Shown here: positions 1 through 58,217 of the stretch, piece after piece
How the letters are laid out: each line of letters begins with the position of its first letter
How positions within the stretch are numbered: position 1 is the first letter of the stretch
Origin: Lachnospiraceae bacterium
Lineage (GTDB): Bacteria > Bacillota > Clostridia > Lachnospirales > Lachnospiraceae
Direction: 5' to 3'
Assembly (NCBI GenBank): GCA_017552715.1
Contig: JAFZOW010000092.1
Span: forward strand, 1-58,217
Length of the DNA: 58,217 nt
Position numbers and translations under genes: made by a program
Notes under the pieces: generated by a model
The model's input: only the letters and a program-made list of their open reading frames with translations
Told to the model about the DNA's origin: nothing
Database searches by the model: none

Positions 1-934
<934 letters not shown>

Positions 935-1858
935 CTATCTTTCCTCCGTCTGCGCTTCCGCGCTCTTCTTTCGTTTCCTCTTCTGGGCTTTGGCCCCGGC
1001 GGATACCTCCGTGATCTCACGGGTGATACCGGCCTGGCGTACCCGGTTGTACTCGATCTGCAGCTCTCCCAGAAGCTCCTCGGCATTCTTATTGGCATTG
1101 CTCATGGCGTTCATTCGGGCATTCTGCTCCGTGCAGAAGGAGTCCACCAATGCGCCGTAGATGAAACCGGCCACATAAGAGGGTATCATCGTATCCAGTA
1201 CCTTGGCGGGAGAAGGATCAAAATGGAATTCCTGCTCCGCAAACTCCCCCTCTCCGCTCATTTCCAGGAAATCCCTGCGGGAAAAAGGAAGCAGCCGTAC
1301 CTTTCGGACCTCACTCTCGAATTCACTGATCATGTCGGAATAGATCACGCGGATCTCGTCCACCCGCCCGCTCTCATACTCCTCCAAAAGCTTCCCGGCG
1401 ATCTCTCTGGCCCTGGCAAAAGAAGGTTCCTGGGCTGTGTAGTAAAAGCTCTGCTCAATGGGGCGTTTATGCTTTTTAAAATAGCGGCGGCCGTAATCTC
1501 CCACCACATAAAGCCGCACCCGCGGATGTTTTGCCAGCTCCTGCTCTGCAAGCTTTATCACATTATGATTGTACGCCCCGGCCAGACCACGGTCCGCCGT
1601 GATCAGCAAAAGGGCGATGACCTCCGCCTCGGGGGCTCTCCCCTCCGCCGGATAAAAATACCGTGAATCAACGTCGGAGCGGCTCTGAAAGATACGCTGT
1701 ATCTCATATTCCGTAGCCTCAAAATAGGGTCTGGTCTTTTCAAGCCCCTCCTTGGCCCGGCGCAGCTTTGCCGAGGAGATCAGATACATGGCGTTGGTGA
1801 TCTTCCGCGTATTGCGCACGCTGCCGATGCGGTTTTTCAGCTCCTTGATGTTTGCCAC
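935..1858 (-). CDS. atpG: F-type ATP synthase subunit gamma
   Basis: The product is the central rotor shaft of F1. It has 307 residues, slightly longer than the usual 285-300. The N-terminal helix MANIKELKNRIGSVRNTRKI and the conserved C-terminal helix with ELLGELQIEYNRVRQAGITREI are the two halves of the coiled-coil shaft. The extra length is mostly a basic, Lys/Arg/Ala-rich tail of about 25 residues after the conserved end. The start is a GTG at 1858, which overlaps the end of the upstream alpha gene by 22 bases. The gene is the fifth of six visible genes in the operon. Confidence 0.97.
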   Translation of the reverse strand: MANIKELKNRIGSVRNTRKITNAMYLISSAKLRRAKEGLEKTRPYFEATEYEIQRIFQSRSDVDSRYFYPAEGRAPEAEVIALLLITADRGLAGAYNHNVIKLAEQELAKHPRVRLYVVGDYGRRYFKKHKRPIEQSFYYTAQEPSFARAREIAGKLLEEYESGRVDEIRVIYSDMISEFESEVRKVRLLPFSRRDFLEMSGEGEFAEQEFHFDPSPAKVLDTMIPSYVAGFIYGALVDSFCTEQNARMNAMSNANKNAEELLGELQIEYNRVRQAGITREITEVSAGAKAQKRKRKKSAEAQTEER

Positions 1859-3588
1859 TGCTTCACATACTCCTCTGCGGTATCCAGGATCTCCTGCTTC
1901 TGTTCATCCGTAAGGACCCCGCTCTCATCAATGGCATCGCAGAGCCGGTCGGAAAAACGCTCAAAATGGGTCAGGCAGTCCTTGGTAAATTCCCCGATCT
2001 GCTCCGGCGGCAACTCCTGCAGTACGTGTCCGCAGCTCACCACCAGAAGGATCACCATCTGATGCAGGCTGTAGGGATGTCCCTGGAGCTGGCGGAGTAT
2101 GCGCATCAGGCTCTGGCCGTACTCCAGCTGGCGCCTGGTGGTCTCGTCCAGATCCGAAGAAAACTGGGTAAAGACTTCCATCTCGCGATACTGGGCCAGA
2201 TCCAGACGTATGCTTCCCGCCGCCTTCTTCATGGCCTTCTTCTGGGCAGCTCCGCCCACACGGGAAACGGAAAGGCCCACATTCACCGCCGGCCGCTGGC
2301 CGGAGAAGAACAGATCGCTCTCCAGAAAGATCTGTCCGTCGGTGATGGAAATGATATTTGTAGGGATATAAGCCGAAACGTCCCCGGCCTGGGTCTCAAC
2401 GATGGGCAGGGCCGTAAGGCTGCCGCCCCCCAGCTCATCGGAAAGATGAGCCGAACGCTCCAGCAGACGGGAATGCAGATAGAACACATCCCCGGGATAG
2501 GCCTCACGTCCGGGTGAACGCTCCAGAAGGAGCGACAGGGCACGGTAGGCTATGGCATGCTTGGAAAGGTCGTCGTAAACGATGAGCACATCCTTCCCCT
2601 TATGCATGAAATATTCTCCCAGAGCGGTAGCGGCGTAGGGAGCTATATACTGAATGGGTGCGGTTTCACTGGCCGTAGCGGAAAGCACGATGCTGTGCTG
2701 CATGGCGCCCTTGCGACGCAGGGTCTCCACCAGCTGCGCCACACTGGAAGCCTTCTGTCCGATGGCCACATAGATACATATCACATCGTCCTGATTTAAG
2801 ATGGTATCCAGGGCGATGGCTGTTTTTCCCGTCTGGCGGTCACCGATGATCAGCTCACGCTGGCCGCGGCCTATGGGGAACATGGAATCGATGGTAATGA
2901 GTCCGGTATACAGGGGTTCGCAGACCGGCTGACGTTCTATGATGCCGGGTGCAGGAGATTCCACGGCTCTGTATTCCTCACTTTCGATGGGGCCTGCCCC
3001 GTCAATGGGCTCCCCCAGGGCATTCACCACACGTCCCAGATAAGCGTCTCCCACGGGGATACCGGCTGTCTTACGCATGCGCCTTACACGGCTGCCCTCG
3101 GTCACGCCTTCGTCATCACCGAAAAGGATGACACCCAGGCTGTCCCTGCGGATATCCTGGACCATACCCTTTACTCCGGATTCAAAAAGCAGAATCTCGC
3201 CGTAGACGGCCCGGGAAAGGCCTTCCACCACAACGATCCCGTCTCCCACCGTAAGTACCGTACCTTCCTCGGCAGCCACGGTCTCGGCCTGCCAGCTGTC
3301 GATGGATTCCCTGAAGAGACTGACCACATCCTGGCCGTCGGTCTCGGAGGTCACCAGGCTCTGCAGACGTTCCTTCAGCTGATAATAGCGGCCCTCACGG
3401 GTACGGTCGTAAACATCATCTCCCACCACCAGGCGGAAGCCTTCCGATATGCTCTCATCTTCCCGCCATACCAGCTCAAAGGCTTTGGAATAGCGTTTCC
3501 CGAGAAAAGCCAGGAGCCGCGCCTCCTGGGCATCATCCGGCTCCTTTGCGGCATAGAGATAAGCTTTTTTCAGCTTCCTGTCAGCCAT
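1837..3588 (-). CDS. atpA: F-type ATP synthase alpha subunit with N-terminal delta-like domain
   Basis: The protein has 583 residues, while alpha is normally about 505. Residues from about 82 are ordinary alpha: N-terminal helix (SLFRESIDSW), VGDGIVVVEGL, P-loop GDRQTGKT at 249-256 and VSRVGGAAQ. Residues 1-79 are extra and match the C-terminal domain of subunit delta/OSCP: a helix around LLAFLGKRYSKAF, then EGFRLVVGDDVYDRTREG and QLKERLQSL, which parallels the family pattern G-[VF]-x-[IL]-x3-G-D-x-[VL]-x-D-x-S-x-[RK]-G-x-L-x-x-L. The upstream atpF overlaps this gene by 8 bases, so there is no room for a separate atpH between them. The N-terminal six-helix domain of delta is not seen. The ATG at 3588 has an AGGAGCCGGAGGG ribosome site. 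The fusion would put a delta-like domain on each of the three alpha chains; that is inference. Confidence 0.95.
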   Translation of the reverse strand: MADRKLKKAYLYAAKEPDDAQEARLLAFLGKRYSKAFELVWREDESISEGFRLVVGDDVYDRTREGRYYQLKERLQSLVTSETDGQDVVSLFRESIDSWQAETVAAEEGTVLTVGDGIVVVEGLSRAVYGEILLFESGVKGMVQDIRRDSLGVILFGDDEGVTEGSRVRRMRKTAGIPVGDAYLGRVVNALGEPIDGAGPIESEEYRAVESPAPGIIERQPVCEPLYTGLITIDSMFPIGRGQRELIIGDRQTGKTAIALDTILNQDDVICIYVAIGQKASSVAQLVETLRRKGAMQHSIVLSATASETAPIQYIAPYAATALGEYFMHKGKDVLIVYDDLSKHAIAYRALSLLLERSPGREAYPGDVFYLHSRLLERSAHLSDELGGGSLTALPIVETQAGDVSAYIPTNIISITDGQIFLESDLFFSGQRPAVNVGLSVSRVGGAAQKKAMKKAAGSIRLDLAQYREMEVFTQFSSDLDETTRRQLEYGQSLMRILRQLQGHPYSLHQMVILLVVSCGHVLQELPPEQIGEFTKDCLTHFERFSDRLCDAIDESGVLTDEQKQEILDTAEEYVKQWQTSRS

Positions 3589-4069
3589 CCCTCCGGCTCC
3601 TTTCCGCCTCTTTCACAAAATTCTCGTACGGGTCACCGGCTTCATCTTCCTGAAGAAGCTTCTTTGCCGCCTCGTCGATCATGGCGGCGATATCCTCCTT
3701 GGCCCCGGATACGATGGCTTTCCGCTCTCTCTCCCCCTGGGCACGTGCATCCGCAAGGATCTGCTTCGCCTCGGCCTTCGCGTCCGCCGTCTGGCGCTTC
3801 TTCAGCTCTTCGATCTCTTTGGCCGCTTCCTTCTTCTTTCGGGCGATCTCTTCCTCGGCAGCCGCAAGCTTCTCTTCATATTCGGCCTGCTTTTCCGCTG
3901 CCGCTTTCTCCGCTGCCCCGGCTCTTTCCTGCTGCGTCTTTATCTCCTCCGTTCTCTTATCCATGAACTTTACCACGGGAGCATAGAGCAGCACATAAAG
4001 TCCGCCGAAAAGGATCACCACATTGAAAAAGTGCAGAAGGATCTGTACAAAATCAATTCCCAAAGGCAT
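3581..4069 (-). CDS. atpF: F-type ATP synthase subunit b
   Basis: The product is the peripheral stalk subunit that holds F1 still relative to the membrane. It has 162 residues: a single N-terminal membrane helix (about residues 8-30, FVQILLHFFNVVILFGGLYV) followed by a long Ala/Glu/Lys-rich helix (about 35-145) with the heptad character of the b dimer. The ATG at 4069 has AAGGAGG seven bases upstream. Its stop overlaps the start of the delta/alpha fusion gene. In most Firmicutes atpH follows atpF; here it does not. The b C-terminus would therefore have to dock on the delta-like domain carried by alpha. Confidence 0.95.
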   Translation of the reverse strand: MPLGIDFVQILLHFFNVVILFGGLYVLLYAPVVKFMDKRTEEIKTQQERAGAAEKAAAEKQAEYEEKLAAAEEEIARKKKEAAKEIEELKKRQTADAKAEAKQILADARAQGERERKAIVSGAKEDIAAMIDEAAKKLLQEDEAGDPYENFVKEAERSRRDG

Positions 4070-4081
4070 GATTCATCCTCC

Positions 4082-4471
4082 TTACAGGATAAAGACGATC
4101 AGGATCGCCACGATCAGCGCATAGATAACTACGGTCTCGATAAAGACCAGGCCCAGCATGAGCTGTGTCTGGATCTTGCCGGCGGCTTCCGGCTGACGTG
4201 CCACGCCTTCGTTGGATTTGGCAATGGCATGTCCCATGGCAAGGGCTCCGGCTACGGCTGCCATACCGATGGCAACTGCTGCCGCGATGGCCTTGGTCCC
4301 CACCGCATTATCCGCTGCCGCTGCTGCCTCCGCAGGAGCCGCTGCTTCGGCCGTCTGAAGGGCTACCGGAGCATCCGCCGCCTTTGCCTTAAGGGCTCCG
4401 GCCGCCGTAACTCCTGTCAGCAGCACGATAACAGCTGCCAGAATACCCGCGATGCTTTTGATCTTTTTCAT
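4082..4471 (-). CDS. atpE: F-type ATP synthase subunit c with long N-terminal extension
   Basis: This is the rotor-ring subunit. The last 75 residues are a normal c hairpin: helix 1, the polar loop VARQPEA and helix 2 with the ion-binding Glu in GLVFIETVVIYALIV. Two things are odd. The first about 55 residues look like a signal peptide (MKK, hydrophobic core, AKA-AD) plus an Ala-rich linker. The glycine motif of helix 1 (usually GxGxGxGxG) reads AVAGALAMG, so four of five positions are Ala. Aligned to the Na+-binding Propionigenium c subunit, the key Gln of helix 1 is Met, which argues for proton rather than sodium coupling. The ATG directly abuts the atpB stop (TAAATG). Confidence 0.94.
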   Translation of the reverse strand: MKKIKSIAGILAAVIVLLTGVTAAGALKAKAADAPVALQTAEAAAPAEAAAAADNAVGTKAIAAAVAIGMAAVAGALAMGHAIAKSNEGVARQPEAAGKIQTQLMLGLVFIETVVIYALIVAILIVFIL

Positions 4472-5308
4472 TTATTCGTCCTCGCTTTCTTTGCTTTCTT
4501 CTTTCGCTTTCTTATGGTGCACTTCCGAGACCTCACCGTAATAGAAGCTGGTGAGCATGGTGAGCACGTAGGCCTGGATCAGGGCGTGGATAACGGTAAA
4601 CATCACTCCCACAACCACGGGAAGGCCGAAGCTCAGCATTATATAATAATAGACCAGTTCGGTGGGAAGCATGCCCGAAAGCAGCGCACCGAAGAGTCGG
4701 AAGCTCATGGATACAGGCAGGGAAAACTCTTTCAGGGTCAGGGCCACGCCCTTTGCACCGTTGCCGGCGATGCCCCCGATCATGATGAACAGATAGGACG
4801 TAAGTCCCATGCAGATCGCTCCGTTGATATTTGCCAGAGGAGCCGGGAGGGAAATGGAATGCCCGGCGGTGGTCACGGCCTGGAAGCCGAAAAGTTCAAA
4901 CATGGTACCGACAAAGATATAGGTACCGGCACCGAAGATATACGCCCCCAGCGCTCCGAAGCGGTGAGGGGAATTCCCCTTTGCCAGGTCATGAAAGAAT
5001 CCCACCCAGGTCTCGATCACCAGCTGGAGCTTCCCGGGTACCGCCTTGAAGCGGGGGATCACCAGGATACGGAGTATCGCGGCAAAAACAAGCAAGATCG
5101 CGGTCACCACATAGCCGGAGATCAGGGAAGGATCCACGGGGATACCGAAGAAGTTCACTTTGTTCTCGTTATGCAATACAGCATCCCGCATGGCATCCTT
5201 GATGCTTTCGTGCTTTTCCGGCGACGGAAGGATCACCACCGCAAAGACGATCAGGGCCAGCAGGATAAGGGATATGATCAATACACGGATCTTTTTTTTC
5301 TTTGTCAA
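4472..5308 (-). CDS. atpB: F-type ATP synthase subunit a
   Basis: The product is the stator channel of Fo, an integral membrane protein of 278 residues. The essential Arg lies in the helix SFRLFGALLSGM, followed by GLPVVVGVMFTVIHALIQAYV, the last helix with the conserved Gln. I chose a TTG start at 5308 (MTKKKKIRVL) because GAGAGGAG sits 8-9 bases upstream. The longer ATG frame, to 5368, would add 20 residues encoded inside the promoter. The C-terminal tail is highly charged (Lys/Glu/Ser). It is the first gene of the atp operon, with a promoter immediately upstream. Confidence 0.93.
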   Translation of the reverse strand: MTKKKKIRVLIISLILLALIVFAVVILPSPEKHESIKDAMRDAVLHNENKVNFFGIPVDPSLISGYVVTAILLVFAAILRILVIPRFKAVPGKLQLVIETWVGFFHDLAKGNSPHRFGALGAYIFGAGTYIFVGTMFELFGFQAVTTAGHSISLPAPLANINGAICMGLTSYLFIMIGGIAGNGAKGVALTLKEFSLPVSMSFRLFGALLSGMLPTELVYYYIMLSFGLPVVVGVMFTVIHALIQAYVLTMLTSFYYGEVSEVHHKKAKEESKESEDE

Positions 5309-5339
5309 GGCTTTAACTCCTCTCGGAAATACAAAAAAC

Positions 5340-5368
5340 AGTATACGCTTATGAAATGTAAAATGCAA
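5340..5368 (-). promoter_or_regulatory. Promoter of the atp operon
   Basis: On the minus strand a -10 box TATACT (5345-5340) lies 17 bases from TTGCAT (5368-5363), a partial -35. The predicted start of transcription falls about 25 bases upstream of the TTG start codon of atpB and its ribosome site. It sits in the only gap between azlD and atpB. Confidence 0.6.
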
Positions 5369-5388
5369 GCAGCAGGCAACACTGAGTT

Positions 5389-5706
5389 TTATGCGAGGAA
5401 TCGCAGCATAAGATCGGCCAGGAAGACCACCACACAGGATGCAAAAGCCACAACGGGAAGGCTCTGCTTCTTCCAGGAAAGGAAGAGGGCACAGACCAGG
5501 CCGGCAACGCCCGTACGTATGTCCCCGGTACTGGTAAGGATCGCCGGGATGGTCATCACCGTAAGGGTCACATAAGGCACATAGTAGAGAAAAGAACGCA
5601 GGAAACGGTTTTTGATCTCCTTCCGCAAGAGGGTCAGGGGAAGCATGCGGATCAGATAGGTCACCAGCGCCATCAGGAGGATGTAGATCCAGGTATTCTT
5701 AGGCAT
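5389..5706 (-). CDS. azlD: Branched-chain amino acid exporter, small subunit AzlD
   Basis: A 105-residue hydrophobic protein with about four membrane helices. The opening (YILLMALVTYLIRMLPL) is typical of AzlD. AzlD works with AzlC to export branched-chain amino acids or toxic analogues such as 4-azaleucine. The ATG at 5706 overlaps the end of azlC by 8 bases, so the two are translationally coupled. It is the last gene of the pot-azl run. No clear terminator separates it from the atpB promoter, so read-through into the atp operon is possible. Confidence 0.88.
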   Translation of the reverse strand: MPKNTWIYILLMALVTYLIRMLPLTLLRKEIKNRFLRSFLYYVPYVTLTVMTIPAILTSTGDIRTGVAGLVCALFLSWKKQSLPVVAFASCVVVFLADLMLRFLA

Positions 5707-6424
5707 GCTCCGCCTCCTTCTCCTCCTTCACCGGCCATACCAGAGCCGCCAGGCCGCTGACGAGCAGGGTCAGGATGATGACACGGCTTCCTCCCGAGAT
5801 CAGCTTAAGACCCGGCAGGTAAGTAAAGAGGCAGCTCAGCACAAGGGCCAGCAGGCAGGCCAGAGCCACATGCCTGTCCTCTTTTGCCTTCGGCACGATG
5901 ATAGCCAGGAACATGCCGTAGAGCGCCAGGCTCAGGGCATTAACAATGCTGCCGGGGAGCACATCCCCAACGATCACCCCCAGCGCGGTGCCTATGGTCC
6001 AGCCGGGTATGGCGGGAGTCATGGCGCCATAGGAATAAAAAGGTGACAGCCGGTCCGGCCGGCCCACGGAAACCCCGAAGATCTCGTCCGTAACACCGAA
6101 AGCGATGCCCAGGCGGTGGCCTATGGAAAGTCCGGGCTCCACCTTCTGGGAAAGAGCAAAGCTCATGAGCATATAACGAAGATTGATGATAAACTGGCCG
6201 ACGATGAGCTCGATATAGGAACCGGCAACCCCGATCACCCCGATGGCTGCGAATTCCCCGGCACTTGTAAGATTTACAAGACTCATTACGGTAGCCTGTG
6301 CAAGGCTGAGCCCCGCATCCCGGCACTGTATCCCCAGGGTAAAGCTTACCGCCAGATACCCCAGTCCTATTGGAATTCCGTCCCTGAAACCTGCCGCAAA
6401 CTCCGCGCCGCGCTTATGTCCCAC
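5699..6424 (-). CDS. azlC: Branched-chain amino acid exporter, large subunit AzlC
   Basis: A 241-residue membrane protein of the AzlC/YgaZ family. The N-terminal FRDGIPIGLGYLAVSFTLG and the later NLTSAGEFAAIGV and NLRYMLMSFALSQK segments are the conserved signatures, and about six hydrophobic helices are visible. It forms the exporter with AzlD. The start is a GTG at 6424, three bases after the potD stop, with an AGAGG ribosome site inside the potD end. It is therefore read on the same message as the polyamine uptake genes, a linkage that has no obvious metabolic reason. Confidence 0.9.
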   Translation of the reverse strand: MGHKRGAEFAAGFRDGIPIGLGYLAVSFTLGIQCRDAGLSLAQATVMSLVNLTSAGEFAAIGVIGVAGSYIELIVGQFIINLRYMLMSFALSQKVEPGLSIGHRLGIAFGVTDEIFGVSVGRPDRLSPFYSYGAMTPAIPGWTIGTALGVIVGDVLPGSIVNALSLALYGMFLAIIVPKAKEDRHVALACLLALVLSCLFTYLPGLKLISGGSRVIILTLLVSGLAALVWPVKEEKEAEHA

Positions 6425-6426
6425 CG

Positions 6427-7899
6427 TTACGCCCTCTTCTTAAGCTTAAGGAACACAAGACCGCCCAGAACGGCTATACAGAGCACAAGGGCTCCGGCCC
6501 GGACAGCCACGGGCAGACGATTGATGTTAAAGCAGCGCACATTGATCCACATACGGTTAATGCGCGCATTGGCTTCCGTATCAAAATAGCGCATGATGGA
6601 ACTGCGCTCCATCACCTCCGGAGTGGGGTACTGGGCAAAGAGCTGACGGTCCAGCTGTTCCTCGTCCGTAAACAGGACATAGTCTCCGGACTCCTCCCCT
6701 TCACCGTCAAAAAACCAGGACAGGTTGTAATCCACCCCTTCCTCTTCTTCCGTTCCGTAGGTCCAGTCCAGATATTCATAGATCGCATCCCCGTCCGTTC
6801 CGCCGGAGATCACGGAGGTATATCCGATATAGTACATGTTGCGCACGGCATTATCCGGGCGGGATAAGAAGTTCACAAAAGCTTCCGCCGCCTGCTGCTT
6901 TCCGGGCTCCTCGGCGATGCCGTCCTTCAGCATCACCCAGCCGTCAAACCAGAGATTCGTGCATTCCTCCGGCACGGAATATGCCAGATACAGCTCGTCC
7001 TCTTCCGCCTGATCCATGGCATAGACCGCATCCCCGGACCACTGGAGATTGGCCAGCACCTTGCCGCTTACCATATCGGCCTTTCCGCTGTCGGTCTCGA
7101 AGGAATAGGCATTATCCTTGGCAGACTGCAGGAAATCCAGGGCTGCCGCCACGGTCTCCTCGGAGCAGTCGTTCATTTCTTCTTCCAGCCGTTCCGAATA
7201 ATCATCCGCCGAAGTGAAGGCGGGATCCGTAAGCTTTTCCGCCTTTACGGCTGCCACAGCGGGGAAATAAGCATCCCGCACATTATCCTTCACCGTCACC
7301 CTGCGGCAGAGCGAAGGATCCAGCAGGGCATTCCAGCTGCTCACCGTTTCCTTATCCACAACCTCCGGATCGTAGAGCAGGCCGGTGACCCCCCACATAT
7401 AACCTGCGGCATATTCGCTCCAGGAATGGCCGCCGATCTCGTGACCGTCAAACTTCTCCCTTATGAAGGGAGAGACATTGCGCACATAATAATTCTCCGG
7501 TATCTCCTCATCCCTGAAGCCTGCCGAATAGGGCAGCAGCTGCTCCTCACTCATCAGCTTCATGATCATGTATTCAGAAGGGCAGACCAGATCGAACTTA
7601 TCCCCCAGTGTGAGCATGTTATACAGCTCCTCGTTGGTACCGAAGCAGCTGTATTCCACCCGCACCTTCTGCCCGTAGGTCTCAAAATACCATTCCTCAA
7701 AATCTTCGTAAAGGGGATTCTCCCCCAGGATATCCCCGCTTTCCAGGTCGATGGTCTCTTCCTCGTCCCAGTCACCCAGGTCGATATATTCTTCCCAGTT
7801 GCAGACCCGCAGCACCAGGGCATCATCATCCTTCTGTGTTCCGCAGGCCGAAAGCAGGGGCAGGAACAGAAGGGCGGGGATCAGGAAACGCTTTTTCAT
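6427..7899 (-). CDS. potD: Polyamine ABC transporter substrate-binding lipoprotein
   Basis: This is the periplasmic-type binding protein for spermidine/putrescine uptake, 490 residues against the usual 350. It begins with a lipoprotein signal (hydrophobic run, LLSAC, Cys at about 19) and the family motif LRVCNWEEYID. The following region fits PotD, including DKFDLVCPSEYMI and AEAFVNFLSRPDNA near the C-terminal third. Two features are odd: an acidic insert near residues 35-60 and a hydrophobic segment at the very C-terminus (about 465-486, followed by KLKKRA) that looks like a second membrane anchor. Both ends would then be membrane-tethered. The ATG overlaps potC by four bases (ATGA). Confidence 0.9.
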   Translation of the reverse strand: MKKRFLIPALLFLPLLSACGTQKDDDALVLRVCNWEEYIDLGDWDEEETIDLESGDILGENPLYEDFEEWYFETYGQKVRVEYSCFGTNEELYNMLTLGDKFDLVCPSEYMIMKLMSEEQLLPYSAGFRDEEIPENYYVRNVSPFIREKFDGHEIGGHSWSEYAAGYMWGVTGLLYDPEVVDKETVSSWNALLDPSLCRRVTVKDNVRDAYFPAVAAVKAEKLTDPAFTSADDYSERLEEEMNDCSEETVAAALDFLQSAKDNAYSFETDSGKADMVSGKVLANLQWSGDAVYAMDQAEEDELYLAYSVPEECTNLWFDGWVMLKDGIAEEPGKQQAAEAFVNFLSRPDNAVRNMYYIGYTSVISGGTDGDAIYEYLDWTYGTEEEEGVDYNLSWFFDGEGEESGDYVLFTDEEQLDRQLFAQYPTPEVMERSSIMRYFDTEANARINRMWINVRCFNINRLPVAVRAGALVLCIAVLGGLVFLKLKKRA

Positions 7900-8702
7900 G
7901 CTTCCGCCTCCTTTCTTTCCTGCTTTTTTCCGCCCCGCTGTCCGATGAGCACCAACAGGAGCACTACAACGAAAAGAAGGGTGGACAGAGCCCAGAGGGC
8001 CGTCTTTACGGAGGTCTGCGCTCCGCGGGTCGCGTTTACCACATAGGTGGAGATGGTATCGAAGGTGGCCGGTTTGGTGTAGGTAGCCACAAAATAATCA
8101 TCCAGGGAAAGAGTCACCGCCATGGCGAAGCCGGAAAGGATGCCCGGACGGATCACGGGGATCACCACCTTCCACAGAGCCGTGGCCGGAGAAGCCCCCA
8201 GGTCCAAAGCGGCTTCATAGATGCTGGGATCCATCTGGGAAAGCTTCGGCAGAACGGAAAGATATACAAAAGGTGCGCACAGCGCCACCTGTCCGGCCAG
8301 CAGGGGGATAAAGCTGTCCTTACTCATGCCGAAGACCACCACCAGCAGGATACAGACGGAAAAACCGGTGACCACATCCGCGTTCACCACCGGGATCTGA
8401 TTGACCGTCCCCAGGATAAAGCGGCTGCGATTACGGGAATAGAAGGCTCCTATGGCCCCCAGGCTGCCCAGGACCGTAGAGATCAGCGCCACCGCCAGGG
8501 CCAGGATAAGAGTCCCGATGATCATATCCTTCAGCTCCGGTGTGGTAAAGAGCGTGATATAGTTCTGAAGGGAAAAACTGCCGTGAAAACCGATGGAAGT
8601 TGCATCGGTAAAGCTGTAGGCTGCCAGGATCAGGATAGGCGCATAGATCAGAAGCAGCGCTAAAGCAAGGATCAGTATTCCCCAGAATGCTTTCTTTTTC
8701 AC
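7896..8702 (-). CDS. potC: Polyamine ABC transporter permease PotC
   Basis: An inner-membrane permease of the binding-protein-dependent class, 268 residues with six predicted helices. The EAA loop that contacts the ATPase is present as EAALDLGASPATALWKVVIP. It pairs with PotB to form the channel. The start is a GTG at 8702 that overlaps the potB stop (GTGA) with GGAGG upstream, so it is translationally coupled. The C-terminus ends in a basic Lys/Arg/Glu tail. Gene order potA-B-C-D is the standard one. Confidence 0.93.
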   Translation of the reverse strand: MKKKAFWGILILALALLLIYAPILILAAYSFTDATSIGFHGSFSLQNYITLFTTPELKDMIIGTLILALAVALISTVLGSLGAIGAFYSRNRSRFILGTVNQIPVVNADVVTGFSVCILLVVVFGMSKDSFIPLLAGQVALCAPFVYLSVLPKLSQMDPSIYEAALDLGASPATALWKVVIPVIRPGILSGFAMAVTLSLDDYFVATYTKPATFDTISTYVVNATRGAQTSVKTALWALSTLLFVVVLLLVLIGQRGGKKQERKEAEA

Positions 8703-9481
8703 AGGCGTCTGCCTCCTTCCGGCTTTTCCTCCGAGTTACCGCTTAGGAGGGTGAACAGGCAGATCAGTGCCAGCAGCACCAGGCTGATCATGGAGCCGCC
8801 GTGCCAGTCATAAGCCGCAAAATAGCTGCCGATCAGGCTGCCCATGATGTAGGTGGAGTTGTAGAGCATATCCAGCACCACATAGTTGGTCATGGCCGGC
8901 AGAAAGACCATGGCGATACCGCTGACCACTCCGGGTATCGACAGGGGCAGTGTCACCTTCAGAAATACCTGAAACCCGCTGGCTCCCAGATCGGAGGCAG
9001 CCTCCATGAAGCTGCGGTCCAGACGTTCCAGCTGATTGTATATGGGAAGGATCATAAAAGGCAGGAAATCGTAGCTCATACCGATCACGGAATTCAGAAA
9101 AGGATGGTAAGCCAGATTGCCTTCCAGCAGCGTCAGCAGCTCCTTCAGGGCCGTAAGCCGCAGGGTAAAGTTGATCCACATGGGCAGGATAAAAAGAAGG
9201 AGCAGCACCGAACGCCTTTTAATGCGCGAGAATGCCAGCGAATAAGCCACGGGATAGGCGATCAGAAGGCAGACCAGTGTTGTGATCAGTGCCAGTACCA
9301 GACTGTAAAAGAGAGTTCCCAGCGTATTGGGATCGGTAAAAAAGCGTATAAAATTCTCTGCCGTAGGCTGTCCGCTGCTGTCGGAAAAAGCATAGACAAC
9401 GATAACGACAAGGGGCAGCACCACCAGCAGGAGCAGGAAGAGTGCATACGGCAGAGCCAGATGTTTTCGGCTGAAACGCAT
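8699..9481 (-). CDS. potB: Polyamine ABC transporter permease PotB
   Basis: A permease of 260 residues with six helices and the EAA loop EAASDLGASGFQVFLKVTLP. I chose ATG 9481 (MRFSRKHLAL) because GGGGGAGAGG lies just upstream. The frame stays open 28 codons further, but that extension runs back into potA and encodes no membrane-protein-like sequence. The start follows the potA stop by only 14 bases. Confidence 0.93.
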   Translation of the reverse strand: MRFSRKHLALPYALFLLLLVVLPLVVIVVYAFSDSSGQPTAENFIRFFTDPNTLGTLFYSLVLALITTLVCLLIAYPVAYSLAFSRIKRRSVLLLLFILPMWINFTLRLTALKELLTLLEGNLAYHPFLNSVIGMSYDFLPFMILPIYNQLERLDRSFMEAASDLGASGFQVFLKVTLPLSIPGVVSGIAMVFLPAMTNYVVLDMLYNSTYIMGSLIGSYFAAYDWHGGSMISLVLLALICLFTLLSGNSEEKPEGGRRL

Positions 9482-9495
9482 CAAGGCCTCTCCCC

Positions 9496-10935
9496 CTATT
9501 TCAGCAGAGCAAAGCTCATTTTTTCTTCCGGCAGGATCAGGCTCACCTGGTCCCCCATGTTCCACAGGTATTCATCGTCCACGATCAGATCGTGGCCGTG
9601 TTCGGTCCGTATCACGTAACAGTAATGGTCACCCTTGTAGATCAGGTTGATGATACGTCCTCTTGTAAGACCCGCGTCCGCATCATCGCTCATCTCGATA
9701 TCGCCGGGTGCGATGGAGATCTGCACCTTCAGGCTCTCGGGATCCACAAGCTCTCCTGATGCATCCCGAAGCTCCTGTGCATCCGCATCCAGTCTGGAGC
9801 CGGGAAGCAGCTTCGTCAGATCGCAGGCGATCACCTGCCCGTTATACATCACACTGTAATCCTTCATCACGGAGGCGGTAAAGCTGGTGGTATGATCCTC
9901 CGCAAGCATGATATGGATACCGTCCGGCTCCAGGCTCATGCCCACCTTATCTCCCACCTTCTGTGCCTTGGTGGAAACGATCACCATTTCGTATTTTCCG
10001 CTCTCCACGGTGATCTCGTAATGCATACCCTTAAAGGTCACCGCCGTTACAAGCCCTTCCACGGTGCCTTTCTCCGGCTCGGAAAGGATCACATCCTCGG
10101 GACGTACCACCACATCCACCAGGCTTCCTTCATCCACATCATCCATGCATTCGAACTCGCCGCCGCAGAAACGGCACTTCAGCTTCCCGGTCATGATGCC
10201 CTTGAAGATATTGCTCTCGCCGATAAAGTCTGCCACAAAGGCATTCTTCGGCTCGTTGTAGATATCCTCCGGCGTACCCACCTGCTGGATGGAACCGCGG
10301 TTCATCACCACGATCTTGTCCGACATGGTGAGGGCTTCCTCCTGGTCGTGGGTCACATAGATAAAGGTGATGCCCAGCTGCTGGTGCATGGCCTTCAGCT
10401 CGATCTGCATCTCCTTGCGCATCTTAAGGTCCAGTGCCCCCAGAGGCTCGTCCAGAAGCAGGATCTCCGGCTCGTTCACCAAAGCCCTTGCAATGGCGAT
10501 ACGCTGCTGCTGGCCGCCGGAAAGGGTGGAAACGCTGCGCGATTCAAAACCTTCCAGATCCACCAGATCCAGTACGCGTTTCACCTTTTTCTCCACTTCC
10601 TCCCTCGGAAGCTTTTTCAGCTTCAGGCCGAAAGCGATATTCTCATAGATGTTCATATGAGGGAAAAGCGCGTAGCGCTGAAAGACCGTATTGATGGGAC
10701 GCTTATTGGGCGGCAGGCTGGTGATGTCCTTGCCGTCCAGAAGGATCTGTCCTTCGGTGGGCAGGTCGAAGCCCGCGATCATGCGGAGGGTCGTGGTCTT
10801 GCCGCAACCGGAAGGCCCGAGAAAGGTAACGAACTCCCCTCTTCTGACCTGCAGATTAAAATCCCGCACCGCAACGGAACCATCGTCCTCAAAGCGGCGC
10901 AGGACATCCTTTAACTCGATTATATATTCAGACAT
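9496..10935 (-). CDS. potA: Polyamine ABC transporter ATPase PotA, extended
   Basis: This is the ATPase that powers polyamine import. Walker A GPSGCGKTT, signature LSGGQQQRIAIARAL, Walker B EILLLDEPLGALD and switch VTHDQEEALTMSD are intact. It has 479 residues against about 360-380 for typical PotA. The extra length is C-terminal: after a normal TOBE region (VVVRPEDVILSEPEKG to VGMSLEPDGIHI) there is a second stretch of the same kind (VQISIAPGDIEMS to GDQVSLILPEEK), suggesting a duplicated TOBE domain. A Cys-rich loop (CRFCGGEFEC) precedes the first. The ATG at 10935 has no good ribosome site, which is unusual in this window. Confidence 0.94.
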   Translation of the reverse strand: MSEYIIELKDVLRRFEDDGSVAVRDFNLQVRRGEFVTFLGPSGCGKTTTLRMIAGFDLPTEGQILLDGKDITSLPPNKRPINTVFQRYALFPHMNIYENIAFGLKLKKLPREEVEKKVKRVLDLVDLEGFESRSVSTLSGGQQQRIAIARALVNEPEILLLDEPLGALDLKMRKEMQIELKAMHQQLGITFIYVTHDQEEALTMSDKIVVMNRGSIQQVGTPEDIYNEPKNAFVADFIGESNIFKGIMTGKLKCRFCGGEFECMDDVDEGSLVDVVVRPEDVILSEPEKGTVEGLVTAVTFKGMHYEITVESGKYEMVIVSTKAQKVGDKVGMSLEPDGIHIMLAEDHTTSFTASVMKDYSVMYNGQVIACDLTKLLPGSRLDADAQELRDASGELVDPESLKVQISIAPGDIEMSDDADAGLTRGRIINLIYKGDHYCYVIRTEHGHDLIVDDEYLWNMGDQVSLILPEEKMSFALLK

Positions 10936-10959
10936 TTTTTATCAACAACTTTCATAGAT

Positions 10960-10965
10960 AGTATA
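10960..10965 (-). promoter_or_regulatory. Candidate -10 box upstream of potA
   Basis: TATACT on the minus strand, about 25 bases before the potA ATG. No convincing -35 is present: the position where it should lie is occupied by the truncated repeat copy at 10965-10995. Either the repeat supplies the upstream half or the promoter is elsewhere. Confidence 0.35.
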
Positions 10966-10995
10966 CAGCGATCTGCCCTTTGCCCGCAGGGCAAT
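10965..10995 (+). repeat. Truncated copy of the palindromic element
   Basis: These 31 bases (from ACAGCGATCTGCC through GCAGGGCAAT) are repeated exactly at 11081-11111 inside the fuller element. They include the inner hairpin TTGCCC-GCA-GGGCAA. The partner arm GGCAGATCGC is missing or degenerate here, so this looks like a partial duplication lying in the potA leader. Confidence 0.75.
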
Positions 10996-11047
10996 TTTGC
11001 AAGTCAGGTCACTGTTTTATTCTGTCAACACCTTTCACAGGAAATAT

Positions 11048-11157
11048 CCCGCGAGGGTGAGCTTGCGAATCCCGAGTTTTACAGCGATCTGCCCTTTGCC
11101 CGCAGGGCAATCCTGCATGGCAGATCGCAATGTTCTGAGTTCGCCAGAACTCAGAAC
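11048..11157 (+). repeat. Palindromic repeat element, diverged copy A
   Basis: This is the third member of the family seen at 38626-38759 and 53275-53408. The leader CGCGAGGGTGAGCTTGCG, continuing AATCCCGAGTT, is identical to both. The main stem is GCGATCTGCC (11084-11093) with GGCAGATCGC (11119-11128), enclosing TTGCCC-GCA-GGGCAA. A second hairpin (GTTCTGAGTTC, loop, GAACTCAGAAC; 11132-11157) has a perfect 11-bp stem. The stem bases differ from the other copies but pairing is kept. The last hairpin overlaps and supplies the stop codon of the gene at 11151. Confidence 0.8.
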
Positions 11158-11636
11158 AGGTTCTTGGTAAGACGCGTGGTCTTGGTGGTAAAACGGTCGT
11201 AGATGAATTCCACCGTCATCTCGGCCTTGGTCACGCGGGATACGCGGATATCGATGGTGCCTGCTTCCTTCTCCGCTTTCCGCACATTACTGGGGACTAC
11301 ACGGATGATGGGATGGGTCTTTCCTTCCTCGGGGGGCTCGATGGTATAGGTATAGGTCTTCTCATTGATCCTCTTCTTCGTGTCATTCTCCAGCTCGTAA
11401 TAAACGGCATGGCCATCCTCGGTAAAGGACCAGTGTTCGGAGACTTTTTCGCCCACTTCCTTGGTCTGATGCCAGTCTCCGGCCACGTTTTCCATGGTGA
11501 TCTCGCGGCTGATGATCAGCATATCGGCTACATAGTAGATCGCCGCTCCCAGCATGAGGAAAAAGAGTACGCCGATAATGAAACCGCCGATATCCTTTTT
11601 CTCCGTCCTTTTCTGTTTCACCCTGACTGTCTGCAT
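11151..11636 (-). CDS. Membrane-anchored protein of unknown function
   Basis: I do not recognise a family. The 161 residues comprise a basic cytoplasmic start (MQTVRVKQKRTEKK), one membrane helix (about 17-42) and an extracytoplasmic part that begins with GDWHQTKEVGEKVSEHWSF, reminiscent of small lipocalin-like beta barrels with a GxW opening. The start ATG has GGGAGG upstream and lies 14 bases after the stop of the TPR gene, so the two are probably one operon. The stop codon lies within the hairpin of the palindromic element. The natural C-terminus may therefore have been changed by an insertion. Confidence 0.75.
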   Translation of the reverse strand: MQTVRVKQKRTEKKDIGGFIIGVLFFLMLGAAIYYVADMLIISREITMENVAGDWHQTKEVGEKVSEHWSFTEDGHAVYYELENDTKKRINEKTYTYTIEPPEEGKTHPIIRVVPSNVRKAEKEAGTIDIRVSRVTKAEMTVEFIYDRFTTKTTRLTKNLF

Positions 11637-11650
11637 TACTAAATTCCTCC

Positions 11651-13072
11651 CTACTCTCCTATAGCTTCCAGACGCTGTCTCGCCTTATCGATCTCATGAC
11701 TGTCCGGGAAAAGATTGATCAGCTCATTAAACTTTTCCGCGGCGCGGTTCACATCACCGCTTTCATAATACGCAACCCCAAGGAAATAAAGGGCTTCATC
11801 ATTCGTCGGATCGTACTGGTATGCCTTCTCCAGATCCGCGATGGCCACGGCATAATCTTCCTGCCTGTAAGCCTCCATTCCGCTGTCGTAATAACTCTGG
11901 GCCACGGAACCACCGATGGAACCCTTAAGGTAATTATACAGCTCCAGGTATTCCTGGGATGCACTGTTATCAATATAATCCTGCGGGATGAGGGACAGGT
12001 ACTGATCTACGCTCATCTCGCTCTGGCCGGCATCCAGATAGGCAAAGGCCGCCGCATGCAGGTGGTCGTTGGCCGCCATGGCACCGCCCTCACCGCTGAT
12101 ATCGCTGATCATCCCGGTCTGCTCCGCCAGATTGTTCTCCAGCTCCCGGATCCGGGAATTCAGGTCATTGATCTCACCGTTCTTGGCATCGATCTGCTCG
12201 CCGTATTCGGTAAGCTTCCCTTCCTCTTCGGAACGGACCTTGGCCTCACGGGCAGGCATGATCAGGAAAAAGGTTGCCAGCACACCGACGGCTATACCCA
12301 GGCCGATCTGCAGGAACACATGCAGGCCCAGCGGCTCCTTCCCGCCCACCTGGGGCAGATACTGCCTGGAGCTTATATCGCTGGAAAACACGGAGCCGGT
12401 ATCTTCCCGGTCCCTCTCCTTACGGTGACGCCGTCCGGAAGGACGGTCATCGCCGCCGTAGAGCTGCTCCTCGCACTCCTTGATATACAGAAGGGTATCC
12501 ACATCCCCCAGGTCGATCCTGCGGGCGCGCTCCAGCTCGCGCTTGGCTTTCTCCCATTCTCCGGAATCCATATACAGGAGTCCCAGAAGACGGTGGGCCT
12601 TCACGAACTTGGGGTTAAGGCTCAGTACCTTTTTCAGCTGGATCACCGCAAGATCATTGGAATTCTGATAGCAATGCCCCAGCGCGATATTATACTTTTT
12701 TAATGTGGTATTGATCGTCTCCAGGCGTCCCCTGTCCGACTGGATCATGTTGATGTATTCGTCCGCCACATTACGGTCGGGACGGATGTTTTTACTGATG
12801 ACCCATTCCACGAAAGCGGCTACCGCCTCTCCCGTTTCGTAATACACCAGTCCCAGAAGGTTCCGGGCATCCACATGATTTTTATTGCACCTCAGGCACT
12901 CTTTCAGCACCCGGATCGAACCGCTGAGATCACGCACCTGTGCGCGATCCACGCCTTCATTATACAAGCGGTTGGCGGCGTACATGATCTTTTTGTAGCG
13001 CCCCACGTCCGCGCGGCAATTCGTACAATAATCCAGTTCAGAGAGGGTAGCGCCGCATCTGTAACACTCCAC
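11651..13072 (-). CDS. Zinc-ribbon TPR membrane protein
   Basis: A 473-residue protein of unknown role. The start has a four-Cys zinc ribbon (C3, C6, C16, C19). TPR-like helices follow (about 30-210; RLLGLLYMDSGEWEKAKREL is a clear unit), then a basic linker, one membrane helix (about 250-272, FLQIGLGIAVGVLATFFLIM), a coiled coil (about 278-318) and further TPR units at the C-terminus (DYAVAIADLEKAYQYDPTN). The two TPR blocks would sit on opposite sides of the membrane. The GTG start at 13072 has GGAGATAAGG upstream, which lies across the stop of the 51-aa gene. A scaffold role is plausible but unproven. Confidence 0.85.
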   Translation of the reverse strand: MECYRCGATLSELDYCTNCRADVGRYKKIMYAANRLYNEGVDRAQVRDLSGSIRVLKECLRCNKNHVDARNLLGLVYYETGEAVAAFVEWVISKNIRPDRNVADEYINMIQSDRGRLETINTTLKKYNIALGHCYQNSNDLAVIQLKKVLSLNPKFVKAHRLLGLLYMDSGEWEKAKRELERARRIDLGDVDTLLYIKECEEQLYGGDDRPSGRRHRKERDREDTGSVFSSDISSRQYLPQVGGKEPLGLHVFLQIGLGIAVGVLATFFLIMPAREAKVRSEEEGKLTEYGEQIDAKNGEINDLNSRIRELENNLAEQTGMISDISGEGGAMAANDHLHAAAFAYLDAGQSEMSVDQYLSLIPQDYIDNSASQEYLELYNYLKGSIGGSVAQSYYDSGMEAYRQEDYAVAIADLEKAYQYDPTNDEALYFLGVAYYESGDVNRAAEKFNELINLFPDSHEIDKARQRLEAIGE

Positions 13073-13085
13073 GCTTCCTTATCTC

Positions 13086-13241
13086 CTATTGCTCTCCGGT
13101 ATATGTTCCGTCATATTCCTGCGCCACGTTCAGGAAAAGATCCAGCATATCGGTCAGATCTTCCTTGAAGATGGCGTCTTCGGTATCCTCAACCTCAAGA
13201 CTCTTATGAAACTTCTTCAGCTCTTCCTCAAAAACGATCAT
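13086..13241 (-). CDS. Small acidic protein, 51 aa
   Basis: A short gene supported by a strong ribosome site: GAAGGAG eight bases before ATG 13241. It ends at a TAG whose neighbourhood forms the ribosome site of the TPR gene. The product is acidic, with MIVFEEELKKF at the start and an amphipathic second half (DLTDMLDLFLNVAQEYDG). No signal or membrane segment is seen and I do not recognise the family. Its position between valS and the TPR gene, with tight spacing to the latter, suggests co-translation with the TPR protein. Confidence 0.7.
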   Translation of the reverse strand: MIVFEEELKKFHKSLEVEDTEDAIFKEDLTDMLDLFLNVAQEYDGTYTGEQ

Positions 13242-13302
13242 GAACTCATCTCCTTCTTCAGCACTTTACATAATACAAAAAGCCAAAGGAAAAATCAATA
13301 CG

Positions 13303-15963
13303 TTACTTGCGGAGATTTGCGATCTGCTCCTTAACCTGTTCCATCATACGGCTGTACTTGTCCAGCTTTGCCCTCTCTTCGGCGATCTTTTCCGCCGGAG
13401 CCTTGGAAGTGAACTTCTCATTGGACAGCATACCGTTCACCCTGGCAAGCTCTTTTTCCAGACGCTGTTCTTCTTTCTGAAGCCGCTCCAGCTCCTTCTC
13501 GATATCCACCAGTTCTCCAAGAGGGATGTAAAGGTTCACATCCGGGATCACTACGGACACCGCATCCTCGCCGATACCGCTCCGGTCTTCCTGCACGATC
13601 AGCTCCGAGGCGGACGCCAGGCTCTTGATGAAATCGGCATTTTCGGCAAAGCTCGCTCTCTTTTCCGCAAGGGCGCTCACCACATAGACATGTGCCTTCT
13701 TTGAAGGAGGCACATCCATACCCGTACGGGCATTGCGGATGCCCCGAATGGCTTCCTTGATGCTCTCCACCGCAGCTTCCTCCGCCGGGTAGTCCTTCGC
13801 CCCATCATACACGGGCCAGGCGCTGACCATGATGGAATCCTCATCCTCCTGCAGGGAGCAGAAGATCTCTTCGGTAACGAAGGGCATATAGGGATGCAGC
13901 AGCTTCAGCGCATCGATGAGCACGTTCTTTAAGGTATACAGTGCCGCATTCCGGGATGCAGCATCCTCTTTGGCATAGAGTCTGGGCTTCACCATCTCGA
14001 TGTACCAGTCGCAGAACTCATCCCAGATAAAATCGTAGATCTTCTGCACTGCCACGCCCAGCTCGTATTTCTCCATGTTTTCCGTCACATCCTTCACCAG
14101 ACGGTTGGCCTTGGAGATGATCCAGCGGTCTGCCGGGGCCAGCTCGCTCTCCGCCGGTCTGGCGGGCTGCTCATCTCCCATGTTCATAAGGATGAAACGG
14201 GAAGCGTTCCAGATCTTGTTTGCAAAGTTACGGTTGGATTCCACTTTTTCATAGTAGAAACGCATATCATTACCCGGCGCATTGCCCGTGACCAGCGTCA
14301 GACGCAGTGCATCGGCACCGTACTTTGCGATGATCTCCAGGGGATCGATACCGTTTCCGAGGCTCTTGCTCATCTTCCGCCCCTGGGAATCACGTACCAG
14401 GCCATGGAAGAATACGGTCTTGAAGGGTTTTTCGCCCATCTGCTCGTATCCGGAGAAGATCATGCGGATGACCCAGAAGAAGATGATATCATAACCGGTC
14501 ACCAGCACATCCGTAGGATAGAAATACTTAAGTTCCTTCGTCTGCTCCGGCCAGCCCAGGGTCGAGAAAGGCCAAAGGGCGGAGGAAAACCAGGTATCCA
14601 GCGTATCCGGGTCCTGTGTAAGATGGGTAGCACCGCACTTCGGGCACTTTTCCGGTGCCGTACGGGATACCACGATCTCCCCGCAGTCATCACAATACCA
14701 GGCCGGGATCCTGTGTCCCCACCAGAGCTGACGGGAGATACACCAGTCGCGGATGTTATCTGTCCAGTTAAAGTAATTCTTCTGCATGCTCTCGGGCACC
14801 AGACGGATCTCTCCCTCCCGTACCGCCTTCTGGGCCGGCTTGATCAGCTCGTCCATCTTTACGAACCACTGGGCCTTCACCAAAGGCTCCACCGTAGCTC
14901 CGCAGCGGTCATGGGTTCCCACGTTATGCACATGATCTTCGATCTTCACCAGCAGCCCCATCTGCTCCAGCTCAGCCACGATGGCCTTACGGGCAGCATA
15001 GCGCTCCATGCCGGCAAACTTTCCGCCGTTCTCGTTGATGGTGGCATCGTCGTTCATGATGTTGATCAGGGGCAGATCGTGACGTTTCCCCACCTCAAAG
15101 TCGTTAGGGTCGTGTCCCGGAGTGATCTTCACCACGCCGGTACCGAATTCACGGTCCACGTATTCATCTGCCACCACGGGGATCTTGCGGTTCATCAGGG
15201 GCAGCATCAGATTCTTCCCCACCAGATGCTTATAACGCTCATCCTCGGGATGCACAGCCACGGCGGTATCGCCCAGCATGGTCTCGGGACGGGTGGTGGC
15301 AAACACCAGATACTCCCCGCTCTCCGTGTCGTCATCATTCAGGATCGGATATTTGATATGCCAGAAATGACCGGCCTGCTCCTCATATTCCACCTCAGCA
15401 TCGGAAATGGAAGTATTGCACACCGGGCACCAGTTGACCATACGGGCCCCTTTATAGATGTAGCCTTTTTCGTACATCTTGACGAAGACTTCGTTCACGG
15501 CCTTGTTGCAGCCTTCATCCATGGTAAAACGTTCACGGTCCCAGTCACAGGAGCTGCCCAGCTTCTTCAGCTGGTTCACGATGCGGCCGCCGTATTCCTT
15601 CTTCCAGGCCCAGGCCCGCTCCAGGAATTTCTCACGACCCAGGCTTTCCTTATCTATACCTTCTTCCCGCAGCTTCTCCGTGATCTTTACTTCGGTGGCG
15701 ATGGAAGCATGATCCGTTCCGGGCTGCCAGAGGGTATTATAGCCCTGCATACGCTTAAAACGGATAAGTATATCCTGAAGGGTCTCATCCAGAGCATGAC
15801 CCATGTGCAGCTGCCCGGTGATATTGGGGGGCGGGATCACGATGGTGAAAGGTTTTTTGCTTTCATCCACCTCGGCATGGAAGTATTTCTTGTCCAGCCA
15901 CTTCTGATAAAGTCTGTCTTCGATCCCGCTGGGATCATATGTTTTCGCAAGTTCTCTACTCAT
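13303..15963 (-). CDS. valS: Valyl-tRNA synthetase
   Basis: Class Ia aminoacyl-tRNA synthetase charging tRNA-Val, 886 residues, normal length. The HIGH-type motif reads QLHMGH in [16 protein letters not shown]. The editing domain lies between about 200 and 380, two CxxC zinc motifs occur near [10 protein letters not shown] and CPKCGATH, and KMSKSLGNG is intact. The C-terminal coiled coil ([19 protein letters not shown]) that grips the tRNA is present. The leader is only about 90 bases, too short for a T-box riboswitch, so charging-dependent control of that kind is unlikely. A GAGAGG ribosome site precedes ATG 15963. Confidence 0.98.
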
Positions 15964-16056
15964 GATTTTATATTACCTCTCAATTTGATTTGCTGTTCTG
16001 ATTATATATCGTTCTGTCTTTTGCTTTTTCTTCCTTATATAATAGCTACGCAGATC

Positions 16057-17370
16057 TCAGCGTTCCATCAGCCAGAATGCGGCACTGTAGGGAGGCAGTT
16101 CACTGCCGCCGCCGAAATCATGGAGCTGTCCCGTGATCAGATCCGTTGCCTGACCGCAGCCCGCATCAAAGTGAGCCGTATAGGGATTGCTGTCCATATT
16201 GATGGCTACCAGTACACGTTCCGTATCACATTTACGTTCAAAGATGCACTGCCGGTTCTGCAGTACCACGCTGCGCATTCCGCCGTAGTTAAGGGCCTTG
16301 CTCTTCTTCTTGGCCTCGGCCAGCCGGCTGATCCAATCCGTGAGTTCGTTCCACTGCGGCTTTTCAAAGCAGGGGCGCAGAGCCGGATCCCCCTGGGATT
16401 TGTCCGCCTTCTCCCCCCACTCACTTCCGTAATATACGCAGGGGATCCCGGGCATGCCGAAGACCATGGCATAGACCAGGGGCAGGCAGTTGGGATCCTG
16501 TATAAGACTGGCGATACGGGAAACATCGTGATTATCCGCAAAGGAAAGCAGATGTGCTCCCCGGCATACCGTCCAATCCTCCGGCCCGAAAAGGCGCAGC
16601 AGGGAATGGACGATCTCGAACATATTTGCGGAATTGAAAGCGGAATGGATGCCTTTATAGCACTGATAATTGGTCAGGCTGTGAATGTGCATCTCATTCA
16701 GCATGCGGCCGTACTCCCCGTGGAGTACCTCCCCCAGCAGGAAGAAATCTTCCTTTTTACTGTCGGTGAACTCCCGCAGGCGGCGTAAGAATTCCCTGTC
16801 CAGGCAGTACGCCACATCCAGGCGGATCCCATCGATATCGAATTCGCTGATCCAGCCTTCCACGGCATGGAAGATATGCTGTATCACATCCTCATTGCGG
16901 AGGTTGAGCTTTACCAGGTCGAAATTACCTTCCCAGCCCTCATACCAGAGGCCGTCATTATAATTGGAGTTCCCACCGAAATCGATACGGTGGAACCAGC
17001 CCGTATATGGAGAATTCTCCCTGTTCTTCAGCACATCCTGAAACGCCCAGAAACCGCGGCCCACATGATTGAACACACCATCCAGGACCACACGTATCCC
17101 TTCCTTATGAAGAGCATCCACAACTTCCTTAAAATCGGAATTGCTGCCCAGGCGGGTATCGATACGGGTATAATCCCGGGTATTATAGCCGTGGGTATCC
17201 GATTCAAAAACCGGCGAAAAATAAATGGCATTGCAGCCCAGCTTCTTAATGTGCGGGATCCAGTCTTTTACCTTCAGGATACGGGACTGCGCCACTCCGT
17301 CATTTTCAAAGGGCGCACCGCAGAAACCGAGAGGGTAGATCTGATAAAAAACACTTTCACAGGCCCACAT
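16057..17370 (-). CDS. Cytoplasmic GH13 alpha-amylase family glycosidase
   Basis: A 437-residue (beta/alpha)8 enzyme acting on alpha-1,4 or alpha-1,6 glucans. It lacks a signal peptide, so it is intracellular. Region I is LDGVFNHVG, the nucleophile Asp is in GIRLDVAYC, the acid/base Glu in LLGEVLHGEYG and the third acid in SFADNHDVSRI. The short N-terminus (FYQIYPLGFCGAP) and compact size fit the neopullulanase/cyclomaltodextrinase-like intracellular group rather than secreted alpha-amylase. The exact substrate cannot be read from sequence. The ATG at 17370 has GGAGG upstream. It lies between valS and the helicase with its own short leader. Confidence 0.92.
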   Translation of the reverse strand: MWACESVFYQIYPLGFCGAPFENDGVAQSRILKVKDWIPHIKKLGCNAIYFSPVFESDTHGYNTRDYTRIDTRLGSNSDFKEVVDALHKEGIRVVLDGVFNHVGRGFWAFQDVLKNRENSPYTGWFHRIDFGGNSNYNDGLWYEGWEGNFDLVKLNLRNEDVIQHIFHAVEGWISEFDIDGIRLDVAYCLDREFLRRLREFTDSKKEDFFLLGEVLHGEYGRMLNEMHIHSLTNYQCYKGIHSAFNSANMFEIVHSLLRLFGPEDWTVCRGAHLLSFADNHDVSRIASLIQDPNCLPLVYAMVFGMPGIPCVYYGSEWGEKADKSQGDPALRPCFEKPQWNELTDWISRLAEAKKKSKALNYGGMRSVVLQNRQCIFERKCDTERVLVAINMDSNPYTAHFDAGCGQATDLITGQLHDFGGGSELPPYSAAFWLMER

Positions 17371-17495
17371 ACAGGTATCCTCCGTTTCGTCTTATCTCGG
17401 ATGATCCATGGACGGTTTTTCATGGTCCGTTCATGAAGTCATGATATTTTAACACATTATGCCGGAGAATACCATATATATAGAGAAGAAATTTT

Positions 17496-20243
17496 TCAGT
17501 CTTCGTCACCGTCTTCCCCCCAGAAAGAAGACAGGCCTTCGGTAATACGGGAAAGATCCGTCAGCAGAAATCCGCTCCATTCTCTCGGGAACATCCGCTG
17601 GTAAGAACGGTCCAGAAAACGCTCGTCCAGCAGCGCCACGATCCCCCTGTCATTCTCACTGCGGATCACACGGCCGGCTGCCTGAAGCACCTTGTTCATC
17701 CCGGGATAACGATAGGCATAATCAAAACCCTTGTCACCGAAAAACTCCTTTATGATCTCACGCTCGGTACATACTCCCGGAAAACCCACCCCGATGATGA
17801 TACTCCCGATAAGAGCATCCTCCTTCAGGTCGATGCCCTCAGAGAAAACTCCGCCTAAAACACAGAATCCGATCAGTTTCTTTTTCACCGGACTTATAAA
17901 CAAATTGTTCACGTTCATAAGTTCTTTTGTGGAAAACCTTGCAAGAAAAGCTTCACGCTCTTCCTCACTCATCCCTTCGTTCTGCATGAGAAGTTCGCAA
18001 TCGGCATCAGAAATAAAATTACGAATAAACATATCATGCACCTCAGACATGAAGGAATATGAAGGAAAGAAGACCAGGTAGTTCCCCTCTTTTATACGTG
18101 TTATCTGATGTATATATTCTGCAATCCGCATATATGTATGTGGATTTCTCTGTCGATAACGACTCGTAACATCTTTCCCTATAAATACGGAAAGATTTTC
18201 TTTATTAAATGATGATTCAGCATAAATTGCCGAATCATCTTCCTTCGCACCCAGCAGTTTTTTGTAGTATTGTATGGGTAAAAGGGTGGCAGAGAAGAGT
18301 ACGGAGGCTCTGCCCTTTCCCATGCACTCCGAAAGATTGCCTGCGGGATTCACACATAGCAGTTTTAACCAGAATCCACTTTTCTCCCTGTTTTCTGTGT
18401 ATATCCTGTAATCTTCATTCAGACGTTCGTAGATCAGCAGAAAATGTCCGATCTCGAAATAGAACTCCAGAACCTCCTCCCTTACGCCCGTGTTTTCCTC
18501 TTCATCCAGGAACTCTCCCATGGCTGTGTTAAGGCCCGCCAAGGCCCCTGCAAAGGTGTCTGCGCTCTCCAGCAGGCAGTATTTCTCACATTCCCTTTTA
18601 TACTCCAGCAATTCCCGGTTGCAGCGTTCCAGGCCGCGTATGAGCTTTGGAAGCAGGAAAAGACCTTTTATCTTCCGGTTTTTCTTTTTTGTTTCAGCGG
18701 CATGTTTATCCACACATTCGTTCAAAGTACGCTTAAGGGTCAGAAAATCCTCCTTGCACAGCTCTGCGCTGTACATTTCACGTCCTCTTTCCACCAGATT
18801 ATGGGCTTCATCCACAAGAAACACATAATCACCACGGCTGTTATCACCAAAAAATCTCTTCAATGATGCGTGAGGATCAAAAACATAATTATAATCACAG
18901 ATCAATATATCTGATAACCAACTTAAGTCCAGGCTCAATTCAAACGGACATACCTGAAATTGGCGGGCAGTCAACGCTATAGTCTCTCTGTCCAGACAGT
19001 CATAATTCGTAATGATGTGGAAAACTGCGTCGTTTATACGGTCAAAATGGCCTTTTGCACAGGGACAATGTTCCGGATCACAGTCGCATTTTTCCAGAGG
19101 ACAGATTTTTTCCCTGGCGGTGATGACCAGACTTTTGATCCGTAATCCATTTTGACGCATCAGCTCTATAGCATCCGCCGCCACGGTCCTCGTGATGGTC
19201 TTTGCAGTGAGATAAAAAATCTTCTCCGTCATCTCATCTCCCATGCTTTTGACCGAGGGGAATAATGTGCTCAAAGTCTTGCCTGTGCCCGTAGGAGCCT
19301 CTAAATAAAGCTTTTTGCCCTCACGTATGTTCTTGTATACATGAGCCGCCAACTGGCGTTGACCGGGGCGATAAACAAAGGGAAACTGCAGGGTCATTAT
19401 GGAGGATTGACGGATCTTCCTCCATGCCCACATTTGCTCCGCCCACTTTGTATATTCCTGCATTAAACCGTCAAACCACTCCTGCAGCTCACTTGCAGAA
19501 TACTCCTCAAAAAAATACTTCAATTCTTCAGTCTCGATATGACAATAAGTCATCCTTACACGGATAAGGGGTAGTTGATGCTGTGATGCATAGATATGTG
19601 CATAGACTTTGGCCTGGGCCAGATGGACCGGGACCGGAGCCGTGATATGTCTCAGACTGCGCTGAACGCACTTGATCTCGTCGATGGTTATCTGGGGGTA
19701 TTCTTCACATGTCAAATATTGATTTAGCGAGATCTGGCTGCCCCCGATATGCTCCATATGTTCTGTGGCAAGCTGCTCATCAATGATCCCGTCGGCACGA
19801 CCGTCCAGAAGGATCAGGCAGTGTTCGGTGGCGTAAGAAGTGCGCAGAGGGACTTCCGCACGGTATGCCTCCCCCATTCCCCGCTGGATCATGCGGTGAA
19901 GCCGGCTGCCCTCCTGCATCAGCTTCTCCGGGGATGTCCCGCGCCTCCGGTCGATATCCCCGCTGCGCAGAAGGAACTCCACCAGCTCGCGGACGGAAAG
20001 CCGGATCTCCATGAGCTCAGTCCCGGCAGCATCATCCCCCTCTCCCGGCTTATCCTCTCCCTCCGGAACCGCCGTTTTCCGCGGCAAAGGTCCGTTAAGG
20101 GCTCTCTCTGCCCCTCTGGCGCTCTTCTCCGCTTGGGGGGATATTTCCCCGGCCCCGCTCCCGACAGAGGCTTCAACGGGGCTCAGAGAGGGCAAAAGCT
20201 CCTGCTCGTTTTCAAGATTTTTCTGTTTCCGGGAAGCTCTCAT
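17496..20243 (-). CDS. DinG/Rad3-type helicase fused to a PD-(D/E)XK nuclease domain
   Basis: A 915-residue DNA repair-type enzyme. Residues about 78-290 form a RecB/Cas4-like nuclease domain: Asp in GRAD (D151), Glu and Lys in DEIK (E189, K191) and the following Gln in LAQAKVYAHIY (Q210). The superfamily 2 helicase follows: Walker A EAPTGTGKT near 315-323, a cluster of Cys (CPLEKCDCDPEHCPC) for an iron-sulfur centre, the DEAH box VDEAHNLVERG and motif VI AAGRVIRSENDRG. The N-terminal 77 residues are low-complexity. I chose ATG 20243 because of the promoter that ends exactly there. An internal ATG at 20012 (MEIRLSVREL), where related proteins usually begin, is the alternative. The frame stays open to 20318, through the promoter. 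Confidence 0.9.
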   Translation of the reverse strand: MRASRKQKNLENEQELLPSLSPVEASVGSGAGEISPQAEKSARGAERALNGPLPRKTAVPEGEDKPGEGDDAAGTELMEIRLSVRELVEFLLRSGDIDRRRGTSPEKLMQEGSRLHRMIQRGMGEAYRAEVPLRTSYATEHCLILLDGRADGIIDEQLATEHMEHIGGSQISLNQYLTCEEYPQITIDEIKCVQRSLRHITAPVPVHLAQAKVYAHIYASQHQLPLIRVRMTYCHIETEELKYFFEEYSASELQEWFDGLMQEYTKWAEQMWAWRKIRQSSIMTLQFPFVYRPGQRQLAAHVYKNIREGKKLYLEAPTGTGKTLSTLFPSVKSMGDEMTEKIFYLTAKTITRTVAADAIELMRQNGLRIKSLVITAREKICPLEKCDCDPEHCPCAKGHFDRINDAVFHIITNYDCLDRETIALTARQFQVCPFELSLDLSWLSDILICDYNYVFDPHASLKRFFGDNSRGDYVFLVDEAHNLVERGREMYSAELCKEDFLTLKRTLNECVDKHAAETKKKNRKIKGLFLLPKLIRGLERCNRELLEYKRECEKYCLLESADTFAGALAGLNTAMGEFLDEEENTGVREEVLEFYFEIGHFLLIYERLNEDYRIYTENREKSGFWLKLLCVNPAGNLSECMGKGRASVLFSATLLPIQYYKKLLGAKEDDSAIYAESSFNKENLSVFIGKDVTSRYRQRNPHTYMRIAEYIHQITRIKEGNYLVFFPSYSFMSEVHDMFIRNFISDADCELLMQNEGMSEEEREAFLARFSTKELMNVNNLFISPVKKKLIGFCVLGGVFSEGIDLKEDALIGSIIIGVGFPGVCTEREIIKEFFGDKGFDYAYRYPGMNKVLQAAGRVIRSENDRGIVALLDERFLDRSYQRMFPREWSGFLLTDLSRITEGLSSFWGEDGDED

Positions 20244-20249
20244 GACGCC

Positions 20250-20278
20250 AGTATAGCATACCCGAACATACGTTTCAA
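20250..20278 (-). promoter_or_regulatory. Promoter of the nuclease-helicase gene, predicted leaderless
   Basis: TTGAAA (20278-20273), a 17-base spacer and TATACT (20255-20250) make a near-consensus sigma-A promoter on the minus strand. Only six bases separate the -10 from ATG 20243, so the expected transcription start is the A of the start codon. No Shine-Dalgarno is possible for that start. Confidence 0.7.
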
Positions 20279-20333
20279 GTGGAGTATTAACATAACTCAC
20301 ATATGTAAACCTATACACGTATTATTCCCGGTT

Positions 20334-20735
20334 TTATGTATACGGATTATGTCAATGGAACACCCTCAGGTACCCCTCAGAATTATGTAAACACTCCAAT
20401 TTATGTCACTGGAATTCTGTGGATTAAATATAGATTATTCTTTATATAATCCTGTTTTATGCCTCCGAATTTTATATTTTGTTTATTATTTATGTCTGCT
20501 GACTATTTGGTCACATTCTCACAGAGGTATCTATTTTCGTCCATTTCAACATTATGTATAATTTTCATTATATTTTTACCCGCTCAAAATCTTATGTACC
20601 GCAAACATTTGTTCAGTTTATATATTATGTCTCCTGCTTATGTACCTTCAACCTCTCCTCTCCCCTGAAGTATTTCCAAAAATGGTAAACCGATCACGGC
20701 TTTGCAAAAGGCTTATGTTAACATATATCTTATGT
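20334..20735 (+). repeat. Array of eleven same-strand TTATGT hexamers
   Basis: TTATGT occurs at 20334, 20347, 20383, 20401, 20490, 20552, 20592, 20625, 20638, 20713 and 20730, all on the plus strand and none in reverse within the interval. Flanks vary, but the base after the hexamer is always A, C or T and never G. Spacing is irregular (13-89 bases). The region is AT-rich and has no supported gene. It lies upstream of the nuclease-helicase promoter. Function is unknown. Confidence 0.6.
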
Positions 20736-21058
20736 TACCCCTATACCTTCAGATCCCCAAACTTTCCATCCAATTACAAAAAAAGGAAGAGCTACGAAAA
20801 AAACAGACGCTGATCCCCCCCACACAACTGCAGAAAAGTCTGTAGAAGCGAAAACCGGACAGCAGCCCCGGAACAACGGGATAAGTAATACTGCCTGCTG
20901 CCGCAGAAAGCCTGTAAGGCCCGGAAAACAACAAAGCATGGAGCACCATAGATAAGAATACAGACTGCAGCCACAGAGCGCCACAGATAAGAATAAAGGT
21001 TGCAGTTACAGAACGTCACGGATCAGGCTTTTACTATGAAAAATCAGAGACAGATGAC
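20736..21058. other. Non-coding stretch with an imperfect 35-bp tandem repeat
   Basis: No gene is supported here. Two imperfect 35-base direct repeats (20946-20980 and 20981-21015) share CAGATAAGAATA-like and TGCAG-ACAGA-CG segments. Short Cys-rich frames on the minus strand exist only because of this repeat; they have no convincing ribosome sites. The rest shows nothing I can name. Confidence 0.5.
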
Positions 21059-21223
21059 CTAGTGTAACGATTCTTAAATACCCGGACCAAATGCTTGCCT
21101 GCTTATCCCGACAGCACGCAGCCGAAAGCCTCGACGTAGCCCGCTACGCCTACATTTTCGTCTACGCACTCTCGGGCAAGCATTCTGCGCATTGGTCCAG
21201 ATATTTTGCGATCGTTACACTAG
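21059..21223. mobile_element. Palindromic MITE-like element
   Basis: Perfect 13-bp terminal inverted repeats, CTAGTGTAACGAT (21059-21071) and ATCGTTACACTAG (21211-21223), bound a 165-bp element with no gene. Inside, GGACCAA and ATGCTTGCC near the left are matched in reverse by GGCAAGCAT and TTGGTCC near the right. The whole unit can therefore fold into one long nested hairpin. No clear target duplication is seen. It lies ten bases from the terminator of the DUF2812 operon. Confidence 0.7.
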
Positions 21224-21232
21224 TGCAGTAAT

Positions 21233-21257
21233 AAAAAAGCCCCTCGAAAGGGGCTTT
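21233..21257 (-). terminator. Intrinsic terminator of the DUF2812/ABC operon
   Basis: Read on the minus strand, AAAGCCCCT pairs with AGGGGCTTT around a four-base loop and is followed by a run of six T. It lies 24 bases after the stop of the gene at 21281. Confidence 0.9.
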
Positions 21258-21280
21258 GATCCATATTTACAGCTCCGGGC

Positions 21281-21937
21281 TCAGCCTTCCTCTTCCGGCT
21301 CCGGGGTACTAAAGCTCAGTTCTCCCTCATCTTCCTCTTTCACCGCAGCTTTCGACCGGCGTTTGAGCGTCTCCAGTTCCATCTTCCGGCTCAACGCGGA
21401 AACTTCCTTCAGAAGCCTGTATGCCGCCCGGCCGAAAAGAAAGATAAAGGGAAGCTGCAGAGCTATGATCAGGATATAACAGGCCATTCTTCCCGCCGCC
21501 ATTCCCATAAGCAGGTATTCGCGGCGCAGGGACCAGATCATGGCGCCGAAGAGGCCCACAAAGGCCAGGGCAAAGATCAGAAGGATGATCCCCAGCCGCA
21601 GGCAGTGGCTGCGCTGTCCGGCCTTATCCGCAAAGTCTTCCGGACGCTGTCCCTCCTCATAATGCTTACGCCAGATGTAAAAGCTGAAGCTGCTCCCCAT
21701 AAGCTCCCAGCCCTCTTCCGTCAGTCTCTTCATGTATGAGACCTTCTGCATGGTAGGGCAGTCCACCACATAACGGTATCTTTGGGGAGTCTCCTCCGAA
21801 AACTGGAGGAAAAAAAGGGAGCCCTGCCCAAGAGGCAGAAGCTTCAGGCCCTCGGCATTCTTTTCTTCCAGATAATACTCCAGATCCGAGGGAACGATAT
21901 GCTTTAATGAAGCCAGCAGACTCTTCTGAACGGCCAT
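21281..21937 (-). CDS. DUF2812-domain membrane protein
   Basis: A 218-residue protein. The N-terminal cytoplasmic half ends in GWELMGSSFSFYIWRK, which is the DUF2812 signature, and two membrane helices follow (about 120-145 and 150-175), then a charged acidic tail (EEDEGELSFSTPEPEEEG). DUF2812 proteins are of unknown function and are often found beside PadR-type regulators and ABC exporters; no PadR gene is in this window. I chose ATG 21937 (MAVQKSLL) because GGGGAGG lies eight bases upstream. It is the last gene of the operon, about 80 bases after the permease. Confidence 0.82.
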   Translation of the reverse strand: MAVQKSLLASLKHIVPSDLEYYLEEKNAEGLKLLPLGQGSLFFLQFSEETPQRYRYVVDCPTMQKVSYMKRLTEEGWELMGSSFSFYIWRKHYEEGQRPEDFADKAGQRSHCLRLGIILLIFALAFVGLFGAMIWSLRREYLLMGMAAGRMACYILIIALQLPFIFLFGRAAYRLLKEVSALSRKMELETLKRRSKAAVKEEDEGELSFSTPEPEEEG

Positions 21938-22019
21938 ATGTAACCTCCCCAAACAAATACTTCCTAAACTATACCACGAAGCCCTGTTTCTTTCAATGAG
22001 TATTTAACGCACGGCAGCT

Positions 22020-23705
22020 CTAAAACAGTTCTTCCATGTTTTTCAGGATACGGGGCTTAAGCTTTACCAAAGCCAGGATATCCGCCGCCATCAGAAGGAC
22101 CGGCAGGGTGATATGTACGGCTGTCAGCGGGACATTTACCAGCTCGTAGAGCAGGAAAGCCAAACCGGCAAAGAGCACGCTGATCACCAGGATCACGGCC
22201 ATATTGAAGAAGCTGTTCAGATTACCCCTGAGAGCGCTGTATTCATCGCTCCAGAGCGTATAAGGGGAAGCACTGTCCAGAGCCAGCCCCAGCATAGTGG
22301 CCAGAAGCAGCGCCGCCAGCGACACACAGGCGTAGCTTATCAGATATACCACGGGGATACGGATGAAGACGGCACAGACCAGCAGAGAAAGCAGCAGGAA
22401 GGGTGCCGTGATCACCAGGGCAACGCCTCCCTTGACCGACAGCTGTATCTCCATGGTCACCGGAATGTATTTGATCATATCCACATGAGCCCCTTCTCTG
22501 GTGAAGGCAGTGGTAGCCAGCGTGTTCATGGCCGAGGCGATAAAAGAGACCAGTACCACTCCCATGAGGAGGATCAGCAGCGCCCGTTCGTTGCCCTGCG
22601 AAGCATAATTGATAAAAGCCTGTATCGTATCATTCTTCTTTGTCATCAGGAAGAAAGCCAGCAGTCCGCCGGGCCAGAGCACATTTATAAAAACACAATT
22701 TGACGAATATGCCCGTGTCCTGAGCAGCACCCACCATTCCTTTCGGAAATAGGACGCTTCCACAGTTGAAGAATGCAGCCTGCTCTTCAGTTTCTCCTTA
22801 GTCTCCCCTTTCTTTGCACTGCCCAGAGCCGCTGCGGTATAAAGTCCGGAGCTGTACAGGGCTTTGCCCAGCAGAAGCATCAGTCCCACCGCCGCGGCAT
22901 TTCCTGCCAGATAGGCAAGCAGATACAGCAGGCTGCCCTCTGCGGTGGCCCTGCAGAGCAGGGGCGTGGTGAAAAAGATCACATTACAGACCTTCAGGAA
23001 GAAATTCTTCTCCGCCACCATGGAATCCACGAAATTCTCCATGGTGATCCCACCCATATCCTTAAAGGACCAGAGGAAAAGGCCGATGAAAAGGAACATC
23101 AGTACGGTAGAGCTGCGGTAAAAGGTCTTGGCTTTCTTTACCTTTTTCAGCACAGCCATAAGGATAAGGCTTATGATGCAGCAATAGACCAGAGGAAGCA
23201 GAGGCGTGGTCGCCGTCCCGATCACCGCCGCCGCCAGAGCCACGGGATGCAGGGAAGGCCACAGCCCCCCGCTTTCCACTGCGGCAAGGAAATAGCCGAT
23301 GAACATGGAAAAGAGCACCAGAAACTCCATTACGCTCTCTGCCATGAAGGTATGACGGAACTTTGCTGCCAGAAGCTCCCAGCTTTTGATGGGCAGCGTT
23401 ACCATATGCTCCCGGTCCGCCGAGAAAAAGAGCACGTTAAAGACCACGGGCATGCCCAGCACCATGGAAAAGGCCGCTATGATATGCATCTCCGAGACCA
23501 GCCCGTTAACCCGGTTACCTTCCAGCATCATAGCCAGAGAAAGCACATAGCTCAGATAACCTACGATCAGACAACAGGGGATCATGATGCAGCTCACCGC
23601 GATGATCCCCAGGGAGGTATAGAGGTTCATCTTCACCCCCTCCTCGGGCATGGGCATCTCGAAGTTTTTACGATATACGCGGTACAGGCTGCCTACAGGG
23701 TTCAT
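22020..23705 (-). CDS. ABC transporter permease, 561 aa
   Basis: A large ABC-2-like membrane protein with about twelve hydrophobic helices in two groups, separated by a cytoplasmic basic linker (KKGETKEKLKSRLHSS). It probably acts as a single-chain permease with the ATPase encoded just upstream: the ATG at 23705 overlaps the ATPase stop by four bases and has a GAGGAGG ribosome site. The segment SADREHMVTLPIKSWELLAAK resembles the conserved loop of these exporter-type permeases. The substrate is unknown. Confidence 0.85.
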   Translation of the reverse strand: MNPVGSLYRVYRKNFEMPMPEEGVKMNLYTSLGIIAVSCIMIPCCLIVGYLSYVLSLAMMLEGNRVNGLVSEMHIIAAFSMVLGMPVVFNVLFFSADREHMVTLPIKSWELLAAKFRHTFMAESVMEFLVLFSMFIGYFLAAVESGGLWPSLHPVALAAAVIGTATTPLLPLVYCCIISLILMAVLKKVKKAKTFYRSSTVLMFLFIGLFLWSFKDMGGITMENFVDSMVAEKNFFLKVCNVIFFTTPLLCRATAEGSLLYLLAYLAGNAAAVGLMLLLGKALYSSGLYTAAALGSAKKGETKEKLKSRLHSSTVEASYFRKEWWVLLRTRAYSSNCVFINVLWPGGLLAFFLMTKKNDTIQAFINYASQGNERALLILLMGVVLVSFIASAMNTLATTAFTREGAHVDMIKYIPVTMEIQLSVKGGVALVITAPFLLLSLLVCAVFIRIPVVYLISYACVSLAALLLATMLGLALDSASPYTLWSDEYSALRGNLNSFFNMAVILVISVLFAGLAFLLYELVNVPLTAVHITLPVLLMAADILALVKLKPRILKNMEELF

Positions 23706-24445
23706 TTTTCCTCCTCCTGCGTGCTGCGGTGATCGATCATGGAAAGGAAGATCTCCTCCAGATCCTTCCCGGGATGGGCCGCGGAAAGTTCATCCACAGT
23801 ACCCTGGTACAGGGAATGACCGTGGTTCATGATCAGGATATGGTCGCAGAGCTTTTCCGCCACCTCCAGCACATGGGTGGAGAAGAGCACACAGTTGCCC
23901 TTGGCGGCATGCTCCCGCATCATCTGCTTCAGCTCATAGGCCGCAGAAGGATCCAGGCCCGTCATGGGCTCATCCAGGATCCAGGCGGGGGGATTGTGTG
24001 TCAGGGCCGCGATGACCATGAGCTTCTGGCGCATGCCGTGGGAATACTCCCGCATGGGGGTATCCAGGGCATCCAGTATCCCGAAACGTTCCGCCAGTTC
24101 CGGAACCCGGGCCTTCCGTTCTTCATCGGGGACCTTGTAGATATCGGCAATGAAATTGATGTACTCCACGCCCTTCAGCTGCAGCAGCACATCGGGATTA
24201 TCCGCCACATATGCAAAGGAAGCCTTGGCCTTAAGAGGCTCCTTCTGGATATCGAATCCGTTGATGAGGGCACGCCCTTCCGCGGGCCTTAAGATCCCGG
24301 TGAGCATCTTGATCACCGTGGTCTTTCCCGCACCGTTGGGACCGGCAAAGCCCACGATCTCTCCCTTTCCTATGGAAAAGCTCAGGTCCTCCACCGCTTT
24401 GAAATCCTTGCCATAGATCATTGTAAGATGTTCTGCCCGGATCAT
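23702..24445 (-). CDS. ABC transporter ATPase
   Basis: A 247-residue exporter-type ATPase. It has Walker A GPNGAGKTT, a divergent signature YSHGMRQKLMVIAAL, Walker B AWILDEPMTGLD and switch His in STHVLEVAEKLC. I chose the ATG at 24445 (MIRAEHLTM) because AGGAGG lies at correct spacing; the ATG six bases upstream directly abuts the ribosome site. It heads the operon ATPase-permease-DUF2812. The 280-base leader upstream carries a structured region and an intrinsic terminator, so expression is probably controlled by attenuation. Confidence 0.93.
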   Translation of the reverse strand: MIRAEHLTMIYGKDFKAVEDLSFSIGKGEIVGFAGPNGAGKTTVIKMLTGILRPAEGRALINGFDIQKEPLKAKASFAYVADNPDVLLQLKGVEYINFIADIYKVPDEERKARVPELAERFGILDALDTPMREYSHGMRQKLMVIAALTHNPPAWILDEPMTGLDPSAAYELKQMMREHAAKGNCVLFSTHVLEVAEKLCDHILIMNHGHSLYQGTVDELSAAHPGKDLEEIFLSMIDHRSTQEEEK

Positions 24446-24570
24446 ACACATCCTCCTGTATCGCTCAAATCGTACTATATCTCATCCTAAACCTTTTTAC
24501 CGCCCCCCGTCAAGCCTTGCCCCGCCGCTGCGGACAGGATGGAACGCATCCCATCCCGCCTGAAGGGTAT

Positions 24571-24604
24571 AAAAAGAGGGCTGCCGCTTCGGAGCGACAG
24601 CCCC
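24571..24604 (-). terminator. Intrinsic terminator inside the ABC operon leader
   Basis: Minus-strand hairpin GGGCTGTCGCT / AGCGGCAGCCC (24603-24578) with a short CCGA loop, followed by CTCTTTTT. It lies about 125 bases before the ATPase start codon and seven bases after the closing stem of the structured region, as in a riboswitch expression platform. Confidence 0.8.
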
Positions 24605-24606
24605 TT

Positions 24607-24723
24607 ACATTGGGGGGAGAATCAGCTGACTTTCTTACGAATGCCAGCGGAAATCTGCTGTTTATAAACGATCCTGTCTGCCATCGCTTATGAGCAGAGT
24701 ATAACTCATCTCTCCCCCCATGG
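24607..24723 (-). ncRNA. Candidate structured leader RNA (riboswitch-like)
   Basis: A perfect 10-bp closing stem (TGGGGGGAGA with TCTCCCCCCA; 24711-24720 and 24611-24620) can be lengthened to about 12-13 bp with a bulged A. It encloses about 90 bases. Inside, on the minus strand, are small hairpins TGAG/CTCA (or GAGT-TAT-ACTC), CGAT/ATCG and CAGC/GCTG. The 3' arm CCCCCC can alternatively pair with the GGGG at the base of the terminator, which would be an antiterminator. Two tiny frames (ATG at 24708, 15 codons; ATG at 24684, 20 codons) lie within, so leader-peptide attenuation is an alternative. I cannot match it to a known riboswitch class. Confidence 0.55.
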
Positions 24724-24781
24724 CTGTTTATTCTTTGAAAGGGCACTTATCATATTTTGTTATCCGTCCTTTCCCCCTGCC

Positions 24782-24810
24782 TTGCTTTTTCCACCTTCAT
24801 CCCTTATACT
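24782..24810 (+). promoter_or_regulatory. Promoter of the GH5 cellulase gene with palindrome
   Basis: TTGCTT (24782-24787), 17 bases and TATACT (24805-24810). Just downstream, around the expected transcription start, lies the inverted repeat GGTAT-GCTT-ATACC (24819-24832), a possible operator. The ribosome site GGGGAGGAG follows before ATG 24850. Confidence 0.65.
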
Positions 24811-24849
24811 CGACACACGGTATGCTTATACCGGGGAGGAGTTATAAAG

Positions 24850-26181
24850 ATGAAGAAAAGGATTCTTACCATATTGCTGGTCGCACTTATCCTGAGCTGC
24901 ACGGGCTGTCAGAACACTGCACCGGATAAGCCGGGAACGGAGGAGCCCACCGGCGCTGTTCCCACGGAAACCAGGGAAGATACAGCCGCTCCCACGCAGT
25001 CCGGCCTTCCGGAGACGGAAACCTACCCCACGGAATCAGCGGAAGAACCGGCCTTCCCCTTAAGCGACGGCATCACGATCCCCGAGCTGGAAGTCATTCA
25101 TTATACCACTCCGGACACGGAAGCCATGCGCTTTGCCGATGCCCTGGGCGTGGGCTGGAACCTGGGCAATACCTTTGATGCCTATGATGACGACGGCTAC
25201 GCCGCAAACGAAATGGCCATCGAGGAATACTGGCAGCATACCTATACCACCCGGGAGATGATCGCCGATATAAAGGCGTTCGGCTTCGACTCCATCCGTA
25301 TCCCGGTGTCCTGGCATAATCACGTATCCGGCGACGTAGAGATCTCGGAACAATGGCTCTCCCGGGTGGACGAGGTGATCGGCTGGGCCCTGGACGAAGG
25401 CCTGTACGTGATCGTGAACATCCATCACGACAATCATCCGCAAGCGGGCGGCATCTATCCCGACAGCGCACATCTGGAAGCCTCAAAGCATTATATACAG
25501 CGTATCTGGGAACAGCTTTCGGAACGTTTTGAGAAATATGACGAGCATCTGATCTTCGAAGCCATGAACGAACCCCGCCTGGTGGGGCATAACAATGAAT
25601 GGTGGATCGATCCGGGCAGCGAGGACTGTAAAGACGCCATACGCTGCATCAATGAGCTGAACCAGACTTTTGTGGATACGGTCCGGGCCACCGGCGGCCG
25701 AAACGCAAACCGTTACCTGATCTGCACCGGCTACTGCGCTTCCTTCGACGGGGTCACCAGCCCCTTCTTCAGGCTACCGGAGGACAGTACCCCCGATCAT
25801 CTGATCCTTATGATGCATGCCTACACGCCCTACAGCTTTGCCCTGGATTGGCCCGGCACGGAGCATTTTTCCGTAACGGAAGAAGATTCCACCTCCGAGA
25901 TCGATGAGCTGATGTACAGGCTCTATATGAAATATATCGGGCAGGGCATACCCGTGGTGATCGATGAGTTCGGAGCCAGGGACAAGAACGGAAATCTTCA
26001 GGAACGTGTGGACTTTGCCGCCTATTTCGTAAATGCCGCCCGCTCCCGGGGCATCTCCTGCTTCTGGTGGGATAATAATGCCTTTTCCGGAGACGGAGAA
26101 CTCTTCGGGATCTATGACCGTCGGGATCCTGCCAATTCCACCTACGACATCATCTCGGCCCTGATGTACTACTCGAAATAA
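24850..26181 (+). CDS. Secreted lipoprotein GH5 endo-beta-glucanase
   Basis: A 443-residue glycoside hydrolase family 5 enzyme, likely acting on cellulose or related beta-1,4-glucans at the cell surface. It has a lipoprotein-type signal with Cys at 17 or 20, a Pro/Thr/Glu-rich linker to about 70, then the catalytic domain. Family motifs are visible: GWNLGNTFDA, IRIPVSWHNHV, VIVNIHHDN, the acid/base Glu in FEAMNEPRL (E241), MHAYTPY, the nucleophile Glu in VVIDEFGARDK (E373) and CFWWDNNAF. There is no carbohydrate-binding module or dockerin. I chose ATG 24850 because GGGGAGGAG precedes it; the open frame upstream encodes no signal. It is one of only two plus-strand genes in the window and has its own promoter. 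Confidence 0.95.
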   Translation: MKKRILTILLVALILSCTGCQNTAPDKPGTEEPTGAVPTETREDTAAPTQSGLPETETYPTESAEEPAFPLSDGITIPELEVIHYTTPDTEAMRFADALGVGWNLGNTFDAYDDDGYAANEMAIEEYWQHTYTTREMIADIKAFGFDSIRIPVSWHNHVSGDVEISEQWLSRVDEVIGWALDEGLYVIVNIHHDNHPQAGGIYPDSAHLEASKHYIQRIWEQLSERFEKYDEHLIFEAMNEPRLVGHNNEWWIDPGSEDCKDAIRCINELNQTFVDTVRATGGRNANRYLICTGYCASFDGVTSPFFRLPEDSTPDHLILMMHAYTPYSFALDWPGTEHFSVTEEDSTSEIDELMYRLYMKYIGQGIPVVIDEFGARDKNGNLQERVDFAAYFVNAARSRGISCFWWDNNAFSGDGELFGIYDRRDPANSTYDIISALMYYSK

Positions 26182-26184
26182 GCC

Positions 26185-26428
26185 ACGGGGACGGTCCTTT
26201 TGTCAGAATCCGATTTCCGAGAAAGGACGGGATATGTATTCATGCTGCGACACGCTCTCGCTCGGATTTTGCTCGTAGCGGACGCTAAGCTCGCAAAACG
26301 GCCGTATGTTGGATAGAACGGCATCCGGCCTGCTCGCTAAGCGCCGACGGCAAAATACGGTCGCTGCATTGAATACATATGCCCGTCCTTTCGCAGAGAA
26401 AGAATTATGACAAAAGGACCGTCTCCGT
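26185..26428. mobile_element. Palindromic element with 21-bp terminal inverted repeats between convergent genes
   Basis: The ends ACGGGGACGGTCCTTTTGTCA and its near-perfect reverse complement (20 of 21; 26408-26428) bound a 244-bp unit. Inside, AAAGGACGGGATATGTATTCATGCTGCGAC-like sequence is mirrored near the right end. The GGGGACGG...TTTTGTC end motif resembles REP-type repeats associated with RAYT transposases, from general knowledge. The element fills the whole gap between the GH5 stop (26181) and the S41 stop (26430), so it may also stop transcription from both sides. Confidence 0.72.
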
Positions 26429-26429
26429 T

Positions 26430-28133
26430 TTAGTACCTCACCGCATACTCCAGCACATAATCCTCCCCGCGGTCGAAGATGGCGCTGACCGCCTCTTCAC
26501 TTAAGGGGATCACATGGTCGATGGGCACGCCCCGCAGCCGGTCCGAACGGGTATCGATGATGGGCTCGCTGTCCTCATCCAGGTTCGGCACCGCCGAAAA
26601 GGTCAGTGTACCCGCGGATAGATACGTGCCCGTCACGGCCTGGCAGGAGGAATTGCTCCCGGTAAAGCCAAGGATCGTCACATTCGGGTATTCCGCCATC
26701 AGATAGGTCATCATATCCCCGGCGCTCACGGTCTCGTAATTGACCAGCAGGAGGATATCCCCGTGGCTCCACAGATCCTCTCCCATATAGGTCTGGGCCT
26801 GATCCTTCACGTACTTTCCGTCGCTCCCCCGCTCATAGCTGGCGGTCTTCTCATTGATCTTCGTACTGTAGGCGACCAGGTGCTCTCCCTTTGGCGCAAA
26901 GAGCTGTACCACGCCGCCCACCATGAAGGGACTGCCTCCGCCGTTTTTGCGCAGATCCAGGATCATGCGTTTATAACCCTTTTCACGGTATTCCAGTACC
27001 TTTGAACGGACTTCTTCCGACATCGCCGTATAATCCGCTCCATCATAGCTCTTTGTGTCGTAGGCCATCTGATAGATGCGCAGCAGCACCGTTTCGGCAT
27101 CAACTTCCTGAAAGTCCAGATTGGAGATGTTCACGCCGGAATCCAGAAGCTTAACCGTACTTTTAAGCCTCGGATAATACGCCCCCAGGGCTTTGGCCGT
27201 AACGGTCTTTTCCTTCCCGTTATCATCGATAAAGCTTATGTCCACGCTCTCTCCGCCCTTTCCTGCGGCATACAGGGGCAGATAGAATTCCTCATTGTCC
27301 AGAGAAGGGAAACTGTCCACGTATACATCCACCTCTTTCTCCGCTTCTTCGATGGACCTTCCGTCCCAGGCCGTGATGATGCTTCCGTTATGCAGTCCCG
27401 CGTTCTTAAGCGTAAGGCGGTCCGCCTCCGCAGTCTCCGAAAGATATTCTCCCGCATATGCATAATCCTCGCCGTAATCCGTTATGCTTAAGGCCTCTCC
27501 GCAGCCCTCCACATTGACCGCCACATATTCACCGCTGCTTAAGCGCAGCAGGGAAAGCCCGTAGTCACGCCCGAAGATCTCGCACTTCGCCTTCTCTTCG
27601 TCCTTGGTTTTTTCGGCGGTGTAACCCACATGCCCGTCGTGGAATTCCTGGGTGAACTGAAGCCAGCTCTTATAGTTCAGCACCTCATCCTGCATTGCAT
27701 CCGCCCTTTCAAAAAGCGGACGGTATTTCGCATACAGCTTGTTCCAGTCTATATCCTTCTCCTCCGTAAGCACATAATGCTCCCGCATCGTGGTAAAGCC
27801 CTCTTCAAAATCCTTAAGATACGTTGCCCCGGTCCCCGTTTTAAGCACCAGCACCACAAACATCGACACCAGCACGCAGAGGGTGGAGGCGGCCGAGATC
27901 ATTGTCTTATTACGCGCCTTCCCAGCATACAGCGAAAGGATCATCAGGCCTGCTCCGAGATAAAAGCCAAGGCAGGCAAACGAGCCTCCCGTAAAGGCAC
28001 TGAGCACCGCCGTTAGGATGAGCGGGGCAACGTACACCAACTGCCAGAGATGGGAAGCAAGCTTCTTATCAAGCAGAGGCACAAAAAAGCTGAAAATGCA
28101 TAAAGCCAAAAGTGAAAGCGATAAAATGAGCAT
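26430..28133 (-). CDS. Membrane-bound S41-family protease-like protein
   Basis: A 567-residue protein with about four N-terminal membrane helices (1-110) and a large extracytoplasmic region. The C-terminal half resembles tail-specific (S41) proteases: MILDLRKNGGGSPFMVGG, then the nucleophile region VNYETVSAGDMMTYLMAEY with the candidate Ser. The usual catalytic Lys about 25 residues later is not evident, so activity is uncertain; a Tricorn-type or inactive variant is possible. Its ribosome site GGGAGG overlaps the gap after the second permease. It is the last gene of the two-component/ABC cassette, a position matching the erythromycin-esterase-like protein in the second cassette. This suggests a role in handling the transporter's substrate. 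Confidence 0.82.
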   Translation of the reverse strand: MLILSLSLLALCIFSFFVPLLDKKLASHLWQLVYVAPLILTAVLSAFTGGSFACLGFYLGAGLMILSLYAGKARNKTMISAASTLCVLVSMFVVLVLKTGTGATYLKDFEEGFTTMREHYVLTEEKDIDWNKLYAKYRPLFERADAMQDEVLNYKSWLQFTQEFHDGHVGYTAEKTKDEEKAKCEIFGRDYGLSLLRLSSGEYVAVNVEGCGEALSITDYGEDYAYAGEYLSETAEADRLTLKNAGLHNGSIITAWDGRSIEEAEKEVDVYVDSFPSLDNEEFYLPLYAAGKGGESVDISFIDDNGKEKTVTAKALGAYYPRLKSTVKLLDSGVNISNLDFQEVDAETVLLRIYQMAYDTKSYDGADYTAMSEEVRSKVLEYREKGYKRMILDLRKNGGGSPFMVGGVVQLFAPKGEHLVAYSTKINEKTASYERGSDGKYVKDQAQTYMGEDLWSHGDILLLVNYETVSAGDMMTYLMAEYPNVTILGFTGSNSSCQAVTGTYLSAGTLTFSAVPNLDEDSEPIIDTRSDRLRGVPIDHVIPLSEEAVSAIFDRGEDYVLEYAVRY

Positions 28134-28147
28134 TTCAAAACCTCCCT

Positions 28148-28936
28148 TTAATCCAGATCGTCGCGGCGGAAAAATCCGTAGCCGGCCAGAAGATATACCG
28201 CACTGATCAGAAGCGAGATGAGTATCGTTCCGACGATCAGTCCGCTGCCGATGGCGCTGTCATAAGCCGTATAGTTAACGATGCCCTTCTCCGGATCCAG
28301 CTGGTAGACCGACCAGGTACTGAAATCACACAGATCCTGCAGATTAAAGAAACAGCTCAGAAAACTGCCGGGCCTTATGATCACGGAGTTTAAGAATATC
28401 CCGCCGCACATGGCGAAATAACCGAGGGCGATACACACGATGCGCTTTTTGCACAGAAAAGCGATCAGTGTAAAAAAGGCGGACATACGCAGGTACGGGA
28501 AAAAGAAGAGCAGGAGCCGCAGGATCGCACTTCCCGCCTCGATCAGATCCCCCCAGCCGTAGATCAGAAAGCAGCTGATCACCGGAACAAAGGTAAGTAC
28601 GCAGGCCACCAGTGCCGTTAAGAAGGTAGCCGGGACTGCCTTGGAGAAAAAGAGCTCCGCCCGTGAATGGCCCGCCATCAGCTCGTAATACAGATCCTTA
28701 TCCTTAAAATCCGCAGCGCAGATGGTGCTGGTCAGGATCGCGATCAGCATGGTCTGAAACATCCAGAGCAGCGACGGCGAATCCACGATCAATCTGCCCG
28801 CACAGGGCGTCTCATCCGATGTGAGGCCGATAACAAAGCCGAAGACCGCCAGCGCAACAACAAACAGGCCCGTCAGCCGGTACATGGCGCCGTCCCGCGC
28901 CAACTGATAAAACATGGAAGATAAGAGTTTTTTCAT
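28148..28936 (-). CDS. ABC-2 type permease, second subunit
   Basis: A 262-residue membrane protein with six helices. The loop YELMAGHSRAELFFSKAVPA after the first helix pair matches the same position in its neighbour (YEIMAGHSRSSIFAARVLNA) and is typical of BcrB/LanE/LanG-type permeases. The two permeases are diverged paralogues that likely form a heterodimer served by the ATPase at 29733. The ATG at 28936 has GGAGG upstream. The family exports or detoxifies peptide antibiotics in many Firmicutes; the substrate here is unknown. Confidence 0.87.
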   Translation of the reverse strand: MKKLLSSMFYQLARDGAMYRLTGLFVVALAVFGFVIGLTSDETPCAGRLIVDSPSLLWMFQTMLIAILTSTICAADFKDKDLYYELMAGHSRAELFFSKAVPATFLTALVACVLTFVPVISCFLIYGWGDLIEAGSAILRLLLFFFPYLRMSAFFTLIAFLCKKRIVCIALGYFAMCGGIFLNSVIIRPGSFLSCFFNLQDLCDFSTWSVYQLDPEKGIVNYTAYDSAIGSGLIVGTILISLLISAVYLLAGYGFFRRDDLD

Positions 28937-28945
28937 GATCCCTCC

Positions 28946-29740
28946 TTAATTCCTGTCCCTTTTCGTAAAATCCGTATAAGCGGCCGCTAAGTATACGAAA
29001 GTGACAAGCAGCGATACCGCGATGGTTCCGAATATGTAGCCTCCGCTGAGGGCGGTATCATACACATCCACCTTTTCTCCGTTGATCACATAGTTCCGGC
29101 TGTTCGTGAAGCTCATCAGATCCATCACGTTATACACCCCGCCGAGGAACTTTTTATCCAGCTCCTTCACAAACTCTTTGACGATCTCGATGATCAGGAT
29201 CTCCACCTCGATCAGCAGATAGGAAAAGCCTATCCCTTTTCCGGCGCTGCGGAATAAAACAGAGAGCATGATACAGAAGGCCGAGATCCGAAGCATCGGA
29301 AACAGGCTTAAAAGCCCCCGGATCACGATATCCCCGATCCGTATCCCCTCCGTGGGCCAGCCGTTGATCAGTCCGTAATAGACCAGGGGCAGATAATAGA
29401 AGAACGCTGTAAAAAGAACGCTCCAGACAAAAGCATTCAGCACCCTTGCCGCAAAGATGCTTGATCGGCTGTGTCCTGCCATGATCTCGTAATAAAGTGT
29501 CTTATCCCCGGCATCGCCGGAGGCTACGATACAGCCCAGGATCATGATTGGAAAGATCCACACCACAAAAAACTCTCCGCTCAGATTGATAAGATAGGCC
29601 CCGCCTGTCACCTCTTTAAAGGGAACGCCCAGGATCCCCGTGGGCAGGATCATGGGCAGCACGATCATGGAAAAGATCGTGAGCAGGATCACCATGCTCC
29701 TGCGGTTTGTGAAGTTTAAGGATCTGACTATGTTAATCAT
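28946..29740 (-). CDS. ABC-2 type permease, first subunit
   Basis: A 264-residue membrane protein with six helices and the YEIMAGHSRSS loop. The start overlaps the ATPase stop codon (GATGATTAAC), so it is translationally coupled. The C-terminal ending TDFTKRD is shared in pattern with the next permease (FFRRDDLD). With the ATPase and the second permease it forms a BcrA/LanF-type transporter. Confidence 0.87.
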   Translation of the reverse strand: MINIVRSLNFTNRRSMVILLTIFSMIVLPMILPTGILGVPFKEVTGGAYLINLSGEFFVVWIFPIMILGCIVASGDAGDKTLYYEIMAGHSRSSIFAARVLNAFVWSVLFTAFFYYLPLVYYGLINGWPTEGIRIGDIVIRGLLSLFPMLRISAFCIMLSVLFRSAGKGIGFSYLLIEVEILIIEIVKEFVKELDKKFLGGVYNVMDLMSFTNSRNYVINGEKVDVYDTALSGGYIFGTIAVSLLVTFVYLAAAYTDFTKRDRN

Positions 29741-30650
29741 CCGCCTGTACCTTCTTCATATAATAGTCTTCCAGGTTCACTTCGTTACGGCTTAAGAGCG
29801 TAGGGATCACCCCGCCCTCATACAGCCCCTTGGAGATACGCCGTATATCGTCAAAGCCCTCATATATCCTTATGCTGCCGTCCTCCAGCACTTCCAGCTT
29901 CCGTATGCCCAGATCTTTGGTCAGGATCGCTCCGGCCAGTTCGTTATCATCCGTATCGATATGATAATATTCGCTGCATTCCTGGCTCAGTTCCGACGCC
30001 GTGAGCACATCCGTGATCCTTCCGTGATTGATGAAGATATAATCCGTGCAGAGCTGGGAAAGCTCGCTTAGTATATGGGAGGAGATCAGGATCGTCACCT
30101 TTTCCTCCTTATTAAGGCTCTTAAGCAGCTCACGGATCTCCACGATCCCCTCCGGATCCAGGCCGTTGATGGGCTCGTCCAGCACCATGAACTCCGGCTT
30201 TCCCAGCAGGGCATTGGCGATCCCCAGTCTCTGCTTCATCCCCAGGGAGAATTTCTTCACTTCTTTCTTCCCGGTATCGGAGAGCTTCACGATATCCAGC
30301 ACTTCGTCGATCCGCTTCTTATCCGGTATCCCCTTCTGCCTTCTCTGCTTTTCCAGGTTCTCCCGGGCGCTCATGCCTCCCTTGGCGTAGGGGGTCTCGA
30401 TGATGAAGCTGGAACGGCTGCGGGAATGGTTCAGTCCCTTCTCACTGCTCTCCCCGAACATCTCTATACCGCCGGAGCTCGGAAATACAAGGCCCCCCAT
30501 GATCTTCATGATGGTGGTCTTGCCGGCTCCGTTGGGGCCGATGAGTCCCACGATGCTGCCCTCGCGTATCTTAAAATCCACGCTGTCCAATGCCAGTTGC
30601 TTTCCGTACTGCTTAGTGAGTTGCTTTGCTTCCATTACGATCTCAGACAT
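29733..30650 (-). CDS. BcrA/LanF-type ABC transporter ATPase
   Basis: A 305-residue ATPase. Walker A GPNGAGKTT, signature KFSLGMKQRLGIANAL, Walker B FMVLDEPINGLDPEG and the switch SSHILSELSQL are intact. The C-terminal 80 residues (after INHGRITDVLTASEL) are the accessory domain typical of antibiotic-peptide transporters. I chose ATG 30650 (MSEIVMEAK) because AAGGAAGGAG precedes it; the upstream extension is out of keeping with the family. It has its own leader of about 120 bases with tandem repeats that look like response regulator sites. Confidence 0.94.
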   Translation of the reverse strand: MSEIVMEAKQLTKQYGKQLALDSVDFKIREGSIVGLIGPNGAGKTTIMKIMGGLVFPSSGGIEMFGESSEKGLNHSRSRSSFIIETPYAKGGMSARENLEKQRRQKGIPDKKRIDEVLDIVKLSDTGKKEVKKFSLGMKQRLGIANALLGKPEFMVLDEPINGLDPEGIVEIRELLKSLNKEEKVTILISSHILSELSQLCTDYIFINHGRITDVLTASELSQECSEYYHIDTDDNELAGAILTKDLGIRKLEVLEDGSIRIYEGFDDIRRISKGLYEGGVIPTLLSRNEVNLEDYYMKKVQADD

Positions 30651-30727
30651 ACCTGCACTCCTTCCTTTGGATGTGACAGAAAGGAGAGTCCTTCCTTTCA
30701 CACCACAGTCATTCATCTGTAATAAAG

Positions 30728-30760
30728 GATAAAATGAAAGATTAAAGAATTCCTTAAGAA
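30728..30760 (-). promoter_or_regulatory. Tandem 11-bp repeats upstream of the ABC ATPase, likely regulator site
   Basis: On the minus strand three consecutive 11-base units begin with TTC: TTCTTAAGGAA, TTCTTTAATCT, TTCATTTTATC. An 11-bp period places them on one face of the helix, as for OmpR-type response regulators. A weak -10-like TATTAC follows. The regulator encoded just upstream (31668) is the obvious candidate to bind. Confidence 0.5.
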
Positions 30761-30769
30761 ATAAAAAAT

Positions 30770-31675
30770 TTACGATTTTTTCGGAAATTCAAGGATAAAG
30801 CTGAGCTTCCCGCCCTCTTTACGGGCCGCTATGCTGCCGCCCATACGCTCGATCAAAAGCTTCACTATATAAAGCCCCAGGCCGGCACTGCCGTCGCTGC
30901 GAGCCTTATCCGCACGGTAGGTCCGTTCAAAGATATGCTCCGTATCCGGTGCTTCCCCGCTCTTTAAGCGGTTCTCCATGGAAAGCCGCACGAGGGTTCC
31001 CTCTTCTAAGAGGCGAAGGGTAAAGCTTCCTTCCGCATATTTGCACACGTTGTTTAACAGATTCCCCATGATGCGGGTGAGCATGCGACGGTCCAGGGAG
31101 AGGATCACGCTCTTTTCCGGCAGCTCGATCTTCGGCGTCAGATCCCTGCTCCGTATCAGGCTTTCGTTATCGATGATGAATTCCGCCAGAAAGGCTGTGA
31201 TATCCAAATCTTCCGGAGCAAAGGATACATCCCCGCTCTCCAAGAGCGAGAGCTCGAAGAATTCGTCCACCATGTTCTTCAGGCTTTCGCTGCGGCGTTC
31301 GCAGGCAGCCAGGCATTCCCGTCCCTCCCTTGAAAGCTCCTCATCTTTAAGAAGGCTTAAGTTCCCGCGGATCACGGTCAGCGGTGTACGCAGATCGTGG
31401 GCGATATCCGAGACCGACTGTTCCAGCTGCCTGCGGGAGCGCTCCTCCCTAAGCTTAAGCTGCTTCTGATAGTCCAGATTGCGGTTAAGGGCCGCAACCG
31501 TTTCTTCCATATCCTTATCCAGCAAAGTGACGGAAAGCTGCCGGTCATAATCTTCTTCCCTGGTCCTGTCCAGCTCCTTCCGGATCTGCTTCAGATCCCT
31601 TTTCATCAAAAGGAGCTTAAACAGGAGGGCCAGCGTTATTACGCCAAGTGCCAGGATCAGAGCCGTCTTAAGCAT
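30770..31675 (-). CDS. Sensor histidine kinase with one membrane helix and no sensor domain
   Basis: A 301-residue kinase. One N-terminal membrane helix (about 4-24) is followed by a coiled linker, the phosphoacceptor His in SDIAHDLRTPLTVIRG, the N box MGNLLNNVCKYAEG and the G box GSAGLGLYIVKLL. There is no extracytoplasmic domain, so the signal probably comes through the neighbouring ABC transporter, as in Bce/Bcr-type modules. The start overlaps the response regulator stop, with GGAGGGGGAGC before the ATG. Confidence 0.92.
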   Translation of the reverse strand: MLKTALILALGVITLALLFKLLLMKRDLKQIRKELDRTREEDYDRQLSVTLLDKDMEETVAALNRNLDYQKQLKLREERSRRQLEQSVSDIAHDLRTPLTVIRGNLSLLKDEELSREGRECLAACERRSESLKNMVDEFFELSLLESGDVSFAPEDLDITAFLAEFIIDNESLIRSRDLTPKIELPEKSVILSLDRRMLTRIMGNLLNNVCKYAEGSFTLRLLEEGTLVRLSMENRLKSGEAPDTEHIFERTYRADKARSDGSAGLGLYIVKLLIERMGGSIAARKEGGKLSFILEFPKKS

Positions 31676-32390
31676 GCTCCCCCTCCTTAAGGCGGTAGCC
31701 TATGCCCCATACGGTCTCGATCAGATCCCGGCCGGCGGCACTTTTTAACTTGCTGCGCAGGTTGCTCATATGCACGTTGACCGTATTGTCCTCGCAGTAA
31801 TAGACATCCTCCCAGACGGATTCATACAGATTGGCTTTCGTGAAGGTCTTATCGGGGCTGCGCAGAAATAAGAGCAGCAGAGCCCTCTCTTTGGCCGTAA
31901 GCTTAAGGGGCTTTCCCTCGAAGCTTGCCTCGTTCTGCTTCAGGTCGTAGCGTATCCCGGCGGCCTCCAGCAGTTCTTCTTCGCCGGAGCGCGTATACTT
32001 TCCTCCGCGACTCCGCCGCAGCAGCGCTTCTATGCGCACCAGCACCTCGTCCGGATCAAAGGGCTTGATGATGTAATCATCCGCCCCCATGCGCATCGTC
32101 TCGAGCCTCGTATCCAGATCGGACCGGGCGCTGATCACGATCACCGGCGTATGGGCCTTCTCGGTATTGCGCTTTGCTTCCCGGAGCATACGGATCAGCT
32201 CATCGCCGTTCGCCCCCGGAAGCATCATATCCATAAGGATGATATCGAAGCTCTCCCGCAGTATGATGATACGCGCACTGTTGCCGTCCCCGGCCTCCGT
32301 CACCTCATATTCCCTTTTTGTCAGATAATCGGCCAGGAGCTTGCGTATCTCCCGGTCATCTTCTACGATCAGTAAACGTTTCTTTTCCAT
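31668..32390 (-). CDS. OmpR-family response regulator
   Basis: A 240-residue regulator. The receiver domain has the acidic pair in VEDDREIRK, the phosphoacceptor Asp in IILMDMMLPG and the Lys in YIIKPFDPDE. The winged-helix DNA-binding domain ends in NVHMSNLRSKLKSA and TVWGIGYRLKEG. I prefer ATG 32390 (MEKKRLLIV). No Shine-Dalgarno is evident there or at the open frame start 32411, and the leader before it is very short. It heads the first ABC cassette. Confidence 0.92.
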   Translation of the reverse strand: MEKKRLLIVEDDREIRKLLADYLTKREYEVTEAGDGNSARIIILRESFDIILMDMMLPGANGDELIRMLREAKRNTEKAHTPVIVISARSDLDTRLETMRMGADDYIIKPFDPDEVLVRIEALLRRSRGGKYTRSGEEELLEAAGIRYDLKQNEASFEGKPLKLTAKERALLLLFLRSPDKTFTKANLYESVWEDVYYCEDNTVNVHMSNLRSKLKSAAGRDLIETVWGIGYRLKEGEHA

Positions 32391-32413
32391 AACGGCATCA
32401 TGATAACACAAAG

Positions 32414-32437
32414 GCGGCGGTCTGAAAAGACCGCCGC
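32414..32437 (-). terminator. Intrinsic terminator after the 2026-aa protein gene
   Basis: A 10-bp GC stem GCGGCGGTCT / AGACCGCCGC with a four-base loop, followed on the minus strand by CTTTGTGTT. The T run is weak. The surrounding 39 bases are repeated almost exactly at 43119-43157. Confidence 0.7.
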
Positions 32438-32470
32438 TTCTTTGTCATTCCGGGGGAACTGACGAATCTT

Positions 32471-35400
32471 CTATTCCTTTACTACTACAGTTATGGTGAT
32501 CGTCTTCCCATCGATCTTCGTCGTGAACTTGCTCGTCCCTGCCTTCCGGGCAACAACATGGCCGTCTGCGTCGATGAAGGCACTTTCCGGCTTGCTGCTC
32601 GTAAAGGCCACCGGCTGACTTATGGCTGTGAAACCAAGTTCTGTCGTCTCCCCGGCCTTCAGCATGAGGGTATACTTATTCGCGACGATCTTTCCGTTCT
32701 TTTTCGTCACGGGAGCCAGGCCCTCACCGCTCAGTGTGATATCTTCCACGAACAGATGCACCCTGTACTCCGTGCCGTCCTTCGCAGTGGCCGTGAGCAC
32801 GGTCTCGCCAACGGTTTCCGCCTTCACCTTATTCTTGGTTACAAACTTCGCCACATTTTCGGAAGCGCTGCTCCATGCCGGCTTTTTCACACCCTTGATG
32901 CTTAAGCTCTTCGTAGCACCCACGACCATATGCAGGGTACGCTCCTTCGCCACTTCCGGCTCCTTTACCGTCACCGTGCACTTAAAGCTTACGCCGTTGA
33001 TATAGGCCGTCACTACCGCTTTCCCGCGGGAAACTGCCGTCACATGCCCGCTCTGATCCACCGTAGCTACGTCCGGAGAAGCACTGTACCAGAATACGCT
33101 CAGCCGGTCCTTATCATAGCCCTCCAGGCTGATCTCACCCGGCGTTTCCTCCCCGGTCTTTACTGTCAGCTTCTTCGTGATCACAGGCTTGCAGATATTG
33201 ACACTCAGGCTCTGCACCGTCCTGCCGTCTTCGCTGCGGTTCAGCACCAGGCTTCCGGCCTTCTTCGTCTTCTTTACCGTCAGCACACCCTTCTTACTGA
33301 GCGTTACATACTTTTTATCCGCTTTATTGCCCAGGCTCCAGCCGCTGCCCGGCAGGGTGAACTTCTGTCCCTGTACCAGCCAGAGCGCTTCAGTTTCATC
33401 CCTTATCTCCGGCACGGGATCCAGCGGGGAATGTTCTGCCAAGTCCTCTCCGCCGCCCGCGCTCACGCTGATGGGCTGGCTTGCGGTGCGGGTGATCCCT
33501 TCTTCCGTATAAGTGATGGTCACGCTCGTATCGCTCACTGCCAGGTTTCCGCCGGGTGTCCAGCTGTAACCCGTTACCTCCCGGCCGCTGCCGTCCGTAT
33601 AGTTGGCGGATACCACCATGCCGGCAGGATCGAACTTCTCACCTGCTTTATACTCCGTCTTCGTGGGAGGCGTGGTGATGGTAATGGAATTCAGGCTCAC
33701 ACTGGGATCCTTCTCCGTCCACTTCGCATAGAGGGTGAAACCGGCCGTTACCGGCGTGTCAAAGCTGTATTCCTTCGTGCATTCCTTATCCGTAAACCAG
33801 CCGCCGAAGACAAAGCCTTCCGCTTCCGGATCCTCAGGTTTCGCTACCTTCGCACCGTTTGCAATGTTCTGCGGATCAATGGATTCCCCATGGCCGTTTA
33901 AGTCAAATTCAACCGTGAAGCTCCCGGGAGCCGGCAGATCTCCGCCTCCGCCACCACCGCCGCCGTTGCTCTTATCCTTATCTACATAGGTTAAGACGTA
34001 GGTGGAGAAGAGGTGGCTCTTCACGGAAACCACCGGCGTATTACTCCTGCCAACCGGGTACGTCTGTCCGTTATGCACACACAGGACAAAATACCAGCGG
34101 GTTTTACCTGACGGCACGGGTTCATTTTGCATGCTTTCCGGTGCTGTGACAGTAAACTCGATATTCTGCCGGGTATCCGCTACGGTCCCGGTCTCCACCC
34201 CGTTGATCTGCTTATGCAGGGTGATATCCAGGAACAGGAAGCTGCCCGGGGCAGCTGCGCTTCCCGCGATAGATCTCGCTTCCGCCGCTGCAGCCTCTTC
34301 CGCCTTTTCCTTATCCATTTCCGGGACAGGATTGCTGCTGCCTTCCTCAAGCTTCTTCATTCCCATATTCAGGGTCAGGGTGGCACCGTCCATCACAGCC
34401 TGTTTTTCCGCATCTGTCAGTATCTTATTATTTTCATTCGTTACCAGATCTACGTTCAGGTTCGATGCCGCAACCTGGGGCTTATCGTCTCCGCTGCCTT
34501 CGACCGTGACCTCTGTTTCGATGAAGCCTTCGCCCATCGGCTTGCTGTCTTCGATCACCGTAGTCGTCCCGGCAGAGGATGCCGCACTGGTCCTTACTCT
34601 CAGCGGAGCCGAGAGGGCGCCGGGCTCCTGTTCAGCCGTTTCCGCCTTACGGGCCACAACGTAATAATCTTTATCAGCTGTCAATTCGGCAAAGATTCCG
34701 GTGCTTCTGATCATTTCATATAGCGTTTCATCAGTACACTTATCAGCATTAGAATAAAGGAGGTATTCATAGCCATCAACAGCCTTAACACTGATCGAGT
34801 TTGCCGTTTTCTCCACAAGTACCGGTGCCGCAGGCTTTGTTGTATCGCCGGCTGCCTTGTAAACTGCTCTTGTCGCGCCGGAGGTCATTTCAACCGGGTT
34901 TTCACCTGTCGCCTGCGTAGCCCTGACCGTGATCAGTTTGCAATAATCCGATGCTGTCAGTGTATAGCTCCGCCCTGTGGCCCCGGGGATCTCAACACTG
35001 TCTCTGTACCAGACAAACGCAATACCACGAACGCCTTCGGGTTCCGGGACAGCCGTCAGGGTCTGGCCGATGCGGACAGTCTTGTTGGTTCCGCTTACTG
35101 TCTCACCCGCCTCATTTTTGACCGATAAAGCGGTGAGGGTTACGGCTGCGGCATTCGCTGCGATCGTGATCGTCGTCGCGTTGCTCTCATCCGTGTTATC
35201 CGTCGCCTTGTATCGTACTTTATAGGTACCTGCGGATAATCCGGTGATGGAGCTGCCTGTGACATCCTTCCAGTTACTGTCGCCATCCTTGCTGTACTCC
35301 ATCGTGTCATCTACACCGTAGATGGCACCATCACCGGCTGTATCCGAAGAAGCATTCTCCCAAGAAAGAGCGGCGGGAGCTGCGGGCTGCGCCTTATTCA

Positions 35401-38400
35401 CGATCAGGGTGACTTCTGCTTCGACCTTTCTGAAATCGAAGCCCTTCGGTTGAAATACCGCGGTATAGCTTGTTCCTGCAAGGCTCACATCCGGCACAAG
35501 AGACGGATCTTTCCAGGCCCAGGTGCCCTCTACGACACGATCATCTGTATCACTCCAGTGTACAGTGCCTCCGCTTAAGCTTGCATCACTCAAAGCCTTC
35601 CCGTAGGTAATGCTTTCTGCCGTGGGCAGCGTCGTCACATACGGTTCCAGCTTAGCAATGATATAACTCTTCGTGATCTTGCCGGTATAATTCCCAATGC
35701 CGTCTCCGTTCCCTTTGGCCGTGATCGAGATCTCACGGATGCCGAAGTCCTGTCCTGTATTACCTTGCACACTGTATTCCGTTTCCGGTACCACGGTATC
35801 CCCAAGCTTCACACTTTCAACGGTAACACTCTGCTGATTTCCGGTGTAGGTCAGGATCCCGTCCGCCGGGTTCAGCGTGATCACCGCCCCCGCAAGGGAT
35901 CTCTTTGCGATCGTGAACTCCTTCGTTGCCGTGCCGGCTTTATAATTGGCGGTTTCCGCCACGCTCGCCTTCACATACCAGGTCCCGGCATTCTTCGGCA
36001 CGCCGCCCTCGGACGCCGCGCCACTGTTTGCCGCTGTGGTTTTGACCTCGCAGGACGCATCCGTATAATATGCAAAGCTCACGGCTCCATTCCCGGGATT
36101 GCCACCTGTCACAGCCGGTGCTTGGGCTTCATCGCCATAGGTCCAGCCCGTGATACTCACGACCGGTGCGATCGTTACCTTCCGGATCTCAGCTGTCACG
36201 CTCGCAGGCTGCGCAGAAAGCGTATAATTTCCTGCCGCCGTGCCGCCCAGAGAGAAGCCCGAGAAGCTTACTGCCTTTTCCTCACCGGGAAGTGCATCGG
36301 CAAATGTCGCCGTGCCCATTGTAACAGTCACATCGTCATTTTCAACCTTGCCGCTGACCGTCGCTGTTCCGCTGACCGTCGCATCCGTTGTGCCGTCGTA
36401 ATCCTTATCCTCCGCCGACATGCCGGTAATGGTAACAGGCTTGGGACTGACCGTAAAGGGCAGTTCTTTTGTGCCGCCATAGCTGCCCATACCGCTCACG
36501 ACTACCGTATAAGCGCCCACATCTTTGATCCCGCTTACCGCCTCGCCGTCCTTTTTGTAGCTGAGGGTGTAGTCTGTATCCTTTGTAAGAACCGTATTCC
36601 CGCTGTTTTTTACCGTGATCGCCGGAGTGATAGTACTTCCGGTATAAGTTGTCGAAGCGGAAGCAGGCGAAACACTTATGGTATTGCGCAGCACGACTTT
36701 CCCGGAATCATCCAATGCTACAATCTTAGAGGCGTCATCGCAGTGGAAATGCTTCAGATCATCAGGGCCGATCGTATGGTTTTCCGAGGGTACGGCAACT
36801 GTTTTGGCTCCCGAATCACAGATCCACAGCTCTGCATCGTCCGTAAGCGCACCGCTCAGGGTGACCACTCCATACACATCGTCATACCAATTCTCTAAAA
36901 ACAGATCGTTCTTTTCTTCCTTATCTTTTGTATTATCCCTGATCACCGGGCTGCCGCTCAGCTCAAATGAGCTTTGCGGGAAAACACATACCCCGCCGCC
37001 ACCTGTCCCTGCATCATTTCCGAAGATCGAACCTCCACTCATCTTAAATGTAGCAGATCTGTTTACATACACAGCTCCGCCGCAATAAGATGTCTCATTT
37101 TGAGTGATCTGACCTCCTTTCATCTCAAACGTTGCATCAGTATCAACATACACGCCGCCTCCTTGAGAGTAGCTTGCACGGTTTCCGGAGATACAGCCGC
37201 CTTCCATAACTAATTTTCCGTACCAGCCAATACGCACACCCCCACCGTCGGAAGCTGAACAGCCGCCCGTGATATAGCCACCACCACGACTGTCCTTCAG
37301 GGTCAGGCCTCTATAATTCATTTCGCTGTACTCTGTTTTTATTTCAATAACATAGCCATCAACATCCTTCGGCGCTTCAACAAGCCTACGATCGATGATA
37401 TGTCCGTTCAGGTCAAGAATAACGTTTCCCCTGACAATAAGCGGACCGTCATCTTTATCCGCGACATAATCCTTTTCAAGTACGATCTCTCCGCCCCTGT
37501 CCAACAGCCCCTGCAGTTCATCCCATCCACCGGCACAGATGACCTTGTAATCATCCGCATACTCATGTCCGGAAATACGATTCCATTCGCTTTTTTTCCC
37601 CGGATAGTTGATCACCAGATCCTCATCACATCCGCCAAAAGCGTTTTCCCCTATCCATTCAAGCGATTTAGGTACAGAGATACTGACAAGATCCGAACAG
37701 TTCTCGAATGCACCGTAATCGATACCGGTCACCCCGTCGGGAAGGACGATCGACTCCAGGTATTCACAGTTTTCGAACATATGATAAGAGATGGTTTTGA
37801 TCCCTTTGCCTAAGGTCACAGACCTCAGGCCGCTGTATGAAAAAACGGAAGAACCGTTTTCAGACAAGCTGCCCGGGATCGTAACGCGCTCCAGATCCGA
37901 ACAGTTTGCGAACACTTCTTCGCCTATGCTCGTAACTCCTTCCGGTATTATGATCTCCCCGAGCCAGCCACAGTTTCTAAATGCATACGAACCTATGGTC
38001 TTAAGGCCTGACGCCAGGTCGACGGCAGAAAGAGAGCTGCAGCCTTCAAATGCTGATTCCCCTATGCTTTCGACTTCTGAAGGAATATCAACGGACGATA
38101 GAGACGAACAGTTTTTAAAAACCTTCTCCTCTATACTATCGATGCCCTTGGGAATATCAATAGAAAAGAGAGAGCTGCAGTCTTCGAATGCCGATTTACC
38201 TATACTCTCAACCCCTGAGGGAACGCTGACATACTCAAGAGCACTGCAGCCTTCAAATGCTGATTCCCCTATGCTTTTGACTTCCGAAGGTATGTCAACG
38301 GATTTAAGCTCTTTGTTGTAAGAAAATGCACCGGATCCGATCGCAGTCACCTTATATAGGCCCAGCCATGAAGGAATTTCCAGTTCCGTCGCATCCCCGC

Positions 38401-38551
38401 TGTATGCTGTGATCGTAGCTTTTCCGTTTTCGACCCCATAAGACCAGTCACCATCTCCGGCATACACAACTGTTTCCGGCACAAATGCGAGCAGATAGCT
38501 CAGCGTCAGCAGCATTGTGACGATCCTTCTTACGCCCAGATTCTTTTTCAT
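32471..38551 (-). CDS. Giant secreted LRR and Ig-like repeat surface protein, 2026 aa
   Basis: A secreted multidomain protein. In order: signal peptide (1-32, basic start then TMLLTLSYLLAFVPETVVYA); about a dozen BspA-type leucine-rich repeats (about 40-345; unit pattern SIGESAFEGCSSL, V-IPSGV); a Gly-rich beta-helix with EMKGGQI / KMSGGSI turns (about 400-560); MBG/YDG-type domains (about 575-960, YTGSTITPAITVKNSG, KDYDGTTDATVSG); fibronectin-like linkers; a Listeria-Bacteroides repeat with GFVFGGWFTDKECT (about 1540-1610); a bacterial Ig-like domain (SVSLNSITITTPP); and Big-2-like repeats to the end. No LPXTG or membrane anchor is visible. I chose ATG 38551 because AGAGGAGG precedes it and a signal peptide begins there. 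Adhesion or glycan binding is likely but inferred. Confidence 0.92.
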   Translation of the reverse strand: MKKNLGVRRIVTMLLTLSYLLAFVPETVVYAGDGDWSYGVENGKATITAYSGDATELEIPSWLGLYKVTAIGSGAFSYNKELKSVDIPSEVKSIGESAFEGCSALEYVSVPSGVESIGKSAFEDCSSLFSIDIPKGIDSIEEKVFKNCSSLSSVDIPSEVESIGESAFEGCSSLSAVDLASGLKTIGSYAFRNCGWLGEIIIPEGVTSIGEEVFANCSDLERVTIPGSLSENGSSVFSYSGLRSVTLGKGIKTISYHMFENCEYLESIVLPDGVTGIDYGAFENCSDLVSISVPKSLEWIGENAFGGCDEDLVINYPGKKSEWNRISGHEYADDYKVICAGGWDELQGLLDRGGEIVLEKDYVADKDDGPLIVRGNVILDLNGHIIDRRLVEAPKDVDGYVIEIKTEYSEMNYRGLTLKDSRGGGYITGGCSASDGGGVRIGWYGKLVMEGGCISGNRASYSQGGGVYVDTDATFEMKGGQITQNETSYCGGAVYVNRSATFKMSGGSIFGNDAGTGGGGVCVFPQSSFELSGSPVIRDNTKDKEEKNDLFLENWYDDVYGVVTLSGALTDDAELWICDSGAKTVAVPSENHTIGPDDLKHFHCDDASKIVALDDSGKVVLRNTISVSPASASTTYTGSTITPAITVKNSGNTVLTKDTDYTLSYKKDGEAVSGIKDVGAYTVVVSGMGSYGGTKELPFTVSPKPVTITGMSAEDKDYDGTTDATVSGTATVSGKVENDDVTVTMGTATFADALPGEEKAVSFSGFSLGGTAAGNYTLSAQPASVTAEIRKVTIAPVVSITGWTYGDEAQAPAVTGGNPGNGAVSFAYYTDASCEVKTTAANSGAASEGGVPKNAGTWYVKASVAETANYKAGTATKEFTIAKRSLAGAVITLNPADGILTYTGNQQSVTVESVKLGDTVVPETEYSVQGNTGQDFGIREISITAKGNGDGIGNYTGKITKSYIIAKLEPYVTTLPTAESITYGKALSDASLSGGTVHWSDTDDRVVEGTWAWKDPSLVPDVSLAGTSYTAVFQPKGFDFRKVEAEVTLIVNKAQPAAPAALSWENASSDTAGDGAIYGVDDTMEYSKDGDSNWKDVTGSSITGLSAGTYKVRYKATDNTDESNATTITIAANAAAVTLTALSVKNEAGETVSGTNKTVRIGQTLTAVPEPEGVRGIAFVWYRDSVEIPGATGRSYTLTASDYCKLITVRATQATGENPVEMTSGATRAVYKAAGDTTKPAAPVLVEKTANSISVKAVDGYEYLLYSNADKCTDETLYEMIRSTGIFAELTADKDYYVVARKAETAEQEPGALSAPLRVRTSAASSAGTTTVIEDSKPMGEGFIETEVTVEGSGDDKPQVAASNLNVDLVTNENNKILTDAEKQAVMDGATLTLNMGMKKLEEGSSNPVPEMDKEKAEEAAAAEARSIAGSAAAPGSFLFLDITLHKQINGVETGTVADTRQNIEFTVTAPESMQNEPVPSGKTRWYFVLCVHNGQTYPVGRSNTPVVSVKSHLFSTYVLTYVDKDKSNGGGGGGGGDLPAPGSFTVEFDLNGHGESIDPQNIANGAKVAKPEDPEAEGFVFGGWFTDKECTKEYSFDTPVTAGFTLYAKWTEKDPSVSLNSITITTPPTKTEYKAGEKFDPAGMVVSANYTDGSGREVTGYSWTPGGNLAVSDTSVTITYTEEGITRTASQPISVSAGGGEDLAEHSPLDPVPEIRDETEALWLVQGQKFTLPGSGWSLGNKADKKYVTLSKKGVLTVKKTKKAGSLVLNRSEDGRTVQSLSVNICKPVITKKLTVKTGEETPGEISLEGYDKDRLSVFWYSASPDVATVDQSGHVTAVSRGKAVVTAYINGVSFKCTVTVKEPEVAKERTLHMVVGATKSLSIKGVKKPAWSSASENVAKFVTKNKVKAETVGETVLTATAKDGTEYRVHLFVEDITLSGEGLAPVTKKNGKIVANKYTLMLKAGETTELGFTAISQPVAFTSSKPESAFIDADGHVVARKAGTSKFTTKIDGKTITITVVVKE

Positions 38552-38617
38552 CCTGTTTCCTCCTCTGATCTGTATGCGTCGCCGGCCCTCTTCCGGAGAA
38601 CGCTCCTCTTCCATGAT

Positions 38618-38767
38618 CATCTGCTGTATCTATTCAGAACCGCTTTGCGATTCTGAATAGATACGCGATTTGTCCATGCATAATCGGCTTCGCCGATGGA
38701 CAAATCGCCGTACAACTCGGGATTCGCAAGCTCACCCTCGCGGTGTTCTGAATAGTTACCATCTGCT
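38618..38767 (-). repeat. 8-bp target duplication flanking MITE copy B
   Basis: CATCTGCT occurs immediately left (38618-38625) and right (38760-38767) of the element at 38626-38759. This is the footprint of an insertion with 8-bp staggered cuts. Confidence 0.75.
38626..38759 (-). mobile_element. MITE-like palindromic element, copy B
   Basis: 134 bp, about 96% identical (6 differences by eye) to the reverse complement of copy C at 53275-53408. Read on the minus strand it starts GTAACTATTCAGAA and ends TTCTGAATAGATAC, terminal inverted repeats matching at 13 of 14. Its parts are the invariant leader, a 13-bp stem GCGATTTGTCCAT / ATGGACAAATCGC with inner CGGC-GAA-GCCG, and a terminal 14-bp hairpin. 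It lies in the leader of the 2026-aa protein gene, right at the predicted transcription start. Confidence 0.85.
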
Positions 38768-38819
38768 TATCAGCATATCACAGATTTTGTCAAAAAAATG
38801 AGACTTACAAAAATGTAAG
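38766..38819 (-). promoter_or_regulatory. Promoter and palindromic operator of the 2026-aa protein gene
   Basis: TTGACA (38793-38788), 16 bases, then GATAAG (38771-38766). Directly upstream is the palindrome CTTACA-AAAA-TGTAAG (38804-38819) inside the longer conserved GAGACTTACAAAA-TGTAAGA, which recurs at 40893. On the minus strand the palindrome is followed by seven T, so it could instead be an AU-rich terminator for the kinase gene upstream. Confidence 0.5.
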
Positions 38820-38856
38820 ACTATTTCGCGATATAGAACGCATATAATATCAAAAG

Positions 38857-40782
38857 TCACTTTGGTATCGTAAAGCAGAAGCTCGTTCCCTCCGGGCCGG
38901 TAGACCGAAGCTTCAGTTCCCCTCCGTGCAGCTGCACACTCTCCATGCAGATGGCAAGGCCCAGACCGTTCCCGCCACCGGTGGTATAGCCTTTTTCAAA
39001 GATATGAGCGACGGCCTCCGGCGGGATGCCGCTTCCTGTGTCGGATACAACAAACAGCACATAGTTCCCATCCTCCTTCGTTTCCACGGAAATGGAACCT
39101 TTTTCCGTATAACGGCAGGCATTGGCGATCAGATTGATCAGCACCTGGAGGAGGAGCTCCCGGTTGCCCTGTACCTTTCCGCTGTATGTGCCCTGCATCT
39201 TCAGTTCATTATCCTTTTTGGCGCACACCGGGACCATCACGGAAGCCGCTCCGTCCAGAAGCTCCCGCACATCCACCTCACTCATTTCCACATCCTGCGG
39301 CCGGTTATAGGTATAATCCATCAGCCTGGTCACAATAGTTCCCAGCCGGTCCGCCTCATCCCGGATCGTATCCAGACGGCCGCACATCTTTTCGGGCTGC
39401 CCGCTCTTTTCCAGCTGCCGCCGGGTCAGCTGGGCATAGCCGGAGATAACGGTAAGGGGAGTTTTCAGCTCATGTGCCACCATGCGCAGGAAATCCCGGT
39501 TCATATCATTTACCTGTGCCAGAAGCCGGTTCTTCTCACGGGTCTTTTCCAAAGCCAGTATCTGCCGCTGTATCCTTCCGTTGATAACAAGGGCCAAAAA
39601 CATCAGTGTGATCACCATCACAAAGGGTGTGAGACCAAAAGATGTAATGATCTGCGTACTTCCTGTAGAGACCCCCTCCCGGATCAGCATGATGATCAGC
39701 AGGCTCACCGCGCCCAGGCTGATCCACTCCATCCGTTCGGGTTTACGTACCCGGATGAAATAGCTGCATAAACAGAAGATGCTCCATAGAAGGAAAGGCA
39801 CGCAGCTGTAATACGAGATATGACAGAGATCCACCAGATCCTTTATATCGAGGATCCAGTGCAGTCCCGTAAGCACAGCAGCCAGGGCTGTCAGGGAATA
39901 AACGGTCTTTTTCCCTACAGCCTTCGGAAAGAAAGCAAACAGAAGGTACAGTGCCGATACCGGGATCAGGGAGGTATCCAGTACCGTCACCCGGTATTCC
40001 CAGAAGAAGTCATAATCGGGCCCCAGCATATGTTCGCCGAAAAAAAACTGATTCCGAAACGCCATAACGAGACAGCAGAGCGCCAGAGCCGCATACTCGC
40101 GGCTTTTCAAAAGCGATGCAGACAGAAGGAACCAGAACATCAGAAATATCAGGCCGCTGCCGAGAAGGATCGAATAATACGCCAGCCCCCGCCGGTATTC
40201 ATCGATGTTTTCCGGTGAAGAAAGATACGTGAGCTTGACAAAGCCCCCGTCCTTATGAACAAAATTACTGTACTGATAAACGAGTTCGATCTCGCCGCTT
40301 TCCCCGGAATACATGGGGATCGTCATATAACGCACCTTCGGGACCGCTTTGCGGGGATCCCCGGATACAAAACCGATATTCCGCACTTCCTCCCCGTTCA
40401 GGAATACCCGAGTGCCGTAATCCACGGAAAACCCGCAGAGAGAAAGCCATTGACGGGGCTTTGCAAGCAGGCGTATCCGGTACGTTCCAAGCTGATCATC
40501 GACCGAATGGTCCTCCTCCGACTGCGGCTGTATCCGCCCTTCCTCCAGCTCCTGCGGGGTATACAGGCCTCCGGGATAATAATCCCAGTTGTTATTCAGA
40601 GCGTAGACCTGACGGTCAAGATCATATCCGCGTATATCCGCAAAGCCGAATTCGTGGATGATCTCCGGGATCTCTTTTCCAAAGCGCATCCGGCTCAGGA
40701 AAAAAAACAGACCAAGAACCGTGATAACGATCAACGGGAAGAATGCGGTTTTTATCGTCGAGCGTATCCTGCTTCCCCTCAT
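38857..40782 (-). CDS. 7TM-DISM sensor histidine kinase
   Basis: A 641-residue kinase. After one N-terminal helix (about 12-30) an extracytoplasmic jelly-roll domain (about 55-195, with WDYYPGGLYTP and YRIRLLAKPRQWLSL) resembles the 7TMR-DISM extracellular ligand domain. Seven membrane helices follow (about 200-400), then the dimerisation helix with the phosphoacceptor His in MVAHELKTPLTVISGY, the N box INLIANACRYTEKG and the G boxes VSDTGSGIPPE and GGGNGLGLAI. Carbohydrate-type ligands are common for such domains in the family, but none can be assigned. The ATG at 40782 has GGGGGAGACA upstream. The response regulator is encoded just upstream. Confidence 0.93.
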   Translation of the reverse strand: MRGSRIRSTIKTAFFPLIVITVLGLFFFLSRMRFGKEIPEIIHEFGFADIRGYDLDRQVYALNNNWDYYPGGLYTPQELEEGRIQPQSEEDHSVDDQLGTYRIRLLAKPRQWLSLCGFSVDYGTRVFLNGEEVRNIGFVSGDPRKAVPKVRYMTIPMYSGESGEIELVYQYSNFVHKDGGFVKLTYLSSPENIDEYRRGLAYYSILLGSGLIFLMFWFLLSASLLKSREYAALALCCLVMAFRNQFFFGEHMLGPDYDFFWEYRVTVLDTSLIPVSALYLLFAFFPKAVGKKTVYSLTALAAVLTGLHWILDIKDLVDLCHISYYSCVPFLLWSIFCLCSYFIRVRKPERMEWISLGAVSLLIIMLIREGVSTGSTQIITSFGLTPFVMVITLMFLALVINGRIQRQILALEKTREKNRLLAQVNDMNRDFLRMVAHELKTPLTVISGYAQLTRRQLEKSGQPEKMCGRLDTIRDEADRLGTIVTRLMDYTYNRPQDVEMSEVDVRELLDGAASVMVPVCAKKDNELKMQGTYSGKVQGNRELLLQVLINLIANACRYTEKGSISVETKEDGNYVLFVVSDTGSGIPPEAVAHIFEKGYTTGGGNGLGLAICMESVQLHGGELKLRSTGPEGTSFCFTIPK

Positions 40783-40812
40783 TGTCTCCCCCTTCCCACC
40801 GGCGACAGCACT

Positions 40813-40845
40813 TTACCCTATGGCTGCCCGGCGGATAAAATTCAT
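40813..40845 (-). CDS. Possible 10-aa leader peptide before the sensor kinase
   Basis: A minimal frame (MNFIRRAAIG, stop TAA) starts at ATG 40845 with TTAGGAG at correct spacing and lies between the promoter and the kinase start. Its size means it could be chance. If translated it would couple ribosome loading to the kinase message. Confidence 0.25.
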   Translation of the reverse strand: MNFIRRAAIG

Positions 40846-40860
40846 CCGTATGTTCTCCTA

Positions 40861-40908
40861 ATTATACATTCTGTTAGCTTGAAAAAACGAGACTTACAAA
40901 ATTGTAAG
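40861..40908 (-). promoter_or_regulatory. Kinase promoter with upstream palindromic operator
   Basis: A perfect TATAAT (40866-40861) has no good -35 at 17 bases (CGTTTT), as expected for an activator-dependent promoter. The palindrome CTTACAA-AA-TTGTAAG (40893-40908) lies just upstream and shares about 21 of 22 bases with the site at 38804. The adjacent response regulator is the likely binder. On the minus strand it is followed by six T, so a terminator function is an alternative. Confidence 0.5.
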
Positions 40909-40910
40909 AG

Positions 40911-41597
40911 TCAGATCTCTTCCAACGTATAGCCTTCACCCCGGCTGTAAACCACATGTACCTTTGCTCCTGCCCCGTTCAGCTTTTTATTCAGCCTCGA
41001 GATCGTAGCATGGATCGCATTATGATCCTCCCCGGACGAAACGCCCCAGATATTCCGGTACAGATCTTCCGGATCAGCACAGCTGTTGATCTTTTCCGCC
41101 AGCAGCATAAGGAGCAGGAATTCCTTCTGCGTAAGACCCAGATCCTCTTCCTTAAAAGAAGCGCACATGGAATGAGTATCCAGCTTCAGCCCGTAAACGC
41201 TGACAAAGCGCTTTCTATGCTGCGTATTCCTGAGCCTCGCTTCGATCCGCGCCAGCAGCACCCCGATATCGTAGGGCTTCGGCAGATAATCGTCCCCACC
41301 GGCACGGAGCCCCTCGATGATCTGCTCATTTTCACTCAGGGCAGACAGGAAGATGATCGGAAGATCGGCTTCCTCTTTGATCTGCCGACAGAGCAGGAGT
41401 CCGTCCACATCCGGCAGCATGATATCCAGTACCACCAGATCCACCTCCTGCGAACGCACGATCTCCATGCAGCTCTTTCCGTCCACCGCCTCAAGAACAT
41501 CATAATTCTCCATCATCAGCGTCTCGGCATTTATTTCCATTATGTGGGGGTTATCCTCCACCAGCAGTATCTTATATCCCATCTTACTCTTTTCCAA
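40911..41597 (-). CDS. OmpR-family response regulator partner of the 7TM-DISM kinase
   Basis: A 228-residue regulator. Acidic residues in VEDNPHIME, phosphoacceptor Asp in LVVLDIMLPDVDG and Lys in YLPKPYDIG define the receiver. The winged helix ends HATISRLNKKLNG and VVYSRGEGYTLEEI. The start is ambiguous: TTG 41597 (MEKSKMGYK) or ATG 41582 (MGYKILLVED); neither has a strong ribosome site. It is encoded upstream of the kinase, separated by the palindrome/promoter region, so the kinase has its own promoter as well. Confidence 0.92.
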   Translation of the reverse strand: MEKSKMGYKILLVEDNPHIMEINAETLMMENYDVLEAVDGKSCMEIVRSQEVDLVVLDIMLPDVDGLLLCRQIKEEADLPIIFLSALSENEQIIEGLRAGGDDYLPKPYDIGVLLARIEARLRNTQHRKRFVSVYGLKLDTHSMCASFKEEDLGLTQKEFLLLMLLAEKINSCADPEDLYRNIWGVSSGEDHNAIHATISRLNKKLNGAGAKVHVVYSRGEGYTLEEI

Positions 41598-41611
41598 AAC
41601 TCTCTATCCTG

Positions 41612-41677
41612 CATGTGTCAACAGGTTTCAATGTGTCCATAGGGACGGGTCTTTTTGACACATATGAAACACACATG
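41612..41677. repeat. Small palindromic repeat with REP-like core
   Basis: Nested inverted repeats CATGTGT / ACACATG at the ends and TCAATGTGTC / GACACATATGA inside. The core AGGGACGGGTCTTTTTGACAC resembles the end motif of the larger element at 26185, so the two may be related REP-type sequences. It lies between the HD-GYP gene stop and the response regulator start. The neighbouring GCGCGAAGCC stretch could form a weak terminator. Confidence 0.5.
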
Positions 41678-41710
41678 TGAAAGGCGCGAAGCCTTGGAGT
41701 GAGCCCGCAG

Positions 41711-43075
41711 TTACTCATGGAGACTGTATTCGCTGTCCTCCTCCATGATCTTCAGCATGGCGGAGACCACTCCGGGATCGAACTGCGTCCCCTCATTCTT
41801 CTTAAGCTCCTCTTTCACCTTCTCCTGTGAAAGATATTTCCGGTAACTCCGGTTGGAAGTCATGGCATCATAGCTGTCCGCCACGGAGATGATCCTGGCC
41901 GGCAGCGGGATCTCCTCCCCGGCGCGCCCGTCCGGATAGCCGCTCCCGTCGAAACGCTCGTGATGCCATCTCGCTCCGATGGCGAGGTCGGGACGGCTCT
42001 TGATCTCGGAGAGGATGTCAAAACCCAGTCCGGGATGCATCTTTACAACACTGAACTCCTCTTCGGTCAGTTTCGTGGGACTGTTGATGATCTCGTTCGG
42101 GACTCCGATCTTGCCGATATCGTGTAAAAGCCCCATATAATATACATTTTCGCACTCATCCGCCGACAGTCCCATCCTTTCCGCCAGCATACGCGAATAG
42201 GCGGCCACCCGTACCGAATGACCCTTGGTATACTCATCCTTGGCATCGATGGTGTGCGCCAGTGCCTCCATGACCTCCACCGAAAGGGCTTTCACTTCCT
42301 CCTTCGCTTCCAGCGCATCCCCTGTTGCATTGATATTCCGGATGATGATATAAAAGGCCCAGATAAACAGGAATTCGATAAGGATCGTGGATCCGCTCAG
42401 GCACAGGACCGCCGCACCGTCCAGATAATAAAACAGTGAAAAGCACACCGTCGCATACAATAAAACGAATAAAGCCGGAGGCAGGATAAATACACGCCGC
42501 TCGGTAGCCAGCTCCCTGTCCGTCAAAGAGGAAAGCCCCCGGATCACGAGGAAATAGAATAATCCGTAACTGAGCATGCTGATCAGAAAATCGGCAAGGG
42601 AAAACAGGAGCACTGCCAGCTCGGAATTTCCAAAAAGGCTTCCGTCTATTGTTCTCATACTGAGCAAAAGCAGGACATCCGACATCAGATACACAAAAAC
42701 GACCAGAGAGGGGTACTTTGCCTTCAGCTTTCTGCTCAATATCCAGGATGCGATAAACGAATTCAGGAAAAAGATCAGGCCGGACAGGACATAGTATCCC
42801 ACGCTCTCGTTCATCATCAAAGTCTGTGTTGCGATCGAACTTTCCCAAAACGAGGCGTTATTTATCTGAACAAACAGATAAATAATACCCGCAATGAACT
42901 GGGAAAAGGCATTCACGAAGAGCGGCCCGGTAAAGAAACACAGGAAAAACAGACGGATCTTCCCTCTCCCGTCTTTCCGGAAGCACTTCAGGATCGAAAG
43001 ATAAAACATCTGCACAAATACGATAAATCCTACGATCGCTGAAACGTACTTGATCACTGTATTTAAGCTTTCCAT
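41711..43075 (-). CDS. Membrane HD-GYP phosphodiesterase-type signalling protein
   Basis: A 454-residue protein. The N-terminal half has about eight membrane helices (6-250). The C-terminal half is an HD-GYP domain: H(S/V) region HTIDAKDEYTKGHSVRVAAY, the HD pair in LLHDIGKIGVP, the motif HHERFDGSGYPDG (HHExxDGxGYP), and RIISVADSYDAMTSNRSYR. Members degrade cyclic-di-GMP or related dinucleotides; the residues needed are present. I chose ATG 43075 because GAGGAG lies nine bases upstream and a membrane helix starts soon after. No GGDEF partner is in the window. It sits between the 7TM-DISM system and a TetR gene. Confidence 0.93.
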   Translation of the reverse strand: MESLNTVIKYVSAIVGFIVFVQMFYLSILKCFRKDGRGKIRLFFLCFFTGPLFVNAFSQFIAGIIYLFVQINNASFWESSIATQTLMMNESVGYYVLSGLIFFLNSFIASWILSRKLKAKYPSLVVFVYLMSDVLLLLSMRTIDGSLFGNSELAVLLFSLADFLISMLSYGLFYFLVIRGLSSLTDRELATERRVFILPPALFVLLYATVCFSLFYYLDGAAVLCLSGSTILIEFLFIWAFYIIIRNINATGDALEAKEEVKALSVEVMEALAHTIDAKDEYTKGHSVRVAAYSRMLAERMGLSADECENVYYMGLLHDIGKIGVPNEIINSPTKLTEEEFSVVKMHPGLGFDILSEIKSRPDLAIGARWHHERFDGSGYPDGRAGEEIPLPARIISVADSYDAMTSNRSYRKYLSQEKVKEELKKNEGTQFDPGVVSAMLKIMEEDSEYSLHE

Positions 43076-43133
43076 AATACAAACTCCTCTGCAGCTTTCG
43101 CTTTTCCCTGTTCCGGACCATGATAACATAAAG

Positions 43134-43157
43134 GCGACGGTCTGAAAAGACCGCCGC
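43134..43157 (-). terminator. Terminator-like hairpin after the TetR gene
   Basis: Stem GCGACGGTCT / AGACCGCCGC with one mismatch and the same loop as at 32414, followed on the minus strand by CTTTATGTTATC. The 39 bases 43119-43157 match 32399-32437 at 37 positions. Confidence 0.65.
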
Positions 43158-43183
43158 CATCAGGAACATTCTTCAAAAAGGGC

Positions 43184-43831
43184 TCAGTGCACCCTGTATC
43201 GATCCAGCAGCATCTCCTTCAGAGCCTTCAGCTCTTTCTCCGCATCGAAGACGTTTTCCGGAATGTATACCAACCCCACCGCATATCTCGTTACCGCTGC
43301 CAGCATCAGGTGCAGCGAGGTGGAGAACATCTCCTCCTCCGGCACATCCGTCCGCAGTGTCTTATCCTGTGCCGCTTTCAGATACATCGCATGAAAACGT
43401 TCACGGAGATTTGCGATCATATCCCTATAGGGCTGCAGGGTTCCGGCATCCACATGCTCATCCCTTACATACACATTAAAGAACTGATTGAAGCGGAGAA
43501 GATCACTGTGTTTCCTGTAAAGCTCCAGGAAAGACTCCAGGTAAAAAGCAAAGCGCTCCGCTGCCGCCATCTCTCCGTTGTCCGCCTGGGGCATGCTCTC
43601 CTTATACTCCTCCTGAAACTGCTCCCACTTCCGGGTAGCAACTTCAACCACAAAGTCCTGTTTGGTCTTAAAATACCGATACAGAGTTGCTATGCCGTAC
43701 CCGGCCGCCTCCGCAACCTGTGTCAGCGTAACGGTATCGATATTCTTCGTGGAAAAAAGCTCAAAGCCCTTTTCCAGGAAGTCCTTCCGCTTGATCGCCA
43801 TCAGTTCCGCATCTTTTGCTTTGCTCCACAT
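43184..43831 (-). CDS. TetR-family transcriptional regulator
   Basis: A 215-residue regulator. The N-terminal helix-turn-helix is clear: GFELFSTKNIDTVTLTQVAE then GYGIATLYRYFKTKQDFVVE. The ligand-binding half is variable and gives no hint of the effector. I chose ATG 43831 (MWSKAKDAELM) because GACGGAGAAG precedes it; the frame is open for 18 more codons, which would include the operator region. The start is followed at the other end by a shared terminator-like repeat. It probably represses itself through the inverted repeat described next; other targets could be the HD-GYP or secreted protein genes beside it. Confidence 0.9.
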   Translation of the reverse strand: MWSKAKDAELMAIKRKDFLEKGFELFSTKNIDTVTLTQVAEAAGYGIATLYRYFKTKQDFVVEVATRKWEQFQEEYKESMPQADNGEMAAAERFAFYLESFLELYRKHSDLLRFNQFFNVYVRDEHVDAGTLQPYRDMIANLRERFHAMYLKAAQDKTLRTDVPEEEMFSTSLHLMLAAVTRYAVGLVYIPENVFDAEKELKALKEMLLDRYRVH

Positions 43832-43885
43832 CTGTTTTCTTCTCCGTCTGAATCCCGTATACTCAAAGATGGTACTTCTCAGCAC

Positions 43886-43923
43886 ATGATATGAACACTA
43901 TCATATATTTGTGCATTTGTCAA
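43886..43923 (-). promoter_or_regulatory. TetR gene promoter with inverted-repeat operator
   Basis: TTGACA (43923-43918) is followed at 17 bases by TAGTGT, a weak -10. The inverted repeat ATGATA-TGAACAC-TATCAT (43886-43904) covers that -10 region, the usual place for a self-repressing TetR operator. Confidence 0.55.
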
Positions 43924-43941
43924 TATCAAAAAGCAGCCGGC

Positions 43942-43966
43942 GCAAACAGCCGCCCCGAAGGGCGGC
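43942..43966 (-). terminator. Terminator hairpin after the 671-aa secreted protein gene
   Basis: Minus-strand stem GCCGCCC-TTCG-GGGCGGC followed by TGTTTGC. The T run is poor, so efficiency may be modest. It lies 27 bases past the stop at 43993. Confidence 0.55.
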
Positions 43967-43992
43967 CGTTATGCTTATGCAGAACTTTATCA

Positions 43993-46008
43993 TCAGTTGC
44001 CTTCCGGCCCTGCATAATTGTATTTTCCTTTCTTGATCTTAAGCTTCGCCGGCTGGCCCTTCTTGTCCAGCTTGATGAGGGTCGTATCCGTGATGGTGGT
44101 ATTGCCCGTCAGCTTTATATCACCGGTAAAGCTCATGCTGAATCCGTTTCCTTCAATGGTCAACTGCTCGTAGCCCTTCTTGGGCAGCAGGAATCTGCCT
44201 CCCAGGTTCACGTTTCCCAGCAGGCTCACCGTCAGGTTCTTCTCTCCTCCGGCCTTTGCCTCGTTCATGGCTGCCACCGCATCCTTCCACAGGGCATAAA
44301 CGGCTCCGTTAAAGCTGATGGAGCTTCCGAAGATCCCGGCCTTGCCCCTGGCAAAGTAACAGAGTCGGGTTTCCACCGCATTCTCCGTGATGCCGCTCAC
44401 ATCAAAAACTGTCTTCAGTTCCTCCGCTTTAAGCTTCTTCTCCGAAGCCCTGAGGATCTGGGTCCCGTCGGCCTGCACCGCACCGTTAAAGCTGATCACA
44501 CCCTTTGCGCTTCCACCCAGGCTGATGGGCTTGTTAAAGCCTTCCGCCAGCTGGATGACGCCGCCGTTTCCGTTCAGGGAAGTCTTCACGGTGATGCTGC
44601 TGTCCTTAGCCGCGATAAGCTCGCCGCCTTCTTCCAGCTTCAGTTCCCTGCAGCTTACAACATTGGCGGAGAGGGTGCTCTTAAGCTTCAGCTCCGTGGT
44701 GTTCACCGTGGCCCTGGCTGCCTCGAAGCTCACGCTCTCTTCCAGGCTCAGGCCTTTTTTGGCGTTCAGGGTGAATTTCGCCGGTGCTTCTTTCTTTGTT
44801 TTGGCCCGGAAGCTCACGTTCTCCAGGATCAGCGGTGCATTCGCCGTGAACTTCGTTCCCACGATCTCTATCACATGCCCGTTACCTTTGATGGTCACGG
44901 ACCTGGCCTTCTTCGGGACCGTCAGGTTCTTTTCCCCGATCATATCGCTCTCAAGTTCGATCACATAGTCCGTATCCTTGTCATTCATCAGCGAAAAGGC
45001 TTCCTTCAGGGATCTGACCTTCGCCCCGTTCAGCGAAGCCGTTCCGGTGACGGGATCCTTGCTCGCCACATTTAACATAAAGCTGTATTCGGTCCAGGTC
45101 ATACCGCCGCCGCCGATACGGATGTAATAGTCACCGGGGGTCAGGGTGACCACCCCGGTCGCTTTTCCGTTTTCCACATTCAGCCCGTTTTCATAGATGC
45201 TTTTCGAGTCAAAACTCTTCTTATAGAGCTGGAAACCCAGGTTCCAGCTGCAATTGAGCCATATCTCCACCTTGGTCTTCTTTTTGAGCTTGAAATGGAA
45301 ATAATCCTCTTTATCGCAGAGCGTATCCGGCATCAGGGTATCCATCTGAAGAACACCGAAATACTCCTTATTCAGATCTATGGTCTTGCATTCGCTGACC
45401 GAATCCGGCTCACACTCCCATACATCGCTCTTTTCAAAGCTGATGCGGAAGCGGTACTGATGGTAGCCGTTTTCATGGCCTTTGCAGACCCGGACTGCGA
45501 AACGCTTCCCGGCTTTTACCCCGAAATACTTCTGGGGTACCGTACTGAAGCCGTATTCGTTACTGCCGTTTATACCGTGATCAAAGATCGCGATAGCGTT
45601 GCTGTCCCAGATCGTGATGTTGCCGGCAGCGGCCCCCACGCCATCGGGAACGCAGCCTTCCACCGTCACCATACCGTCTTCCTTTGCTTCGAAGTAGTAC
45701 CAGTCACCCCCGTAGTTCTCCGCCAGCTTCAGCTCACCGGAAAGATCCTCTCCGAAGACAAGATTCCAGGGATCCGCCCAGGTACCGCTGCCCACTTGTC
45801 TGGAAGTTGTGGGTTCTTCCCCGTCAGCCGGCTCTTCCGCCACGGCTTCCTCTTCTTCCGCTACACTCTCCTCTGCGGCTTCGCCCGCCACGAGCTCTGT
45901 CGCATCCTCCGCCCCATCTCCTGCTGCCAGTACCGGCATGGCCTCGCCGGCCAGCAGAAGAAGGCTCGAAGCCAGTGCCAGAGCTCTTTTCAGCTTCCTG
46001 ATCTTCAT
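43993..46008 (-). CDS. Secreted PPC-like and beta-helix protein, 671 aa
   Basis: A secreted protein of unknown function. It has a signal peptide (1-28, ending MPVLAAG), an acidic Glu/Ala-rich linker (30-68), two beta-sandwich units resembling bacterial pre-peptidase C-terminal domains (about 78-195, with GDWYYFEAKEDGMVTVEG; and about 200-315, with KEDYFHFKLKKKTKVEIW), then a repetitive beta-strand region to the end in which SVTIKGNGH and LTIEGNGF mark beta-helix turns. No sorting signal is visible; the tail is GKYNYAGPEGN. The ATG at 46008 has AAAGGAG upstream and a strong promoter at 46060. It may be a glycan-binding or adhesive exoprotein. Confidence 0.85.
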   Translation of the reverse strand: MKIRKLKRALALASSLLLLAGEAMPVLAAGDGAEDATELVAGEAAEESVAEEEEAVAEEPADGEEPTTSRQVGSGTWADPWNLVFGEDLSGELKLAENYGGDWYYFEAKEDGMVTVEGCVPDGVGAAAGNITIWDSNAIAIFDHGINGSNEYGFSTVPQKYFGVKAGKRFAVRVCKGHENGYHQYRFRISFEKSDVWECEPDSVSECKTIDLNKEYFGVLQMDTLMPDTLCDKEDYFHFKLKKKTKVEIWLNCSWNLGFQLYKKSFDSKSIYENGLNVENGKATGVVTLTPGDYYIRIGGGGMTWTEYSFMLNVASKDPVTGTASLNGAKVRSLKEAFSLMNDKDTDYVIELESDMIGEKNLTVPKKARSVTIKGNGHVIEIVGTKFTANAPLILENVSFRAKTKKEAPAKFTLNAKKGLSLEESVSFEAARATVNTTELKLKSTLSANVVSCRELKLEEGGELIAAKDSSITVKTSLNGNGGVIQLAEGFNKPISLGGSAKGVISFNGAVQADGTQILRASEKKLKAEELKTVFDVSGITENAVETRLCYFARGKAGIFGSSISFNGAVYALWKDAVAAMNEAKAGGEKNLTVSLLGNVNLGGRFLLPKKGYEQLTIEGNGFSMSFTGDIKLTGNTTITDTTLIKLDKKGQPAKLKIKKGKYNYAGPEGN

Positions 46009-46059
46009 TCCTTTTCTCCTTTCGCTTTTACGGCTCCTTAAGCCGCATCATCAGGAATG

Positions 46060-46088
46060 ATTCTATAGCCATCGCAGCCTTCTGTCAA
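46060..46088 (-). promoter_or_regulatory. Promoter of the 671-aa secreted protein gene
   Basis: Consensus TTGACA (46088-46083), 17 bases, TAGAAT (46065-46060) on the minus strand. This is one of the best promoters in the window, about 50 bases before the start codon. Confidence 0.8.
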
Positions 46089-46131
46089 TGAATACGCAGG
46101 CTCTTTCGTCCGAGCAGGCCCGCACCGGCAC

Positions 46132-46159
46132 AAAAAACGGCGGCCCTTCCGGACCGCCG
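46132..46159 (-). terminator. Intrinsic terminator after the 321-aa protein gene
   Basis: Minus-strand stem CGGCGG-x-CC / GG-x-CCGCCG with one mismatch, four-base loop and a run of six T. It lies 24 bases after the stop at 46184. Confidence 0.85.
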
Positions 46160-46183
46160 CCTGCTTTATCGCTTTACTCTGCT

Positions 46184-47149
46184 TCAGACCTCTTTATCCG
46201 CGTCTCCGTCGAAAAAGGTTTCGGAACTCTCGGCTGCTTCCTCAGCAGCTTCTTCCGCTGCCGCTTCCGCAGGCTCCTCCTCCTTCTCCTCCGCATCTGC
46301 AGCGGGCCGCTTGATGGCGTCGGAAACAACCTTGGAGACCTTCTCGCCCACTCCGCCGACAAAACCTCCGATGCCGTTCAGAGCCTCTCCCAGCGTTCCG
46401 CCGATCTCGTTGATGGTGCCGCCGATGGTGTCGCCCAGATCTCCCAGCTTCTTGGCCAGCTTGTGGACCTCATCCTGGTACCACTGAGCGTAATCCACAT
46501 CCTCAAGCTCCGCATAAGCCGCATCATCCTTTGCGGGATAGATCCACGCGGTCATATCGTGGAGTACGATACGGATCGTGCAGATCCGGGAATCCCCGCT
46601 GTTGAAAGGCAGCTCGAAGATACGCAGCAGGCCGCTGTCGGTATTCTTGCAGAGCGCCGGCTTAAAGCGGTTCGAGTCCGCACGGTCCATGGGATAATTG
46701 TAGCCGTCCCCGGGCTCATCGAAAAAGATGGTTACCAGGCTCTCCGCTGCCTCGGCACGCACGAAGCGGCTGCGGATCGCGAAGCGGAAAACATAATCCG
46801 TCTCCGGCTCCAGCGTAAGCCTCTGCTCGATCTCGGTGGCCGCACCGCCGGTACCGATCTCGAAGCATTCCAGGTTTTCTCCGTTCTCGGTCACTACCAG
46901 ACGGCTGCCCGCATTGCTCTCGCAATCCGCCACCAGCTTGAAACTTCTTGCCTTGAATCCTATATTCATTGCCATTTCATTTTCCTCCTTAACAGAAAAA
47001 GCGCCCTCCGCAACGGAATACGAAAGTCGGATCATCCGTCCGCCTGTTTCCATTGCCCGGCCGCTCTTTACAAGCCCCTTTGCCCTTTTCGGGTAAGTAG
47101 TGCCAACCACATTACCATCTGCATCAGTCACAAGAATGTTTTTTGTCAT
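46184..47149 (-). CDS. Unknown protein with PLMP/RRXRR-like N-terminus
   Basis: A 321-residue protein without signal or membrane helix. The first 45 residues (ILVTDADGNVVGTTYPKRAK, then GLVKSGRAM and IRLSY) resemble the short RRXRR/PLMP module known from the start of IscB proteins (D-x-x-G-x, P-x-x-A-[RK]-x-L-[LV]-K-x-G-[RK]-A). No HNH or RuvC region follows. Residues about 60-215 look like an all-beta domain (VADCESNAGSRLVV, FRFAIRSRFVRAEAAE, TIRIVLHDMTAW). After that a Gly-rich amphipathic segment (IGGTINEIGGTLGEALNGIG) and an acidic tail follow. The function is not known. The start has GGGGGAAG upstream; this leader is duplicated 80 bases away. Confidence 0.8.
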   Translation of the reverse strand: MTKNILVTDADGNVVGTTYPKRAKGLVKSGRAMETGGRMIRLSYSVAEGAFSVKEENEMAMNIGFKARSFKLVADCESNAGSRLVVTENGENLECFEIGTGGAATEIEQRLTLEPETDYVFRFAIRSRFVRAEAAESLVTIFFDEPGDGYNYPMDRADSNRFKPALCKNTDSGLLRIFELPFNSGDSRICTIRIVLHDMTAWIYPAKDDAAYAELEDVDYAQWYQDEVHKLAKKLGDLGDTIGGTINEIGGTLGEALNGIGGFVGGVGEKVSKVVSDAIKRPAADAEEKEEEPAEAAAEEAAEEAAESSETFFDGDADKEV

Positions 47150-47242
47150 GGGTGTCTTCCCCCTTGCGTACTGTCCCGCATCCTTTAAGGATGCGCTTTA
47201 TGAACTTGTCGGCATACGTTTTTTCTTATGGGTGTCTTCCCC
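47138..47242 (-). repeat. Duplicated translation-initiation segment
   Basis: About 25 bases ending GGGGAAGACACCCAT occur at 47138-47162 and again at 47218-47242 (about 23 of 25 identical). The first carries the ATG of the gene ending at 46184; in the second the start codon reads ATA. Between them is the palindrome GCATCCTT-AAGGATGC. A TATAAT (47255-47250) lies just upstream and is a likely -10. Confidence 0.6.
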
Positions 47243-47302
47243 GGCCGCCATTATATTAACATAAATCTTCCGGCTTGTCCATATCTTTGTCGTGCACGAT
47301 AC

Positions 47303-47749
47303 TTAGCGCAGCGCTCCGAAGAATTTTGCCATGGGTTCCACCGTATCGTTTAAGTTCTTTATGGCATTGTTCAGGTTATCCAGATCTATTGCATTCAGCT
47401 TGTTCATGGTCTGGCTCAGGTCCCCCGTGGCCTGCAGGGTCAGCTCATTGATATTGTTCACGGTGCCGGCCAGATCCGCCCGGTTCAGTTCATCCGTCAG
47501 CTGTTCCATATTGTTAAGGGATACCATGGTGCTGCTGTAGATACTGTCCACCTTGGGCAGTATGGTCATGGCCACGATGATCACCACCGCCAGCATGCCT
47601 GCCGTAAAAAGACAGCTGAGCATGGACATGACGAAAGAGAGCTTCTGATACTTCAGCTGCTTCTTTTCCGTCACTGCCATCTCTTTATTGTGCTCTTCCA
47701 CGCTCTTGCGGTGTTCGTTCTCTGCCAGTTCTTTAGTCAGGTTTTTCAT
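47303..47749 (-). CDS. Coiled-coil single-pass membrane protein, 148 aa
   Basis: I recognise no named family. A charged N-terminal segment (KELAENEHRKSVEEHNKEM) leads to one membrane helix (about 37-66, ending VVIIVAMTILPKV), followed by an extracytoplasmic helix of about 75 residues with Leu/Asn-rich heptads (LNNMEQLTDELN, LNAIDLDNLNNAIKNLND). The shape is like small methyl-accepting or stator-type helper proteins, but there is no domain to prove it. The ATG at 47749 has AAGGAGGAG upstream. It stands alone with its own promoter. Confidence 0.75.
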   Translation of the reverse strand: MKNLTKELAENEHRKSVEEHNKEMAVTEKKQLKYQKLSFVMSMLSCLFTAGMLAVVIIVAMTILPKVDSIYSSTMVSLNNMEQLTDELNRADLAGTVNNINELTLQATGDLSQTMNKLNAIDLDNLNNAIKNLNDTVEPMAKFFGALR

Positions 47750-47788
47750 CTTTCTCCTCCTTGAAATAGGGTATTTGTTCCAGAGCGG

Positions 47789-47797
47789 AGTATAACA
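47789..47797 (-). promoter_or_regulatory. Extended -10 promoter of the 148-aa gene
   Basis: TG-T-TATACT on the minus strand, about 40 bases before ATG 47749. It directly follows the T run of the terminator at 47800, and no good -35 is seen, which is acceptable for an extended -10. Confidence 0.5.
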
Positions 47798-47799
47798 TA

Positions 47800-47822
47800 A
47801 AAGCCGGCGTTCTGCCAGCTTT
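47800..47822 (-). terminator. Terminator after the second ABC cassette
   Basis: Minus-strand stem AAAGC-x-GGC / GCC-x-GCTTT with one mismatch and a five-base loop, then TTTT. It follows the kinase stop at 47856. Confidence 0.65.
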
Positions 47823-47855
47823 TACAATGCTTATCTTATAGGTCCGGCGGCGGGA

Positions 47856-48731
47856 TCAGGGGAATTCCACCCGTATCAGCAGCCGTCCGTCCTTATATTC
47901 CCCCTCTGCGGTAGCCCCCATCTTATCCAGCAGCGTCCGTACGATGGACAGTCCCAGTCCCGTGCCGCTCTGAGCATTCTCCACCGTATAATAACGGTCA
48001 AAGAGCCGGCTTACCTGTATGGGGCTCAGTTCCTCCGTGCGGTTGGAGATCTCCAGGGTCCCCGTTTCCGTAAGACGCACAAACAGGTCTCCCGCACTGT
48101 ATTTCATCGCGTTGCTGATGAGATTGTTCAGTACACGCCGGGTGTACAGCGGATCCAGCTTCCGCATGATACGCTGCTCCGTGATCTCCACCCGGGGTTC
48201 TATCCCCTTCTCCGTAAGCTGGGGATAATAGCTCATCAGCGTATCCTCCAGCAGCTGATTGAGAAATACATCCTGTTTGTCCGCGGGTGCCTCCATATCC
48301 CGGATCAGCAGGTATTCAAACAATTCCTCCGCCAGATTCTTCATGTAGCGGACCCGCTCCCCCACGATATCCAGATACTTGCGCATTTCCGCAGACTGGT
48401 CCAGACGCTGCGCCAGCTCCAGATAACCGCCGATGGCTGTCAGCGGGGTACGGATGTCGTGAGCCACATTGGTGAGCATATCCCGCATCCGCTTGTCACC
48501 CTGTTTGTACAGCTGATAAGATTGCCGCATCTGCCTGAGGCTGTCGTTCATACGGGATGCCAGCTCACACAGTCCCCTGTCCCGGCAGGATACCCCCAGA
48601 AGGGTATTGCTGTCCAGGCCGGCATGTTCGGAATAGTCCCTCCCCAGCTCCTTTAAGGAAGCCCTCAGGATAAAGAGCCTCAGAAACAGTATCAGGTTCA
48701 GCGCAAGGCTGAGCAGCAGCGCATATTTCAT
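47856..48731 (-). CDS. Sensor histidine kinase of the second ABC cassette
   Basis: A 291-residue kinase with a single N-terminal membrane helix (about 3-23) and no sensor domain. The His is in NVAHDIRTPLTAIGGY, the N box LNNLISNAMKYSAG and the G box GTGLGLSIVRTL. It parallels the kinase at 30770 in size and plan. Its partner regulator (52587) is at the other end of the operon, with the transporter and an esterase-like gene between. The ATG at 48731 has GGAG ten bases upstream. Confidence 0.92.
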   Translation of the reverse strand: MKYALLLSLALNLILFLRLFILRASLKELGRDYSEHAGLDSNTLLGVSCRDRGLCELASRMNDSLRQMRQSYQLYKQGDKRMRDMLTNVAHDIRTPLTAIGGYLELAQRLDQSAEMRKYLDIVGERVRYMKNLAEELFEYLLIRDMEAPADKQDVFLNQLLEDTLMSYYPQLTEKGIEPRVEITEQRIMRKLDPLYTRRVLNNLISNAMKYSAGDLFVRLTETGTLEISNRTEELSPIQVSRLFDRYYTVENAQSGTGLGLSIVRTLLDKMGATAEGEYKDGRLLIRVEFP

Positions 48732-48790
48732 AGGGTATCTCCATTGTCACTGTCCGTAAAACAGGATGCTTTTCAGGCAACGGCTTGCCA

Positions 48791-50059
48791 TCAGTAATGT
48801 ATGGTCCGTATCGGCGTTACCTTGTAATAATACACCACCGCATCAAATCTGTCAGCCACTACCAGCCTCATCCGGTATCCCCTGCTTATGTCCGACATAC
48901 GGCTGTAGCCTTCTCCCACGATACCCATGAAGTTTTTGGAATGGACCAGCTGCTTAAGCTTTTCGTCTTTGATGCCCGCAAATTCCAGACAATATCGTTC
49001 CCCTTCAAAATATCGGGCCTGATAGGCCAGGATATCGTCGGAGCAATAACTGTGGTCCAGTCTTTCATACTCCTCGTCATAGGTCCCGGCGGTATGGATA
49101 TTGACGGTAGCCGTATAAAAGCCCGTTCCCACGCAGAAGTATCTTCCCTCAAAGAGCTCGTCGATGCGGCTGCCCATGGTCACTTCCCCATAGCCTTCCG
49201 TCTCCCCCTTCATCACATGGCCGTTGTGGGCACTGATCAGGATCTGCGTACAGCCTCTCTCTTCCTCCAGTTCATGATAGCGCTTCAGGTTCTTTGCCAT
49301 GCACAGATCCCTGTGCTCCCCGTAGGCATTGGGGTCCTCATTGAAGCGGGGCGCATCGATCCACTGAAGGACCACCCCCGCCAGCACCGCCGCATAGCGG
49401 CATTCCGCATCCTCCTGCCCGGCCAGCTTCTGCTCCAGAGCGACAAAGAACTCCCTCTGCAGAGTAAAGTCGTAATCCTCATCCTCTGCCATTTCCCGAA
49501 GCAGCGCTCCTTCGCTTTCGCTTACGGCTTCCTTATGTGCCTCCGCAAAGCCCGCAAGATAGCGCACTTCCCTTTCGGGTCCCTGCATGTCCACCCCGTA
49601 AAAGCGCAGGGATTCCTCATAACTTACGCTCTTATTGTATTCCCGCATCCAGCTTAAGAGCTCCACGATCTGGGCCGTATCATACAGGGGGTAATCTCCT
49701 CTGCCCATGAGTTCCGTAAGGTCCACATCCTCCCTGTGGATCGCGTCGTTGATCTCGGCCCCTTCCCCGGCAGTGATCTCAAAGGCTATGGATCTGCACT
49801 TTCCGCTCTCCACCAGTTTTTTCAGCATCTCCAGCTTAATGCTCTGGAATTCGCAGTTCCCGTGCGTCGCCTCCCCTATGCCTATGACCTCCGTACCTTC
49901 GGGGATACGAAGCTCTTCAAAGCTTATGCCTTCATTCTCTATCCCTTGGATCCTCCGGGCCGGAGAAGCAACGATACCGCTCCGCAAGACAAGTAATATG
50001 CCGATATACAGCAGGATACCCAGCTCGCAGAGCATCCATACTTTTCCGAATCTCTTCAT
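48791..50059 (-). CDS. Membrane-anchored erythromycin-esterase-like protein
   Basis: A 422-residue protein of the EreA/EreB-like fold. After an N-terminal membrane helix (about 8-30) the catalytic-type domain shows GIGEATHGNCEFQSIK (His of the family motif), FEITAGEGAEINDAIH, RFYGVDMQG and the later ILISAHNGHVMKG. Family members hydrolyse macrolide lactones or other esters, but many homologues have unknown substrates and membrane-anchored forms are not typical resistance enzymes. It is encoded inside a two-component/BcrA-type ABC operon, in the position that the S41-like protein takes in the first cassette. The ATG has GGGAAGGAG upstream. A role in inactivating the compound sensed by the system is inference. 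Confidence 0.88.
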   Translation of the reverse strand: MKRFGKVWMLCELGILLYIGILLVLRSGIVASPARRIQGIENEGISFEELRIPEGTEVIGIGEATHGNCEFQSIKLEMLKKLVESGKCRSIAFEITAGEGAEINDAIHREDVDLTELMGRGDYPLYDTAQIVELLSWMREYNKSVSYEESLRFYGVDMQGPEREVRYLAGFAEAHKEAVSESEGALLREMAEDEDYDFTLQREFFVALEQKLAGQEDAECRYAAVLAGVVLQWIDAPRFNEDPNAYGEHRDLCMAKNLKRYHELEEERGCTQILISAHNGHVMKGETEGYGEVTMGSRIDELFEGRYFCVGTGFYTATVNIHTAGTYDEEYERLDHSYCSDDILAYQARYFEGERYCLEFAGIKDEKLKQLVHSKNFMGIVGEGYSRMSDISRGYRMRLVVADRFDAVVYYYKVTPIRTIHY

Positions 50060-50073
50060 GCTCCTTCCCTTCC

Positions 50074-50823
50074 TTACGCCATGTCTCTTTTATTCAGCCC
50101 CATGCTCCCGCACCCGGCAGAAAGCAGGATGATGCACAGGGAGATCAGCAGCTGCGGCAGCACTCCCGGACCGGCTTCGGGATCCACGATCCCCAGGCTG
50201 ACCGCCCACTGTCCCACAACATTGATGTTATAAATGATCGCTACGATGGGGCGTGCAGCGGTGTCCGCCGCAGTCATAACGGCAAAATTCCCGATCAGGA
50301 AGCCATTCACGCACAGGTTCAGCAGGAGGTAGCAGAAGATCACGCTGCGTACGGGTTTCACCAGCCGGAATGAAAGAGTATAGACCAGACTGATATATCC
50401 GGCCATGGCTGCCAGCATGATGAACATATGCCCCCAGTCTCCGGCCAGCGGTGCGGCACCTGCCGCAAAGCCTCCGATCAGATGCACCAGCCACATGAGC
50501 AGAACACTGCTCAGCTGAGCCAGCAGGCCGCTGAAAAAGATCTGCTTCTGGGAATAGCCTGCGATCAGGCGGTTGCGCATAACCCCGTCTCCGTATTCAT
50601 TGCAGATGAGCAGAGGGATATATACGGTATAAAATACTATGATGGCGATGCTTACAAAGCACATCCTTTCTGCGGCTGTCATACGCAGTATCATATCGGC
50701 GATCCGGATCTTCCCTGCTGTAAAAAAGAAGGTAACTACCAGGGCGATGGCCAGTCCCGCCAGATAGATGAGGCTCCTGCTCATTCTTCGTATATTGCTG
50801 AAATATAGATTTTTCATGGTCAT
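50074..50823 (-). CDS. ABC-2 type permease, second cassette, second subunit
   Basis: A 249-residue membrane protein with six helices. The loop GDGVMRNRLIAGYSQKQIFFS between helices 2 and 3 parallels that of its neighbour (SDGIITNKLCSGAKRREIFFS), typical of BcrB/LanE/LanG permeases. The ATG at 50823 overlaps the stop of the first permease (ATGA) and has AAAGGAG upstream. It pairs with the protein at 50820 under the ATPase at 51583. Confidence 0.87.
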   Translation of the reverse strand: MTMKNLYFSNIRRMSRSLIYLAGLAIALVVTFFFTAGKIRIADMILRMTAAERMCFVSIAIIVFYTVYIPLLICNEYGDGVMRNRLIAGYSQKQIFFSGLLAQLSSVLLMWLVHLIGGFAAGAAPLAGDWGHMFIMLAAMAGYISLVYTLSFRLVKPVRSVIFCYLLLNLCVNGFLIGNFAVMTAADTAARPIVAIIYNINVVGQWAVSLGIVDPEAGPGVLPQLLISLCIILLSAGCGSMGLNKRDMA

Positions 50824-51590
50824 CGTATCTCCTTTTTCCTAAATAAGATCAAGCCTGCTGCCAGCGAGATCAGAATGCATCCCAGACAGCCGGCCAGGGC
50901 AGCGGCCATATCCCACCTGGGCGTTCCCCCGAAATGGGAGTATGGTATGTACTTGTCATAGAACGTATACAGCGATAATTTCGTTCCGCTGAGCATACAT
51001 CTTCCGGAGGTAGGATAAAGCTTATCCATCACCTCAAAGCCTGCCAGCTTGCAGAGGAATGCGATCCCCAGTCCCACTATATAGCTTACGCTCTTCCCTC
51101 CCAGGATCATGATCAGAGCCGAGGAAAACACCGCAACCGCGGCAGAGGCGATCAAAAGCTCCAGGAAGGAATCCGCCATTTCCGCAAGGGTCAGATTGTA
51201 AAAGCCTTCCCCGAAGAGAACCGCTGCCAGCAGCCCAGACAGCTGGGCGGCCGCACTCATAACAGCGGAAAGCTGCAGGGCGTTGATCATCAGGGAGAAA
51301 AATATCTCCCGGCGCTTTGCCCCGCTGCAGAGTTTATTGGTGATGATCCCGTCCGAATACTCCTGTGTGAAGATCAGCAGCGTGGCAGCCGTCACCGCAA
51401 AGCTCGCGATCCCGGGGTAGACCGCCAGGATCTCCTCCGCATACAGCCCTTCCCCGGGCAGCACGTATTTCAGGAGCAGCCACATCAGGAAGGCATAACC
51501 CCACTGATAAGCGATGCATGCCCCCATGCAGAGCCTCAGTCCCTTGCTGAGAAGCATGGCTCTTGTATCCGCATACAACATCCTAAGCAT
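50820..51590 (-). CDS. ABC-2 type permease, second cassette, first subunit
   Basis: A 256-residue membrane protein with six helices and the loop YSDGIITNKLCSGAKRREIF. I chose ATG 51590 (MLRMLYADTRAML), which overlaps the ATPase stop by eight bases and uses the GGGGGGG run of the ATPase end as ribosome site. The frame stays open another 30 codons inside the ATPase, without membrane character. Confidence 0.87.
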   Translation of the reverse strand: MLRMLYADTRAMLLSKGLRLCMGACIAYQWGYAFLMWLLLKYVLPGEGLYAEEILAVYPGIASFAVTAATLLIFTQEYSDGIITNKLCSGAKRREIFFSLMINALQLSAVMSAAAQLSGLLAAVLFGEGFYNLTLAEMADSFLELLIASAAVAVFSSALIMILGGKSVSYIVGLGIAFLCKLAGFEVMDKLYPTSGRCMLSGTKLSLYTFYDKYIPYSHFGGTPRWDMAAALAGCLGCILISLAAGLILFRKKEIR

Positions 51591-52500
51591 TCTTCTGCCC
51601 CCCCAGGAGTTCCAGATAAAAGGCTTCCAGGCTTTCATCATGCTCTTCCATGGTGATGATGGCGGTGCCCTCCTCCTCAAAGGCCCTGGCCAGCTCGGAA
51701 AAGTTCATCTCCGCATATACATCAGCGCTGTTCCCGTCCAGGATCTTGTATTCGAAGCCCTTCTTCTCCATGACCCGCACCAGGGCCTGGATATCACTGA
51801 CCTTCATACGCACGGACTTGCGGCATTCCTTCTTCAGTTCCTCCGCACTCATCTCCCGTACGATCACGCCCTTATCTATGAAACCGTAATGGGTGGCCAG
51901 TCGGGAAAGCTCATCCAGTATATGACTGGAGATCAGGAAGGTGATCCCCTTATCCCGGTTCAGCTTAAGGATCAGTTCGCGTATATCGATGATCCCCTGA
52001 GGGTCCAGACCGTTGGTAGGCTCATCTAAGATGATAAAATCGGGATCACCGCACAAAGCGATGGCGATCCCCAGTCTCTGGCGCATTCCGAGGGAAAAGT
52101 TTCTGGCCTTTTTCTTTGCGGTATCCGCCAGGCCCACCAGCTCCAGCAGCTCATCCACCCCTTTATAGTCGGGCAGTCCCATCATCAGGCACTGCTGGAT
52201 CAGATTGTCCCTGGCGGACATATCCTTATAAAAAGCCGGGGATTCCACCACCGCTCCCATACGCCGTCTGGCTTTTGATATCTGCGCATCGTCATTCTTA
52301 TAACCCATGAGCGTAAAGGAACCGCTGCCCGGGCTCTGCAGCCCGCAGATCAGGCGGATCAGGGTCGTCTTGCCGGCCCCGTTCTTTCCCACAAAACCAT
52401 AGATCGAACCCCGGGGGATCTCCATGTTCACACCCCGTAGGGCCGGAAATCTTCCGTAGTTCTTACACAGAGCTTCGCTTTTAAACAGAGTATCCATCAA
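51583..52500 (-). CDS. BcrA/LanF-type ABC ATPase, second cassette
   Basis: A 305-residue ATPase, the same length as the one at 29733 and clearly its paralogue. Walker A GKNGAGKTT, signature NFSLGMRQRLGIAIAL, Walker B FIILDEPTNGLDPQG and switch SSHILDELSRL are intact. The C-terminal accessory domain ends EAFYLELLGGQ. The ATG at 52500 follows GAGAGGAG. Four direct repeats directly upstream are likely regulator sites, so the transporter can be induced separately from the regulator gene. Confidence 0.94.
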   Translation of the reverse strand: MMDTLFKSEALCKNYGRFPALRGVNMEIPRGSIYGFVGKNGAGKTTLIRLICGLQSPGSGSFTLMGYKNDDAQISKARRRMGAVVESPAFYKDMSARDNLIQQCLMMGLPDYKGVDELLELVGLADTAKKKARNFSLGMRQRLGIAIALCGDPDFIILDEPTNGLDPQGIIDIRELILKLNRDKGITFLISSHILDELSRLATHYGFIDKGVIVREMSAEELKKECRKSVRMKVSDIQALVRVMEKKGFEYKILDGNSADVYAEMNFSELARAFEEEGTAIITMEEHDESLEAFYLELLGGQKNA

Positions 52501-52543
52501 AAAACTCTCCTCTCTTTCTGATAACGGAAGAATAACACAGGAG

Positions 52544-52585
52544 GGTCAAGAATACGTTCAGGAAATGGTCAGGATTTGGTCAAGA
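52544..52585 (-). promoter_or_regulatory. Four direct repeats at 11-12 bp spacing upstream of the ABC ATPase
   Basis: Read on the plus strand, GGTCAAGA (52544), GTTCAGGA (52556), GGTCAGGA (52567) and GGTCAAGA (52578) are direct repeats spaced 12, 11 and 11 bases. On the minus strand they read TC[CT]TGA[AC]C and the last also resembles a -35 (TTGACC). One-turn spacing on one face of the helix is the pattern of OmpR-type regulators. The array abuts the stop of the regulator gene at 52587. Confidence 0.6.
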
Positions 52586-52586
52586 T

Positions 52587-53261
52587 TTATGACAGAAAGC
52601 GGAAACCGATGCCATACACCGCTTCGATATGGTCACGGCCGTCCAGGGTCTCCAGTTTTTTGCGGATATTACTGACATGCTGCTTTAAGGAACGCTCCGT
52701 GCAATCCGGAGTGCTCTCGCTTATACGGTCCAGTATGGTATTGCGGCCCACCGGCCGGCCGTCATTCTGCATCAGGATATTCAGGATCGCAGCCTCCGTC
52801 CGGGTCAGGGCCACCTCTTTATCTTCCTTTTTCGCCAGCATCAGCTCGGCATCCAGGCACAGCTCACCCACACGCAGCTCATGCTGCCCGCTCTCCGGCG
52901 CCGCCAGGGCTGCCAGACGCAGGATAGCACCTACACGGGCCAGTACCTCCGATACCGCAAAAGGCTTGGCGATATAATCGCTGGCTCCTTCACTGAGCAG
53001 CTTTACCTTATGCTCGGTCTCGGAGCGGGCACTCATGATGATCACGGGGATCCCTTCGATCTTTTTCAGCAGTTCCTCGCCGCTCATCCCCGGCAGCATC
53101 AGATCCAGAAGGATCAGGTCGGGACGGCTCTTTTCCAGCAGAAGCACTGCTTCCGTCCCGGACCAGGCGCGCAGGACCCGGTAACCCTCCAGGCCCAGCG
53201 CCTCCTCCAGCAGATCCCCGATATGCATATCATCATCTACGATCAGTATTGTTTTCTGCAT
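52587..53261 (-). CDS. OmpR-family response regulator of the second ABC cassette
   Basis: A 224-residue regulator. Acidic cluster VDDDMHIGD, phosphoacceptor Asp in LILLDLMLPGMSG and Lys in YIAKPFAVSE mark the receiver. The winged helix ends LKQHVSNIRKKLETLDG and AVYGIGFRFLS. The ATG at 53261 has no clear ribosome site. Its leader is interrupted 14 bases upstream by the MITE copy C, so its native promoter may have been displaced. It is the first gene of the regulator-ATPase-permease-permease-esterase-kinase operon. Confidence 0.92.
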   Translation of the reverse strand: MQKTILIVDDDMHIGDLLEEALGLEGYRVLRAWSGTEAVLLLEKSRPDLILLDLMLPGMSGEELLKKIEGIPVIIMSARSETEHKVKLLSEGASDYIAKPFAVSEVLARVGAILRLAALAAPESGQHELRVGELCLDAELMLAKKEDKEVALTRTEAAILNILMQNDGRPVGRNTILDRISESTPDCTERSLKQHVSNIRKKLETLDGRDHIEAVYGIGFRFLS

Positions 53262-53274
53262 TGTTTCATTCAGA

Positions 53275-53408
53275 GTAACTGTTCAGAATACCGCGAGGGT
53301 GAGCTTGCGAATCCCGAGTTTAACGGCGATTTGTCCATCGGCGAAGCCGATTATGCATGGACAAATCGCGTATCTATTCAGAATCACAAGGCGGTTCTGA
53401 ATAGATAC
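53275..53408 (+). mobile_element. MITE-like palindromic element, copy C
   Basis: 134 bp, the same length as copy B and about 96% identical to it in reverse. It has terminal inverted repeats (GTAACTGTTCAGAA at the left; TTCTGAATAGATAC at the right), the invariant leader, the 13-bp stem with inner CGGC-GAA-GCCG, and the terminal hairpin. Flanks CATTCAGA (53267-53274) and CTTTCAGG (53409-53416) match at six of eight, a possible aged target duplication. It sits between the dehydrogenase 3' end and the regulator start. Confidence 0.82.
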
Positions 53409-53433
53409 CTTTCAGGAATGTGGTGACGTATCT

Positions 53434-54423
53434 TCAGGCCACGTCGTTACCCGTGCGCTTCCCTTCCGCTGCATCCATCAGGTTCTGCAGGGTGGTCTCG
53501 GCTATGGCGGCCAGTGCCTCCATGGTATAGAAGCCCTGGTGGGAAGTTATCATCACGTTGGGGAAGGAAAGGAGTCTTGCCGTAACGGAATGCATCATGA
53601 TCTCGTCGGACATATCCTCGTATACATTGCCGGTCTCCTCCTCATACACATCCAGGCCCACACCCAGGAACTTCTTAAGCCTTATCCCTTCGATCAGCTC
53701 ATCGGTATCCACCAGTCCGCCGCGGGAGGTATTGACCAGGATCACTCCGTCCTTCATCTTTTTGATGCTCTCCAGATTGATCATGTGATAGGTATTGTCC
53801 ATCAGCGGGCAGTGCAGGGAGATCAGATCACTCTGGGCAAGGAGCTCATCCAGGGACACATATTCCACGAAATCCTTCAGGCTCTCGTTCTGGTATACAT
53901 CGTAGGCGATGACACGCATGCCGAAGCCTCTGCAGATCCGGCACATGGCCGCGCCGATCTTACCGGTTCCCACGATACCCGCGGTCTTCTGATAGAAGTT
54001 CACACCCCGCAGTCCCTTTAAGGTGTAGTCGTTCTCACGCACCTTATTGTAGGCCTTGTACAGCCTGCGGTTCACCGCCATAGCCAGAGCCATGGCATGC
54101 TCCGCCACCGCTTCCGGGGAATAACCGGGAACACGCTTCACGATGATCCCCAGCTCCTTTGCCTTTTCCGTATCCACGTTATTGAAGCCGGCGCAGCGCA
54201 TGAGCACGGTCTTAACACCGCCCTCTTTAAGGATCGTAAGGGTATCCGCCCCCACATCCGCGCTTACGAAGGCACAGATGGCATCGTAGCCGGCGGCCAG
54301 AGCCGCGGTGCGGGGCTCCAGCTCATGGGCGATGTAGTCGATCTCGATCCCGGGAAAGTTTTCCTTCACCGGATCAAAGGAACGTCTGTCGTATTCTTTT
54401 ACAGCATAAAACAACATTTTCAT
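53434..54423 (-). CDS. D-lactate dehydrogenase-type 2-hydroxyacid dehydrogenase
   Basis: A 329-residue NAD-dependent enzyme that most likely reduces pyruvate to D-lactate in fermentation. The nucleotide loop is GIVGTGKIG, the substrate-binding Arg lies in VNTSRGGLVDTDEL and the catalytic His in TSHQGFYTMEAL. The opening MKMLFYAVKEYDRRSFD is typical of LdhA-like D-lactate dehydrogenases rather than phosphoglycerate dehydrogenases. I chose ATG 54423 because AAGGAGG lies nine bases upstream. It follows the AICAR transformylase by 20 bases and may be on the purine message. Confidence 0.9.
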   Translation of the reverse strand: MKMLFYAVKEYDRRSFDPVKENFPGIEIDYIAHELEPRTAALAAGYDAICAFVSADVGADTLTILKEGGVKTVLMRCAGFNNVDTEKAKELGIIVKRVPGYSPEAVAEHAMALAMAVNRRLYKAYNKVRENDYTLKGLRGVNFYQKTAGIVGTGKIGAAMCRICRGFGMRVIAYDVYQNESLKDFVEYVSLDELLAQSDLISLHCPLMDNTYHMINLESIKKMKDGVILVNTSRGGLVDTDELIEGIRLKKFLGVGLDVYEEETGNVYEDMSDEIMMHSVTARLLSFPNVMITSHQGFYTMEALAAIAETTLQNLMDAAEGKRTGNDVA

Positions 54424-54443
54424 AAGCGGGCCCCTCCTTAAGA

Positions 54444-55622
54444 TCAATGATGGAAAAGTCTGATACCTGTGAAGCACATCACCATGCCCAGTCTGTCGCA
54501 GGCATCGATCACATCCTGATCCCGCTTGGAGCCGCCGGGCTGTGCCACATATTTCACGCCGGAACGGCCGGCACGCTCGATATTGTCACTGAAGGGGAAG
54601 AAGGCATCCGAACCCAGAGCCACATCCGTCATCTGCGCCAGCCAATTCTGCTTGGCTTCCCTGGTGAACACCTCGGGACGGGTCTTGAAGGTCTTCTGCC
54701 AGACCTCGTCTCCCAGCACATCCAGGTAGTCCTCACCAATGTACAGGTCGATGGCATTGTCACGGTCCGCACGGCTGATGCCGTCCACGAAATCCAGTCC
54801 CAGCACCTGGGGAGACTGGCGCAGCAGCCAGTTATCCGCCTTGGAACCTGCCAGGCGGGTGCAGTGGATACGGGACTGCTGCCCCGCACCGATACCGATG
54901 GCCTGTCCTCCCTTGGCATAGCAGACGGAATTGGACTGGGTATACTTCAGGGTGATCAGCGCGATCAGCAGGTCGATAGCCGCCTGCTCCGGCAGATCCT
55001 TATTCTGTGTTACGATGTTTTCCAAAAGCTCTTTATTGATGGGCAGTTCGTTGCGGCCCTGCTCAAAAGTGATGCCGAAAACATCCTTATGCTCCACACT
55101 CTGGGGCACGTAATCCGGATCGATCTTTATCACGTTATAGGCACCTTTTTTCTTGCCCTTCAGTATCTCCAGGGCTTCCGGCTCGTAGCCCGGTGCGATG
55201 ATGCCGTCCGAAACCTCCGGCTTGATGAGCTTTGCCGTAGGCACATCACACACATCCGAAAGAGCGATGAAATCCCCGAAGGAACTCATACGGTCCGCTC
55301 CGCGGGCTCTGGCATAGGCGCAGGCCAGAGGGCTTAATTCCGCAGCGGGATCCACGAAATAGATCTTCTTCATCACATCGTCCAGGGCAATTCCCACAGC
55401 CGCACCGGCCGGAGACACATGCTTGAAGGATGTGGCGGCAGGAAGGCCCGTGGCACGCTTCAGCTCCTTCACCAGCTGCCAGCCGTTAAAGGCATCCATG
55501 AAATTGATATAACCGGGGCGGCCGTTTAAAACCTCGATGGGCAGCTCCCGTCCGTCGTTCACAAAGATCCTGGCCGGTACCTGATTGGGGTTACAGCCGT
55601 ATTTCAGTTCCAGTTCCTTCAT
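54444..55622 (-). CDS. Stand-alone AICAR transformylase
   Basis: This enzyme adds the formyl group from 10-formyl-tetrahydrofolate to AICAR, the ninth step of purine synthesis. Its 392 residues match only the C-terminal transformylase half of bifunctional PurH. The opening KYGCNPNQVPA corresponds to the family YGENPHQ-type motif, and the catalytic Lys-His pair is in SFKHVSPAGAAVG. The end TGIRLFHH is the normal PurH end. There is no N-terminal cyclohydrolase (MGS-like) domain and no coding remnant of one: the next gene upstream is a different cyclohydrolase, 15 bases away. The ATG at 55622 has AAAAGGAG upstream. Confidence 0.93.
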   Translation of the reverse strand: MKELELKYGCNPNQVPARIFVNDGRELPIEVLNGRPGYINFMDAFNGWQLVKELKRATGLPAATSFKHVSPAGAAVGIALDDVMKKIYFVDPAAELSPLACAYARARGADRMSSFGDFIALSDVCDVPTAKLIKPEVSDGIIAPGYEPEALEILKGKKKGAYNVIKIDPDYVPQSVEHKDVFGITFEQGRNELPINKELLENIVTQNKDLPEQAAIDLLIALITLKYTQSNSVCYAKGGQAIGIGAGQQSRIHCTRLAGSKADNWLLRQSPQVLGLDFVDGISRADRDNAIDLYIGEDYLDVLGDEVWQKTFKTRPEVFTREAKQNWLAQMTDVALGSDAFFPFSDNIERAGRSGVKYVAQPGGSKRDQDVIDACDRLGMVMCFTGIRLFHH

Positions 55623-55637
55623 CTCTTTCTTCTCCTT

Positions 55638-56354
55638 TTACTTATTCTTGTTAATTATTCGGCTTTCGTATTTTCCGCTTGCGATATCGATGTAGCGTAC
55701 AAAAAGGGAAACCTTGTTCTCCTCGTTCAGTGCATCCCACAGAAGCTTTGCGAAGCCGTCGATATCCGCCTCGGGAATGGCGATGTATTCCGGCTCTCCC
55801 TCAAAGGAAGGCAGGGGATTTCCGTCTCCCATATAGGTATGGATGAAACGGCCTTCGCCCTTGATCGGCTTCTCATAGGCAAAAGTGAAACGGTTGCAGG
55901 AAGAGGCATCGCCGTTGTCGCTCTTTAAGATGGACATGGCATAGCTGTATTTCCCGCCCTCCACATGCATGATGCCGGAAATGCGGGGGGTATAGTTCGG
56001 GCCGTCGGGCTCAAATTCCCGGCAGCGCAGGCTCTGTTCAAAGGTGAGCTGCTTATCCATGCCTTCGTAGATCGTATCGGTCTGGTCTCCGTTGGTCACG
56101 ATGGTCTTGTTGCCCAGCACCCGCACGGGAGCATAGATGATGAGACTGGGATCGGAAAGCTTTGCGGGATCGAAGGCCTGGGTGCGTATGCCTTCCCCGT
56201 CCTCCACGAACACACGGTTACGGCTGTTTTCGCTGCGTCCCATGATGAAGTATGCCGCCACGGCATATTTCCCGCTGGGGGATTCTCCCAGGATGATCCC
56301 CCGCCCCGGATAGGGATTGGAACGGAGCAGTTCTGCGATGTCGTTCTTTTTCAT
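55638..56354 (-). CDS. PurO-type IMP cyclohydrolase
   Basis: The likely product closes the ring of FAICAR to make IMP, the last step of de novo purine synthesis. Its 238 residues match the archaeal-type IMP cyclohydrolase family: NPYPGRGIILGESPSGKYAV and the motif FIMGRSENSRNRVF near the start. This family is unrelated to the cyclohydrolase half of PurH. The adjacent stand-alone transformylase supports the assignment, since together they replace bifunctional PurH. The ATG at 56354 has AAGGAGG upstream. Confidence 0.88.
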   Translation of the reverse strand: MKKNDIAELLRSNPYPGRGIILGESPSGKYAVAAYFIMGRSENSRNRVFVEDGEGIRTQAFDPAKLSDPSLIIYAPVRVLGNKTIVTNGDQTDTIYEGMDKQLTFEQSLRCREFEPDGPNYTPRISGIMHVEGGKYSYAMSILKSDNGDASSCNRFTFAYEKPIKGEGRFIHTYMGDGNPLPSFEGEPEYIAIPEADIDGFAKLLWDALNEENKVSLFVRYIDIASGKYESRIINKNK

Positions 56355-56379
56355 GCTATGCCTCCTTCTATAATGAATA

Positions 56380-57747
56380 TTACATTTTTTTCAGTTCGGA
56401 AAAAGCCAGGGGCAGGGTGATGAGCAGGGTCAGCACATCCGCCACGGTCTGGCTGATCTCCACCCCCGTGATCCCCAGGATCTGCGGCAGCAGCAATATC
56501 ATGGGGATAAAGCAGATGCCGTTGCGGGCCGAGGCCGTGATGGTGGCTTTCACGCCCTTTCCGATGGACTGCAGCATCATATTGCTCATGACCGAAAGGG
56601 CCGACAGGGGCAGTACAACGGTCTGGCAGCGCAGAGCCACGCGGCCCACGGCCACCACATCCGGATCATCCCGGAAGATGGACACCACCTGAGGTGCAAA
56701 GATAAAGCAGATGGATGAGACAACCGCCAGGAAGATAAGTCCCCACTTTACACAGAAGGTGTAGCCTTCCTTCACACGCTTTGTCAGGCCGGCACCGTAA
56801 TTAAAGGAGCAGACGGGCTGATAACCCTGGCCGAAACCGATAAGGGCGCAGGAAAGCAGCATGGCGATACGGCCCACGATGGTCATGCCGGCGATGGCAG
56901 CTTCGCTGCCCCAGATCCCCGCTGCCCGGTTTAATAGCATGGAAGAGATGGCTGCCATACCCTGACGCATCAGGGAAGGGCTGCCTCCGTTGATGACCTC
57001 CAGGATATAATAGCGGTTGATATGCACATCCTTAAAGCGCAGACGTATGTTCTCGCCGCGTCTGGAACCGGCCAGGAGCACGAAGAAGCTGCTGATCTGC
57101 CCGGATATGGTGGCGATGGCCGCACCTTTTACGCCAAGCCCCAGGCCAAGGATCAGCAGGGGATCCAGGATCATGTTCATGGCTGCACCGGTGAGCAGCC
57201 CCACCATGGCATACATGGCACTGCCCTGAAAACGAAGCTGGTTATTGATCACAAACTGGGCCATCATAAAAGGCCCGCCCAGCAGGATGATGCGGGCGTA
57301 GTCCTCCGTCATGACCAGGGTCTGGGGTGAGACATCCCCGGGGGCCAGGAAATGGGCGATGGGTTCGATAAAGATATTACAGATCACAGCCACGATGATA
57401 CCGCTGATCACTGCCATGGCAAAGCCCGTGGAGGCCATCTCGGAAGCCTTTTGGTTCTCGCCTGCTCCCAGCATGCGAGAAAGGAAATTTCCGGAACCGT
57501 GGCCGAAGAAAAAGCCCAGGGCCTGGATGATGGCCATCATGGGGAATACGATCCCCACCGCAGCCGTGGCCTGGGTGGCATTCTCCGGGATCTGCCCCAC
57601 AAAATAGGTGTCCGCAGTATTATAGATGCCCGTCACCAGCATGCTGATGATGGTGGGCACGGAAAGCTCCAGGATGAGCTTGGGCACCGGCACGGTGGTA
57701 AGCCGGGTGCGCCGGTCCATTCCGTTTTTACTGTCACTCTTCTGCAT
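56380..57747 (-). CDS. MATE-family multidrug/Na+ antiporter
   Basis: A 455-residue exporter with twelve predicted helices in two similar halves. The first half contains GIYNTADTYFVGQI and FPMMAIIQALGFFFGHGSGNFLSRMLG, the second FGQGYQPVCSFNYGAG, all typical of MATE transporters of the NorM/DinF-like group. The substrate cannot be told from the sequence. I chose ATG 57747 (MQKSDSKNGMD) because the promoter ends there. An internal ATG at residue 10 (MDRRTRL) is an alternative, and the frame stays open to 57783. It is divergent from the DtxR-type gene, and their promoters are back to back. Confidence 0.93.
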   Translation of the reverse strand: MQKSDSKNGMDRRTRLTTVPVPKLILELSVPTIISMLVTGIYNTADTYFVGQIPENATQATAAVGIVFPMMAIIQALGFFFGHGSGNFLSRMLGAGENQKASEMASTGFAMAVISGIIVAVICNIFIEPIAHFLAPGDVSPQTLVMTEDYARIILLGGPFMMAQFVINNQLRFQGSAMYAMVGLLTGAAMNMILDPLLILGLGLGVKGAAIATISGQISSFFVLLAGSRRGENIRLRFKDVHINRYYILEVINGGSPSLMRQGMAAISSMLLNRAAGIWGSEAAIAGMTIVGRIAMLLSCALIGFGQGYQPVCSFNYGAGLTKRVKEGYTFCVKWGLIFLAVVSSICFIFAPQVVSIFRDDPDVVAVGRVALRCQTVVLPLSALSVMSNMMLQSIGKGVKATITASARNGICFIPMILLLPQILGITGVEISQTVADVLTLLITLPLAFSELKKM

Positions 57748-57754
57748 AGCCAAC

Positions 57755-57783
57755 ATCATACCACAAAGCCGTCCGTCGGGCAA
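57755..57783 (-). promoter_or_regulatory. MATE gene promoter, predicted near-leaderless
   Basis: TTGCCC (57783-57778), 17 bases and TATGAT (57760-57755). Seven bases separate the -10 from ATG 57747, so transcription should begin within a base or two of the start codon. Confidence 0.6.
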
Positions 57784-57790
57784 ACCACTC

Positions 57791-57819
57791 TTGCATTTTA
57801 AGGATGAAAGTGATATATT
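57791..57819 (+). promoter_or_regulatory. Promoter of the DtxR/MntR-like gene
   Basis: TTGCAT (57791-57796), 17 bases and TATATT (57814-57819). Its -35 lies seven bases from the -35 of the divergent MATE promoter, so one bound regulator could affect both. No clear metal-regulator palindrome was found. Confidence 0.6.
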
Positions 57820-57874
57820 CTATCTAATTGCTGTTAGTCACCTGAAACACATATGGAAAAGAAGGAGTACGATC

Positions 57875-58217
57875 ATGGCTGTAACGGAAACAGCGGAAAA
57901 ATCCACGGAATCTTCGGAGAATTATCTGAAGACCATACTGATCCTGAGCCGCCGGCTGCCGGTGGTCCGCAGTGTGGACATCGCCAACGAAATGGGCTTT
58001 AAAAAGAGCAGCGTTTCCATCGCCATGAAAAACCTGCGGGAAAAGAACCACATCACGGTCACGGACGCCGGCTACATCTACCTCACCGACAGCGGCAAAA
58101 AGATCGCCGAGACCATCTACGAGCGCAACCGTTTCATGTCGGAGATGCTCATGAGCTGGGGAGTGGATCAGGAGATCGCGGAGCGGGATGCCTGCCGCAT
58201 CGAGCACGTCATCAGCG
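57875..58217 (+). CDS. DtxR/MntR-family metal-dependent regulator, truncated by the window edge
   Basis: The first 114 codons are present. After a short acidic start (MAVTETAEKSTESSENYLK) comes a winged helix-turn-helix (VRSVDIANEMGFKKSSVSIA, then MKNLREKNHIT and GYIYLTDSGKKIAE) and the start of the dimerisation/metal-binding domain, with Glu/Cys/His residues in ERDACRIEHVIS that match metal ligand positions of MntR/IdeR proteins. It likely represses metal uptake genes when manganese or iron is bound. ATG 57875 has GAAGGAG eight bases upstream. It is one of two plus-strand genes. Confidence 0.9.
   Translation, partial: MAVTETAEKSTESSENYLKTILILSRRLPVVRSVDIANEMGFKKSSVSIAMKNLREKNHITVTDAGYIYLTDSGKKIAETIYERNRFMSEMLMSWGVDQEIAERDACRIEHVIS

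Follow-up and report, generated by a model that had tools for sequence, protein, structure and literature searches.

Fusion of the C-terminal domain of subunit delta to subunit alpha in a second, most likely proton-type ATP synthase of Lachnospiraceae

Every ATP synthase known so far is reported to have a single a subunit, and natural multi-stalk cases are described as likely but unverified by the authors of an engineered one (PMC12229609). In that enzyme, the delta-DeltaN-alpha FoF1 of Bacillus PS3 (Nat Commun 2025 16:5410), delta residues 2-104 were deleted, the delta C-terminus was joined to the alpha N-terminus, and separate delta was absent; the product had up to three stalks, an H+/ATP ratio of 5.8 versus 3.0, an equilibrium pmf of about half that of the wild type, and a lower activity (PMC12229609). 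Cryo-EM particles carried one stalk (51%), two (26%), three (8%), or none (15%), and SDS-PAGE together with H+/ATP indicated about two stalks (PMC12229609). Since two-stalk, three-stalk, and stalkless particles all occur, the design permits several stalks and does not force them. A natural delta-alpha fusion was noted in Acidaminococcus fermentans, with the N-terminal delta domain missing and the rest on alpha (PMC12229609); UniProt entries G4Q3K6 and A0A1I2C5T3 are given alongside it. The preliminary description of the present locus knew of no described alpha fusion, a statement overtaken by both the PS3 design and this natural case. N-type ATPases are encoded by a second F-type operon without atpH beside the ordinary one, and have no delta and a longer b.

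The window analyzed here (58,217 nt, the whole of contig C124 of a Lachnospiraceae bacterium) contains alpha, beta, gamma, a, b, and c of an F-type ATP synthase in one operon with catalytic motifs present (Table 1), the contig end cutting atpD. The gene for epsilon lies past the contig end and was found in relatives, where the protein has 134-140 aa and both Pfam epsilon domains were detected in two of three tested.

Table 1. Positions of the ATP synthase genes and domains in the window and the basis of each assignment.
Feature	Position	Strand	Basis
atpD, subunit beta, GGAGVGKT and GVGER present	2..934	(-)	Frame open at window edge
atpG, subunit gamma	935..1858	(-)	PF00231, E 4e-90
delta-C-alpha fusion gene, 583 aa	1837..3588	(-)	Single uninterrupted frame; PF00213 and three ATP-synt_ab domains
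Alpha body, residues 86-578, with GDRQTGKT and SVSRVGG motifs	1855..3333	(-)	TIGR00962 match
delta/OSCP C-terminal domain, residues 3-75	3364..3582	(-)	PF00213 positions 99-172
atpF, subunit b, 162 aa, C-terminal helix kept	3581..4069	(-)	PF00430, E 5e-14; C-terminal alignment
atpE, subunit c, 129 aa, N-terminal extension of ~55 aa	4082..4471	(-)	PF00137; alignment
atpB, subunit a, 298 aa as called; conserved Arg in RLFGA	4472..5368	(-)	PF00119; alignment

In this operon the delta C-terminal domain is fused in frame to the alpha N-terminus, which is the delta-DeltaN-alpha arrangement, and the delta N-terminal domain has been lost. The delta-like extension of about 80 residues, proposed in the preliminary description, was borne out by a profile search: PF00213 matches the whole fused protein above the Pfam cut-off (29.8 bits versus 22.3; E 7.9e-7) and residues 1-82 alone at E 2.1e-8, and only the C-terminal half of delta/OSCP is represented. 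Five NCBIfam delta models and one B/delta model match the same stretch, each at the model's C-terminal end and each below the model's own full-length cut-off. Residues 1-82 alone match single PDB delta chains weakly (best E 0.016, a b-delta chain), so that the assignment rests on profiles and conservation. In the PDB, residues 1-173 find their best match in 9jc1 chain I (E 1.1e-17), with an alignment that spans the junction; 9JC1 is the deposited delta-DeltaN-alpha structure. The sequence pattern described earlier is present, from GFRL through VYDRT-x-EG, with two residues rather than three after GFRL (GFRL-x2-GD-x-VYDRT-x-EG). From residue 86 to residue 578 the protein is an alpha of the usual kind (TIGR00962, 718 bits versus a cut-off of 484), and GDRQTGKT and SVSRVGG are invariant across all 33 rows of alignment A2. 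The SRVGG pattern was found in 34 of 36 loci (it is missing from L214 and L217) and in four of the five loci L218-L222, L222 being cut.

The overlap of 8 bases between atpF and the fused gene was confirmed, and with PF00213 represented by positions 99-172 only, the window operon has neither a delta N-terminal domain nor a separate delta. Subunit b overlaps the fused gene or lies within 6 bases of it in 31 of 32 fused rows (the exception, L070, has 78 bases), and this direct abutment leaves no delta N-terminal remnant.

The earlier proposal to survey Lachnospiraceae was carried out and the fusion proved to be conserved. It is present in 25 of the 35 sampled genomes of the genus, and a domain test placed both domains in one frame at 80/80 named loci, which are the best 80 of 569 matches and hence a sample biased towards fusions; among these the alpha frame is short or broken in L136, L150, L168, and L183, and others run off a contig end. 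PF00213 at E<=0.01 misses the fused domain in two genomes (G020 and G077). A seemingly free-standing delta C-terminal domain (L063) was traced to an NN gap in the assembly and scored as fused, the gap being left unfilled. That the locus is a spare operon in decay, or an artefact of assembly or reading frame, might be suspected from the second F-ATPase in the genome, the contig end within atpD, and the broken alpha frame of a few loci (L136, L150, L168), but this explanation is scarcely credible and is contradicted by the data. Fusion and gene order are shared by many separate assemblies, including NK4A179, NE2001, and NC2008, which are not labelled as MAGs; the beta P-loop and GVGER occur in 34/34 loci, beside the near-constant alpha SRVGG; L063, the lone split-looking case of the tree set, is a gap; and in some genomes no second alpha was matched.

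The absence of a separate atpH, as first described, holds for the window operon and not for the genome. A full-length atpH (178 aa) is located on contig C113, which formally counts against the finding as first described, but it belongs to a different F-ATPase operon, of ordinary type, which has its own b and an unfused alpha that is 54-55% identical to the fused alpha over the aligned parts. Other fusion-bearing genomes have no full-length delta. In G076, G116, and G137 (96-99% complete) the sole match to query residues 1-173 at E<=1e-5 is the fused alpha and no further delta was found; the fused domain is the only delta found in some genomes.

The c-subunit ligands of Na+-type F-ATPases are given as Gln32, Glu65, and Ser/Thr66 (PMC2359735). 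The Gln is missing from the window c subunit in the alignment, and the corresponding motif was found in 0/35 loci among second-operon c subunits of the window type; the housekeeping c subunit has Gln and Glu-Thr. Assignment of the window enzyme to the Na+ type was rejected on the missing Gln. Possible redox partners were also considered. Ech hydrogenase (PF00346) was found in 6 of the 35 genus genomes but not in the window's own, so a pairing is unsupported; rnfC (E<=1e-20) was found in 23 of 35, the window's own genome included, and in 14 of 25 genomes with the fusion versus 9 of 10 without it, so there is no positive association of Rnf with the fused enzyme.

Of 65 rows, 62 have a start codon where the fusion begins, accompanied in 58 by a Shine-Dalgarno-like site, and no conserved internal start was found in the linker or the alpha N-terminus within the same gene set (112 genes, or 96 once duplicates were removed, two overlapping locus sets having been pooled). 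Because there is no conserved start for making plain alpha, three b-docking domains are expected on every alpha3beta3 head, in agreement with the three delta-like domains per F1 deduced earlier from the gene structure. Proteolysis of the fused protein, or its co-assembly with the housekeeping alpha, would leave about one delta C-terminal domain per head; a housekeeping alpha in the same genome and a linker whose length differs among loci would suit this explanation, but the missing internal start and the fused alpha as sole match in G076, G116, and G137 make it improbable. The natural members are known here from their genes, and the unfused alpha of the window's own genome might mix in.

Full-length delta-alpha fusions are present in related genera (seven rows of the tree set, plus L216), and since these keep the N-terminal domain, fusion by itself need not imply many stalks. 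The tree set left out L097 (scrambled contig) and L003 (alpha partial). L218 was taken as a 654-aa frame, the true start probably being a Met shortly upstream of the delta domain. Sister pairs of full and N-terminal-less fusions were found, and the AU test rejected a single clade of all rows without the N-terminal domain at p-AU 5.6e-5, a formal value weakened by the choice of grouping after a quick tree had been viewed. At the level of sequence, the sister pairs and the test show that the domain was lost more than once; that the direction was loss, not regain, we infer. The grouping of every fused row in one clade was compatible with the test (p-AU 0.14), so that one ancient fusion with later splits may account for the 60-row set. 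A further fusion, in a family of the same phylum (G164, G208, and G311; G335 is cut), groups with ordinary alphas, outside the window clade.

The delta N-terminal domain, on the threefold axis, would limit delta to one per head, and in its absence more than one b2-a stalk could dock. More stalks would move more protons per ATP, so that ATP could be made at low proton-motive force, and in reverse many protons would be pumped per ATP hydrolyzed, by analogy with the behaviour measured for the same design in Bacillus PS3. The most likely reading is an accessory ATP synthase of the proton type that has three sites for b docking and probably more than one stalk; its peripheral stalk would be changed, as had been supposed. 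For this reading as a whole, a second proton-type F1Fo synthase whose delta is cut down to the b-binding C-terminal domain on alpha so that more than one stalk can dock, the prospects are judged somewhat better than even. A single-stalk enzyme, in which the fusion merely tethers the b-docking domain against loss from the head and two delta C-terminal domains stay empty, would result if a and b were made in limiting amounts or if extra a subunits did not fit. It is rather unlikely: the engineered particles had mostly one stalk or none, and the loci listed have the usual gene order and a single gene each for a and b in the operon (L153, where frames are split, and L097, with gene fragments, being exceptions), but the SDS-PAGE and H+/ATP data imply about two stalks in the engineered enzyme (PMC12229609), and the repeated disappearance of the N-terminal domain is consistent with a one-stalk limiter being removed, although simple redundancy would fit as well.

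If the multi-stalk reading is correct, many gut and rumen Clostridia would run a second proton-coupled synthase with two to three stalks and as many a subunits, which for each ATP would move two to three times as many protons as a one-stalk motor on an identical ring; it would have arisen more than once, each time with delta fused to alpha and stripped of the N-terminal domain by which a single stalk is enforced; we put this wider proposal forward tentatively, as possible rather than probable. It is relevant to the way in which bacteria that ferment in the gut and rumen survive on a weak proton gradient. One group offers a broad natural series (delta and alpha apart, fused at full length, or fused with the N-terminal domain missing), in which no other delta is seen in some genomes and an ordinary synthase serves as internal control in others, the window's included, so that stalk number as the setter of the proton-to-ATP ratio is directly testable.

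Compared with known systems, the b-delta fusion (PDB 7jg5 chain d and 8j0s chain d, which we take to be mycobacterial) likewise loses the free delta subunit by fusion, but its partner is b, whereas in the window it is alpha. The N-type ATPase shares with the window a second operon without atpH and differs in lacking delta altogether and in its longer b; the window alpha scores 588.7 bits against TIGR03324 (cut-off 750.5), and identity with this type was rejected. The fusion of Acidaminococcus fermentans, compared by description, also lacks the delta N-terminal domain and has the remainder fused to alpha, while the window lineage has it in an accessory second operon in Clostridia. The engineered PS3 enzyme has the same delta-C-alpha junction, across which the window protein aligns; PS3 was used without the epsilon C-terminal domain, unlike the relatives of the window with their epsilon of the length given above, and the b, a, and c partners in the window operon are natural and diverged. 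A stalk anchor normally present once per motor is here built into a three-copy subunit, which is the design that engineers arrived at in 2025 for several stalks and a lower gear.

The ATP synthase operon of the window was delineated from gene frames, and occupies positions 5368 to 2 of the minus strand in the order a, c, b, alpha, gamma, beta (see table). Because the window is the whole of contig C124, in a genome of 134 contigs, beta is cut and epsilon lies outside the view. A candidate epsilon, a frame of 134-140 aa located 3' of beta, was found in 12 of 13 loci (all except L050; one locus was an ordinary-operon control). Among these, all three profiled frames contained the epsilon beta-sandwich domain, and two exceeded the cut-off for the helical domain. 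No atpI-like frame was found among the gene calls of the window operon.

Features of the window and of the second, ordinary operon in the same genome
Feature	Coordinates	Strand	Basis
AzlC/AzlD-like branched-chain amino acid exporter pair, upstream of atpB	within 5389-9565	-	named by eye
Putative polyamine-type ABC transporter and binding protein, upstream of atpB	within 5389-9565	-	named by eye
a subunit (atpB)	4472-5368	-	gene frame
c subunit (atpE)	4082-4471	-	gene frame
b subunit (atpF)	3581-4069	-	gene frame
alpha with fused delta C-terminal domain, 583 aa	1837-3588	-	gene frame
gamma subunit	935-1858	-	gene frame
beta subunit, incomplete	934 to window edge	-	gene frame
Ordinary operon, contig C113: atpI-like, a, c, b, delta (178 aa), alpha to contig end			frames; a, c and atpI by eye

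The preliminary description had read about 80 N-terminal residues of alpha as the C-terminal domain of delta/OSCP. This observation was confirmed, and the interpretation placed on it was largely right. Alpha residues 3-75 matched positions 99-172 (of 172) of the delta/OSCP profile PF00213, with an E value of 2.1e-8 for residues 1-82; the complete protein scored 29.8 bits, above the cut-off of 22.3. Residues 86-578 form a normal alpha, with a score that passes the cut-off of TIGR00962 but not that of the N-type model. The gene frames agree with the reported overlap of 8 bases between the b gene and the fused gene, which therefore leaves no room for the delta N-terminal domain; together with the limited profile match, this bears out the reported loss of that domain.

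Start codons were surveyed in 96 distinct fused genes. A start codon stood at the fusion start in 62 of the 65 rows aligning there, with a Shine-Dalgarno-like site in 58, and none of the positions 70-110, which cover the linker and the N-terminus of alpha, is a conserved start. Residues 74 and 104 were possible starts in 27/96 and 22/96 genes, respectively, none with a Shine-Dalgarno-like site; such a site accompanied 4 of the 16 possible starts at residue 88 and 10 of the 15 at residue 111, just past this region. Met142 is invariant and lies within the alpha body. Given the lack of a conserved internal start, each head should carry three delta C-terminal domains, as had been proposed, unless alpha is cleaved.

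The statement that there is no separate atpH holds for the window operon but fails for the genome, where a PF00213 search located a full delta on contig C113 within the ordinary operon. Contig C18 begins with the C-terminal part of an alpha and a beta-like frame, and the alpha pieces of C113 and C18 are 54-55% identical to the window alpha. The delta on C113 serves another enzyme than the window ATPase. In passages of PMC2359735, the Na+ ligands of subunit c include Gln and Glu-Thr. Alignment placed these residues in the ordinary c and no such Gln in the window c, which by that rule is predicted to carry protons only; a regular expression for the Gln motif matched 0/35 N-terminal-less loci (those devoid of the delta N-terminal domain) of the window's larger clade. 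With Gln in one c and not in the other, the organism seems to have two ATP synthases, one of the sodium type and one of the proton type; this combination is described for Pseudobutyrivibrio ruminis in a review (PMC11187502), in passages that mention no fusion.

The 144 relatives were searched with window alpha residues 1-173. Spread of the fusion in Lachnospiraceae, a matter raised with the first observation, was evident in 25 of 35 genomes of the window's own genus (24 clean fusions and one with an NN gap, in G022; 10 had no such alpha). A named genome collection gave at least 569 relatives, and in all of the best 80 of these the delta C-terminal domain and alpha shared one frame (45 Lachnospiraceae, 7 Mogibacterium, and 28 other or unplaced, many ruminant-derived by title). 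Fused records not labelled as MAGs include NK4A179, NE2001, and NC2008. Of 398 genomes sampled evenly across the phylum (E<=1e-30, match across the junction, stop-free frame >=560 aa), at least 9 had a junction match (G000, G412, G364, G539, G285, G225, G311, G208, and G164), that of G539 being a full-length fusion with the whole of delta joined to alpha. A tenth match, in G335, had its frame cut by a contig end, and the count is a lower bound because weaker matches are unlisted.

Sixty stretches were fetched from relatives, and their genes were called. The tree set comprised 33 N-terminal-less fusions, 7 full-length fusions (672-677 aa), 14 same-clade unfused operons, and 6 ordinary operons, and omitted L097 and L003. 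In the alpha-plus-beta tree, the window fell in a 29-row clade that is entirely N-terminal-less (100/100), and a neighbouring 23-row clade was mixed, with unfused delta and alpha genes, full-length fusions, and some more fusions that are N-terminal-less. There, N-terminal-less L079 paired with full-length L075 (100/100) and L082 with L216 (99/98), weaker pairs being L071 with L077 and L072 with L078. A single clade of all fused rows was not rejected (p-AU 0.14); one of all N-terminal-less rows was rejected (p-AU 5.6e-5). An overlap of 4 bases between delta and alpha in 7 unfused relatives is a plausible precursor of the fusion. Loci L218-L221 grouped with ordinary alphas (100/100), which points to a separate fusion event there. 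The full-length fusions L073, L074, L075, L077, L078, L080, L087, and L216 span 672-690 aa overall; in such an enzyme each head would bear three whole deltas competing for a single central position.

The window c is extended at its N-terminus by about 55 residues that resemble a signal peptide and then an Ala-rich linker, and the window a has an additional hydrophobic N-terminal segment. As called, c measured 101-270 aa in the window clade (mostly 121-150, some starts being doubtful) and 70-86 aa in the neighbouring clade. The first helix of c keeps an intact glycine ladder in the neighbouring clade; in the window clade, Ala takes the place of part of the ladder or the ladder is shifted, which may point to another ring size. 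Among the 35 N-terminal-less loci of the larger clade, the a subunit has RLFGA in 30 and RLFGN in 5; RLFGN also occurs in 8/8 full fusions and 13/13 unfused loci.

A separate full-length delta was also present in 33 of 40 genomes with fusion operons. In G003, G006, G023, G076, G116, and G137 the fused domain was the sole delta to exceed the cut-off, and in G083 the full fusion was the only delta. A single match to residues 1-173 was obtained in G076 (99% complete), G116 (96%), and G137 (98%); G006 is ambiguous because it gave two. Nine genomes of the phylum set were tested: G412 (100% complete), G164 (100%, one contig), G208, G311, G335, and G225 had the fused domain only, and G364, G285, and G539 a separate delta as well. 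From these gene inventories, a natural enzyme in a genome without any other delta seems to exist. In the own genus (n=35), rnfC was missing at E<=1e-20 from 12 genomes, of which 11 (all except G011) carry the fused ATPase, and the six genomes with an Ech-like large subunit fall among those carriers, both counts being uncorrected for kinship.

The preliminary description was aware of no described alpha fusion; the design has been published, as a single engineered enzyme and in a brief remark on natural cases, namely Acidaminococcus fermentans and two UniProt entries (PMC12229609, the only paper describing such a fusion found in searches of open-licence literature). Term searches of PMC4154653, PMC5706428, and PMC6131620 returned no mention of it, nor does any fusion figure in passages of PMC4478896 that deal with the ATP synthases of butyrivibrio, and the searches found no open-licence report of full-length fusions or of the Lachnospiraceae series. 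Within the open-licence papers searched, it is new that the fusion is so widespread, that it belongs to an accessory operon of the proton type, that it also has a full-length form, that the delta N-terminal domain was lost repeatedly, and that some genomes seemingly depend on the fused enzyme alone.

The passages of PMC12229609 argue that the delta N-terminal domain, lying on the pseudo-threefold axis, limits the stalk number to one. Its deletion in Bacillus PS3, with the rest of delta fused to alpha (delta-DeltaN-alpha), gave up to three b2-a stalks; particles with 0, 1, 2, and 3 stalks made up 15, 51, 26, and 8%, respectively, and H+/ATP was 5.8 versus 3.0, with lower activity. The deposit of that work is 9JC1, and 9jc1 chain I was the best PDB match of window residues 1-173, in an alignment that runs through the junction with gaps confined to the delta part; for the full protein it ranked fourth, after three plain alphas. 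The b C-terminal helix is kept in alignment. Also retained are the P-loop and GVGER of beta (34/34), the alpha SRVGG motif (34/36 N-terminal-less alphas, missing from L214 and L217), and the conserved a-subunit Arg (22/22 alignment rows shown), so that nothing needed to build several stalks is missing among these parts. The proposed one-stalk limiter is gone from the window enzyme, and more than one peripheral stalk can probably dock on a head of this type. The window alpha has the same fusion architecture as the engineered delta-DeltaN-alpha FoF1 of Bacillus PS3.
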